A program made the position numbers and the translations under genes. From positions 1 to 45,828 of the forward strand of contig CAIZLB010000025.1 in NCBI GenBank assembly GCA_903933735.1: 45,828 nt of DNA. The letters run 5' to 3'. The stretch's first letter is position 1; every line of letters starts with the position of its first letter. The stretch comes from an uncultured bacterium. Lineage in GTDB: Bacteria; Patescibacteriota; Minisyncoccia; Phycocordibacterales; CAIZLB01. The notes under the pieces were generated by a model, which searched no databases, was not told the origin of the DNA, and saw nothing but the letters and a program-made list of their open reading frames with translations. Of the stretch, positions 1-45,828 are shown one piece after another.

Positions 1-129
1 AAAGTTGATGTCATTAATTGTGCTCTTAAGAAATATTTGAGATACTACAATAGTGAACGATTACATCTCGGTATCAATCTCAAAACACCAAGTCAATTAT
101 TAACAGAGTGTTTCCAAGCTATTGGTTAG
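1..129 (+). pseudogene. C-terminal end of a DDE integrase/transposase (rve_3-like; IS3/IS481-type), cut by the window edge
   Basis: Frame 1 reads KVDVINCALKKYLRYYNSERLHLGINLKTPSQLLTECFQAIG*, typical of the integrase core C-terminus (YNxxRxHxGLxxxTP). The upstream part is outside the window, so it may be intact. Confidence 0.7.
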
Positions 130-141
130 AATACGTACATA

Positions 142-966
142 TCATATATCAAAACTAGCACCCTGTGTCCTGCCATGATCAGTCACCCTATCATATTCTA
201 TATTGGCATTATCCATCTCTTTTGCTATTTCATCTTGTTTAGCATCTATAACAGCAACTGAAGCAACACATGTCTGACTATCGGATAATTGTTTTAAATA
301 ATCATAATATTTTCTAGAATATTTGTTACCAATGGTCACATGGGCCTCTTCATGTATGATTAGATTCTTCATGTATGCTACCCATTTATTTATCAAATAT
401 TGATTAGTTCCAGCTGGTGCATTCCACCTTGGATATAAAATAGTTGAATGAACACCGACTGCAACATTTCTAATATTACATACTTGACCAGCAAATTCAT
501 TATAATCAAACGTTCTATTGAAGTTGGTGTATGTTATTCCCACCGCTGGTTCACCTTTATTATATGGCATACAGTTATTTAATTGATAAAATATTTGACC
601 TTCAGTACTCGCATTTATTTGATAAAAAGTATTTATCTTTTCTGATATATAACCTAAACGTCCAGAGAGATTAACTTCAGGAATATTATTTGCAATATCT
701 GTAAAAGGTATACATGGTCTAACCCAACTTTCTGCTTTAACAGGCTTAGTTTTTACAGGTTCATTTTTAGTGATCTTTGTAAGAGGTTTTATTTCAGCAA
801 CTTTTAATTTTGGGGTAACAATATGTTTATTATCAATCGAATAATCTGGTGAAATATTTTCTACAATTTCTTTTTTGTTTTCTTTTTTATATAAATACAA
901 AACAACAATAATAATCACAGCGACCATGAGTATTATATAGGACACAAATCCTTGTTGTTTTTTCAT
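142..966 (-). CDS. Membrane-anchored/pilin-like N-terminus plus putative zinc-metallopeptidase-like domain (HEEAH)
   Basis: MKKQQGFVSYIILMVAVIIIV prepilin-like N-terminus; NLIIHEEAHVTIGN has an HExxH motif (DUF922-like arrangement, by eye). Confidence 0.5.
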   Translation of the reverse strand: MKKQQGFVSYIILMVAVIIIVVLYLYKKENKKEIVENISPDYSIDNKHIVTPKLKVAEIKPLTKITKNEPVKTKPVKAESWVRPCIPFTDIANNIPEVNLSGRLGYISEKINTFYQINASTEGQIFYQLNNCMPYNKGEPAVGITYTNFNRTFDYNEFAGQVCNIRNVAVGVHSTILYPRWNAPAGTNQYLINKWVAYMKNLIIHEEAHVTIGNKYSRKYYDYLKQLSDSQTCVASVAVIDAKQDEIAKEMDNANIEYDRVTDHGRTQGASFDI

Positions 967-983
967 ATTGTTAATTGTAGCAA

Positions 984-1475
984 TTATTTACTCATTATAT
1001 CAATAGCTCTTTCAATAATTCTTTCTCCTATTTCTCCCCATTTTAAATATTCTTTATGTTCAGATGGTTCTATTAATTTTAATTCGACAATATCGCCCAT
1101 AGTGTCGCAAATGAATGGTCCAAAAGGTGTAACTTCACAAGCATATCTTAATTGATATATAACACTTTCATCTTTTGTACTTGTAACTTTTTGATATCCA
1201 ATTGGAGAAAATGAAAGTACATTCATATTTGACTCTTCTTTGACTTCGCGTCTTAAAGTTTGTTCAAATGATTCACCTTCTTCAATAGTTCCACCTATTA
1301 AACCATATTCTTTTCTTCCGCCGCTGTAACCTAAGACTATTTTACCGTCATAAAAACAAACACCGTATGTTTGAGTGCATTTACTTTTATCCAAATCATC
1401 AAAAGAATCAGCATCGAAATATTCGAAGGTGAATATGTTTCCTTTATGATCAGTGTAGGTGGTTGTGAGGGGCAT
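984..1475 (-). CDS. Nudix hydrolase
   Basis: Nudix box GGTIEEGESFEQTLRREVKEESNM. Confidence 0.85.
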   Translation of the reverse strand: MPLTTTYTDHKGNIFTFEYFDADSFDDLDKSKCTQTYGVCFYDGKIVLGYSGGRKEYGLIGGTIEEGESFEQTLRREVKEESNMNVLSFSPIGYQKVTSTKDESVIYQLRYACEVTPFGPFICDTMGDIVELKLIEPSEHKEYLKWGEIGERIIERAIDIMSK

Positions 1476-1501
1476 GAGGTGTATTATAGCAGATTTTATT
1501 T

Positions 1502-1864
1502 TTAATAAAGTCTATCATCCAAAGCAACAAGCCTGTCATGTAACACCTGTAACTCTTCAGGCATCTCTTCTTCATTTACCCTATTCATCTCATCATTAAC
1601 GATACACCATGTAGTATTACAATATTCTCGGGCGTCATCTATCATACCAGCTTCTAATAACACAGAAGTGACTTCGATATTGAAGCTCAATATCGCATAT
1701 TGACTAGTAGATTCACTGGTCTCTCTTTGTTTATCTGTATACCATAATTTATATTTTTCAACAGATTCGGGAGTTTCTCCTTGTTCTTTAAATATAGAGA
1801 TAACCTCTTCGGCTGTTGGTATTTTTGGTCCAGATTCTGGTGTAAAATTTTTATCGGGGTTCAT
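1502..1864 (-). CDS. Hypothetical protein
   Basis: ORF; start at MNPDKNF chosen because a TATAAT lies 7 nt upstream. Confidence 0.5.
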   Translation of the reverse strand: MNPDKNFTPESGPKIPTAEEVISIFKEQGETPESVEKYKLWYTDKQRETSESTSQYAILSFNIEVTSVLLEAGMIDDAREYCNTTWCIVNDEMNRVNEEEMPEELQVLHDRLVALDDRLY

Positions 1865-1880
1865 GGGGTGTATTATATCA

Positions 1881-2840
1881 TCACCCCTTAAAATAACATA
1901 AATCCCCTGGCTCAAGATTGTCCACCACACCCAATTTTTCACCCATCTTATGTATAAAATAATAATATGAATAATAATGTCTCACAAACTGTAGACCATT
2001 TTCTTTATCCTCTTCAAAAGTCGTCATCCAATGATCTTTATTTCCAGGCAAAGTAAATTCAATAAATTTATAATCATAATCAGTAGCTGTATCTTGCTCA
2101 AAATCCATACAACCTTCTTTAACAAAAAGAATGAGATTGTCTCTACCGAAGATGTCAATCATCCTACCTGTTTGTTTTGTATAACATATAATATCTTCTA
2201 CTAACTTTCTTAAAACAGGTCCTAGATATTCATCAGATATCATACCTTCCATAATAATAATCTGTTCATTTATCTTATTTCTTGTAATAGATAAACCTTC
2301 CTCAAGACTATATTCAGGTGACGGGCGAAAATCTTTTACAGTAACCAAATACACAGCAAAAGGCATGTAATCATCCTGATTCATCAGAACATCTAATTTT
2401 TCTTGAGATTCCGCTAGCATCTTTATGTCTTCATGAAAATCATCAGGAATATTTTTAGTTCTTTCTTCTCCCCAATATTTAGTCAACAAAGATTTTGTTA
2501 TCGGTACAGTGACTCTGAAAATTCCTCTTTCAAGAAAATGTTCTGGACCAAATATTTCTTTAGCTTCATCTTCTAACCCCATCTCATCTCTCCAATAAGC
2601 CATTTGATATTCTATGACTTCCCTATCACATCCTTTTTTATCTTTTTCTGTATCATTTGTTACAAAAGCTATTCTGCGACTAAAGGCATCTCGGGGTATT
2701 TTAAAAACCCTGTCCGAAATTCCTTCAACCTTGAAGACGACCTTTTCAGCACCTATGTTTATGAGGTCCAGTTTTTTGTCGCTTAATTCTTCGTGAGTGA
2801 AGATGTCTTGGATGACGGTTTCGAGTTTTGGGGTTGGCAT
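1881..2840 (-). CDS. Hypothetical protein, possibly with a divergent kinase-like fold
   Basis: 319-aa ORF; INIGAEKVVFKVEGISDRVFKIPRD resembles a kinase N-lobe strand/lysine and GRMIDIFGRDNLILF resembles a catalytic-loop region; weak. Confidence 0.45.
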   Translation of the reverse strand: MPTPKLETVIQDIFTHEELSDKKLDLINIGAEKVVFKVEGISDRVFKIPRDAFSRRIAFVTNDTEKDKKGCDREVIEYQMAYWRDEMGLEDEAKEIFGPEHFLERGIFRVTVPITKSLLTKYWGEERTKNIPDDFHEDIKMLAESQEKLDVLMNQDDYMPFAVYLVTVKDFRPSPEYSLEEGLSITRNKINEQIIIMEGMISDEYLGPVLRKLVEDIICYTKQTGRMIDIFGRDNLILFVKEGCMDFEQDTATDYDYKFIEFTLPGNKDHWMTTFEEDKENGLQFVRHYYSYYYFIHKMGEKLGVVDNLEPGDLCYFKG

Positions 2841-2873
2841 AATGAGTGTATTATAGCATTTTAATTATAAACC

Positions 2874-3350
2874 CTAACACTCCACCACCACAGGAAATTC
2901 AGCATGTCTTGCATTAAACAATTCATTATACAAAAGTACGCCATAATCATCATATTTTTTCTTAATCTTCATATTGACACCACCACAATATCCACCCAAA
3001 TAAGCATCAACACAGTCAGATCCAGTGCATGATAATTCATTCTTAACAAAGTTTAAATTATCTTTCCAAAAAACTTCTCGAGCAGATTTTTCTGCTTCTG
3101 TTGATAATATAAAATTACGACGTATTTGAATATTTTGTTCAACACCTGTTAGACTGAATTCTTTTGGTATTGTTAATATTCTATCTGAGATAGAATTGAC
3201 TACTTTTTTAGCTTCATTTATTATTTCTTTATTGTTCATACCACCAGATGTTTTGTTTTGATTATCGTATAGATATAAACTAATCATAACGATGATTACC
3301 ACAGATACGAGGAGTATTATGAGTGAGACGAACCCTTGTTGTTTTTTCAT
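2874..3350 (-). CDS. Pilin-like small secreted/membrane protein, N-terminal paralogue of 142-966
   Basis: MKKQQGFVSLIILLVSVVIIVMISLYLY matches the N-terminus of the 142-966 product. Confidence 0.55.
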   Translation of the reverse strand: MKKQQGFVSLIILLVSVVIIVMISLYLYDNQNKTSGGMNNKEIINEAKKVVNSISDRILTIPKEFSLTGVEQNIQIRRNFILSTEAEKSAREVFWKDNLNFVKNELSCTGSDCVDAYLGGYCGGVNMKIKKKYDDYGVLLYNELFNARHAEFPVVVEC

Positions 3351-3402
3351 GTGTTTATTATATAGTAGGTGTAAATGATATCAAAATAGTCGATTCAAAA
3401 CC

Positions 3403-4005
3403 TCATGCAAAAAACTTATTTTTCATAAATTGAGTAAAAGCTTTCATTTCAGCTCTATATTTTTCAATCTTTATTTCTAGATCATCATCACATCTTTCTT
3501 CTCTATCTCTGTCAATATTTTCTTCAGAACATAACCAACCAAAAGGACTGACTGTTAATTTGATCCCCGGCTCAACAACACGTGTAGGATAAAACTCTGC
3601 AATAAAACCAAGAAGTCTTTGTCTTTCGTTTTCTTTAGACGCCTTAACACGAGCTTGTAATTGTTTAATTTCATCTCTTTCATCTTGTGTAAGTAATTCT
3701 TTACCTTCAATATCCTCGTCAAAATATTTTGTGTTATTTTCTTGAATTCTTTCATCATCAAATAAAGCATCTATGGCTGCATCTCCTCTGATGGCAATCC
3801 ACGGATAAGGTTTACTGTCTTCTTCATTCAAATGTCCAAAACAAGAAGCTTCTGTTCTAAATCCATGAGCCATCAAAGAAACTACTGATTCTTTGATCCC
3901 TTCATCCATAGGGATAGGGTCTTCTCTACTGAACTCATCAACGATATGGGCAAGCTCGGTCCATCTTTGGGTTTTAATTTCTATGTCGTTAGGTGATGTT
4001 TCCAT
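3403..4005 (-). CDS. Hypothetical protein
   Basis: ORF; start METSPND chosen from a TATAAT 6 nt upstream. Confidence 0.5.
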   Translation of the reverse strand: METSPNDIEIKTQRWTELAHIVDEFSREDPIPMDEGIKESVVSLMAHGFRTEASCFGHLNEEDSKPYPWIAIRGDAAIDALFDDERIQENNTKYFDEDIEGKELLTQDERDEIKQLQARVKASKENERQRLLGFIAEFYPTRVVEPGIKLTVSPFGWLCSEENIDRDREERCDDDLEIKIEKYRAEMKAFTQFMKNKFFA

Positions 4006-4012
4006 AATTGAA

Positions 4013-4546
4013 TTATAACATTTTGTTTGAATCAAAACATATCAATATATCCCCCGCAAGGATTATCTTAATCCATTCTGTATAGATATCAGGATTGATT
4101 TTAGCATCATTTTTTAATTCATCCATACTAATCCACTTATAATCTGAAACTTCTTCAGGATCGGGTTTAACGATAATATCATCTACAACTCCCTTAAAAA
4201 TATAATCGAATTCATTTTCTATAAGATTGTTTGAAAGTTTAACATTGTATATAAATGAACCCACCTCTTTTAAATCACAGTCGAAACCCATCTCTTCTTG
4301 TAATCGTCTATGAATAGCACTTTGTAAACCCTCTCCTACCCTTGCATGACTACAACATGTATTAGTCCATAAACCTCCTGAATGATATTTATTTTCATTT
4401 CTTTTTTGCAATAAGAGCTCACCTTTTGTATTAAAAATAAAGATAGAAAAAGCTTCATGAAGTTGACCTGTTTTATGAGCTTCGAGTTTTTCTATGGTAC
4501 CGATTCTGTTTCCGGTGACGTTTACGAGATTGATCATTTCTGGCAT
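4013..4546 (-). CDS. idi: Isopentenyl-diphosphate delta-isomerase type I-like (Nudix superfamily)
   Basis: LHEAFSIFIFNTKGELLLQKRNENKYHSGGLWTNTCCSHARVGEG is the hallmark IDI-I sequence. Confidence 0.85.
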   Translation of the reverse strand: MPEMINLVNVTGNRIGTIEKLEAHKTGQLHEAFSIFIFNTKGELLLQKRNENKYHSGGLWTNTCCSHARVGEGLQSAIHRRLQEEMGFDCDLKEVGSFIYNVKLSNNLIENEFDYIFKGVVDDIIVKPDPEEVSDYKWISMDELKNDAKINPDIYTEWIKIILAGDILICFDSNKML

Positions 4547-4588
4547 GTTTAGAGTATAGTATATTTTGTGATTAAAAACATTCAGGTA

Positions 4589-5284
4589 CTAAAATTTCCT
4601 CAAAATAAAATAATAATCCCCATATCCACTTTCCTCTTTGGGCCATGTTTTATGCATTTCCACATTTGAAAAATATTTATCAAAAATCGGCTTATTTTTA
4701 TTTATAGAATTTTTCCATTCTACAAGACGAACATCATTTGTAAGCACTCCTATAGCAGCATCGATGACATCATCAGACCCTCCGTTTTTAATAGTTGCCA
4801 CAAGATATTCATATCCAAGTTTTGCTCCGGCTATTTTTCTTTCTTCTTCATTTGAATAATCATCTATATAAGGATCTGCGATGATAACAAAACCATCTTT
4901 TTTTATCAGTCTTGATACTTTACTTACGAAATCTTCTTGTTGTTCATATGGAAGATGATGTAAACCAGCAGTTACTAAAATAACATCATATTCCTGATCG
5001 CTTTTCCAAGTAAAAGCATCTGCTATTTCAAAGGTAATGTCAGGGTATTTTTTCTGTGCATGTTGTATAAACTCTGGTTCAAGATCAACACCATGACATA
5101 TCAAATCTTTTCTTTTGTCATGCAATCTCCCAAGTAGATATCCAGGACCACATAATATATCAAGTAATGTTCCATTTTGAGGTGTATTTTTTAAAATATA
5201 ATCCTCTATTTCATGTATTAATATACCCCAGGGCATATATTTAAATTCTTTTTCATAAACTTCGGCGGGTGGAAGATTTTGCAT
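4589..5284 (-). CDS. Class I SAM-dependent methyltransferase
   Basis: LLDILCGPGYLLGRL...GVDLEPEFIQHAQ...DVILVTAGLHHLP motifs. Confidence 0.8.
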   Translation of the reverse strand: MQNLPPAEVYEKEFKYMPWGILIHEIEDYILKNTPQNGTLLDILCGPGYLLGRLHDKRKDLICHGVDLEPEFIQHAQKKYPDITFEIADAFTWKSDQEYDVILVTAGLHHLPYEQQEDFVSKVSRLIKKDGFVIIADPYIDDYSNEEERKIAGAKLGYEYLVATIKNGGSDDVIDAAIGVLTNDVRLVEWKNSINKNKPIFDKYFSNVEMHKTWPKEESGYGDYYFILRKF

Positions 5285-5319
5285 GGTTTTATTGTAGCAG
5301 AGATGGGGGGATGTGATAA

Positions 5320-6156
5320 TCATTCATCATCACCTTCTAAGGATTCATGTCCTGCTTCTGACCCTATGATCTTTAAGTCATGTATAAAATCTAAAGCCTT
5401 TTTTCTTAAAATAGGGTCATGCTCAATAGCACCAACTAGCTCACTATTTCTTCTCTTAAGTTCTGAGTCAGTCAGAGGGATACCTTTGTACGGATCCTTC
5501 TTTTTAGTCGGCATCACGTGACCATATTTATTTCTTTGATCTTCCGGCATTTCATTCATTAAGATAGCACGATATTTATCTGGAGAGTTTCCGACAGTCC
5601 AAACCTCTTGTGCATTTAGTGCTTTTAAAAGATTTGTAATGTACTCCAGCGTACCACCCTGAGCTCCTAAACCTTCTATCCTATCTCCATCTCTAATAAG
5701 TTGTCGTGGATCAATACCTTCTTCATCCTTTTTTCTGCTACCTTTAGCACCAGCACCATTTGACCAAGTCTCATCAAAAACTAAGATTGGTTTGTCTAAA
5801 TCAATTTTCCTTTTATCTAAATACTGTTCAAATATTTCTGGTATCGCAAAATATGATTCCCGTGTCGGAAAAGTTTTTTTTCCTCTAACTGCAATTCTAT
5901 AAAAAGGAGGACAATTTTGAGGGTCCGCAACCTTCCATGCTTCTCGTAATAAATATCCAATAGGTACAGCGCTACTTTCTGTTACAAGCACATATGCAGG
6001 TTTTACTTTATGTAATATTTTTTCAATAGTTTGTTTTGCCCATTCTTTATAGTTGGCTGCAATTTCGGGATCTATAACAATCAAATCTTTTTTTTCTTGT
6101 TCCACATCTATTACCCCTATAGAATTTTCCTGTGGTATTTCATAGTTTTCTGGCAT
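5320..6156 (-). CDS. Phosphoribosyltransferase-like protein
   Basis: ILVFDETWSNGAGA resembles a PRPP-binding loop; paralogue of 7405-8538 (shared ENYEIPxEN N-terminus, shared TESSAVPIGY/NETSAIPFGY block). Confidence 0.5.
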   Translation of the reverse strand: MPENYEIPQENSIGVIDVEQEKKDLIVIDPEIAANYKEWAKQTIEKILHKVKPAYVLVTESSAVPIGYLLREAWKVADPQNCPPFYRIAVRGKKTFPTRESYFAIPEIFEQYLDKRKIDLDKPILVFDETWSNGAGAKGSRKKDEEGIDPRQLIRDGDRIEGLGAQGGTLEYITNLLKALNAQEVWTVGNSPDKYRAILMNEMPEDQRNKYGHVMPTKKKDPYKGIPLTDSELKRRNSELVGAIEHDPILRKKALDFIHDLKIIGSEAGHESLEGDDE

Positions 6157-6243
6157 ATTTTTAATTATATCAAAAAACAGTTTTTTTATACACCTCATTC
6201 TTACTCATACTGGTTAGATTTTTCAGGCACCGACCTTTTTATT

Positions 6244-6741
6244 TTACCCCCTCCATCCACCCCTCACCTCCACAGCCCTCTCCAACATTCTCAAAGCCAC
6301 CTCTCCCCACCCCCGATCACAAAGCTTTAAAAACTCTGACGGATCAATAAAACTTACTCCAAGAACATCACCGGCCGGATCTTTTTTAAAATCACCCACA
6401 GGTTCTACCAAACAAGCAAATCGAATATAAAACACAGATTCCCCTCCAGGTCTTATTGTCTCATGTATTCCTATGGGTTTATATTGTAAAATTTTCATAT
6501 TAGTTTCTTCTAATACTTCACGATGTAATCCTTCAATAATATTTTCATCTTTTTCTAAACCACCACCAGGATTTCCTGTATATCCATTTTCATTTACGAT
6601 GACTAGTTTATCATTATGAAAACAATATGCGTAGATACCTATAACATTCTTACCTTCAACTTCTTGAATATCATCGATGTCATTGTATATGATTTGATAT
6701 ACTTGTCCTGACTTGTTTGTAATAGATGATTTGATTTCCAT
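6244..6741 (-). CDS. Nudix hydrolase
   Basis: Nudix box GGGLEKDENIIEGLHREVLEETNM. Confidence 0.85.
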   Translation of the reverse strand: MEIKSSITNKSGQVYQIIYNDIDDIQEVEGKNVIGIYAYCFHNDKLVIVNENGYTGNPGGGLEKDENIIEGLHREVLEETNMKILQYKPIGIHETIRPGGESVFYIRFACLVEPVGDFKKDPAGDVLGVSFIDPSEFLKLCDRGWGEVALRMLERAVEVRGGWRG

Positions 6742-6785
6742 GGTTGATATTGTAGCAGATTTTGTGGAGACTATAATATCTCGAT

Positions 6786-7313
6786 CTAAAACTCATATTT
6801 CCAACCTGGTTGCCATTTAAATTTTGTCGTTACCAATTGTTCAAGAGTGATATTATTGATCCAATAATCAAGTCCGTATTGTGTAGCACGATGACCAATT
6901 ATCATTATTTTTTTACCATCATAATTTTCATTTAGAAAATCAAGAAAATCTTTCATCCTCCTTGATGTTTGTTCATAACTCTCACCATTTGGAAATGGTA
7001 CTTTCATTCTCTCAATTTTTTCATCATCAATTTCTTCACTTGGATGTTGTGTTAAATCACCATAGTCACACTCTCTTAATCTTTCATCTTTTATTATTGG
7101 AAATTTGTCACCAAAAGCTATTTCGGCGGATCGATAAGAACGTTGTAAATCTGAACAAAAAATAGCATCAAAATATTCATCTTTATAACGAACACCCATC
7201 TCTTTTGATTGTTCTTCACCTAATGGTGATAAAGCTATGTCGTTATGACCTGAACATAGTTTAGCTTCATTATCGAATGTAGTACCGTGTGCTTCGAATA
7301 TTATTGTTATCAT
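6786..7313 (-). CDS. Histidine phosphatase superfamily protein (phosphoglycerate mutase-like)
   Basis: FEAHGTTFDNEAKLCSGHNDIALSPLGEEQSKEMG...FCSDLQRSYRSAEIA...IIGHR. Confidence 0.75.
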   Translation of the reverse strand: MITIIFEAHGTTFDNEAKLCSGHNDIALSPLGEEQSKEMGVRYKDEYFDAIFCSDLQRSYRSAEIAFGDKFPIIKDERLRECDYGDLTQHPSEEIDDEKIERMKVPFPNGESYEQTSRRMKDFLDFLNENYDGKKIMIIGHRATQYGLDYWINNITLEQLVTTKFKWQPGWKYEF

Positions 7314-7357
7314 ATTTTGCATTATAACAGAACTTACAGCACTCGTGCTAGCTCATG

Positions 7358-7384
7358 GTTAAATCTCTTTGACGATGTTAGAAC
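7358..7384. repeat. 27-nt junction repeat, degenerate copy D
   Basis: GTTAAATCTCTTTGACGATGTTAGAAC; same length, same ends, shared GACGATGTT core. Confidence 0.5.
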
Positions 7385-7404
7385 TTGTTTGATGATGGAG
7401 AAAA

Positions 7405-8538
7405 CTATTTTTGCTCAATCTCATCTTTAATTTTTTGACCCAAAAGCATACCCAATCTCTTAAGTTTTTTAATATTTTCTAGAACAACTTTTCCTTCTGC
7501 ACCCCTTTTAATTTTACCTTTTAGTCCACCACCTCCAAATCGATCTTCTTTTTTTGTTGGTCTGATCCCTTCCCTAGGATTTTCAATCATGATTTTAAAG
7601 TTTTTTTCGTTATCACTTTGTAATTCATCCCGCCCCTTAGAACCAAATCCTCCATATAGAAATATTTTTTCTTTTTTTAACATATTTAACATAGGATTAT
7701 CTTGTTTGACTTTGTCCATAATCCTTCTCATAACAGCTTCTTTTCTCCGATAAAGAATACTATGTAATTCTCTCGCCTCAGTAATTTTCCTAGATAAATC
7801 AGGAGTGTTATTTAAAATTTCAAAAGTTTCTTCTAACTCATCTTTTCTTTTACTTTTAATTTCTTCATCTAAAATTTCAAAAGTTTTTTTTAATTCATCC
7901 TCCTCTTTTCTTATACTTTTAATTTCTTCGTCTTTTTCTGCTAAAGAATTAGCGATTGAACTTAAAGTTGAACTCAAATATTCATTATATCCAGTTAATC
8001 CATGTTTAACCCTTCTTAAAGAATTCCCGCTTATTGAAGCCTCATCAAAAATGATTGTGTTTGCTTCAGTGTCATCAAATCTCTTTTTGATAAAGTTATA
8101 AACTAACTCAGCTTCTTCAGATGGCATGTCGTCAGATAAGAATCTCGGGTCAATTCTATAAAATTTAGGTACTTCTTCGTCAGGATAAGCAATTCGCCAC
8201 ATTTCTTTAAACACATAACCAAATGGGATTGCTGATGTTTCATTTAAAATGATATATTTTGGTTTTATTAAGTCATGCCATTCTTGTATCATCTTCTTCA
8301 TTCCCGACATTATTACTTCTATGCGCGCTTGTCTCTCTTCGATAGTTTGATAATTAGGTTTCTTGTCTCCAGCATAATCTCCACCATAAATTAAATTATA
8401 GAAAAGTTCTTCTGCATTTTCCTGATTTTCATTGCTTTCATTTAACACAGACTCTTCACTATCAAAACCATCGATTATATCAACTCTTTCCATAGGGGTT
8501 AAAGGGTTTTCTTCTGGTATCTCATAGTTTTCTGTCAT
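7405..8538 (-). CDS. Phosphoribosyltransferase-like protein with coiled-coil insertion
   Basis: Shares MTENYEIPEEN and NETSAIPFGYVFKEMWRIAYP...FYRI...IIFDEASISGNS with 5320-6156; long E/K-rich insert. Confidence 0.45.
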   Translation of the reverse strand: MTENYEIPEENPLTPMERVDIIDGFDSEESVLNESNENQENAEELFYNLIYGGDYAGDKKPNYQTIEERQARIEVIMSGMKKMIQEWHDLIKPKYIILNETSAIPFGYVFKEMWRIAYPDEEVPKFYRIDPRFLSDDMPSEEAELVYNFIKKRFDDTEANTIIFDEASISGNSLRRVKHGLTGYNEYLSSTLSSIANSLAEKDEEIKSIRKEEDELKKTFEILDEEIKSKRKDELEETFEILNNTPDLSRKITEARELHSILYRRKEAVMRRIMDKVKQDNPMLNMLKKEKIFLYGGFGSKGRDELQSDNEKNFKIMIENPREGIRPTKKEDRFGGGGLKGKIKRGAEGKVVLENIKKLKRLGMLLGQKIKDEIEQK

Positions 8539-8583
8539 GTTAAAATTATATCAAAACTACGCACCTCGTGCACCCTCATATTG

Positions 8584-8610
8584 GTTAGCGATGTGGTACG
8601 ATGTTGGAAC
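8584..8610. repeat. 27-nt junction repeat, copy A
   Basis: GTTAGCGATGTGGTACGATGTTGGAAC; near-identical to 10298-10324 and 10715-10741. Confidence 0.8.
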
Positions 8611-8615
8611 CTCAT

Positions 8616-9020
8616 TCAATTAACCAAATATGATAGATTATCAATCCCGAGCAAACTATCTTTATCGAGTTCTTTTTTTAGCTCTTCAAATGTTACCCAT
8701 TTACTAGAACTAATTTCCCAGGATAATTTCAAATCAAAATTCATAACCTGAATAAGAAAAATATCCATCTCATGAGGAATGCATAAAACTGTAGTATTTA
8801 CTTTATACAGAAAAGAAACTGAACTAATGTTATTTGGTTTAATATTTAATTCTTCTTCAATCTCTCTCCTTACAGCATTTTCTGCGGATTCATTTTTACC
8901 TATTCCACCGCCAGGCAAATGATACATAAACGGAGGCAATGAACCTTTCACGATGAGAAAAAGTTTTTGGTTGATATCGAAGATAAAAGCGCGGGCTACT
9001 TTTCGGCGAGGTAATTTCAT
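8616..9020 (-). CDS. Nudix hydrolase
   Basis: Nudix box LPGGGIGKNESAENAVRREIEEELNI. Confidence 0.85.
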   Translation of the reverse strand: MKLPRRKVARAFIFDINQKLFLIVKGSLPPFMYHLPGGGIGKNESAENAVRREIEEELNIKPNNISSVSFLYKVNTTVLCIPHEMDIFLIQVMNFDLKLSWEISSSKWVTFEELKKELDKDSLLGIDNLSYLVN

Positions 9021-9052
9021 ATATTAAAGATATCATATTTTTAAACCTACTT

Positions 9053-9144
9053 GTTAGGTAGATTGAGCTAAAACAATATTCGGTCAAGTACTGCAACATC
9101 TGGTTTGATAGTTTAAATTTATCAAATCGACACGACTTGAGCAA
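9053..9144. repeat. About 90-nt intergenic repeat, copy 1
   Basis: GTTAGGTAGATTGAGCTAAAACAATATTCGGTCAAGTACTGCAAC...TCAAATCGACACGACTTGAGCAA aligns with 11175-11263. Confidence 0.65.
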
Positions 9145-9188
9145 TTATCTATACCAAGTTTCTGACATTACTTTCTTTTCAGGACTTC

Positions 9189-10208
9189 TTATGGTCTAAA
9201 TATTTCCGGCACCTCAAAAATAAATTCAATCTTAGGATCCCAAAGAGGTGGTTTGAATTCATTAACTTCATCATAATCTAAAGATAGTCCGGACCATAAG
9301 TCGCCATCGGTAGAGTATACACCAAAGATCGCTTGACTACCATCGCTTTTTTCAATCGGTCGCATACCAAAACGAATGAAATTATAAATAAAATCATTTT
9401 TATGATTAAGGCAATAACTCAAGATAGTAGGATACCTGCACTTTTCAAGTCCTAACTCAGATGCTTGATGATAAATTTCTCTTAAAGAAACATCATCTTC
9501 AAAACCAAGATCGGAAATCCGAATTCTAACGAGTCGCGGTCGATAACTACCGAGACCCCAATTATAACCGAAAGTGTAACTTCCTCTTATCATTTCTTCT
9601 ACCCTAAAGATACCTACACCCACAGATTTTAATTCTGCAATAAATTCTTCGGCTGTTTTTCCACTAGTATCCTGACTTTCTATTTTAATTCTCTTACCCG
9701 GAAAAGAAGTATACAGATACTTCAAACTTTCTGGGATTCTACGGAAAATACCAGGCTCCAATGGCCCAACAAATGCTATTACACCTTCAGATATTTCACT
9801 TGACATATGAGCTATTTGATTAGGTTTTAGTGGTTCATCATTATCACTGAGAACCAAGAGTATATCTTCCTCAACATTTCTATTATTTATAACCTCTATG
9901 ATACGTGGATCATGATCGCCATCTCTTTTTTGAACAAGACGATCAACTTCATACAAAAAAATAAGGTCGTCCTTAGTTAACAATTCTCCCTGCTTGTGTT
10001 TTTGATAAATATTACTTATATATTCGTTATCTTCTTGATGAAGTCTCTTAGCAATTTCGTATGTCTTGGAACCCTTAATTCTTTCTGAAACTATTCTTGA
10101 AAATTCTTTGGGTGTACCAGGAAAGCCCACAATATGATGATCGCTTCTAATTTCTTTCAGGCCTTTAGTCTCTTTGTCTCTGAATTTTTGATGCCATGGT
10201 TTTTCCAT
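9189..10208 (-). CDS. Hypothetical protein
   Basis: 339-aa ORF co-oriented with the array; no motif recognised. Confidence 0.5.
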   Translation of the reverse strand: MEKPWHQKFRDKETKGLKEIRSDHHIVGFPGTPKEFSRIVSERIKGSKTYEIAKRLHQEDNEYISNIYQKHKQGELLTKDDLIFLYEVDRLVQKRDGDHDPRIIEVINNRNVEEDILLVLSDNDEPLKPNQIAHMSSEISEGVIAFVGPLEPGIFRRIPESLKYLYTSFPGKRIKIESQDTSGKTAEEFIAELKSVGVGIFRVEEMIRGSYTFGYNWGLGSYRPRLVRIRISDLGFEDDVSLREIYHQASELGLEKCRYPTILSYCLNHKNDFIYNFIRFGMRPIEKSDGSQAIFGVYSTDGDLWSGLSLDYDEVNEFKPPLWDPKIEFIFEVPEIFRP

Positions 10209-10297
10209 AATAAATTAAGTATATCAAAAAAAACAAAAAGTTCTAACCCGGGTTAAGGGTCTTTGAAAAAGATTGAAAAATATAGTTTAAAATGTTG

Positions 10298-10324
10298 GTT
10301 AGCGGTGTGGTACGATGTCGGAAC
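10298..10324. repeat. 27-nt junction repeat, copy B
   Basis: GTTAGCGGTGTGGTACGATGTCGGAAC. Confidence 0.8.
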
Positions 10325-10334
10325 GGAAACACCA

Positions 10335-10691
10335 TTAATTGAAAATATTCACAAAAATAAAAAGTAACGTAATCAGAGCGAAAAAAATTAAACCACCCTT
10401 TACTATAGGAGACATTTTTTCGGGAGGCTGGTTGTTAATGCGTTTTAGTGGATCAACCATCGTCTCGTCGATACTTTTAATATTTTTTGCAGATACAATA
10501 ATTAAAGATATGAAGAATCCTGTTGACATCAGCCAAATTAATACAAGTGGCCATGCCAGAATTAAAATAGACATGCTCTCACCTCCAATCATTGATTTTA
10601 TAACGTAATACAGTATTGTCATGTTATTTATAAACATAAGGGTACTTATTACCAAAACCATTAGTAGTGCCGCGCGTTTTATGTTAAACAT
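10335..10691 (-). CDS. Hypothetical membrane protein
   Basis: Three hydrophobic segments. Confidence 0.5.
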   Translation of the reverse strand: MFNIKRAALLMVLVISTLMFINNMTILYYVIKSMIGGESMSILILAWPLVLIWLMSTGFFISLIIVSAKNIKSIDETMVDPLKRINNQPPEKMSPIVKGGLIFFALITLLFIFVNIFN

Positions 10692-10714
10692 ATTTGAATT
10701 GTATCATAAAATTT

Positions 10715-10741
10715 GTTAGCGGTGTGGTACGAAGTTGGAAC
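10715..10741. repeat. 27-nt junction repeat, copy C
   Basis: GTTAGCGGTGTGGTACGAAGTTGGAAC. Confidence 0.8.
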
Positions 10742-10744
10742 TGA

Positions 10745-11128
10745 TTATTTAGACTGACCTACTTTTAAAAAATGACCTTTTCCTAATCTATACATTGCAA
10801 TCATACATGGAATACTAAAAACTATTGAGAATATAATTGCATCGAGAGCAAAATCTGAATGGAAAAAATTCAAAAATGGAACCTTGGTCAAAATTACTAC
10901 CAACTGCAAAGCCCAATCTACCACTATCACCGTAAACATGATTTTCCAAATCATAGGTTTAAAAACTTTTTTGCTATAAGTATATGACCACAGAGCCAGA
11001 ACCAGAATTATATTTTCCACAGCCCCTTCAAACAGCTCAAAGGTTGGTTTCGAAAGAAGCGGAATTAAGGCTATTAACCCAAGACAACATATTATTAAAT
11101 ATATCCAAAAGTATATTTTCCATTTCAT
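10745..11128 (-). CDS. Hypothetical membrane protein
   Basis: Four hydrophobic segments. Confidence 0.5.
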   Translation of the reverse strand: MKWKIYFWIYLIICCLGLIALIPLLSKPTFELFEGAVENIILVLALWSYTYSKKVFKPMIWKIMFTVIVVDWALQLVVILTKVPFLNFFHSDFALDAIIFSIVFSIPCMIAMYRLGKGHFLKVGQSK

Positions 11129-11174
11129 GTGTGTGAATTATAGACTATTTATTTAGCTAATACCAGATTTGCAT

Positions 11175-11263
11175 GTTAGGTGGTTTGAGCTGGAATCATG
11201 ATCAATCAAGCATAATAATATTATGGCAACTTTTCATAATTCAAATTGACGCCACTTCAGTAA
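11175..11263. repeat. About 90-nt intergenic repeat, copy 2
   Basis: GTTAGGTGGTTTGAGCTGGAATCATGATCAATCAAGCATAATAATATTATGGCAAC...TTCAAATTGACGCCACTTCAGTAA. Confidence 0.65.
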
Positions 11264-11275
11264 AAATAATTCTAA

Positions 11276-11740
11276 TTATTCGACCAATTTCTTAACATTA
11301 AATTCATTAATTCGCCAATTAGATTGATCACCAGTCACAACAATATCAAATTCAACAGTAGCTTTTTCAAAGGTACCCCTACTTTTTATATTAATCAAAT
11401 TTTCAATCTTACCATTAGTAGAAACAGAGTTGGACTTATATATCTCAGAACCTTTGTATTCTCTTAATTTTCCCAATTCATTTGAAATAGCAGAAAAAGA
11501 AGATCTGATATTTTCAGGAGTATTAATACTTAGTAATTTATGACTAGCCTCAGATATAAGTTTTTCCGCATTCCAATTTTCCACTATTTGAGGAATAACT
11601 CTATCAACATACACCTGTGCTTCCTTGTTTGAATTTGCTAAAGTATCAGAGGTAGCTTTAAATTTAGCAACAGATATAAAAACCAAAGACAAAATAAATA
11701 GTCCGAAAATTACACCTATGATTTTAAAAAAAGTTTTCAT
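11276..11740 (-). CDS. Hypothetical secreted/anchored protein
   Basis: MKTFFKIIGVIFGLFILSLVFISV signal/anchor; TATAAT 6 nt before the ATG. Confidence 0.5.
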   Translation of the reverse strand: MKTFFKIIGVIFGLFILSLVFISVAKFKATSDTLANSNKEAQVYVDRVIPQIVENWNAEKLISEASHKLLSINTPENIRSSFSAISNELGKLREYKGSEIYKSNSVSTNGKIENLINIKSRGTFEKATVEFDIVVTGDQSNWRINEFNVKKLVE

Positions 11741-11821
11741 GTTTATATTATAATTGAAATTTAATAATAAAGATATGAACAATATTTAAAGCATATTGAG
11801 TACTCTAACAACGCTCATGTT

Positions 11822-11895
11822 GGTTACCCGACAGGGACTCGAACCCCAATTAACGGTTCCAGAAACCGTTGTCCTACCTTTAGACGATCGGGTAA
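11822..11895 (-). tRNA. tRNA-Gln (anticodon CTG), CCA encoded
   Basis: Minus strand TACCCGA-TC-GTCTAAAGGTAGGAC-A-ACGGT-TTCTGGA-ACCGT-TAAT-TGGGG-TTCGAGT-CCCTG-TCGGGTA-ACCA; acceptor, D, anticodon and T arms fold. Confidence 0.9.
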
Positions 11896-11943
11896 TACAT
11901 CTAAATTAGCATTTTTTATATAATTAATCAAAGATACTTATAC

Positions 11944-12063
11944 CTAGAGACCATACACTATTTTATCTATATTTTCACTTAAATCTTTATCGCCAGAAAA
12001 ACGTATAGACAGCAAATCCTTAAATGTATATTTTTTCTTTTTTTTCTTACTTTTACTATTCAT
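11944..12063 (-). CDS. Small basic protein (39 aa), not in the supplied ORF track
   Basis: MNSKSKKKKKKYTFKDLLSIRFSGDKDLSENIDKIVYGL*; protein-like composition in a compact genome. Confidence 0.45.
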   Translation of the reverse strand: MNSKSKKKKKKYTFKDLLSIRFSGDKDLSENIDKIVYGL

Positions 12064-12077
12064 AAAACAATAATATC

Positions 12078-12815
12078 CTACAACCTAGAAAACAACAACC
12101 CAAACAACTTCTTCTGAAACTCAGCAAACTTCTTATGCTGTATATTAATAGTCATCTTCGACGGATAATCTATAATCGCCACTTTATCTTTATAAATAAT
12201 CAAGTTTATTTCATCTTGGAAAAGATCAAACTCTTTCGGTATAGTCTTAATAGATCTTCCTAAGAACTTTTTAAATGGTTGATTATTATACCCCGTTATC
12301 ACTAACCTCTCTAAACCTTTTTTATCTCTTATGTACTCATAATCTTTTGGTATGTATTTATTTTTCTTAAATTGTTTTATAGAACTATATCGATAATATT
12401 TTTCATTCTTATCCAATGTGTTAACAACATCACTATATGTATCCCTTATAGCCTGTTCCCCTTCAGCTACAGATATAGTTGGTTTATCACTTGATGATTC
12501 ATACAACTTATATATATCTTCCATGTCATCAAAGAATGATTTTTCATATTCTTTAAACAAAGCCTCTAACTTTTCTGGAGATTCTGCAATATAGGTTTTT
12601 CTTTTACCCTTTGAAGATATTCTTATCAAACTTTTATTATCAAGATTCTCTATAGCTTTATAAACAACAGGTCTGTGTAGATTGGTTTTTTTAGATATTT
12701 GAGTTGGCAATAATTCACCATCTCCTATCAAACAAGCATATACTTTAGCATCATCTTCTGATAAGCCTATTTTAGAGAAAATGTTTTGATATTTTGTTAT
12801 GTCTTTTTTATTCAT
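12078..12815 (-). CDS. TrmB-family HTH transcriptional regulator
   Basis: IFSKIGLSEDDAKVYACLIGDGELLPTQISKKTNLHRPVVYKAIENLDNKSLI: TrmB-type winged helix. Confidence 0.75.
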   Translation of the reverse strand: MNKKDITKYQNIFSKIGLSEDDAKVYACLIGDGELLPTQISKKTNLHRPVVYKAIENLDNKSLIRISSKGKRKTYIAESPEKLEALFKEYEKSFFDDMEDIYKLYESSSDKPTISVAEGEQAIRDTYSDVVNTLDKNEKYYRYSSIKQFKKNKYIPKDYEYIRDKKGLERLVITGYNNQPFKKFLGRSIKTIPKEFDLFQDEINLIIYKDKVAIIDYPSKMTINIQHKKFAEFQKKLFGLLFSRL

Positions 12816-12822
12816 AATCGAT

Positions 12823-12846
12823 AAGTGTATTAATATTAATACACTT
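12823..12846. promoter_or_regulatory. Perfect 24-bp palindromic operator
   Basis: AAGTGTATTAATATTAATACACTT equals its own reverse complement; starts 8 nt upstream of the TrmB-like ATG in a divergent intergenic region. Confidence 0.75.
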
Positions 12847-12962
12847 TTTATATCATATATACCTTGTATTTGCAATATGATATAATCATACTATATAACT
12901 ATGTACAAAAAAGTCATAAAAATAAGCCAGTATTCAAAATCGGGATTATATTAAAGACAGCT

Positions 12963-13841
12963 ATGAAAAACACAAACAACAAAAACAACATGTATCAATT
13001 AATGGAAGCAATGGTTAAAGAAGCAATCCAAATCATTCAAAGTGAAGCGGCCGTATTTAGTCAAAAAGTTAAAACACATTACAGTGGTAGTGAGGATGAT
13101 CTCGTTACCAGTGCTGACCTTAAAGCACAAGATATGTATGTTTCAATGATACAGAAACTATTTCCAAATGAAGGTCTTATCGGTGAGGAAAATGGTTTGA
13201 ATACCCCAGCCAAAGAAGGTCATGGATATTTTACCATCGACCCGCTTGATGGAACTAAAGCCTTCGGACGTATGCAGTCAATCGGTTCAGGCACTATGAT
13301 TGCCCATGTTAATAAAGATGGTGTTGTTGATGCGGTTTGCATTGGCGATATTAATACAGGAGAGATCTATGGTTTTGGTGAAGGTCATAAACCATCACGC
13401 ACAAGATTCGGGGTTAAGTCCCCAATGAAAGCTCATGGCGATATCCCTCTGACTAAAAAGTATGTTCTTCTGAAAGACCATACCGAGGATTTCCCAGGAG
13501 TATTGCAAAAATTATTCAGAGCTAAAAATGGTGGCATTTTCAAAGATATTGAAATATCGAGTGGTAGCATAGGTTTGCTAGTGGCTCGCTTGTGGAAAAA
13601 TGAAGTTGGAATGTTTGTCCTAAGACCTGATGGTTTCAATACACCGTGGGACAATACCCCACTCATCGGGATGAATAAGGTCATGGACATTGTCCATATC
13701 AAATACAATATCGCAGCCAAAGAGGTTGAGGTATTTGATCCAACTTTACCGAAAGAAATTACAAAGAAAGATTATATCGAGATACTGATACACAAAGATT
13801 ATGCAGATGAAGTGATTGATTGGATTAATCAGCATAAATAA
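12963..13841 (+). CDS. Inositol monophosphatase family protein
   Basis: IGEENG and FTIDPLDGTKAF metal-binding motifs; NTPWDNTP. Confidence 0.75.
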   Translation: MKNTNNKNNMYQLMEAMVKEAIQIIQSEAAVFSQKVKTHYSGSEDDLVTSADLKAQDMYVSMIQKLFPNEGLIGEENGLNTPAKEGHGYFTIDPLDGTKAFGRMQSIGSGTMIAHVNKDGVVDAVCIGDINTGEIYGFGEGHKPSRTRFGVKSPMKAHGDIPLTKKYVLLKDHTEDFPGVLQKLFRAKNGGIFKDIEISSGSIGLLVARLWKNEVGMFVLRPDGFNTPWDNTPLIGMNKVMDIVHIKYNIAAKEVEVFDPTLPKEITKKDYIEILIHKDYADEVIDWINQHK

Positions 13842-13856
13842 TAAAGACTGATCCAT

Positions 13857-13888
13857 TCTCCCAAGTGTAAAAGCTTGGGAGATTTTTA
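13857..13888 (+). terminator. Rho-independent terminator
   Basis: TCTCCCAAG TGTAAAAG CTTGGGAGA followed by TTTTTA. Confidence 0.8.
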
Positions 13889-13952
13889 TATAAAAAAATC
13901 CCCCGGACGCGCGCACGCATCCGAGGAAAGTAATCGTTTTTGACTGGGGTGA

Positions 13953-14957
13953 TTAGCCCTGGGTGACCGGAGTAGATGCACCGTTGCCGATGTCATCTTC
14001 CCGATATTCCAGCACGACGTAGTAGGTGCCAGGACTGGCGACCGGGATATTCATATCCCGCGAATATGGCATCGTGATCCACCCTTGACCGCCAGGCCGC
14101 AAATCTTGGAGACTCGCGACACGAACGGCGATTGGGTGAACCCAGTAGCGATTCTCGTTAACGACTTCGAGCGTGAAGTAGCGATCAACAACAGTGACCT
14201 CGTAGCTCGGCAGATAGCCGTATTGAGGATAGCTGTTGATGGTCACCGAATTCCCGTTGATCGAGACTGGCTCGATGCCGTCGAACCATACATAGGCAGG
14301 ATTGACGTTACAAACCGTCGACTGCATGATCAATCCCGTGTTCATGTCGTAATGATTGCCATTTACAACGAGTTCCTTGAAGACACTCGCACGGTTCCAT
14401 CCGCCCGGAAGCAAGACTTGACCGTTAACAACCATGAGGTTATAGACCTCATCATTTTCACCGCGGTTTTCACGACGGACGAGATGTGCTTCGGTAGCAC
14501 CGGCGAACGGGATGTAGGTATCCATCAGTTGGAACGATAGATACTTAGTCCACTCCGGCACTTGCCATACGAACTTTGTCCCGTTATACACCTTCTCCAT
14601 ATTGAAAATGGTTCCGGATTTGAACAGCATAGTTCCGTCAGCCGCCATCAGGAGCGCCGTCAAATTGACGACATCCTTCATCGAATCGACAACATAATTG
14701 AAGCTCACGGTCTTAGCGACCTCGCCCACGTCCTCGATGGATGTGATGTTGCCGAGTGGTATCGTGGTTGAGAACCATTCCCGAGATGAACCCGGTTGCC
14801 CGAAGTCGATCCTAAGTTGTGTCGCTTTGGCTAGTGTCTCGGTCACAGCAACCTCCCCGATGGAGAGATGACTGGGAATGACTGGCATAGGCGGAATCTG
14901 GGCGAATACTGACGTAGTGCCGACAAGGGCGATTGCGAGTAGTTTGATATATTTCAT
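13953..14957 (-). CDS. Hypothetical secreted protein, GC-rich islet
   Basis: MKYIKLLAIALVGTTSVFAQ signal peptide; visibly higher GC than flanking genes. Confidence 0.6.
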   Translation of the reverse strand: MKYIKLLAIALVGTTSVFAQIPPMPVIPSHLSIGEVAVTETLAKATQLRIDFGQPGSSREWFSTTIPLGNITSIEDVGEVAKTVSFNYVVDSMKDVVNLTALLMAADGTMLFKSGTIFNMEKVYNGTKFVWQVPEWTKYLSFQLMDTYIPFAGATEAHLVRRENRGENDEVYNLMVVNGQVLLPGGWNRASVFKELVVNGNHYDMNTGLIMQSTVCNVNPAYVWFDGIEPVSINGNSVTINSYPQYGYLPSYEVTVVDRYFTLEVVNENRYWVHPIAVRVASLQDLRPGGQGWITMPYSRDMNIPVASPGTYYVVLEYREDDIGNGASTPVTQG

Positions 14958-15009
14958 TGGTGTTGGTAGTTTCTGATTGTTTTGTGTTGTGTTGTGTTGT
15001 TGTGGACCC

Positions 15010-15276
15010 CTACTTGTTCAGCAGGTCCGTTGTCTTTTCGATTTCGACCTGCCGTGATTCCAATTGGGCTTTGAGGCCCGATACATGAATCATAACAGGA
15101 CCGTCGTCCTCTTTCTCCCGGAACCGTTCCCGACGTGGCATTTCTGCCGCGGTCAGAGGAACGAATTCAGGTGAAATCTTGTCCTGATTGTCCATCAGTT
15201 TCGGATACGCCAGAATGGCGGCCAAAGACAGACAGACAATCGCGATAGCTGGGAATGTCAAGATGCATTTTTTCAT
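15010..15276 (-). CDS. Hypothetical single-pass membrane/secreted protein, GC-rich islet
   Basis: MKKCILTFPAIAIVCLSLAAILAYP hydrophobic N-terminus. Confidence 0.5.
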   Translation of the reverse strand: MKKCILTFPAIAIVCLSLAAILAYPKLMDNQDKISPEFVPLTAAEMPRRERFREKEDDGPVMIHVSGLKAQLESRQVEIEKTTDLLNK

Positions 15277-15345
15277 ACAAGCTATATACTATCACATATA
15301 GGTCAACTTGTCAACCTAAATGCCCTCAAATCACCAAAAAAACCT

Positions 15346-15546
15346 TTATTCTAAAGGACAAGTATTCCTCCCTATCAACTTATAAAACAGGCACCAGCTA
15401 GATAATGCCTCATATATACAAAACACCCCAAGTAATATAAAAACTACTTTAAATAATAATAAAGGTATAAAAATAGCAACAATAAACAGTGCTAAAGCTA
15501 GTATTAATCTAAATACCCTATCGGCTGTGCCTATGTTTTTTTTCAT
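15346..15546 (-). CDS. DUF2892-like small membrane protein
   Basis: MKKNIGTADRVFRLILALALFIVAIFI...CPLE pattern. Confidence 0.7.
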   Translation of the reverse strand: MKKNIGTADRVFRLILALALFIVAIFIPLLLFKVVFILLGVFCIYEALSSWCLFYKLIGRNTCPLE

Positions 15547-15560
15547 ATATTTATTATACA

Positions 15561-16433
15561 CTATAATTCTTTCTCCGCCTGGAGCGCCCCATCAATCTCC
15601 CCATTCAAAAAGCCATCAACATCACTAGTCTCAAAATCAGTCCTATGATCTTTCACCATCTTATACGGATGAGTCACATAAGATCTTATCTGACTTCCCC
15701 ATTCTATACTTATAGTATTTGTAGTCGACAAACCTTTCTCTTTCAACTTCATATCATCCTCTTTCTTTTTCAAAAGTCTAGCTTTGATGATATTTATCGC
15801 CCTCTCTTTATTCTGTGCCTGTGATCTTTCTTCTGTCACATGAACAGCTAAACCTGTTGACTTATGAACGACACGAACTGCCGTCTCTCTCTTGTTAACA
15901 TTTTGACCACCAGCTCCACCTGCTTTAGAATACGAGATCTCAAGGTCAGACTCTGGTAGATCTAAAGAAACCTGGGTATCAATCTTCGGCACAACTTCAA
16001 CCAAAGCAAAAGATGTATGTCTTAAACTTTTTGCATTGAATGGTGATATGCGTACCAGTCTATGCACACCTGATTCATTTTTTAAAATACCATAAGAATT
16101 TTTTCCTTTAACTTCAAAAGTTATATTTTTATATCCCCCATGTTCATTTTCATGTTTATGTATGAGAGATATAGGCCAAGATCTATGATCTGCATATTTA
16201 AAATACATATTAAAAAGCATGGATGCAAAATCCTCAGAATCATCACCTCCTGCTCCAGCTATGATGGTTATAATAGTATCATGAGATGAAAAATCATTTT
16301 GTATTAATTGTTGTTTTAATTCTTGTAATTCTTTAACGATTCCCTGCGCAACAACTGCATCATTCCAAAAATCAGGTTCTAACATCTGATTTTCTATTTC
16401 TTCTATTCTTTTTTTTATTTCACCTATATTCAT
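15561..16433 (-). CDS. prfB: Peptide chain release factor 2
   Basis: [19 protein letters not shown] and SPF anticodon-like tripeptide (VRISPFNAK). Confidence 0.92.
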
Positions 16434-16451
16434 CTTTATATTTTTACAAAA

Positions 16452-17876
16452 CTAATCCAAAACTACACTATCACCTTGTTCAGGATGTATAGCATCTATT
16501 CCATAATAATCACGAAGTCTCTGGACCAAAAACAAAGCAGACTTTGTCTCACCCATAGTCACAAAAACTTTTTTAAGAGACTCACCAGCTGTTGCAGCAA
16601 ATTCTTGTAAATGATCAGAATCCTTATGACCTGAATAACCATCTATTTTTCTAATCTCAGCATTGATATGTACTTCATTTTCATAAATCTTAACAGACTT
16701 TGCTCCATCATATATCTCACGCCCTAAAGTTCCGAGAGCTTGAAAACCTAAGAATAACAATATAGTATTGTGTGCTTCAAGATAGTTTAGTTCATGATGC
16801 TGTATTCTACCGCCAGTAGACATGCCAGAACCAGCCATAATTATCTTTGGATTTGGAGTATGTAATATAGACTTTGACTCTTCTGCAGAGGCGACTATGC
16901 GAAGATTTTTAAATTCAAATATATTATTCCCTTTATCTCGCCTAGCTTTTGCTTCTGGATTATAATCTTTAATATATTTTTCATATATAGGTATAAGTTT
17001 TGAAGCTAAAGGTGAATCAAGGTAAACAGGTATAGGTTGCACAACTTTATCCTCAAAGAGTTTATCCATCTCATATAATATCTCTTGAGTTTTTTCTAGA
17101 GAAAATGAAGGTATAAGAAGCACCCCTTTTCTACCTATGATGTCTTCGATAGTATTTTGAAGTTTTTGTAATCTTGTTGCCTTGTCCTCGTGATTACGAT
17201 CACCATAAACACTTTCCATAACAACATAATCAACGCCCTCTATTGATTCTGTATCTCTAAGTATAGGGGTCGGAGTATTTCCAAGATCACCTGTGAATAA
17301 AAACTTTCTGAGTTTGCCGTTCAAATCTATCCTTATCTCATACATAGCAGAACCTAAAACATGTCCAGGATCTTTAAGAAACACATCTACACCAAGATCT
17401 TTGAAAATAGTAAAATCCTGATGATAGGGTATAGTTTTCCATAACTCAAAAGCATGTCTCACATCATCAGCGACATACAATGGATCTATTCTTTTATGCT
17501 TAGCTTCTTCTGTTATCAACTTCAAAGCATCTTCAAGCATATACACACATATATCGCGAGTCTCTGGTGTACTATAGATAATACCTCTAAATCCATGTTT
17601 AACTAGTTTCGGTATAAGACCAATATGATCCATATGAGCATGAGTTACAAGTAATATATCTATATCCGCTGGATCAAAGATAAATGGAGAGCTGTTGTAT
17701 ACATGAGCCTTTTCACTACCCTGTTCCATACCACAATCAACAAGTAATTTTTTAACTCCTTGATTTTTGTTTATTTCAAGTAGAAAATTAGCCCCCGTAA
17801 CTGATGATACACCCCCGCAAAACGTTATTTTTGCAAATTCTTTTGATTCCTTAGAATCGGTATTTTGTGAAAACAT
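16452..17876 (-). CDS. MBL-fold beta-CASP RNA metallo-hydrolase
   Basis: LLVTHAHMDHIGLIPKL (HxHxDH); SGMSTGGRIQHH; IDGYSGHKD. Confidence 0.85.
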   Translation of the reverse strand: MFSQNTDSKESKEFAKITFCGGVSSVTGANFLLEINKNQGVKKLLVDCGMEQGSEKAHVYNSSPFIFDPADIDILLVTHAHMDHIGLIPKLVKHGFRGIIYSTPETRDICVYMLEDALKLITEEAKHKRIDPLYVADDVRHAFELWKTIPYHQDFTIFKDLGVDVFLKDPGHVLGSAMYEIRIDLNGKLRKFLFTGDLGNTPTPILRDTESIEGVDYVVMESVYGDRNHEDKATRLQKLQNTIEDIIGRKGVLLIPSFSLEKTQEILYEMDKLFEDKVVQPIPVYLDSPLASKLIPIYEKYIKDYNPEAKARRDKGNNIFEFKNLRIVASAEESKSILHTPNPKIIMAGSGMSTGGRIQHHELNYLEAHNTILLFLGFQALGTLGREIYDGAKSVKIYENEVHINAEIRKIDGYSGHKDSDHLQEFAATAGESLKKVFVTMGETKSALFLVQRLRDYYGIDAIHPEQGDSVVLD

Positions 17877-18256
17877 ATATATGCCATTATCCCACCTAAA
17901 GCATCCATAAGCAAATCATAGAAAGTATCAACCCAGAAACCTTTATTTATGAATATATTTTTACCGATCTTGAATTCCACATATTCCCATAATATACTCA
18001 CACAAAATATCATGATAAATATATTCATACTACTATCCATCTTTGATGATTTTAATATAGATATAGCCAATGATGTTATAAATAACCCACCTAGAAAATG
18101 CATAATCATATCAAAGTTTGGATGATAATAATAAAAACTATAGACTTTAGCAAAAGTATCAAAAGATATAAGAATCAATAAAAGAAACAGACTTATAAAA
18201 AATAGTTTTTTATTATTCATAGCTTTAGCAAGGATCGATTCGTTCGTTTCACTCAT
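17825..18256 (-). CDS. Small integral membrane protein (VanZ/DUF2238-like); start may be 18220
   Basis: Hydrophobic helices; MIMHFLGGLFIT...LLMDALGGIMAYI. Confidence 0.55.
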   Translation of the reverse strand: MSETNESILAKAMNNKKLFFISLFLLLILISFDTFAKVYSFYYYHPNFDMIMHFLGGLFITSLAISILKSSKMDSSMNIFIMIFCVSILWEYVEFKIGKNIFINKGFWVDTFYDLLMDALGGIMAYICFHKIPILRNQKNLQK

Positions 18257-18344
18257 TTCGATCGTGACGTCCTCGGATAAATTCTCTAGGAGAATTTATC
18301 CTGCGGATGATCTTATTCGTTCAACTCACTGAAAAACAAAACGA

Positions 18345-18476
18345 ATCCATCCCTATTAAAGCCCTCAAACTGACTGAACCTAGTTAAAAACTAGGTGGGT
18401 GCCCTAAAATCTAAACCAAAGTTTATCTTTACGCGGGCTCCCTGAATCGTATATCTAAGTCAGTCGTTTGAGGACT
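18345..18476 (-). ncRNA. ssrS: Probable 6S RNA
   Basis: Minus strand CCTCAAACGACTGA...TCAGTCAGTTTGAGG closing stem, GGGCACCCACCTAGTTTTTAACTAGG hairpin arm, TATAAT immediately upstream, located in a non-coding gap. Confidence 0.5.
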
Positions 18477-18509
18477 ATTTAATTATAACAAATATAATCT
18501 TTAAAAGAA

Positions 18510-21500
18510 CTAGACAGTTTTTCTTTTTATATTGTACACTTCAGCTTCATCTGACCCTGATTCATAATGACTTTCTATCTCTGTTTGAAGATCTACAATA
18601 TCTTGATGCTTTTTACTTCCAACAAATCCAGTACCTGCTGGTATCAATCTTCCGATCAAAGTATTTTCCATAATACCATATAGTGGGTCATGCTGACCTT
18701 TTAGAGATGCATTAACCAATATACGGTTTGTATTCTGGAAAGATGCAGCTGTTAGGAATGATTGTCTGTTTAGGGAACCTTCCATGGTACCCATGATTGC
18801 TGTTTTACCTTTAGCTGGCATGATATTCTTTTCAGCCGCCATTTTGTTTGTTCTAATAAATTCAAATGTTTCAACAACATCTCCTTCTGAAAATTCTGTA
18901 TCTCCTTTGGCTGTTATAATTATTCTATTGAACATCTCACGTACAACGATCTCTATATGTTTACGTGCCAAGTTATCTCCCTGTAACTCATAGATCTTTT
19001 TAACTTCACCGATGATATAAGCTTGAGCAACATCACGTCCAGCGTATTCATATATCTCATTCACATCAGCTGATCCATCAGTCATTATCTGACCTTTATG
19101 TACATGTTGTCCAACTTTAACCTGTACTATACGCATAGGGTGTACAGAAAACTCTAACTCACTACCAGTTTTTTTAGAAGCCTTAAGTGGCACATCTGGT
19201 AATATTCTTATTATTTTCTCATTGTTCTTTTCTATAACTGCCATAACTACTCCATCATGAGATGCTATAGCTGCAGGATTTTTAGGTGTTCTATTTTCAA
19301 ACAATCCCTCAACACGAGGAAGACCAGCTGTAATATCTCCACCAACTTGGGCCACACCTCCGGCGTGGAATGTACGCATAGTAAGCTGTGTACCCGGCTC
19401 ACCGATCGCTTGAGCAGCAACAGTTCCGACTGATTCACCGATATCTATAAGTTCACCAGTTGATAAGTCCGCACCATAACAGTGGGCACAAACACCTCTA
19501 TCTGTTTTACATGTGAGTGGTGATCTTACTTGAACTGATTCTATATCCAGCTTCTCTATAGTTTTTGAATCATTTCTATTTATAAGATGACCTTTTTTAA
19601 ATACAATTTCCCCATTAGCATCAACTATATCAGAAGCTAATATTCTACCGAATATATTTTTACTGAAGTTAGCCTCTATACCTGAAGCAGTTTTTTTAGT
19701 TGCGATAATAGAGTCATGAGTACCACAATCTCCTTCTGTGATGATAACACTTTGTGCTAAGATGAATAATTTTCTAGTCAAATAACCAGCTTTGGCAGTG
19801 TTCAAGGCTGTATCTGTCATACCCTTACGTGCACCGTGAGTAGAGATAAAATACTCTATAGGTGTCAAACCTTCCTTGAATGATGATTTAATAGGTAATT
19901 CTATTGTTGTACCTTGAGCAGTAGCAATAAGACCTTTTATACCAACCATCTGATTAATGTTACCGATAGATCCACGAGCTCCTGAAAGAACCATGTCATT
20001 AACAGGACCTTCTGAAGGAAGTGTTGCGGGAATCATTTTCTCTATTTGACTTTGTACAGCTTGCCATAGACGAACTATCTTAACATGCTTTTCAACATCA
20101 GATAATAAACCAAGATTATAAGCTTCATATATTTGATCAGCACTTTTCTGAGCATCATCTAAAGCTTTGTATTTATCTTCTGGTATTTGTATATCTGAAA
20201 TACTCCAAGTAATACCTGAAAGAGTCGCAAAAGAGAATCCAAACTTTTTGATTGAGTCAATTATTGGGGCCACATTATTTCTTCCTTCTTTTATAATCAA
20301 TTCATCAATAATACCATTCATAACATTTTTATTTATTTCACGGTTTATGAAATCCATGTTTTCTGGTAATAATTGATTGAACAATATACGTCCAACTGTA
20401 GTTTCAAATAATTGTCCTTTGTATTCAGCATATTTATCTTCGTCTGGTGCGAGAACTTTTATAGGAGCTCTGTATGATATAACTTTATTGTTTAAAGCTA
20501 TGATAGCAGCCTCTGGTGATTCAAAATATTTATCAGTACCGATCTCACTGGACACCATCTTAGTTACCCAGAAAGCACCAACAACTATATCAAGCATCTT
20601 ATTTGTAATAGTTGCATCTCCTGATCCTGGTTTCAAGATGTTCTTATCAGAAGCCATGATGTTATGAGCTTCGTATTGAGCTTCTTCAGAAAGCGGAACA
20701 TGAACTGACATAGTATCCCCATCGAAGTCGGCGTTAAACGGACTACATACTAGTGGATGAAGTTGTATAGCATTTCCTTCTATAAGCACAGGTTGAAAAG
20801 CTTGTACCGAAAGTCTGTGAAGTGTTGGAGCACGGTTCAAGAGAACATATTTATCTTTAATAATATCTTCTAGTATTGACCATACTTCTTCATCACGATC
20901 TTCAATCATACGGTTTGCACCTTTTATACTGAAAGCTAATTCTTTACTTAGTATTTGAGAAATCACAAATGGTTTAAACAATTCCAAAGCCATATGTTTT
21001 GGAAGACCACATTGATTAAGTTTTAGATCAGGTCCCACAACGATAACCGAACGTCCTGAATAGTCCACGCGTTTACCCAATAGGTTTTGACGGAAAATAC
21101 CTCTTTTACCTTTTAGGTTATCAGCTATAGATTTTAATGATCTCTTTTGTCCTGGATTTATTCCTGAAAATGCTGGACCATTACCTTTCATAGAGTTATC
21201 AAGCAAGGCATCAACAGCTTCTTGCAAGATTCTTTTTTCGTTTCTTAAAATAACATCTGGAGCCTTTATATCATAAAGTTTTTTCAAACGATTATTTCTG
21301 TTTATAACTCTTCTATAAAGATCATTGATATCAGATGTAGCTTGACGACCTCCATCAAGTGCTACCATAGGACGAAGTGCAGCAGGTATAACAGGTAAGG
21401 CTTTGATAAATGTCCACTCAGGTCTAACACCTGATTTCTTCATAGCATTTATAAAACCTAATCTTCTGATGATTTTCTCTCTTTCAACTGAAGTAGCTTT

Positions 21501-22238
21501 TTCAAGATCTGTGTTCAACTTTTTGAACAAATCATTTATATTCAAACCCTTAAGTATGTTATAGATAACTTCACCTCCGATACCAGCTTCAAAAGCTGAA
21601 CCGAATTTGTATGAGAATTTATGATATTGATTTTCATCCAAAACTTTACCAACGTTTATCATGTCTATATCAGCTTTAGTTGTAGCCATAAGATCACGAA
21701 GAGCATCTTTAGTTTTTTCATCAACAATATTTTTTATTTTTGATTTAAATTCATCATCAAGCTCTTTGTGTAATCTTATTTTTTCTTTTTCATCTATCTT
21801 AGTTATAAGATAACCTGCAAAGTATATAACTTTTTCAACTTCACCTGCTGGCATACCAAGTATTGTTGCTATCCTTGATGGCATGTTTTTTAGATACCAT
21901 ATATGAGATACAGGAACACAAAGTTCTATATGACCCATACGCTCACGTCTAACTATTGATTTTGTGATCTCAACTCCACATTTTTCACAAACAATACCTT
22001 TATATCTTATACCTTTATATTTTCCACAATAACATTCATAATCTTTTTCTGGACCAAATATTTTCTCACAGAAAAGACCATCTCTTTCACTACGAGCTGT
22101 TCTATAGTTTAGAGTTTCTGGTTTTTTAACCTCACCTCTTGACCATTGTCTTATCTTTTCAGGTGATGCAAGTTTTATAGAAACTGAATCGATGTCATCA
22201 ACTGAAGATTTTGTTCTTGTTTTTCTTTCTTTTAACAT
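18510..22238 (-). CDS. rpoC: DNA-directed RNA polymerase subunit beta'
   Basis: NADFDGDTMSVHVPLS; CEKCGVEIT zinc site; length 1242 aa. Confidence 0.98.
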   Translation of the reverse strand: MLKERKTRTKSSVDDIDSVSIKLASPEKIRQWSRGEVKKPETLNYRTARSERDGLFCEKIFGPEKDYECYCGKYKGIRYKGIVCEKCGVEITKSIVRRERMGHIELCVPVSHIWYLKNMPSRIATILGMPAGEVEKVIYFAGYLITKIDEKEKIRLHKELDDEFKSKIKNIVDEKTKDALRDLMATTKADIDMINVGKVLDENQYHKFSYKFGSAFEAGIGGEVIYNILKGLNINDLFKKLNTDLEKATSVEREKIIRRLGFINAMKKSGVRPEWTFIKALPVIPAALRPMVALDGGRQATSDINDLYRRVINRNNRLKKLYDIKAPDVILRNEKRILQEAVDALLDNSMKGNGPAFSGINPGQKRSLKSIADNLKGKRGIFRQNLLGKRVDYSGRSVIVVGPDLKLNQCGLPKHMALELFKPFVISQILSKELAFSIKGANRMIEDRDEEVWSILEDIIKDKYVLLNRAPTLHRLSVQAFQPVLIEGNAIQLHPLVCSPFNADFDGDTMSVHVPLSEEAQYEAHNIMASDKNILKPGSGDATITNKMLDIVVGAFWVTKMVSSEIGTDKYFESPEAAIIALNNKVISYRAPIKVLAPDEDKYAEYKGQLFETTVGRILFNQLLPENMDFINREINKNVMNGIIDELIIKEGRNNVAPIIDSIKKFGFSFATLSGITWSISDIQIPEDKYKALDDAQKSADQIYEAYNLGLLSDVEKHVKIVRLWQAVQSQIEKMIPATLPSEGPVNDMVLSGARGSIGNINQMVGIKGLIATAQGTTIELPIKSSFKEGLTPIEYFISTHGARKGMTDTALNTAKAGYLTRKLFILAQSVIITEGDCGTHDSIIATKKTASGIEANFSKNIFGRILASDIVDANGEIVFKKGHLINRNDSKTIEKLDIESVQVRSPLTCKTDRGVCAHCYGADLSTGELIDIGESVGTVAAQAIGEPGTQLTMRTFHAGGVAQVGGDITAGLPRVEGLFENRTPKNPAAIASHDGVVMAVIEKNNEKIIRILPDVPLKASKKTGSELEFSVHPMRIVQVKVGQHVHKGQIMTDGSADVNEIYEYAGRDVAQAYIIGEVKKIYELQGDNLARKHIEIVVREMFNRIIITAKGDTEFSEGDVVETFEFIRTNKMAAEKNIMPAKGKTAIMGTMEGSLNRQSFLTAASFQNTNRILVNASLKGQHDPLYGIMENTLIGRLIPAGTGFVGSKKHQDIVDLQTEIESHYESGSDEAEVYNIKRKTV

Positions 22239-22289
22239 ATTGTTTAATTTTTATTTTAATTAGATTATTTTTTTTGATTTAAATAAATT

Positions 22290-25200
22290 TTATTCTTCAG
22301 TTACCACACCTTCTTCTATTTCTGTTAAACCTTCTTCATCATCCATATCTAATCCATATTCTTCATCCATCTGATCTCTGTTCTCTTGATGATCTCCGAC
22401 GTGTCCTACGTCAAGACCTATGTCAAGTTCTTTACCGTCATCATTGTCAAAACCAACATCTATACAAAGACCACGTAGGTTTGATAACAATACATTGAAA
22501 GAAGCTGGTGTATTTGGATCCAATATCCTCTCACCTTTCACGATAGCATCATATGTTGCTGATCTACCCAATATATCATCTGATTTTATAGTTAACATCT
22601 CACGTAATGTGTAAGATGCACCGTAACCTGCAAGAGCCCAGACTTCCATTTCTCCAAATCTTTGACCTCCTCCTTGAGCTTTACCCCCAAGTGGTTGTTG
22701 TGTGATAAGTGAATATGGTCCTGTAGCACGAGCATGTATCTTATCCTCAACCATGTGGTGAAGTTTCAACATATACATATAACCTACAGCAACATCTTGT
22801 TCAAACACATCTCCTGTTCTACCATCGAACAATTTCATCTTTCCTGATCTATTGTATCCAGCTGTTTCTAACTCATCTTGTACTTCCTCTGGTGTTGGTC
22901 CCATAAAAGCTGGAACTATAGCCTGATATCCAAGCTTTGCTGCAGCAAGACCTAAGTGTAATTCTAATATCTGTCCCAAGTTCATACGTGATGGAACACC
23001 GAGTGGTGTAAGTATCATATCAACTGGAGTACCGTCAGCCATATATGGCATATCTTCAACTGGAGCTATCTTTGAAATAACACCTTTGTTTCCGTGACGT
23101 CCCGCAAGTTTGTCTCCAACTGAGATATTTCTAAGCAAGGCAACTTCAACATATATTCTTTTTAGAATACCTGACTCTAATTTATCACCTCTTTCTCTTG
23201 AGAATATTTTTATACCTATAACACGACCTCTTTTACCGTTCTCAAGTCTCTTTGAAGTATCTTTAACATCACGAGCTCTATCACCGAAAATAGATCTAAG
23301 CAATCTCTCTTCAGGTGTAAGTTGTGTTTCTGTTTTTGGAGTAATCTTTCCGACTAATATATCTCCAGGTCTAACTTCAGCACCGATACGGATAATACCT
23401 TCAGCATCGAGATCTTTAAGTTTAGCTTCTGATACGTTTGGAATATCATGTGTTGTGACCTCGGGACCAATCTTTGTATCACGAACATTGATAACAAATT
23501 CTTCTATATGTATAGATGTGAATTTTGATTTTTTAACTAAGTTCTCTGAGATAATGATAGCATCTTCATAGTTTGATCCACTCCATGTTAAGAATGCAAT
23601 CAATATATTTTGACCGATAGCAATTTGACCATCAACAGATGTTGAAGTGTCAGCCAATACATCTCCTCTTTTTACTTTTTGTCCAAGTGAAACTGTTGGT
23701 CTTTGATGAAATACTGTAAATTGATTTGTTTTATTGAAAACAGCCAATCTGAAAGTTGTTTCTCTTTTACCTTTTAGAGTTATAGATGAAGCATCTACTT
23801 TTACAATCTCACCATCTTCAGGAGCGATAATTACACGACCTGTATCTCTTGCAGCTGTTTCTTCTATACCAGTTGCAACATATGGAGCCTCTGGAACTAT
23901 ACAAGGTGTAGCTTGTTTCTGCATACCAGATCCCATGAGTGATCTATTGGCATCGTTATGATTCACAAAAGGAATCATAGAAGTTGCTATAGAAAATGGT
24001 TGACCTGATGCAATATCGATAAGATCTACGTCATTTTTCTCTACTATTATAGGGTCACCTTTTAAACGAACTTCTAGCATCTCATCAGCGATCTGACCGT
24101 CTTTATCATAGTTGATGGCAGCATGAGCGATCTTAAAACCTTCCTCTTGCAAAGCATCTAAATAAACTACTTCTTTTGTAATCTTTCCTTTTACAACTTT
24201 CGCATATGGTGTTTCGATCATTCCGAAGTTATTGATTCTGGCATAAGCAGCTAAGTGAAGTACAAGACCGATGTTTGCACCTTCTGGTGTATGTATTGGA
24301 CAAACACGACCATAATGAGATGAATGAACATCACGAACTTCAACTCCGGCACGATCTGATGAAAGACCTCCTTGTCCTAGAGCTGTCAATATTCTGAGAT
24401 GCTCTAATTCTGACAAGATATTTTCTTGGTTCATGAATTGTGACAACGGGTTTGTTGAGAAATATTCTTTGATTCTAGCCTGTAGTGGACGAGGTGATAT
24501 AAGTTGCATAGGCTGACTTACATCTGACTCTATAGTCGACATTCTGTTTTGAACATTTTTCTTTATCTGTAAAAGCCCAAGTCTTACTTTTGTTTGTAAT
24601 TGCTCACCAACAAATCTAACACGTCTTGAACCTAAATGATCAACATCGTCAGCTTCTGACTCTGGGATGTTTGTCATATTACAGATGTTTGAAATAAGAG
24701 TTACAAAGTCATCAAGGTTTAAAGTATTTCTTGATAATTCTTTTTCTTCCATACTTTTTCCAAAACGACTGTTAAAACGAAAACGTCCAACGCGAGAGAA
24801 ATCATATCTTTCTGCCTTAAACATGTTTTGTACAAAATCTTTAGCGTTTTGTGCTGTAGCTAACTCGCCATCACGCATCTTTTTGTATATCTCTATATAT
24901 GCCTCATCAGCTGTTTTCGTATGATCTTTAGCTATGGTATGTTCTATATATGCTTTTATATTAGCATCGTCCCCAAACAATGCTTTTATATCAGAATCAG
25001 TCTCAGCACCAAGAGCACGTAAAAGTGTTGTTGCTGGGAATTTTCTCTTTTTATCAATCTTAACATATACACAGTTGTCAGTATCCGTATCTAATTCTAT
25101 CCATGAACCACGAGCTGGTATAATCTTTGCTCCTATATAGTTCTTTCCTTTATGTTCATTGGATGTGAAAAATGCACCAAAACTACGAGCTAGCTGTGGC

Positions 25201-25580
25201 ACTATACATCTTTCTATACCGTTTATAATAAAAGTTCCATGCTCTGTCATCATCGGAACATCAGACATAAATATCTCTTGTTCTTTTTCTGTACCAGTAA
25301 TATGGTTTATAAGTTTAATTGTGGCTTTAATAGTAGCCTCATAGTTTACCTTGTTCTCCTTTGCATAAAATTCATCGTATTTTGGACGATCGAGTCTTAT
25401 ACCTTCGAACCTGAATTCGAATTTTTTCTCTGTATAGTCTTTCGTTGTCGAAAACTCATGAAAGACTTCGTTTATTCCTTTCTCTAGAAACCATTTATAA
25501 GAATTAATCTGACCCTCTACCAAGTTTGGTAATGGGACTAATGATTCACGAAAACGTGAAAAATGTTTCTTTTTTAACAT
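22290..25580 (-). CDS. rpoB: DNA-directed RNA polymerase subunit beta
   Basis: GRVCPIHTPEGANIGL; KLAGRHGNKGVIS; QPLGGKAQGGGQRFGEMEVWAL. Confidence 0.98.
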   Translation of the reverse strand: MLKKKHFSRFRESLVPLPNLVEGQINSYKWFLEKGINEVFHEFSTTKDYTEKKFEFRFEGIRLDRPKYDEFYAKENKVNYEATIKATIKLINHITGTEKEQEIFMSDVPMMTEHGTFIINGIERCIVPQLARSFGAFFTSNEHKGKNYIGAKIIPARGSWIELDTDTDNCVYVKIDKKRKFPATTLLRALGAETDSDIKALFGDDANIKAYIEHTIAKDHTKTADEAYIEIYKKMRDGELATAQNAKDFVQNMFKAERYDFSRVGRFRFNSRFGKSMEEKELSRNTLNLDDFVTLISNICNMTNIPESEADDVDHLGSRRVRFVGEQLQTKVRLGLLQIKKNVQNRMSTIESDVSQPMQLISPRPLQARIKEYFSTNPLSQFMNQENILSELEHLRILTALGQGGLSSDRAGVEVRDVHSSHYGRVCPIHTPEGANIGLVLHLAAYARINNFGMIETPYAKVVKGKITKEVVYLDALQEEGFKIAHAAINYDKDGQIADEMLEVRLKGDPIIVEKNDVDLIDIASGQPFSIATSMIPFVNHNDANRSLMGSGMQKQATPCIVPEAPYVATGIEETAARDTGRVIIAPEDGEIVKVDASSITLKGKRETTFRLAVFNKTNQFTVFHQRPTVSLGQKVKRGDVLADTSTSVDGQIAIGQNILIAFLTWSGSNYEDAIIISENLVKKSKFTSIHIEEFVINVRDTKIGPEVTTHDIPNVSEAKLKDLDAEGIIRIGAEVRPGDILVGKITPKTETQLTPEERLLRSIFGDRARDVKDTSKRLENGKRGRVIGIKIFSRERGDKLESGILKRIYVEVALLRNISVGDKLAGRHGNKGVISKIAPVEDMPYMADGTPVDMILTPLGVPSRMNLGQILELHLGLAAAKLGYQAIVPAFMGPTPEEVQDELETAGYNRSGKMKLFDGRTGDVFEQDVAVGYMYMLKLHHMVEDKIHARATGPYSLITQQPLGGKAQGGGQRFGEMEVWALAGYGASYTLREMLTIKSDDILGRSATYDAIVKGERILDPNTPASFNVLLSNLRGLCIDVGFDNDDGKELDIGLDVGHVGDHQENRDQMDEEYGLDMDDEEGLTEIEEGVVTEE

Positions 25581-25859
25581 GTTTATTTGTTGTATTTAAA
25601 AAATTAGAGGATAAAAGAAGCGAAAAAGTCTAGGGTTACTCAATCGGTTTTACGCTAGGGGTAGCATATCATAAATTCTCTTGATGTGCAAGGTTGATTT
25701 TTGGTTGCGGGGGTGGTTGGTGATGTGGGGGGGGTATTGGTGGTGCGGGTTAGGAGAGGTGGATCAGGTGTATTACAATTATTTGACGGTTATATATTAA
25801 TATGTTACCATATTAGTACAGGTCTGATAGTGAAATCAGACCAAGCAACTACAAAAATC

Positions 25860-26477
25860 ATGACAAAAACACAAGCTATTGGGTGGCTAAAAAATAATGC
25901 CCACGAAGGGCGTGACGGGTTTAGAGACGTTTATACACTCACCCGCACTGATGACGATGTCGCAATGGCGGTCGCCGAGTGGCGTTGTTCACAAGGTAAC
26001 ATCTACCGAGTGCAGGAAGTTCTGTACCGGTTTGACAAATCAACGGTAAAAGAAGTATCGGTTCGAGCCGCAAAGACATTGCTCGATTTACTGCGCGAAG
26101 GACGGATTGAATACGTTGTCAACAATCACGGGGTCGATGAACTCATATCCGAAACGGATAAGGTTCACTCCCGCGGTAACACACAATTAAACTCCCGTCC
26201 CGAAATGGTTATCGAAACACTGACGAATGCTGGTATTGAAATATCCACAGATGACTATCGCCTCTTGGCGGTCGCTGCTGAACGTCAGTACTTTGCTGAC
26301 CTGAACAGTGCGGAATCTGGAATCAATTGTGACGAAGAGTTTCGCCTACAAGAAGTCGCTGAGGTTAACCGTCTTCGTAAATTGGCCGGTATGGAGCCTA
26401 CAACATTGCTCTCTCGGGCGACATATAGTTCCCGTAATCCCCGTGACAGAGGCAGATCAGGAGGAGGATTTGGCTAA
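25860..26477 (+). CDS. Hypothetical protein, GC-rich islet
   Basis: MTKTQAIGWLKNN...; TTGACG / TACCAT promoter-like pair upstream; terminator downstream. Confidence 0.6.
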   Translation: MTKTQAIGWLKNNAHEGRDGFRDVYTLTRTDDDVAMAVAEWRCSQGNIYRVQEVLYRFDKSTVKEVSVRAAKTLLDLLREGRIEYVVNNHGVDELISETDKVHSRGNTQLNSRPEMVIETLTNAGIEISTDDYRLLAVAAERQYFADLNSAESGINCDEEFRLQEVAEVNRLRKLAGMEPTTLLSRATYSSRNPRDRGRSGGGFG

Positions 26478-26503
26478 AGAAAAACCTCAACACCTGTTAA
26501 CAA

Positions 26504-26541
26504 ACGCACGACCTTCTTTCGAGGAGGTACGGCGTTTTTTT
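26504..26541 (+). terminator. Rho-independent terminator
   Basis: AACGC-ACG-ACCT...AGGT-ACG-GCGTT followed by a T-run. Confidence 0.65.
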
Positions 26542-26598
26542 ATTTATTTAAAAATGATTTAATTTTGAAAATATATTATTTTAAGTTACTATATCTAT

Positions 26599-27177
26599 AT
26601 GGAAAATACACCTACACCAAGAACACTAACTGGCGAATATGATGAAAATAGAAATAAAGGTATAGAAGTTGATGAAATACGTCAAATAAAAGAACATGTA
26701 GGAGAAGTCTTTATATCAAAAGAAATAAACGTCCCAGAAGAAAAAATAAGATCATATCTTGATGCTGTTGGAGATATAAATCCAATACATTTTAATCCTG
26801 AACGTATAAATGAATCAATCTTTGCAAGAAGATCAGGTGGCAAGATCATAGTGCCAGGAATGTTTGTTCAATCCCTTTGGTCTCACAGAGATGTAATTTA
26901 TAGTGCGTTAAAGATTAAAGAAGATTATGAGGTTATGCTACCTACAATACTAGGCCCTACAGATTTTAAATTTCCTATTTTTGCAGATTCTAATATTGTT
27001 TTCAGATTAGAACTCGAAAAAGCTGAAGATCAACCTATTCAATCAAGATATGGTGTTAAAACAACTTGGAATATAGTGGCTTATAGTGAAATAGGGTCAA
27101 AGATGCATCAGATAATGACGACGAGAGTGGTGTTGAATTATGTTGCACTGAAATCGAATACAGAGTCACCAGAATAG
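26599..27177 (+). CDS. MaoC-like dehydratase (hot-dog fold)
   Basis: YLDAVGDINPIHFNPE...GKIIVPGMFVQSLW. Confidence 0.75.
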   Translation: MENTPTPRTLTGEYDENRNKGIEVDEIRQIKEHVGEVFISKEINVPEEKIRSYLDAVGDINPIHFNPERINESIFARRSGGKIIVPGMFVQSLWSHRDVIYSALKIKEDYEVMLPTILGPTDFKFPIFADSNIVFRLELEKAEDQPIQSRYGVKTTWNIVAYSEIGSKMHQIMTTRVVLNYVALKSNTESPE

Positions 27178-27230
27178 GTTGGTTAATAAAAATTATTTAA
27201 CAAAATAATTAAAATAATATATAATAACCA

Positions 27231-27287
27231 CGCACCATGTTAAAGACCTTTATGCAGATACGTCTGCATCGAGGGCTTTTTCTTTTA
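27231..27287 (+). ncRNA. Tandem sRNA array, unit 1
   Basis: TTTAAC (27196-27201) and TATAAT (27220-27225) upstream; hairpin ATGCAGA-TACG-TCTGCAT; ends GGGCTTTTTCTTTT. Confidence 0.5.
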
Positions 27288-27338
27288 TAGAGTTGACATA
27301 CATATTGACAACCTAGAATCTTCGAATATAATTACACA

Positions 27339-27392
27339 TATCAATACGAATTAGGATCCAAAAGGTGCAGGTGCCTTAGGAGCCTTTTTCAT
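27339..27392 (+). ncRNA. Tandem sRNA array, unit 2
   Basis: TTGACA (27305-27310), 16-nt spacer, TATAAT (27327-27332); ends AAAAGG...CCTTTTTC. Confidence 0.5.
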
Positions 27393-27430
27393 TTATTTGA
27401 CTCCAAATATGGATTTGATATTATAATACA

Positions 27431-27505
27431 CATAGCAAGTCAGACCCCTGAAGGAGATCTATCAGAACGATAGTTCACACGTTCCTCGGGGGCTTTGCTT
27501 ATTAT
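27431..27505 (+). ncRNA. Tandem sRNA array, unit 3 (same family as unit 5)
   Basis: TTGACT (27397-27402) and TATTAT/TATAAT; AGCAAG...CTTTGCT, ACCCC...GGGGG, CTATC-AGAAC-GATAG stems. Confidence 0.6.
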
Positions 27506-27544
27506 AAAAGTTGACAACATAAGTCAAAGGATTATAATAGTACT

Positions 27545-27611
27545 CAGAGTTAGCAAGCACGCGAAAGCCACGACCTAACCAGAAAAAACGAGACACGTCT
27601 CGTTTTTTCAT
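27545..27611 (+). ncRNA. Tandem sRNA array, unit 4
   Basis: TTGACA (27511-27516), 16-nt spacer, TATAAT (27533-27538); GTTAG...CTAAC stem; terminator AAAAAACGAGA-CACG-TCTCGTTTTTT. Confidence 0.6.
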
Positions 27612-27649
27612 TTATTTGACACGTAACTTGAATTTGGTATCATATACAC

Positions 27650-27735
27650 ATAGCAAGTTAGACCTCCATAAGAGGGGCTGCCGTCGGTGGCCCACGTGTA
27701 TAAATTACACAGATCTTAGGAGGCTTTGCTTTTTA
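27650..27735 (+). ncRNA. Tandem sRNA array, unit 5 (same family as unit 3)
   Basis: TTGACA (27616-27621), 16-nt spacer, TATCAT (27638-27643); AGCAAG...CTTTGCT, CCTCC-A-TAAGA / TCTTA-GGAGG, GTGTA-TAAAT-TACAC. Confidence 0.6.
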
Positions 27736-27857
27736 TGATACTAACGTTTTATTAGTTTTTTACATATCTGGCAAATAGAATCTATTTTTTAGCCTTATAA
27801 ATATAGATTTAGGATCTTATTTGCTTTTACCTTTGCAAATAGAATAACTATAATATT

Positions 27858-29294
27858 TTAAGCCTTAAAATCCTCACCATTTGAAAGCTTATATCTGGTA
27901 TACCTATGGGCCTTACCTTCGGTTTCGATCTTAATAAGCAAGCCTTGACTGACCCATTTTTTAAATAATTTAGACATTTCATATGTCTGTGTCATGTTTG
28001 TTATATCTCTAGCCTCTGCGTTATTAATATATCTATTTTTTATCAAAAATTCTTTTACTTTTTCCCACTCACTTTGTTTCTTTTCATTAAGTAACACAAC
28101 TTTTACAGAATCATCATATACTGGATAAGTTAAATAAATTGGATCATATAAATTTTGAGCGCGCATTTCATTCCTCATAGCCTGAACGCCTTCATTGCGA
28201 TCAAGATTTGGTTGTTCTGGAAATTCTCGTAAGTGTTTTACGATTAAATCATTTCTGTATCCATCCGCACGCACGTACCCAATATTTGATTTAGTTATAT
28301 TGTAAGGAAAAAGTCCTGGATTAAGAATCTCCACCCTATCTTCAAAGATGTTAATCTCAACATCTCGTTTAATATGATAATCTCTGTGGATTATTGCATT
28401 TGTGATAGCTTCTTTAATAGCACGCTCTGGTATCTGATACTTAGTAATAAAGCCTGAATGTATCTCTATCCCATTACGGAGCAATAATAACACATATTCA
28501 TGAGTATCTTTGATTAACTTAATTAGAGGACCGTCAATTGTTTTTGGTGTACCTTTTAAATTTGGAGTTTCTTTAAAAGTTTCTATAGTACCTGAGTATT
28601 GAAATACTCTAACTGCACATTTTGTATCAAGAATATTTGTTGGGTATTTTGCAAACAATAATACGGCAGCTCTTGTGGGTGACAAAATACCTTCATGGTT
28701 TTTTCTGGCTAAACCAACGCTAAACAGTATATCCTGTGTTGTACCTTCATTTATATTTCTTTCTTTTTTCCATAATTCAAAATACTCAGTCTCGAGCAAT
28801 TCAAAATCAACATCAACAAGTTCTTTGTCGGCTTTTTCAAAACCTTTGGCATAACTAAATTTGACTATTTCTTGTGGGGTAAGTTTTTTATTACTTTTAT
28901 TTTGCCTAATATATACATCATTATTTATTGAATGAAACATTCCTTCATTTTTAGGAATAGATATAAATGCAACAGTCTTACCATTTTCAGGAATAATTAT
29001 TTTTTTAGGATTCCAGATTGTACCAATGGGTGGTAAAATCCTTTGTACCTCTTTTCCGATTTCATCAAAAAGTTCAATATTTTCTTCAATACCGAAGACT
29101 CTATCAATCCCTTTGAGTTTAGTTTTTTCAGGATCATCAATACCAAAAAATATAACGCCTCCATCAGTGTTACCCATAGCAACAATTGTTTGCACAATCT
29201 TTGTAACCACTTTATCACCATTCAAACGTTTAAATTCAATCGTTTGGGTTTCTTCAGGTATTTCCAAAATTTGTATAACAAGATCATTATTCAT
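27858..29294 (-). CDS. AlbA_2/Schlafen-domain ATP-binding protein (RecG-like putative regulator)
   Basis: IPEETQTIEFKRLNGD...IVAMGNTDGGVIFFGIDD; AITNAIIHRDYH. Confidence 0.8.
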   Translation of the reverse strand: MNNDLVIQILEIPEETQTIEFKRLNGDKVVTKIVQTIVAMGNTDGGVIFFGIDDPEKTKLKGIDRVFGIEENIELFDEIGKEVQRILPPIGTIWNPKKIIIPENGKTVAFISIPKNEGMFHSINNDVYIRQNKSNKKLTPQEIVKFSYAKGFEKADKELVDVDFELLETEYFELWKKERNINEGTTQDILFSVGLARKNHEGILSPTRAAVLLFAKYPTNILDTKCAVRVFQYSGTIETFKETPNLKGTPKTIDGPLIKLIKDTHEYVLLLLRNGIEIHSGFITKYQIPERAIKEAITNAIIHRDYHIKRDVEINIFEDRVEILNPGLFPYNITKSNIGYVRADGYRNDLIVKHLREFPEQPNLDRNEGVQAMRNEMRAQNLYDPIYLTYPVYDDSVKVVLLNEKKQSEWEKVKEFLIKNRYINNAEARDITNMTQTYEMSKLFKKWVSQGLLIKIETEGKAHRYTRYKLSNGEDFKA

Positions 29295-29347
29295 GTACCT
29301 ATATTATACTATTTTATTAAAATATTAAAATTTTAACATAGAACCCT

Positions 29348-30862
29348 CTATATCCCCACAATCACCCTCACATCCGCGCCGATCTTATTCAATCTCATCG
29401 CAATATCTTCATAACCTCGACTGATTGGATATATGCTTCTCAATATCGATTTTCCTTTTGCACCCAACATGGCAATCATAATTATCATCGCCGGTCTTAA
29501 AGCTGGAGGACATACAATCTGTGTGGCTTTAAGCTCTGTAGGACCTTGTATGAAAACACGATGCGGATCAGCTAAGTTTATATTCGCCCCTAACCTGTTC
29601 AACTCTGTAAAATATATCGCCCTATTTTCCCACATCCAGTCATGTATTAAAGTTATACCTTTTGCTTGAGTTGCTATAGGTACAAAGAAAGGTAGATTGT
29701 CGGTATTTATTCCTGGATACGGTTGAGCCGCTATCTTATCTATGGGTGCTATAAGCTTTGAGGGATATATAGTTATGTCTACAAGTTTTGTTCTTTCATT
29801 TTTAGCATAATAAGCTTCTGTCTGTTTATATTTTAAACCCATCTTTTTTAACTTGAACATCTCAAGTGCTAAGAAATCTATAGGACATCTCGTTATAGTT
29901 AAAGTTGATTCTGTAACTATCGCAGCCGATATAAACATCATGGATTCTGTTGGATCTTCACTATTGTAATAATCTATATCCATATCTATATTGTCTATAC
30001 CGTGAACTATCATAGTAGTAGTTCCCATTCCCTCTATTTTCACACCTAGTTTTTCTAAGAAAAAACAAACCTCTTGCACCTGATAATTTGGTGGTGCAAA
30101 TTGTATTGTAGTTTTTCCTTTTATAAGTGCGGCGGCCATCAATATATTTTCAGCAGCAGTATCACTTGATTCTGACATGATTACATGTGCCGGTTTTAAT
30201 TTTCCTGATTTTATAAGATAATGATCAGCTTTAGTATCTATCTTAGCTCCCAAATCTTCAAGTCCATATCTATGTGCTGATATAGTTCTTTGTCCCATCT
30301 TACAACCACCGGCATGAGGGAGTTTGAATTCTTTTTCTAGATGAAGTAATGGTCCGATAATCATAAGACCAGATCTTATTCGTCCTGCTGCATTTTGATC
30401 AAGACTATTTATCTTTAACTTTTTAGGAACTACTATTTCAAGAGTGTTTTTATCAATCCATTTTATAGAAACACCCAAGCTTTCCATAAGTTCTATTATT
30501 CTTTGTACTTCTTCTATACGAGGTATACCATGCAATCTTGTTTTACCTTTGTTCAGAAGTGAGGCACAGATAAGACCAAGTGCTCCATTTTTAGAAGTGT
30601 TAGTTGCAATACTGCCTGAAAGTTTTCTACCGCCATGTATTTCTACATCTATAGAGTCGGATATAGCCATAACTTTTCTACCTAAAGCCTGACTTATTCT
30701 GTTCAACTCTTCTGTGGTCATGTTTTGTCCGCCACTTTCCATACGAGCCACAGCACTCTGTGACGTCTTTAAAAGTTTTGCAAATTCAGTTTGAGTAAGA
30801 TGCCTATCTTCTCTAAGTTGTTTTATAAAAAATCCAAGGTTTTTATTACTATTTTGTGTCAT
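29348..30862 (-). CDS. murA: UDP-N-acetylglucosamine 1-carboxyvinyltransferase-like protein with N-terminal XRE-type HTH
   Basis: N-terminal IKQLREDRHLTQTEFAKLLKTSQSAVARMESG (HTH_3), then EPSP-synthase-like domain with HAGGCKMGQRTISAHRYGLEDLGA. Confidence 0.85.
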   Translation of the reverse strand: MTQNSNKNLGFFIKQLREDRHLTQTEFAKLLKTSQSAVARMESGGQNMTTEELNRISQALGRKVMAISDSIDVEIHGGRKLSGSIATNTSKNGALGLICASLLNKGKTRLHGIPRIEEVQRIIELMESLGVSIKWIDKNTLEIVVPKKLKINSLDQNAAGRIRSGLMIIGPLLHLEKEFKLPHAGGCKMGQRTISAHRYGLEDLGAKIDTKADHYLIKSGKLKPAHVIMSESSDTAAENILMAAALIKGKTTIQFAPPNYQVQEVCFFLEKLGVKIEGMGTTTMIVHGIDNIDMDIDYYNSEDPTESMMFISAAIVTESTLTITRCPIDFLALEMFKLKKMGLKYKQTEAYYAKNERTKLVDITIYPSKLIAPIDKIAAQPYPGINTDNLPFFVPIATQAKGITLIHDWMWENRAIYFTELNRLGANINLADPHRVFIQGPTELKATQIVCPPALRPAMIIMIAMLGAKGKSILRSIYPISRGYEDIAMRLNKIGADVRVIVGI

Positions 30863-30866
30863 ATGT

Positions 30867-30888
30867 AATATATCATATATGATATATT
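30867..30888. promoter_or_regulatory. Perfect 22-bp palindrome, candidate operator
   Basis: AATATATCATATATGATATATT, 4 nt upstream of the HTH-MurA start codon. Confidence 0.65.
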
Positions 30889-30948
30889 GAGTGATTACAA
30901 TATTTACATATTTGACAGTGTTATAAAATAATATTAAACAAATATAGT

Positions 30949-31530
30949 CTACATAGACTCGCCCACTTTCCTAACCCTCTTTAAAAAAGACTCTCTATCC
31001 TTTTGACTTCTTTTAAAACTTTTATCAAAGACCATCATGGTTTTATGTTTCAATCCACAAAAATGTAACAAGCCCATAGACCAGAAAAACTTTATCGGTT
31101 TAAGTAGAAATATAGCTGTCTTAAACCACCACATATTACCATCAGATGTAAAAAATATATGAGCTCTTTTATTTTTAAGTAACCCCACAGGTTTTCCATC
31201 TACATATTTAAAAGCAAAATGGGAAGTAAAAACATTGTCGAAAAAATTTTTCATTATAGCTGGTGTACCCATCCACCACAAAGGGTGTATAAATACCATG
31301 TCAGTACAGTCAGTAATCTTCTGCTGTAACCGTTTAACATGGTCACTGAGATTCCTCATATCCTCTTTATTTTCAAAATTCAAAAAAGGTATTTGTAAGT
31401 CTGTTGTATAAAGATCTAAAACTTCAACTTGATTACCTCTTGATTCCGCACCTTCTTTAAAAGATGAAGCTATGCTGTGAGTAAAGCCCTTTGTCGAGGG
31501 GTGAGCTGTTATGATTAATATTTTTTTCAT
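30949..31530 (-). CDS. NAD(P)H-dependent oxidoreductase (flavodoxin-like fold)
   Basis: MKKILIITAHPSTKGFTHSIASSFKEG...FIHPLWWMGTPAIMKNFFDNVF. Confidence 0.85.
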   Translation of the reverse strand: MKKILIITAHPSTKGFTHSIASSFKEGAESRGNQVEVLDLYTTDLQIPFLNFENKEDMRNLSDHVKRLQQKITDCTDMVFIHPLWWMGTPAIMKNFFDNVFTSHFAFKYVDGKPVGLLKNKRAHIFFTSDGNMWWFKTAIFLLKPIKFFWSMGLLHFCGLKHKTMMVFDKSFKRSQKDRESFLKRVRKVGESM

Positions 31531-31539
31531 ATTATGAGT

Positions 31540-32526
31540 TTATTTTATTTTTAATATTTTAAATGCTTCATACACCATCTTTAATACACCTTCCTTTGTT
31601 TTATTAACGGCTAAAAATCCGGATTTGTGACAAAAAGTAGAACCCTCTATGCCGGTGACTTTTTCAAGTTCACCGTCATCCAAACCCCTCCATGACTCTG
31701 GAAAATAAATCCTGGCATTATACAATTCACCGTCTTTTTCAACAACTTTAGCAGACCAATTACCTCGCAGATCTGGATATACAGTAATTAACGGCTCTGG
31801 AAATTTTTTAAAATTAAAAAATACATCACAAACAATAACTCTTTTATCTTTTGCTTTTTTATAAAATTTTATAGCCACTTCTTTTTCTTTTAGAGTCTTT
31901 ATAGCATAAAGAATAATATTTTCTATTATAGATTCTGAAAGCTTTACTAATTCAAAAAACTTTTTATCCATCTCTTTGGGACCTTTTGATTTCACAATAC
32001 TTCTAGCTATTCTAAAATAATTATCTATAGTCAAAACGTCAACATCATCAATGATTTGTTTATATGTAAGTACACCATTATCCATAGCATCTATATGTAA
32101 AACAAGTTTTTTTTCAACACCATCAAAACACTCTTGAACAAATTTCTTATTTTTATTATCAGAAATCATACTTATAAGTTCTAGACCAAAATGCCTAAAA
32201 ACTAAACCGAAAGCAGCATAAGGTATACCATTTTTTCTAACTAAACCTGAATCATTTTGATGATGATCAAAACGAAGTTTTTTTGGATTATGAATACGAC
32301 CTATATCATAAACTATATCAGCTTTATCTATATCTTTTTGTTCTATACTTCTTTTATATTTAAGTTTTGTTTTAGGTTCTTTATTTTTGAAATACAAAGT
32401 TAAAAGTGCTGTAGCGAAGATATCATCAGCATGAAATAATCCAGAATGAGTTAATAGATTTATAGTTTTTTTATTTTTCATATACTTATTTTGTATCTTC
32501 ATTCCATACCTTAATAATAGCCACAA
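31540..32526 (-). CDS. MYG1 family protein (DHH-like phosphoesterase)
   Basis: THSGLFHADDIFATALL...YDIGRIHNPKKLRFDHHQ. Confidence 0.85.
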   Translation of the reverse strand: MWLLLRYGMKIQNKYMKNKKTINLLTHSGLFHADDIFATALLTLYFKNKEPKTKLKYKRSIEQKDIDKADIVYDIGRIHNPKKLRFDHHQNDSGLVRKNGIPYAAFGLVFRHFGLELISMISDNKNKKFVQECFDGVEKKLVLHIDAMDNGVLTYKQIIDDVDVLTIDNYFRIARSIVKSKGPKEMDKKFFELVKLSESIIENIILYAIKTLKEKEVAIKFYKKAKDKRVIVCDVFFNFKKFPEPLITVYPDLRGNWSAKVVEKDGELYNARIYFPESWRGLDDGELEKVTGIEGSTFCHKSGFLAVNKTKEGVLKMVYEAFKILKIK

Positions 32527-33508
32527 AAATACTCAATATTAATGGACCAAAAAGTACCCCTTCTGGACCGAATATAAATATACCCCCAATGATTGAGATC
32601 AAGATAAATAATGGATGTATCTTTATACCCCTGTTTATCATCTTTGGTCCTATAATATTATCTATCAAACCTACAGCCACAACACCCCATATTACTTGAT
32701 ACAACCAAACAAAACTATCTTTTGTAAAATACAAATAAACTGCAGCAGGTATCCAAACAGTAGGTGCACCAAGTCCTGGAATCAAAGCCATAAATCCAGC
32801 CAAAGTTCCAAAGAAAAATGGATTTGGTACTCCAAATATCCATAATCCAAATCCTGTAAATATACCTTGAATAATAGCTACAGTTAAAGAGCCAACGAGT
32901 ATTGCATTGACCGATTGTTTTATTGATAAAAATATTTTATCATCACTCTCTTTTTTAAGTGGACTTATCAATCTATATAAATCTCCAAATTGTTTTCCAT
33001 CTTTGAGAAAATAAAACATAGCAAATAAGAATAGGAATAGTTTTAGAGCAATATCAACAGTTCCTGAGAATATATTCCCTATATTATTCACAAAGAAACC
33101 TGATACTGATTCAGCGATCTTGTTAAAATTAAGATTTAGATCTGGAGATAAAGTACTTGAAAGAGTTTTTATCTTTTCTCCTATAAAATCAAGATTTATT
33201 CCTCCACCGGCAATATTTTGATATACAGCTTGAGTATCTATCACAACCTTACTTAAGAGAATGGTTACAGGAGTTATAATAATAAGAATAAATAAGATTA
33301 TGGTGATAAATGAAGCTAGAGCATTGGATACCTTTTTTAACAAAAATAATCTAGATAAAAAACTGTTAATTCTTAGATATATCGGCTTTATCAAGGTTGC
33401 AAATATATAGGCAAGTACTAATACTATTATGAATTTGTATAGTATTAACAATGATAATATTCCGAATATTCCAACTAATATTGTAAAATATATGTTTTGT
33501 TTACTCAT
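32486..33508 (-). CDS. AI-2E family transporter
   Basis: UPF0118 topology; GVPNPFFFGTLAGFMALIPGLGAPTVWIPAAVYLY. Confidence 0.85.
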   Translation of the reverse strand: MSKQNIYFTILVGIFGILSLLILYKFIIVLVLAYIFATLIKPIYLRINSFLSRLFLLKKVSNALASFITIILFILIIITPVTILLSKVVIDTQAVYQNIAGGGINLDFIGEKIKTLSSTLSPDLNLNFNKIAESVSGFFVNNIGNIFSGTVDIALKLFLFLFAMFYFLKDGKQFGDLYRLISPLKKESDDKIFLSIKQSVNAILVGSLTVAIIQGIFTGFGLWIFGVPNPFFFGTLAGFMALIPGLGAPTVWIPAAVYLYFTKDSFVWLYQVIWGVVAVGLIDNIIGPKMINRGIKIHPLFILISIIGGIFIFGPEGVLFGPLILSIFVAIIKVWNEDTK

Positions 33509-33551
33509 GATATGATTGTAACATAAATATTAATATACTATAATCAGCAAA

Positions 33552-34454
33552 ATGCCTGAATTACCAGAAGTACAAACAACAGTCGATGGTATCAATATCG
33601 TCGCTAAAAATAAGAGAGTCGTAGATACATGGACAGATCTTAAGAGTCTAGCCCCGATGTTTTCAAATACCATAAAAAATCCTACGTATTTTAAAAATTT
33701 TAAAAATAAGATACAGGGAGCAAAAATAATAAAAGCTGAAAGAAGAGCTAAGAATATATTGATACATTTAGACAATAAAGAGACCATTTTAATACATATG
33801 AAGATGACAGGACATGTTATGTATGGAAAATATATTTATGATAAAAACAAAAATTCTTGGACTCCAGAAAAAGGTCAAACACTACTCGAAGATCCATATA
33901 ATAGATTCATACATCTGGTCATAACCTTAGACAATGACAAACATCTAGTGTTAGCTGATACTAGAAAATTTGCAAAGGTTATATTGTTAAATGATGAGAC
34001 CAGAAAAGAGATTGATTTACTTGGTCCAGAGCCTTTGCATGATGACTTTACATATGATGTATTTTTGAAAAATATTAATAGATGGCAAAATAAGTATATA
34101 AAGACCTCTCTTATGGATCAGAGATTGATATCAGGTATTGGAAATATTTATTCTGATGAGATTTTACATAAAGCACATGTATTGCCTGAAAGGATTATAT
34201 CTTCATTGTCACCTATTGATCTAAGAAATATTTATAAAAATATAAAACCAATACTTTTACAAGGTATAGATTTTGGTGGCGATTCTACTAGCGATTATAG
34301 AAATATATATGGTGAACGTGGACAATTCCAGGTGAAGCATAAAGTTTACAGAAGAAAGGGTGAAAAATGTTTAAATAAAGGTTGTAAGGGTTTTATAGAG
34401 AGATCTGTATTAAATGGGAGATCCGCGCATTATTGTAGAGGATGTCAGAAATAA
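33552..34454 (+). CDS. mutM: Formamidopyrimidine-DNA glycosylase
   Basis: MPELPEVQTTVDG; C-terminal zinc finger C-LNKGC...HYCRGCQK. Confidence 0.93.
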   Translation: MPELPEVQTTVDGINIVAKNKRVVDTWTDLKSLAPMFSNTIKNPTYFKNFKNKIQGAKIIKAERRAKNILIHLDNKETILIHMKMTGHVMYGKYIYDKNKNSWTPEKGQTLLEDPYNRFIHLVITLDNDKHLVLADTRKFAKVILLNDETRKEIDLLGPEPLHDDFTYDVFLKNINRWQNKYIKTSLMDQRLISGIGNIYSDEILHKAHVLPERIISSLSPIDLRNIYKNIKPILLQGIDFGGDSTSDYRNIYGERGQFQVKHKVYRRKGEKCLNKGCKGFIERSVLNGRSAHYCRGCQK

Positions 34455-34528
34455 GGGATTTTTAGGCTTTATTTATAGGATTTATAGGCACTTGACTTTA
34501 TAATAAGATAGTGCTATACTATAAGAGT

Positions 34529-34720
34529 ATGAAAACTATTCACATCATTGTGTTTGCTATTGCGTTCCTGATCATGTTGGCCTATGGCTTCGGCGGCCTG
34601 GCATTCATGATAGTCGAGGGGGTCGGGTATGAACCAGACTTCATCACTCAGATCATAATAATTGTGGCCACCTTGGCGGCCGGAAACTCATTCTTCAGGC
34701 TTGCCATCAAACACGCCTGA
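34529..34720 (+). CDS. Small membrane protein, GC-rich islet
   Basis: 64-aa two-helix protein; TTGACT/TATACT promoter and terminator flank it. Confidence 0.55.
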   Translation: MKTIHIIVFAIAFLIMLAYGFGGLAFMIVEGVGYEPDFITQIIIIVATLAAGNSFFRLAIKHA

Positions 34721-34749
34721 TCCACCAACCCCAACCCCCAACCACACCC

Positions 34750-34792
34750 CGTGGTCGCTATAAATGCGATCACGGTGGTTTTTTTTATTTGA
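34750..34792 (+). terminator. Rho-independent terminator
   Basis: CCGTGGTCGC TATAAAT GCGATCACGG then TTTTTTTT. Confidence 0.8.
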
Positions 34793-34838
34793 TTTACAAA
34801 AACTTGACTATTTTATATAAATGTAATATTATACTTTT

Positions 34839-34980
34839 GATTGAAGCGAACGGTTCTGTGAGCACTTACCTCCTTCGCAATGTCTGGCTCCTTAACCTTA
34901 CCGGTAGTTGTTGTTTTATACCGGTTCCTCCTTCAATCCTCCCAGCCGATGCCTGTCATCGCCTGGGTGCTTTTTTTATT
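34839..34980 (+). ncRNA. Structured small RNA candidate with its own promoter and terminator
   Basis: TTGACT...TATACT upstream; P1 GATTGAAG/CTTCAATC; P2 GCGAA...GGT...GTG/CAC...ACC...TTCGC; P3 ACCGGTA/TACCGGT; terminator CCCAG-c-CGATG/CATCG-c-CTGGG + TTTTTTT. Confidence 0.65.
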
Positions 34981-35026
34981 TAAAATACTTGACTTTTATG
35001 TGTATTGTGGTAAGATGTTAAGTGTT

Positions 35027-35350
35027 ATGAACCAACAACAAATCAAAGAACGTATTGCTGAGATCAAACTCAGTCTCGCGCTGTGGATACTGATGACCGT
35101 CGTCGTCGTAGCCTTCCCTGTATTTTGCGCAGTCATCGGGTGCGCATTCCAAATCCGGGATGAACTGGACAAGTTCCCTTTACCCTACACAGTGAAGGTG
35201 GTTGCATTATTTTGCATCCCAGTGGCTATAGTCTTCGGGCTGATCGCTCGAAAGATTCAAAAAAGACTTGACGCAATCATGTTCAACAACTCGGAAGGTG
35301 AGGTGATCAAAAACCCCGCCTTCGTCCGCATCATCGGGAGAAAGGGGTGA
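35027..35350 (+). CDS. Small membrane protein, GC-rich islet
   Basis: MNQQQIKERIAEIKLSLALWILMTVVVVAF...; two TM segments; TTGACT...TAAGAT upstream. Confidence 0.55.
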   Translation: MNQQQIKERIAEIKLSLALWILMTVVVVAFPVFCAVIGCAFQIRDELDKFPLPYTVKVVALFCIPVAIVFGLIARKIQKRLDAIMFNNSEGEVIKNPAFVRIIGRKG

Positions 35351-35390
35351 CCCTTCCCCAACCAACCCCAACCCCCAACCCATACCCTGG

Positions 35391-35420
35391 ACCCCTCAAA
35401 GGTCCACGGGTGTGTTTTTT
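35391..35420 (+). terminator. Rho-independent terminator
   Basis: GGACC CCTCAAA GGTCC within a longer stem, then TTTTTTT. Confidence 0.7.
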
Positions 35421-35432
35421 TATTTACATACC

Positions 35433-36017
35433 TTACACCCCATACAAAACCGCATCATTAACCAAAACATAATCCATAATCTCCTCATCTTTAAACCAAT
35501 ATTTTATTTCCTTCTCCGCATCATTAACATTACCTGAAGCATGCACTAGATTTCTAACTGCCCTATTATCATCAGTCGACAATTGATATGAATCCAAAAC
35601 ATAATCACCTCTTATAGTACCGACATCAGATGTCAAAGGTTCTGTATCTCCAGTTATTTTTCTAACAATATTTACAGCATGAGCACCTTGCCAAATCATG
35701 ATTATAATAGGGCCTGAGGTCATGTATTTAATAAGTCTATCCAATACACTCTGTGCCATAATATTGACATCCGGACTTGGTGGAGTTATGCCTTTATCAA
35801 TCAGACCTTTGATACTTTTTTCACCAACAAGTCTAAACCACTGGGGATCGAGATTATAATGACCATTGACAAGATCAATACCGGCATTCATCATTTTTAA
35901 ACCAACAAGTTTCAATCCAACACGTTCATAACGAGATGTTATTTCTCCTATAAGATTTCTCTGTAAACCATCTGGTTTTATTATGACTAATGTTTTTTCT
36001 TGACTTGGATGTTGCAT
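35433..36017 (-). CDS. ndk: Nucleoside diphosphate kinase
   Basis: EKTLVIIKPDGLQRNLIGEI; catalytic His region NLVHASGN. Confidence 0.93.
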   Translation of the reverse strand: MQHPSQEKTLVIIKPDGLQRNLIGEITSRYERVGLKLVGLKMMNAGIDLVNGHYNLDPQWFRLVGEKSIKGLIDKGITPPSPDVNIMAQSVLDRLIKYMTSGPIIIMIWQGAHAVNIVRKITGDTEPLTSDVGTIRGDYVLDSYQLSTDDNRAVRNLVHASGNVNDAEKEIKYWFKDEEIMDYVLVNDAVLYGV

Positions 36018-36038
36018 GTCTTGATTATAACATAGGCA

Positions 36039-36656
36039 TTACTTCACCCCTACATAATCAGCTGTTAAAACCCATCTATCAGAGGCCTTACCAAAACTAT
36101 CACATGTGGCCAAGGTCAATGTAGGTTTTTCACTTTCAAATTGTATCCATGAACTATATTTACTAACTCTCTTTACCTCTCTGGTTTTGTATATATACAC
36201 TTCGGTTGCAGTTTTAACATATACCAAAGTTCCAGGTTTAACATTTTTCAAATTATTAAAAACTTGATACGCTTTATTTATCACAACCTTAAAAGTAGTA
36301 CTGTGGCCAAAGATCAAAGTATTATTTGATCCAGGCATTCCAGACCCTGGATAATAAACAGCTCCTTTATTCAAAGCAGTGTCGAGAACTTCGACATTTG
36401 TAGAGTTTGGTGAATTGACTATTGTGTTTATTTTATAATCAGGTATTTCCAGAGATAGAGGTAATTCTTTTTTAACGATTATGTTTTTATTTATATTTTC
36501 AACATTAATAGTATTGTCGATGATGACCTCATTTGAATTATTTATAAAATAAACAATCTTAATTAAACCAGTTATTAATATAAAGAATAACAAAATGATT
36601 AGACCTATTTTGAACATCTGTTTTGCAATATCTTTTTCTATTTCTGTAAACAACAT
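36039..36656 (-). CDS. Sortase
   Basis: TLIFGHS and TLATCDSFGKASDRWVLTA (catalytic His, Cys, Arg). Confidence 0.88.
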   Translation of the reverse strand: MLFTEIEKDIAKQMFKIGLIILLFFILITGLIKIVYFINNSNEVIIDNTINVENINKNIIVKKELPLSLEIPDYKINTIVNSPNSTNVEVLDTALNKGAVYYPGSGMPGSNNTLIFGHSTTFKVVINKAYQVFNNLKNVKPGTLVYVKTATEVYIYKTREVKRVSKYSSWIQFESEKPTLTLATCDSFGKASDRWVLTADYVGVK

Positions 36657-36738
36657 ATATCTCTTAATTATATAATATATAAATACAAAACACATCAGCA
36701 CATATGATTGCTGATACGTTCTGTGTTTATGTATTGAA

Positions 36739-37443
36739 TTATTTTATGAACAGATTCTTGAGAGATTGGAAGAATCCGCCGGCAATGTTTTTCTCAAATT
36801 CTGGACGAATCTTATCTTGTATCTGATCTGGAATACCGGCATCTTTTAGTACTTTCTTTGCTTCATCTATCTTACCTTGTTTTCTAAGGTCTCGAGCCTG
36901 TTCAAAAGCGTTTTTCCACTCTTCTTTATTGGCTTTATTTTCTACTTTAACTATCTTTTGACTTATACCAGTAGGTATATCTGAAAGACCTGTGGTTTTA
37001 ATTAAAGCTTTAGCTTCGTCTAATTTACCTTGTTTAATGAGGTCAGAAGCCTGTTTCAGTATCTCTTTTTGAGCAACAGTCAAATCTGGTCTGTCATTGA
37101 TACATTTAATCAAAATAGGGTTAACCTTATTATCCTGCAATAACTTTATAGCTTCATCTTTTTTATCTTGCTTAAACAGGTTATAGGAATTGACCAATAC
37201 AGCAAACTGATCTGTTGTGACCACTTCGTCTATATTTAAATCCTTAAGTGTAGTTATGAATAGATTGTAATTGTTATCTTTTAAAGCATTCTCGATAGCT
37301 GTCTTATTTGTATCCATGAGTGTCTGATTCTTGTTGACATAACCCCTTCTTACAGAAGAAGCGTATGCTATATTTGAATTATTTAAAAGGACAGCGGCCA
37401 GTATTATGCTTAGCATAATTATATTTTTATTTATTTTTCTCAT
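36739..37443 (-). CDS. Secreted helical-repeat hypothetical protein
   Basis: Signal peptide; repeated xxQGKxDEAKxLxKxxGxxD units. Confidence 0.55.
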   Translation of the reverse strand: MRKINKNIIMLSIILAAVLLNNSNIAYASSVRRGYVNKNQTLMDTNKTAIENALKDNNYNLFITTLKDLNIDEVVTTDQFAVLVNSYNLFKQDKKDEAIKLLQDNKVNPILIKCINDRPDLTVAQKEILKQASDLIKQGKLDEAKALIKTTGLSDIPTGISQKIVKVENKANKEEWKNAFEQARDLRKQGKIDEAKKVLKDAGIPDQIQDKIRPEFEKNIAGGFFQSLKNLFIK

Positions 37444-37510
37444 GTTTGTTTTTTAGATTAATTTATAATGTTTATAATAATCAAAACACCTTCAACTATA
37501 TATACGTTAT

Positions 37511-38269
37511 CTATCTGTTATTTATTACAAAATCACAAACATCTTTCACTAAGATATTATTTCTGTTTATTTTGTTGATGTTTTTATTCGATGGATTTGG
37601 CTTAAATCTATTTCTATCCATATTAAATGGCATTATTTGACAAGCTGTGAAGTTGTTTTCATAATCGTATCTGCCGATTATTGATATAATCTGACTGTTT
37701 GATAATACATATCTAGAATTATCGAGTATATAGGTAATATCAACATTCCAGACATCATCTTGTATATCTCGTATCAAGACATATTTGTCATCAACAAACA
37801 ATACCTCGCCCGATAATCTGCCGGACTTTGGATTAGTCCAATCAACAGCTCTCTCATTTTCAAATCTTTCTATAAGAATATTTCCATAAAATGTTTTTGA
37901 CAAAATTATGCCCAAAAGAAAACTTATAGCCAAACTTATAGAACCTATGAATAGTACAGAATGTTTATACCCCCTGTCAGTCTTTTTAAATAAATAAAAC
38001 ATGAGCAATAAACTGATACCGAATAACAAAACCCAAATAATAGGAATATTTTCAATCAGAAACATATTATAAGAATCTGCAAAATAACCCCAGTTTTTAA
38101 AATCAATATATAATGTTTTCAGAAAGAAAAAAGCAAAAGCATAAGCTCCAAATATAGTAGTTAATGCAAGTAAAAACCAAACCAAAACTCTTCTAAGTAA
38201 GAATATATACCTAGATATCGGTTTCAGGTTTTCAGTTTTTATTTTTTGTATTATTTGATCGTTATTCAT
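37511..38269 (-). CDS. Membrane protein, probable anti-sigma/regulatory partner of the ECF sigma factor
   Basis: Four hydrophobic segments; overlaps the sigma factor ORF by 8 nt on the same strand. Confidence 0.5.
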   Translation of the reverse strand: MNNDQIIQKIKTENLKPISRYIFLLRRVLVWFLLALTTIFGAYAFAFFFLKTLYIDFKNWGYFADSYNMFLIENIPIIWVLLFGISLLLMFYLFKKTDRGYKHSVLFIGSISLAISFLLGIILSKTFYGNILIERFENERAVDWTNPKSGRLSGEVLFVDDKYVLIRDIQDDVWNVDITYILDNSRYVLSNSQIISIIGRYDYENNFTACQIMPFNMDRNRFKPNPSNKNINKINRNNILVKDVCDFVINNR

Positions 38270-38828
38270 ATAATTTTTGTTTTAAAAGTTTTTTAGCTCT
38301 ATTTATTTTGACACCCACACTACTCGTCGATATTTTCAAGATATCTGATATCTCTTCATATGTTTTATCTTCAAAGAATTTCAATATAAGTATTTCTTGA
38401 TAATCGGCAGATAGTTTTTGTATAGCCTTCTTAATCAAATCTAAATCCTCTCTATCTTGAAGTGTCTGATTGTCAATCTTATTATTTTCATCCTCCAATA
38501 TATGAATCAATTTTGATTCATCAGCATCCAAGGATATACTTATGTGTTTTTTATTCTTACGATACCAATCAATCATATAATTATGAGTTATACGATAAAT
38601 CCAAGATGAAAATACGAGTTTATCATCATAATCATTTATATTTCTATATATTTTAATAAACACATCTTGCAATATATCTTCCCTGTCATGACTACTTACA
38701 CAAGTGCGCCTACTTATATATTTATCTAATTTACCCTTATACCTATCTATAACATAGGAAAGAGCCTCTGGATCTTTACGAACCAGTAAGACCAAATCGT
38801 TATCGGTTTTATCTTTTATATCTTGCAC
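38262..38828 (-). CDS. RNA polymerase ECF-type sigma factor
   Basis: REDILQDVFIKIYRNINDYDDKLVFSSWIYRITHNYMIDWYRK; KTYEEISDILKISTSSVGVKINRAKKLL. Confidence 0.9.
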   Translation of the reverse strand: MQDIKDKTDNDLVLLVRKDPEALSYVIDRYKGKLDKYISRRTCVSSHDREDILQDVFIKIYRNINDYDDKLVFSSWIYRITHNYMIDWYRKNKKHISISLDADESKLIHILEDENNKIDNQTLQDREDLDLIKKAIQKLSADYQEILILKFFEDKTYEEISDILKISTSSVGVKINRAKKLLKQKLYE

Positions 38829-38917
38829 TATATTAACATTATACGCTTTTTATATAGAAAATATTACACATCAATTTATTTGACAAATCGATTCAAATCA
38901 TATATAATATAGACACT

Positions 38918-40048
38918 ATGAATAACACACTTCGTACTATAATACGTTTCGCTATAATATTAGTATTTTTAATATTATTAGTACTTTTAAGTATAGCCCT
39001 ATTTAAGCTTATACCTAAAGGTATAAATCAATTAGCAGAGTCCACCTTGTCGATCACAAACAATGCAACGACAAGTAATTCTTCTACCACATTGATACAC
39101 AAGGTGTCAGAAAATACATCTACAGCAACAACATCAGGTTTAAGTATAATATCGTCTGTACCTGTTGAAACAAAGACAAACACAATCACAAAAACCGTGT
39201 ATGTAAATAGACCTATATATTACCCAGCAACAACACCAACAAGGACTGGTCTTAAAAATATAAAGGTTACAAAAACAGATTATTATACAAGTGGAGATAT
39301 GATAATTGTTAGATATAAGATATTAAATGAACAAGATACAGCTACAGGAGCTTTCAGTATGCGTGTAGAAATGCCAGCTTTAAATTATAACGACAGAGTT
39401 AGATATATAAATGACATAAATCTAGGTGGTCAAAGTGCCTATGAAGTTGAAGCCCGTTTTAGTGGACTTAATACATCCGTTAATCCTGTTGTTAATATCT
39501 ATGCTGATATAAATAATCAAGTTAATGAAACAGATGAAAATGACAACTTCCTTTCTGTAAGAATAAATACTGTAAATTATAATTATAATAATAATTACAA
39601 CAATAACTGTAGCTACTATAATAATTGTAACAATAACAACTGTAACTATTATAATAATTGTTACGATAATAATTATCTATCACCTAACTTAACAATATCA
39701 TCTATAGAAACTGGTAAGATGATCAATAATTCATTCAATCCTCAAGCAAACTTCGCTTATGGTGATAATGTGGCCTTAAGAGTTAGAGTTAGAAATACAG
39801 GTGATTCTTTTAGAAACAACTGGTCAACTCGTACATATTTCTATGACATGAACGGTGTATATAGAAGTGTTGTAACAGACAATGAATTACCATTGAACAG
39901 TAACGGAGAGGTTACTTTAATAATACAAACAAATAATCAAATAAATCGTGGTAATACTTTGTTCAACTTTAGTCTAGATACTAATAACAATGTGTATGAA
40001 TCAAATGAAAATGATAATACAGCGAATGTGAGTGCTTGGGTTTATTAA
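38918..40048 (+). CDS. Secreted/anchored CARDB-like protein with an N/Y/C-rich linker
   Basis: N-terminal TM; DTATGAFSMRVEMPALNYNDR... VNETDENDNFLSVRI and VYESNENDNTANVSAWV CARDB endings; NYNYNNNYNNNCSYYNNC linker. Confidence 0.65.
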   Translation: MNNTLRTIIRFAIILVFLILLVLLSIALFKLIPKGINQLAESTLSITNNATTSNSSTTLIHKVSENTSTATTSGLSIISSVPVETKTNTITKTVYVNRPIYYPATTPTRTGLKNIKVTKTDYYTSGDMIIVRYKILNEQDTATGAFSMRVEMPALNYNDRVRYINDINLGGQSAYEVEARFSGLNTSVNPVVNIYADINNQVNETDENDNFLSVRINTVNYNYNNNYNNNCSYYNNCNNNNCNYYNNCYDNNYLSPNLTISSIETGKMINNSFNPQANFAYGDNVALRVRVRNTGDSFRNNWSTRTYFYDMNGVYRSVVTDNELPLNSNGEVTLIIQTNNQINRGNTLFNFSLDTNNNVYESNENDNTANVSAWVY

Positions 40049-40076
40049 GAAATCTTATAAAATAAAAAGCTAAAAA

Positions 40077-40106
40077 ATCGCCCTGTTATGGGGCGGTTTT
40101 TTATGT
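40077..40106 (+). terminator. Rho-independent terminator
   Basis: CGCCC TGTTAT GGGGCG then TTTTTT. Confidence 0.75.
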
Positions 40107-40148
40107 GTAAAACTTATCCACAACTTTTATTTAGAAAATGTTTGACAG

Positions 40149-40164
40149 GTGAACTAGAGTTCAC
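40149..40164. promoter_or_regulatory. LexA-type SOS box between -35 and -10
   Basis: GTGAACTAGAGTTCAC contains GAAC-N4-GTTC; TTGACA just 5' and TATACT just 3'. Confidence 0.75.
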
Positions 40165-40177
40165 TATACTTATAAAC

Positions 40178-40378
40178 ATGACTAAACATAAAATAATAAC
40201 AACAATAAACAAAGAAATTAACAAAATTAACGATGAGATAGATATGAAAATATTACAAGGACTTGCCTACAGGGCTGAAGCTAGACGTCACAAGATGCTT
40301 TTAAATAAACTAAGAAGTGAGGCTAGACCATCATGGCAATACAGACTTTCACGCATGGTTACATCTTTCTTGTTATAA
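40178..40378 (+). CDS. Small basic protein, first gene downstream of the SOS box
   Basis: MTKHKIITTINKEINKINDEIDMKILQGLAYRAEARRHKMLLNKLRSEARPSWQYRLSRMVTSFLL. Confidence 0.55.
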   Translation: MTKHKIITTINKEINKINDEIDMKILQGLAYRAEARRHKMLLNKLRSEARPSWQYRLSRMVTSFLL

Positions 40379-40398
40379 TGTAATATAACAATTATATT

Positions 40399-40965
40399 AT
40401 GTTAGAAAACTACAAGAAAAAAATCATATCATTCTACGAGTCACACAGACGCATGCCTGGTTATGCAGAGATTATGAACCTAACAGGATTCAAATCTAAA
40501 AATGCTGTATACAAACTTATCAATAAACTCGTAGACTTAGGTGTGATATACAAAGATGCGCAAGGTAAGATAACACCAGCTTTTTTAAATGAGGAGGTTC
40601 CCTTTCTGGGTTATGTTGAGGCTGGATTACCTTCCCTTGCCGAAGAAGATCTTCTTGATACTATAGATCTTGATAAATATCTTTTACCTCACAAAGAGAA
40701 CAGTTATATACTTGAGGTTAAAGGAGACTCTATGATAGATGAAGGTATTAAGGAGGGTGACTATGTTATCGTCGAGAAAAAATCAGATGCCAAAGATGGT
40801 GAGATAGTTATCGCTGAAGTTGATGGTGGTTATACTATGAAATTTTTCAAGAAAAAAGGAAATGTTATATTTCTCCGACCAGCCAATAAAGATTTTAAAG
40901 ATATATATCCAACAGAGTCATTCTCTATCGTGGCGGTAGTTAAGGGGGTTATAAGGAAATATTAG
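40399..40965 (+). CDS. lexA: LexA-like repressor (S24 peptidase)
   Basis: Winged-helix N-terminus; VEAGLPS (Ala-Gly cleavage site); GDSMIDEGI (Ser); YTMKFF (Lys). Confidence 0.88.
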   Translation: MLENYKKKIISFYESHRRMPGYAEIMNLTGFKSKNAVYKLINKLVDLGVIYKDAQGKITPAFLNEEVPFLGYVEAGLPSLAEEDLLDTIDLDKYLLPHKENSYILEVKGDSMIDEGIKEGDYVIVEKKSDAKDGEIVIAEVDGGYTMKFFKKKGNVIFLRPANKDFKDIYPTESFSIVAVVKGVIRKY

Positions 40966-41000
40966 ATTTGACAGAAAAATAGAATCTGATAAACTATAAG

Positions 41001-41085
41001 TACAAATGGGTTATCCCAAACGTCAGGATCATAAAGGTCCGGCCAAATCATCTCCGAATAATATCAATTATTCGGTTTTGTATTT
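41001..41085 (+). ncRNA. Small RNA candidate convergent with the PemK/MazF-like gene
   Basis: TTGACA (40968-40973), 16-nt spacer, TAAACT (40990-40995); TGGG-TTAT-CCCA hairpin; CCGAATAAT-ATCA-ATTATTCGG terminator then TTTTGTATTTTT. Confidence 0.4.
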
Positions 41086-41473
41086 TTATAAAGTCTACTC
41101 TAGATATGTAACCAATATATTCATCTAGCCTTTTTGTATCTAAAACTCTTAATTGGGATATAATAGCAGACCTTTCTACTCCCTTGAGTAAAATATTTGT
41201 ATAGTATTTATTGTCCTTAATCTTAGTACTTAAAGGTATACCCCAGAATATATTATTATTAAATTTTTTGAATATTAAAACAGGACGACGAAAATCATCA
41301 CCTTTACCATTTTCTTCATCTCCAATATTTTCCCCTAAAGAACACCAGTAAACACGACATTCTTCAATGACTGTTTTTCTGTCTATCTTATCTATAATTA
41401 TTTTTTCATAAATCCAATCTATAAATCTTTTTATCATCCATATATCATAAAACAATGCAGTTAAAATTTTCAT
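41048..41473 (-). CDS. PemK/MazF-like toxin-family protein; start may be 41437
   Basis: CRVYWCSLGENIGDEENGKGDDFRRPVLIFKKFNNNIFWGIPLSTK. Confidence 0.75.
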   Translation of the reverse strand: MKILTALFYDIWMIKRFIDWIYEKIIIDKIDRKTVIEECRVYWCSLGENIGDEENGKGDDFRRPVLIFKKFNNNIFWGIPLSTKIKDNKYYTNILLKGVERSAIISQLRVLDTKRLDEYIGYISRVDFIKIQNRIIDIIRR

Positions 41474-41561
41474 AAAGAATATATAAAGATATGCAGAAGA
41501 AAAAATGAATAAATAAAAATCTTAGATTACAATTCTAGGGTTTTTATTTTTCCTAAGCGAA

Positions 41562-42374
41562 TCAGTCCCCTCCATAACAAAAGTTATCTATTGGGAAGTT
41601 TTTTGAATCATTACCAAGACATGAAAGAATCTCATCATAGTTCCATCCTACAATATTATATTGTGTCTTAACTAATATTCCTGTTTTTGTATAACCCCTA
41701 TCTTTATTATCCTGATAATAAACTGTATTTAATAATAAAACTTCAATAGGCGAACCTTTTGCAATAGTTGCTACATTTGATCCGTCATTATCGACGATAT
41801 CAATATTTTTATTTGCCTTGGTTTTTAGTCCTATATAAACGTAAGGTTGTCTAACTTCAACTATCCTACCAGTATTTGTATCAATCTTGTATTTAGTATA
41901 TGTGGGAAAAGATTCAAATGTAGATCCTGATGAATATATAAAACCATTCCCTGGAATTATCACTTTCCTCGGAGTTGACCCAACATTTATATAATCATTA
42001 CCAGACTTTATAAAATACTCAAAATGAGGGTCACCACTAGGTCCGTCATTTAATTGTATATAGTACTCTGGACCATTAGATATGATCTTGGCGGTATAAT
42101 CAGTAGTTACCTCTGGAGATGATTCACCTGTATCGAAACCACTGCTCATAAATACCTTTTTTTCTTTTTTAACAGTCCCTTCTTTTAAAGAAATAATTTC
42201 ATCTGTTGCATATGTTGTCGTTGATGTAGATATAATTTCTTCTTGTTCTATATTTATATTTGTATCTATTTTACCAATATCTTCCTTATCTTTAGGTGTT
42301 TTAGGAAATGAAAAATATGCTATAACTGCGATGATTATTAATAATAAAATTGAAGTAATAAATTTTATTTTCAT
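41562..42374 (-). CDS. Hypothetical membrane-anchored protein
   Basis: MKIKFITSILLLIIIAVIAYFSF N-terminal TM. Confidence 0.5.
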   Translation of the reverse strand: MKIKFITSILLLIIIAVIAYFSFPKTPKDKEDIGKIDTNINIEQEEIISTSTTTYATDEIISLKEGTVKKEKKVFMSSGFDTGESSPEVTTDYTAKIISNGPEYYIQLNDGPSGDPHFEYFIKSGNDYINVGSTPRKVIIPGNGFIYSSGSTFESFPTYTKYKIDTNTGRIVEVRQPYVYIGLKTKANKNIDIVDNDGSNVATIAKGSPIEVLLLNTVYYQDNKDRGYTKTGILVKTQYNIVGWNYDEILSCLGNDSKNFPIDNFCYGGD

Positions 42375-42459
42375 GATGTATTAATTTTAACATAGGTGTA
42401 ATAGAAATCACATCAGAGCAATGCTTCGATGTGATTTTAAAATCTTAATATATCATTTT

Positions 42460-44568
42460 TTATATATCCAAATTCGCAGCTCTCGCATTTGACTGAATAA
42501 AACTCTTTCTTGAAGGAACATCAGTTCCCATGAGTACATCTATAACCCTATCTGTCTCAACAATATCATCTATTCTCACTTGTTTAAGAACACGCCTTGT
42601 TGGATCCATAGTTGTCTCACCCAACTCATCAGCATTCATTTCTCCGAGACCTTTATATCTTTGTATAAATGGTTTCTTTATTGATTTCGCTTTTGTATTT
42701 ATTTCATCATCTTCCTCTTCTTCTGATTCAACCACCCCTTCTTCACCCTCTTCTGCTATAGGAGCATCAGCTTGTTCATATCCGATCTTTTTAAAATAAG
42801 CCTCCTTCTCTTCATCTGAATAATAGTATCCAACCTCCTTTCCATATTTGATCTTATAAAGTGGTGGTTGAGCAACATAGATAAATCCTCCTTCTATAAG
42901 TGGTTTAAAGTATCTATAGAACAAAGTTAATATCAAAGTTCTGATATGGGCACCATCAACGTCAGCATCGGTAGCGATGATGATCTTATGATATCGTAGT
43001 TTACTAATATCAAATACGTCACCTATAGCGGTACCTAAAGCTATAACCAAGTTTCTAACTTCTTGTGATGCAAGAATCTTATCAAGTCTCGCACGTTCTA
43101 TGTTTAAAATCTTTCCACGTAGTGGCAACACAGCTTGAGTTTTTCTGTTTCTCCCTTGAACAGCTGTACCTCCCGCAGAGTCTCCCTCCACAATGAATAG
43201 TTCTGATTCTTCTGCTCTTCTACTTTGACAATCTGAAAGCTTTCCAGGCAAAGTCATACCTTCAAGGGCGCCTTTACGTAAGATAGAGTCTTTAGCAGCT
43301 TTAGCAGCCTTTCTAGCTCTTACAGCTAAAACCACTTTGCTTATAATCTGTTTTGCTTCATCTGGATTTTCCTCTAAGAATTCTGAAAATGCCTCACCGA
43401 ATACATTTGAAGTTGCTGATTGAGCTTCTGTTGATCCAAGTTTTGCTTTTGTTTGTCCTTCAAACTGTATCTCTTGTAGCTTAACTGATACAACAGCACA
43501 TAAACCCTCGAGAACATCATCACCTGTAAATGACTCATCTTCTTTTACAAGATTATTTTTCTTAGCATAAGTGTTAAGTGTACGAGTTAAAGCTGTTTTA
43601 AAACCTGTGATATGTGTACCTCCTTCAGAGTTATAGGTATTGTTTGCAAAAGCAACCAATCTTGTATTCATATCATCAACATATTGCAAAGCTATCTCAA
43701 CACCGACATTTATACCCTCAGCACCTTTATCAGATGATGTATAATCTTTCTCAACATAAAAAACATTTTTATGTACAGTTTTAATATTTTGATTATAGAA
43801 AGAAACCAAAGATGAAAGTCCCCCTTCAAAATAGAAACTCATCGATGGGGCAATAATGTTCTCATCATATATGTAAACAGAATCATCAAGAAGTCTTTTG
43901 ACCTCTTTATCATTCATACCTGACTCTCTCATATCTATGATGTTTACAGTTAAACCCTTAACAAGATATGCTTGTTGTCTTAGATGAGAGACTATTTTAT
44001 GCCAATCATAGTTTATACCGTCCTTGAAAATAGTATCATCTGCCTTGAAAGTAACTATAGTTCCATGCAATTTTGATGTGCCAACTTTTTTAAGTGCATA
44101 CTTTGGCTTTCCTATCTCATATTCTTGTATAAACTTAGAACCGTTCTGATGAACTTCAACACGCGTGTGTACCGACAGAGCATTTACAACTGAGGCACCT
44201 ACACCATGAAGTCCTCCTGAAACTTTATAATCATCGCCACCAAACTTTCCTCCAGCATGCAAAACAGTCATAATAGTTTCTACGGCTGAAACTTTAGTCT
44301 TAGGATGAAGACCTGTTGGCATACCACGACCGTTATCGACTATTCTTATATAGCCATCAGGCAAAAGTGAGACTTCTACTCTGTTAGCATGACCGTTCAT
44401 AGCCTCATCACGACAGTTGTCAAAAATCTCCCAAATAAGGTGATGCAATCCGTCTGGACCTGTAGTTCCAATATACATACCAGGACGCTTTCTGACGGGT
44501 TCTAGACCCTCTAGGACTTGTATTGAATCTGCATCATACTCTGTTTTTTTTGATTTTTTTTCTGCCAT
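42460..44568 (-). CDS. gyrB: DNA gyrase subunit B (type IIA topoisomerase)
   Basis: LEPVRKRPGMYIGTTGPDGLHHLIWEI; SELFIVEGDSAGGTAVQGRNRKTQAVLPLRGKILN; ATDADVDGAHIRTL. Confidence 0.95.
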   Translation of the reverse strand: MAEKKSKKTEYDADSIQVLEGLEPVRKRPGMYIGTTGPDGLHHLIWEIFDNCRDEAMNGHANRVEVSLLPDGYIRIVDNGRGMPTGLHPKTKVSAVETIMTVLHAGGKFGGDDYKVSGGLHGVGASVVNALSVHTRVEVHQNGSKFIQEYEIGKPKYALKKVGTSKLHGTIVTFKADDTIFKDGINYDWHKIVSHLRQQAYLVKGLTVNIIDMRESGMNDKEVKRLLDDSVYIYDENIIAPSMSFYFEGGLSSLVSFYNQNIKTVHKNVFYVEKDYTSSDKGAEGINVGVEIALQYVDDMNTRLVAFANNTYNSEGGTHITGFKTALTRTLNTYAKKNNLVKEDESFTGDDVLEGLCAVVSVKLQEIQFEGQTKAKLGSTEAQSATSNVFGEAFSEFLEENPDEAKQIISKVVLAVRARKAAKAAKDSILRKGALEGMTLPGKLSDCQSRRAEESELFIVEGDSAGGTAVQGRNRKTQAVLPLRGKILNIERARLDKILASQEVRNLVIALGTAIGDVFDISKLRYHKIIIATDADVDGAHIRTLILTLFYRYFKPLIEGGFIYVAQPPLYKIKYGKEVGYYYSDEEKEAYFKKIGYEQADAPIAEEGEEGVVESEEEEDDEINTKAKSIKKPFIQRYKGLGEMNADELGETTMDPTRRVLKQVRIDDIVETDRVIDVLMGTDVPSRKSFIQSNARAANLDI

Positions 44569-44709
44569 ATGGACGATATTATATCATATTTTACAGGTTT
44601 TAGGATAGAGTTTTTAGGGGTTTTGTGGTGTGGGTTTTGGGGAAAATGGTACACCTTGATTTTACATATATACAGTGGTATAAATATCAGGTCTAACCTT
44701 AAAAACAGT

Positions 44710-45546
44710 ATGAACAGCAACCACATCAACAAAGTATTGGGTATATTTATCGGTGCCGTCATCGGTGCTATCGTCGGCCACAAACTCATTCAATATGGTT
44801 TATGGCTTATGTTTGTAGCTCCAATTACAGGAGCACTTATTACAAGCTTCATGGTCGCTCCCAAAACGACCTGGAACATCATCAAGATTGCATGGAAGAC
44901 CACTTGCGTGGAGATGCCGTGTGGAATCTGGGCGTTTGTGAATTCAGATCGATTTAAAAAAGCATTATTCAGATTAACCATTCTTCTGGTTGGTATCATG
45001 TTATCCATAATATTAACCTCAATATCAGTGATATTACTGATGTCGTTTAAGAATACTTCGGAATTATTATTCAACATATCGATGGCTATTATAATATTTT
45101 ACGTAGCATTATCCTGGTCAATTTTAATTACTGGATTTTTTGATATAACAGAGGATGATACATACAAACTTCATTGGGGTGGGATTAAACTACTAATAAA
45201 GTATTGTAATGTTTTTGCTGCCATATTTTGGACCTCATGGCTAATTTTCAAAGGTCTGAGATATGTCTATAACAATCGTAAAAAATATTTGGACAAAATA
45301 ATTTTAGGCTTCATGTACACCGTGAAATTCATTGCCAGATTTTTCACCCATCTGGAATCAGGTCTACGTACATACGGCCTGACCATCAGTGTGCTTTCAG
45401 CGGCCGTAGGTGCATTTATTGGCCAATTCTATAGTCAACCGTTATATGGCGGCTTGATTGGTGTCGTTACATACAGCATCATGCATCTTTCGATTTGGAT
45501 CATTGCAGTTTGCGCTCGTGCTTTGCCGAAACGCATCCTTCAATAA
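44710..45546 (+). CDS. Hypothetical multi-pass membrane protein with mosaic base composition
   Basis: MNSNHINKVLGIFIGAVIGAIVGHK...; terminator GC(t)GGACC...GGTCC(g)GC + TTTTT at 45567-45596. Confidence 0.6.
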   Translation: MNSNHINKVLGIFIGAVIGAIVGHKLIQYGLWLMFVAPITGALITSFMVAPKTTWNIIKIAWKTTCVEMPCGIWAFVNSDRFKKALFRLTILLVGIMLSIILTSISVILLMSFKNTSELLFNISMAIIIFYVALSWSILITGFFDITEDDTYKLHWGGIKLLIKYCNVFAAIFWTSWLIFKGLRYVYNNRKKYLDKIILGFMYTVKFIARFFTHLESGLRTYGLTISVLSAAVGAFIGQFYSQPLYGGLIGVVTYSIMHLSIWIIAVCARALPKRILQ

Positions 45547-45657
45547 TCTCAACCCGTTTACTCACGCTGGACCTTCATCGGTCCGGCGCTTTTTCATTTA
45601 TATCTAAAAACCATCGGTTTTAACCGGTGTGTACTTTTAAAGACAACGTCGTATTAT

Positions 45658-45693
45658 GAATAATGCCCTTACTAAATAGTATGGGCATTATTC
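45658..45693. other. IS200/IS605-like left-end subterminal hairpin
   Basis: GAATAATGCCC T TACTA AA TAGTA T GGGCATTATTC, just upstream of a TnpA ORF. Confidence 0.6.
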
Positions 45694-45710
45694 ATTAAAT
45701 ATACACACAT

Positions 45711-45828
45711 ATGTCAATTAGAAAAACATACAGGCGTACAATACGTACTCTATCACACTGCTACTATGATTTAAAATACCACTTCGTGTGGATTCCAAAA
45801 TACAGAGGTAAAGTATTAGACGACGAAA
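45711..45828 (+). mobile_element. tnpA: IS200/IS605-family Y1 transposase TnpA, 5' part only (runs off window)
   Basis: MSIRKTYRRTIRTLSHCYYDLKYHFVWIPKYRGKVLDDE; YHFVWIPKYRGKVL is a TnpA (REP/IS200) hallmark. Confidence 0.8.

What the first reader, a model, noticed from the sequence alone, without database searches (positions are those of the whole stretch)
27181..27740. Tandem array of five autonomous promoter-sRNA-terminator units
A 560-bp gap with no convincing ORF contains five successive units with near sigma70-consensus promoters: TTTAAC/TATAAT, TTGACA/TATAAT, TTGACT/TATTAT, TTGACA/TATAAT, TTGACA/TATCAT. Spacers are about 16 nt, or 18 nt in unit 1. Each unit has a short structured transcript and a T-run terminator. 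Predicted starts fall near 27232, 27339, 27431, 27545 and 27650, a period of about 100 nt. The -35 of units 3 and 5 follows directly on the T-run of the previous unit (TTTTTCATTTATTTGAC and TTTTTTCATTTATTTGAC). Independent promoters and terminators for each short RNA differ from a CRISPR array or one processed transcript. This looks like a locus for an uncharacterised small-RNA family. Function is unknown.
Basis: partly seen in the sequence, partly recalled or inferred. Interest (0 to 1): 0.85.

Follow-up and report, generated by a model that had tools for sequence, protein, structure and literature searches.

The report
Solo array of nuclease-partner small RNAs
Five tiny RNA genes sit in a row in a genome of ultra-small bacteria (Patescibacteria); elsewhere the same RNA types sit head-on against small RNA-cutting enzymes, almost one to one for the best-sampled enzyme, so they are probably antidotes to those enzymes, kept here without any enzyme gene beside them.

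Summary
In detail: 27181-27740 carries five promoter-RNA-hairpin units on the + strand. They belong to four RNA types (units 3 and 5 are one type), none in Rfam. In relatives, RNAs of the unit 1 and unit 2 types lie head-on against small NYN-domain nuclease genes, at or over their 3' ends; RNAs of the unit 3/5 and unit 4 types lie head-on against DUF3800 genes. Reciprocal test: 80 NYN genes picked by protein alone had the unit-1-type RNA at the gene end in 76 cases; the other four show a diverged variant by eye. Compensatory changes and G-U pairs fix the RNA structure and its strand. This nuclease was not found without the RNA; the RNA occurs without it, or beside a decayed one. The window array is such a solo set. 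Best reading: RNA antitoxins of nuclease toxins, working like type III toxin-antitoxin systems but with a different layout. The pairing is shown; antitoxin action is inferred.

The parts
27197..27225 (+). Unit 1 promoter (TTAACA-17-TATAAT, or TTTAAC-18-TATAAT)
27231..27290 (+). Unit 1 RNA: hairpin with UACG loop; type paired with NYN-A nucleases elsewhere
   Evidence: R2 model 74.7 bits; covariation; fold
27305..27332 (+). Unit 2 promoter (TTGACA-16-TATAAT)
27336..27394 (+). Unit 2 RNA; type paired with NYN-B nucleases elsewhere
   Evidence: R3 model 82.4 bits; covariation
27397..27424 (+). Unit 3 promoter (TTGACT-16-TATTAT, TG before the -10)
27426..27503 (+). Unit 3 RNA (start near 27431); type paired with DUF3800 (about 187 aa) elsewhere
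   Evidence: R1 model 84.4 bits; covariation
27511..27538 (+). Unit 4 promoter (TTGACA-16-TATAAT)
27545..27613 (+). Unit 4 RNA: short 5' stem with GAAA loop plus strong terminator 27582-27609; G005 copy (88% identical) faces a DUF3800 gene of 247 aa
27616..27643 (+). Unit 5 promoter (TTGACA-16-TATCAT, TG before the -10)
27644..27734 (+). Unit 5 RNA (start near 27650); same type as unit 3, with an extra hairpin
   Evidence: R1 model 70.3 bits; fold

Best explanation
Each unit is a monocistronic small-RNA gene whose RNA is the partner of a specific small nuclease: NYN (PIN-like RNase fold) for units 1 and 2, DUF3800 (reported RNase H-like) for units 3/5 and 4. In intact modules the nuclease gene and the RNA gene run head-on and end in or over the same hairpin. 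The RNA, made from its own strong promoter, is most likely an antitoxin that binds and blocks the nuclease, as in type III toxin-antitoxin systems. The window array is then a solo set of such antitoxin RNAs, left after nuclease loss and/or kept as protection in trans against incoming nuclease modules. Shown: RNA genes, structure, strand, near one-to-one pairing for NYN-A, solo and decayed forms. Inferred: transcription, toxicity, inhibition by binding, protection.
For: Of 80 NYN-A genes chosen by protein alone, 76 have the unit-1-type RNA head-on at the gene end, the other 4 a diverged variant by eye; of 30 housekeeping NYN controls one gives a weak hit. RNA to gene: 28/36, 22/30 and 14/18 (my count after discarding one false match, L079). 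DUF3800 beside the unit 3/5 type in four genomes, G000, G002, G007, G030, and beside unit 4 in G005. Covariation; G-U against A-C 72:3, 32:4, 24:3 fixes the RNA strand. RNA promoter at least 10/12 in 66% against 4.4% of shuffles. Invariant acidic residues D10, D84, D109, D111; NYN RNase fold. Asymmetry: this nuclease not found without the RNA, but RNA found without nuclease or beside decayed ones: L017 in-frame TAA, L061 and L081 remnants, L074 internal deletion.
Against: No transcript, toxicity or binding data. RNA-only loci could be incomplete assemblies or have partners too diverged for my profiles. An effector RNA or a cis regulator could also be tightly paired. Unit 4 rests on one relative. 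The reciprocal test was done for NYN-A only; 6 of 18 readable DUF3800 genes lack a clear head-on promoter.
Confidence: 0.55

Rival explanations
1. The RNA is an activator, guide or scaffold of the nuclease in a defence ribonucleoprotein; tandem RNAs would widen its range.
For: Tight pairing, several RNA types in one locus (L016), conserved unpaired 5' tail AUCAnUACGAA, PADLOC lists LabA-like NYN proteins among candidate defence proteins, five viral contigs carry the pair.
Against: RNAs kept with intact promoters where the nuclease is gone or broken; no variable guide-like segment: the variable parts are paired stems that covary.
Confidence: 0.2
2. The RNA acts only in cis: an antisense or bidirectional terminator that controls the 3' end of the nuclease mRNA.
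For: Convergent layout with overlaps of 1, 37 or 52 nt; hairpins have T-runs on both strands.
Against: G-U pairs hold on the RNA strand only; the RNAs have own promoters; solo copies exist far from any such gene, as in the window.
Confidence: 0.1
3. Solo RNAs such as the window array have been recruited as ordinary regulatory small RNAs with mRNA targets, unrelated to the nucleases.
For: Five intact units with no partner nearby; genome lacks close partners for units 2 and 4.
Against: Sequence, structure and promoter stay those of the paired forms; no target evidence sought or found.
Confidence: 0.12
4. Chance: AT-rich intergenic sequence with promoter-like and hairpin-like strings.
For: The loose promoter count in the region is not above shuffles.
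Against: Conserved, covarying homologues in dozens of genera.
Confidence: 0.01

Closest known systems
Type III toxin-antitoxin systems (ToxIN, CptIN, TenpIN; PMC5086642)
   Same: A small endoribonuclease with a small structured RNA partner; inferred inhibition by RNA-protein binding
   Different: Here the genes are convergent and not an operon, each RNA has its own promoter, there is no tandem repeat within a transcript, and the nucleases are NYN or DUF3800, not ToxN
AbiF/RCd22 (PMC12373285)
   Same: A toxic protein of another fold neutralised by an ncRNA that acts in cis and in trans
   Different: AbiF is an Abi_2 family protein preceded by the RNA; different RNA motif and layout
Rfam DUF3800 RNA motifs (for example RF02969 DUF3800-I, RF02968 DUF3800-IX)
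   Same: Structured ncRNAs near DUF3800 genes; association noted in PMC10910872
   Different: No Rfam DUF3800 family matches the window even at E up to 10, nor the homologous loci at gathering; function of those motifs not established in what I could read
LabA-like / MARF1 NYN RNases (2qip VPA0982, 5yaa, 6fdl)
   Same: Fold of the partner of units 1 and 2
   Different: I found no report of an RNA partner (held library only)

Membership tests
Type III toxin-antitoxin | Bicistronic operon from one promoter with a terminator between RNA and toxin (PMC5086642) | tested here: not met
   Genes convergent, RNA with its own promoter
Type III toxin-antitoxin | Antitoxin transcript made of tandem repeats | tested here: not met
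   One hairpin per unit; tandem copies are separate units with own promoters
Type III toxin-antitoxin | Toxin is an endoribonuclease of the ToxN fold | tested here: not met
   NYN fold for units 1/2 partner; DUF3800 for the others
Type III toxin-antitoxin | Pseudoknotted antitoxin RNA | tested here: inconclusive
   Nested stems explain the covariation; pseudoknots were not modelled
Type III toxin-antitoxin | RNA neutralises the toxin by direct binding | not testable with these tools
   Needs experiment
Rfam DUF3800 RNA families | Match to a DUF3800 covariance model | tested here: not met
   No such match at E up to 10 in 27170-27860; none at gathering in 20 homologous loci
Rfam DUF3800 RNA families | Lies near DUF3800 genes | tested here: met
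   Units 3/5 and 4 types in relatives; not in the window itself
NYN domain nuclease (partner of units 1, 2) | Pfam NYN above cut-off and conserved acidic residues | tested here: met
CRISPR array | Identical repeats with unique spacers under one leader | tested here: not met
   No such repeats; each unit has its own promoter

The most novel reading that the evidence does not exclude
A new kind of RNA-antitoxin system, with convergent nuclease and hairpin-RNA genes, spread across Patescibacteria with at least two nuclease families, in which cells also keep solo arrays of different antitoxin RNAs as an immunity bank against several nuclease modules at once.
Probability: 0.3. Interest if true: 0.87.

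Novelty: new variant of a known kind. Interest (0 to 1): 0.76.

Why it matters
Patescibacteria have tiny genomes, yet many keep these modules. The pairing turns anonymous NYN and DUF3800 genes and orphan hairpins into testable pairs, would add PIN-like and RNase H-like enzymes to the toxins controlled by RNA, and gives a concrete case of partner RNAs kept in a row without their nucleases.

Tried and rejected
A micro-ORF in unit 1 (MKKTLMQIRLHRGLFLL): rejected, one homologue (L031) has an in-frame TAG and the stem changes are compensatory. One RNA family for all five units: rejected, four types. A known Rfam family: none. Synteny of the flanking MaoC-like gene in the family: only a distant copy, so no empty-site comparison. 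The unit 3/5-type DUF3800 partner on viral contigs: none. NYN-A relatives on phage records: none. NYN relatives on plasmids (Sinorhizobium, Bradyrhizobium, Methylocystis, Crinalium): four loci read, no such RNA. Literature on a NYN-sRNA pair: none found in the held library; the original DUF3800-motif paper (Weinberg et al. 2017, from memory) was not held. Unit 4 beyond G005: only its terminator half matches one more genome.

Full report
Observation. The gap between a MaoC-like gene (26599-27177, +) and a Schlafen AlbA_2 gene (27858-29294, -) holds five + strand promoters with 10 to 12 of 12 consensus matches. Units 3 and 5 share a 41-nt promoter block and a 21-nt RNA start. The loose promoter count alone is not significant; the case rests on homology.

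Homologues. A DNA search of 100 relatives found that units 1, 2, 3/5 and 4 match separately, at different places, in genomes up to order level. Reading those loci showed small genes running head-on into the RNA. Pfam named them NYN (unit 1 and unit 2 types) and DUF3800 (unit 3/5 type); the unit 4 copy in G005 lies directly at the end of a gene that scores as DUF3800. A few copies have other neighbours (KilA-N, GrpE, MYG1).

RNA structure. Covariance models were built: R1 for units 3/5, R2 for unit 1, R3 for unit 2. R2 hits 72 of 199 genomes of the order (E up to 0.01, the weakest hits doubtful) and 15 of 294 across the phylum at E up to 1e-4; R3 hits 33 of 199; R1 hits the window's genome and one more. 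On the R2 structure, 66 distinct sequences pair in 98.6% of cells, with compensatory change in 12 of 18 pairs; no shuffle of 500 reaches this. The smaller sets give 11/18, 7/13 and 11/25 pairs. These alignments were fitted to the models, which favours the structure, but the slid controls are far lower. G-U pairs outnumber A-C mismatches 72 to 3, 32 to 4 and 24 to 3. G-U pairs hold only on the RNA strand, so that strand, not the nuclease mRNA strand, is the one under selection.

Pairing. From RNA to gene: a convergent NYN gene lies at the RNA end in 28 of 36 unit-1-type loci and 22 of 30 unit-2-type loci (my count, after discarding L079, whose hit looks like a NUDIX protein; L017 counts twice and is a pseudogene), and in 14 of 18 phylum-level places. 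From gene to RNA: a scan of one genome per species with the NYN-A protein alignment kept 80 loci, with record titles such as Nomurabacteria, Zambryskibacteria, Yonathbacteria, Paceibacterota and Uhrbacteria, some only 'bacterium'. The RNA model then found the RNA on the opposite strand at the gene end in 76 of 80, most often overlapping the last bases of the gene by 1, 37 or 52 nt. The four others, and five NYN loci on viral contigs, show a promoter and a hairpin at the same place by eye; one of the viral ones was also found by the model. Control: 30 housekeeping NYN genes gave one weak hit (Fisher p about 4e-21). The RNA promoter is at least 10/12 in 66% of loci against 4.4% of shuffles, and its -10 ends 6 nt before the RNA in 42 of 77.

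DUF3800. In the window's own genome (G000) three of five DUF3800 genes (C19, C24, C44) and one of two NYN genes (C17) face head-on, mostly tandem, RNA units. The C19 locus is an array of about five units that includes unit 1 and unit 3 types; it is directly comparable with the window array but still has its nuclease. Across relatives, 12 of 18 readable DUF3800 genes have a head-on promoter of at least 10/12 within 300 nt, against 3 of 27 control genes. The unit 3/5 model also finds RNAs beside DUF3800 in G007 and G030, outside the genus.

Solo and decayed forms. In the same genus, G002 carries in a row two unit-2-type RNAs, a NYN-B gene with an in-frame TAA, and a unit-3-type RNA (L017). L061 and L081 keep only 17 and 21 codons of NYN beside an intact RNA, and L074 has a NYN of 89 aa with an internal deletion. 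The window array has no nuclease and no remnant. The genome has no close NYN-B and no close relative of the unit-4-linked DUF3800 (25% at best); it has a diverged NYN-A (31%) with its own diverged RNA, and a DUF3800 of the unit 3/5 kind on C19 (genome 93.6% complete).

Mechanism. The NYN-A partner has invariant acidic residues, a confident model (pLDDT 92.8) and, as nearest solved folds, VPA0982 and the MARF1 NYN domain. DUF3800 is reported as an RNase H-like fold associated with ncRNAs (PMC10910872). NYN-A was not found without the RNA, while the RNA is found without the nuclease: that is what a toxin and its antitoxin predict, and it fits less well with a cofactor or a cis regulator. Hence the best reading is an RNA antitoxin that binds the nuclease. 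Shown: RNA genes, structure, strand, pairing, solo forms. Inferred: transcription, toxicity, binding, protection in trans.

Place among known systems. It works like type III toxin-antitoxin (PMC5086642) but fails its tested defining features (operon, repeats, ToxN fold), so it is not filed as a member. AbiF/RCd22 shows that a toxin of another fold can be neutralised by an ncRNA in trans (PMC12373285). RNA motifs near DUF3800 are known in Rfam, but ours match none. The NYN pairing was not found in the literature held; that library is partial.

Limits. No transcript data. The name of the window's genome was not shown. E-values of the custom models are rough. Unit 4 rests on one relative. The solo reading assumes that the missing 6% of the genome does not hold the partners.

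Noticed in passing
L016 (G000:C19) about 2420-2560; also L042, L046, L136 downstream of nuclease genes: A further RNA type with the conserved string GAGCTGGCGCCCTGTCGCATGGAATA, own promoter and hairpin, beside NYN and DUF3800 genes.
   Followed up: partly
L045 (G000:C24), downstream of the DUF3800 gene: Two tandem copies of another RNA (GGCGTCTGGTGCTCCTATTGAGTGTCCTGGGCGCTTTTCG), head-on to the gene.
   Followed up: no
Upstream of nuclease genes in L016, L042, L044, L045, L046: Shared promoter-like motif CTTTATGARAACTTTA followed by GATAGAAT-like -10 and GGGATG, possibly a common control of the nucleases.
   Followed up: no
window 27858-29294: Schlafen AlbA_2 / HATPase_c_4 protein head-on to the array; PADLOC gives a hit to a pAgo model (1.1e-22). 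Whether it is linked to the array was not tested.
   Followed up: partly
L269-L273 (IMG/VR contigs): NYN genes on contigs classed as viral also have a head-on promoter and hairpin RNA, so the pair may travel on phages or the contigs are misclassified.
   Followed up: partly
L030 (G028:C3) 2186-3593: Two NYN genes lie on either side of a unit-2-type RNA.
   Followed up: no
window 27740-27857: AT-rich stretch with GCAAATA...TTATTTGC inverted strings and weak promoter-like sites; may be a decayed sixth unit or the terminator of the Schlafen gene.
   Followed up: no
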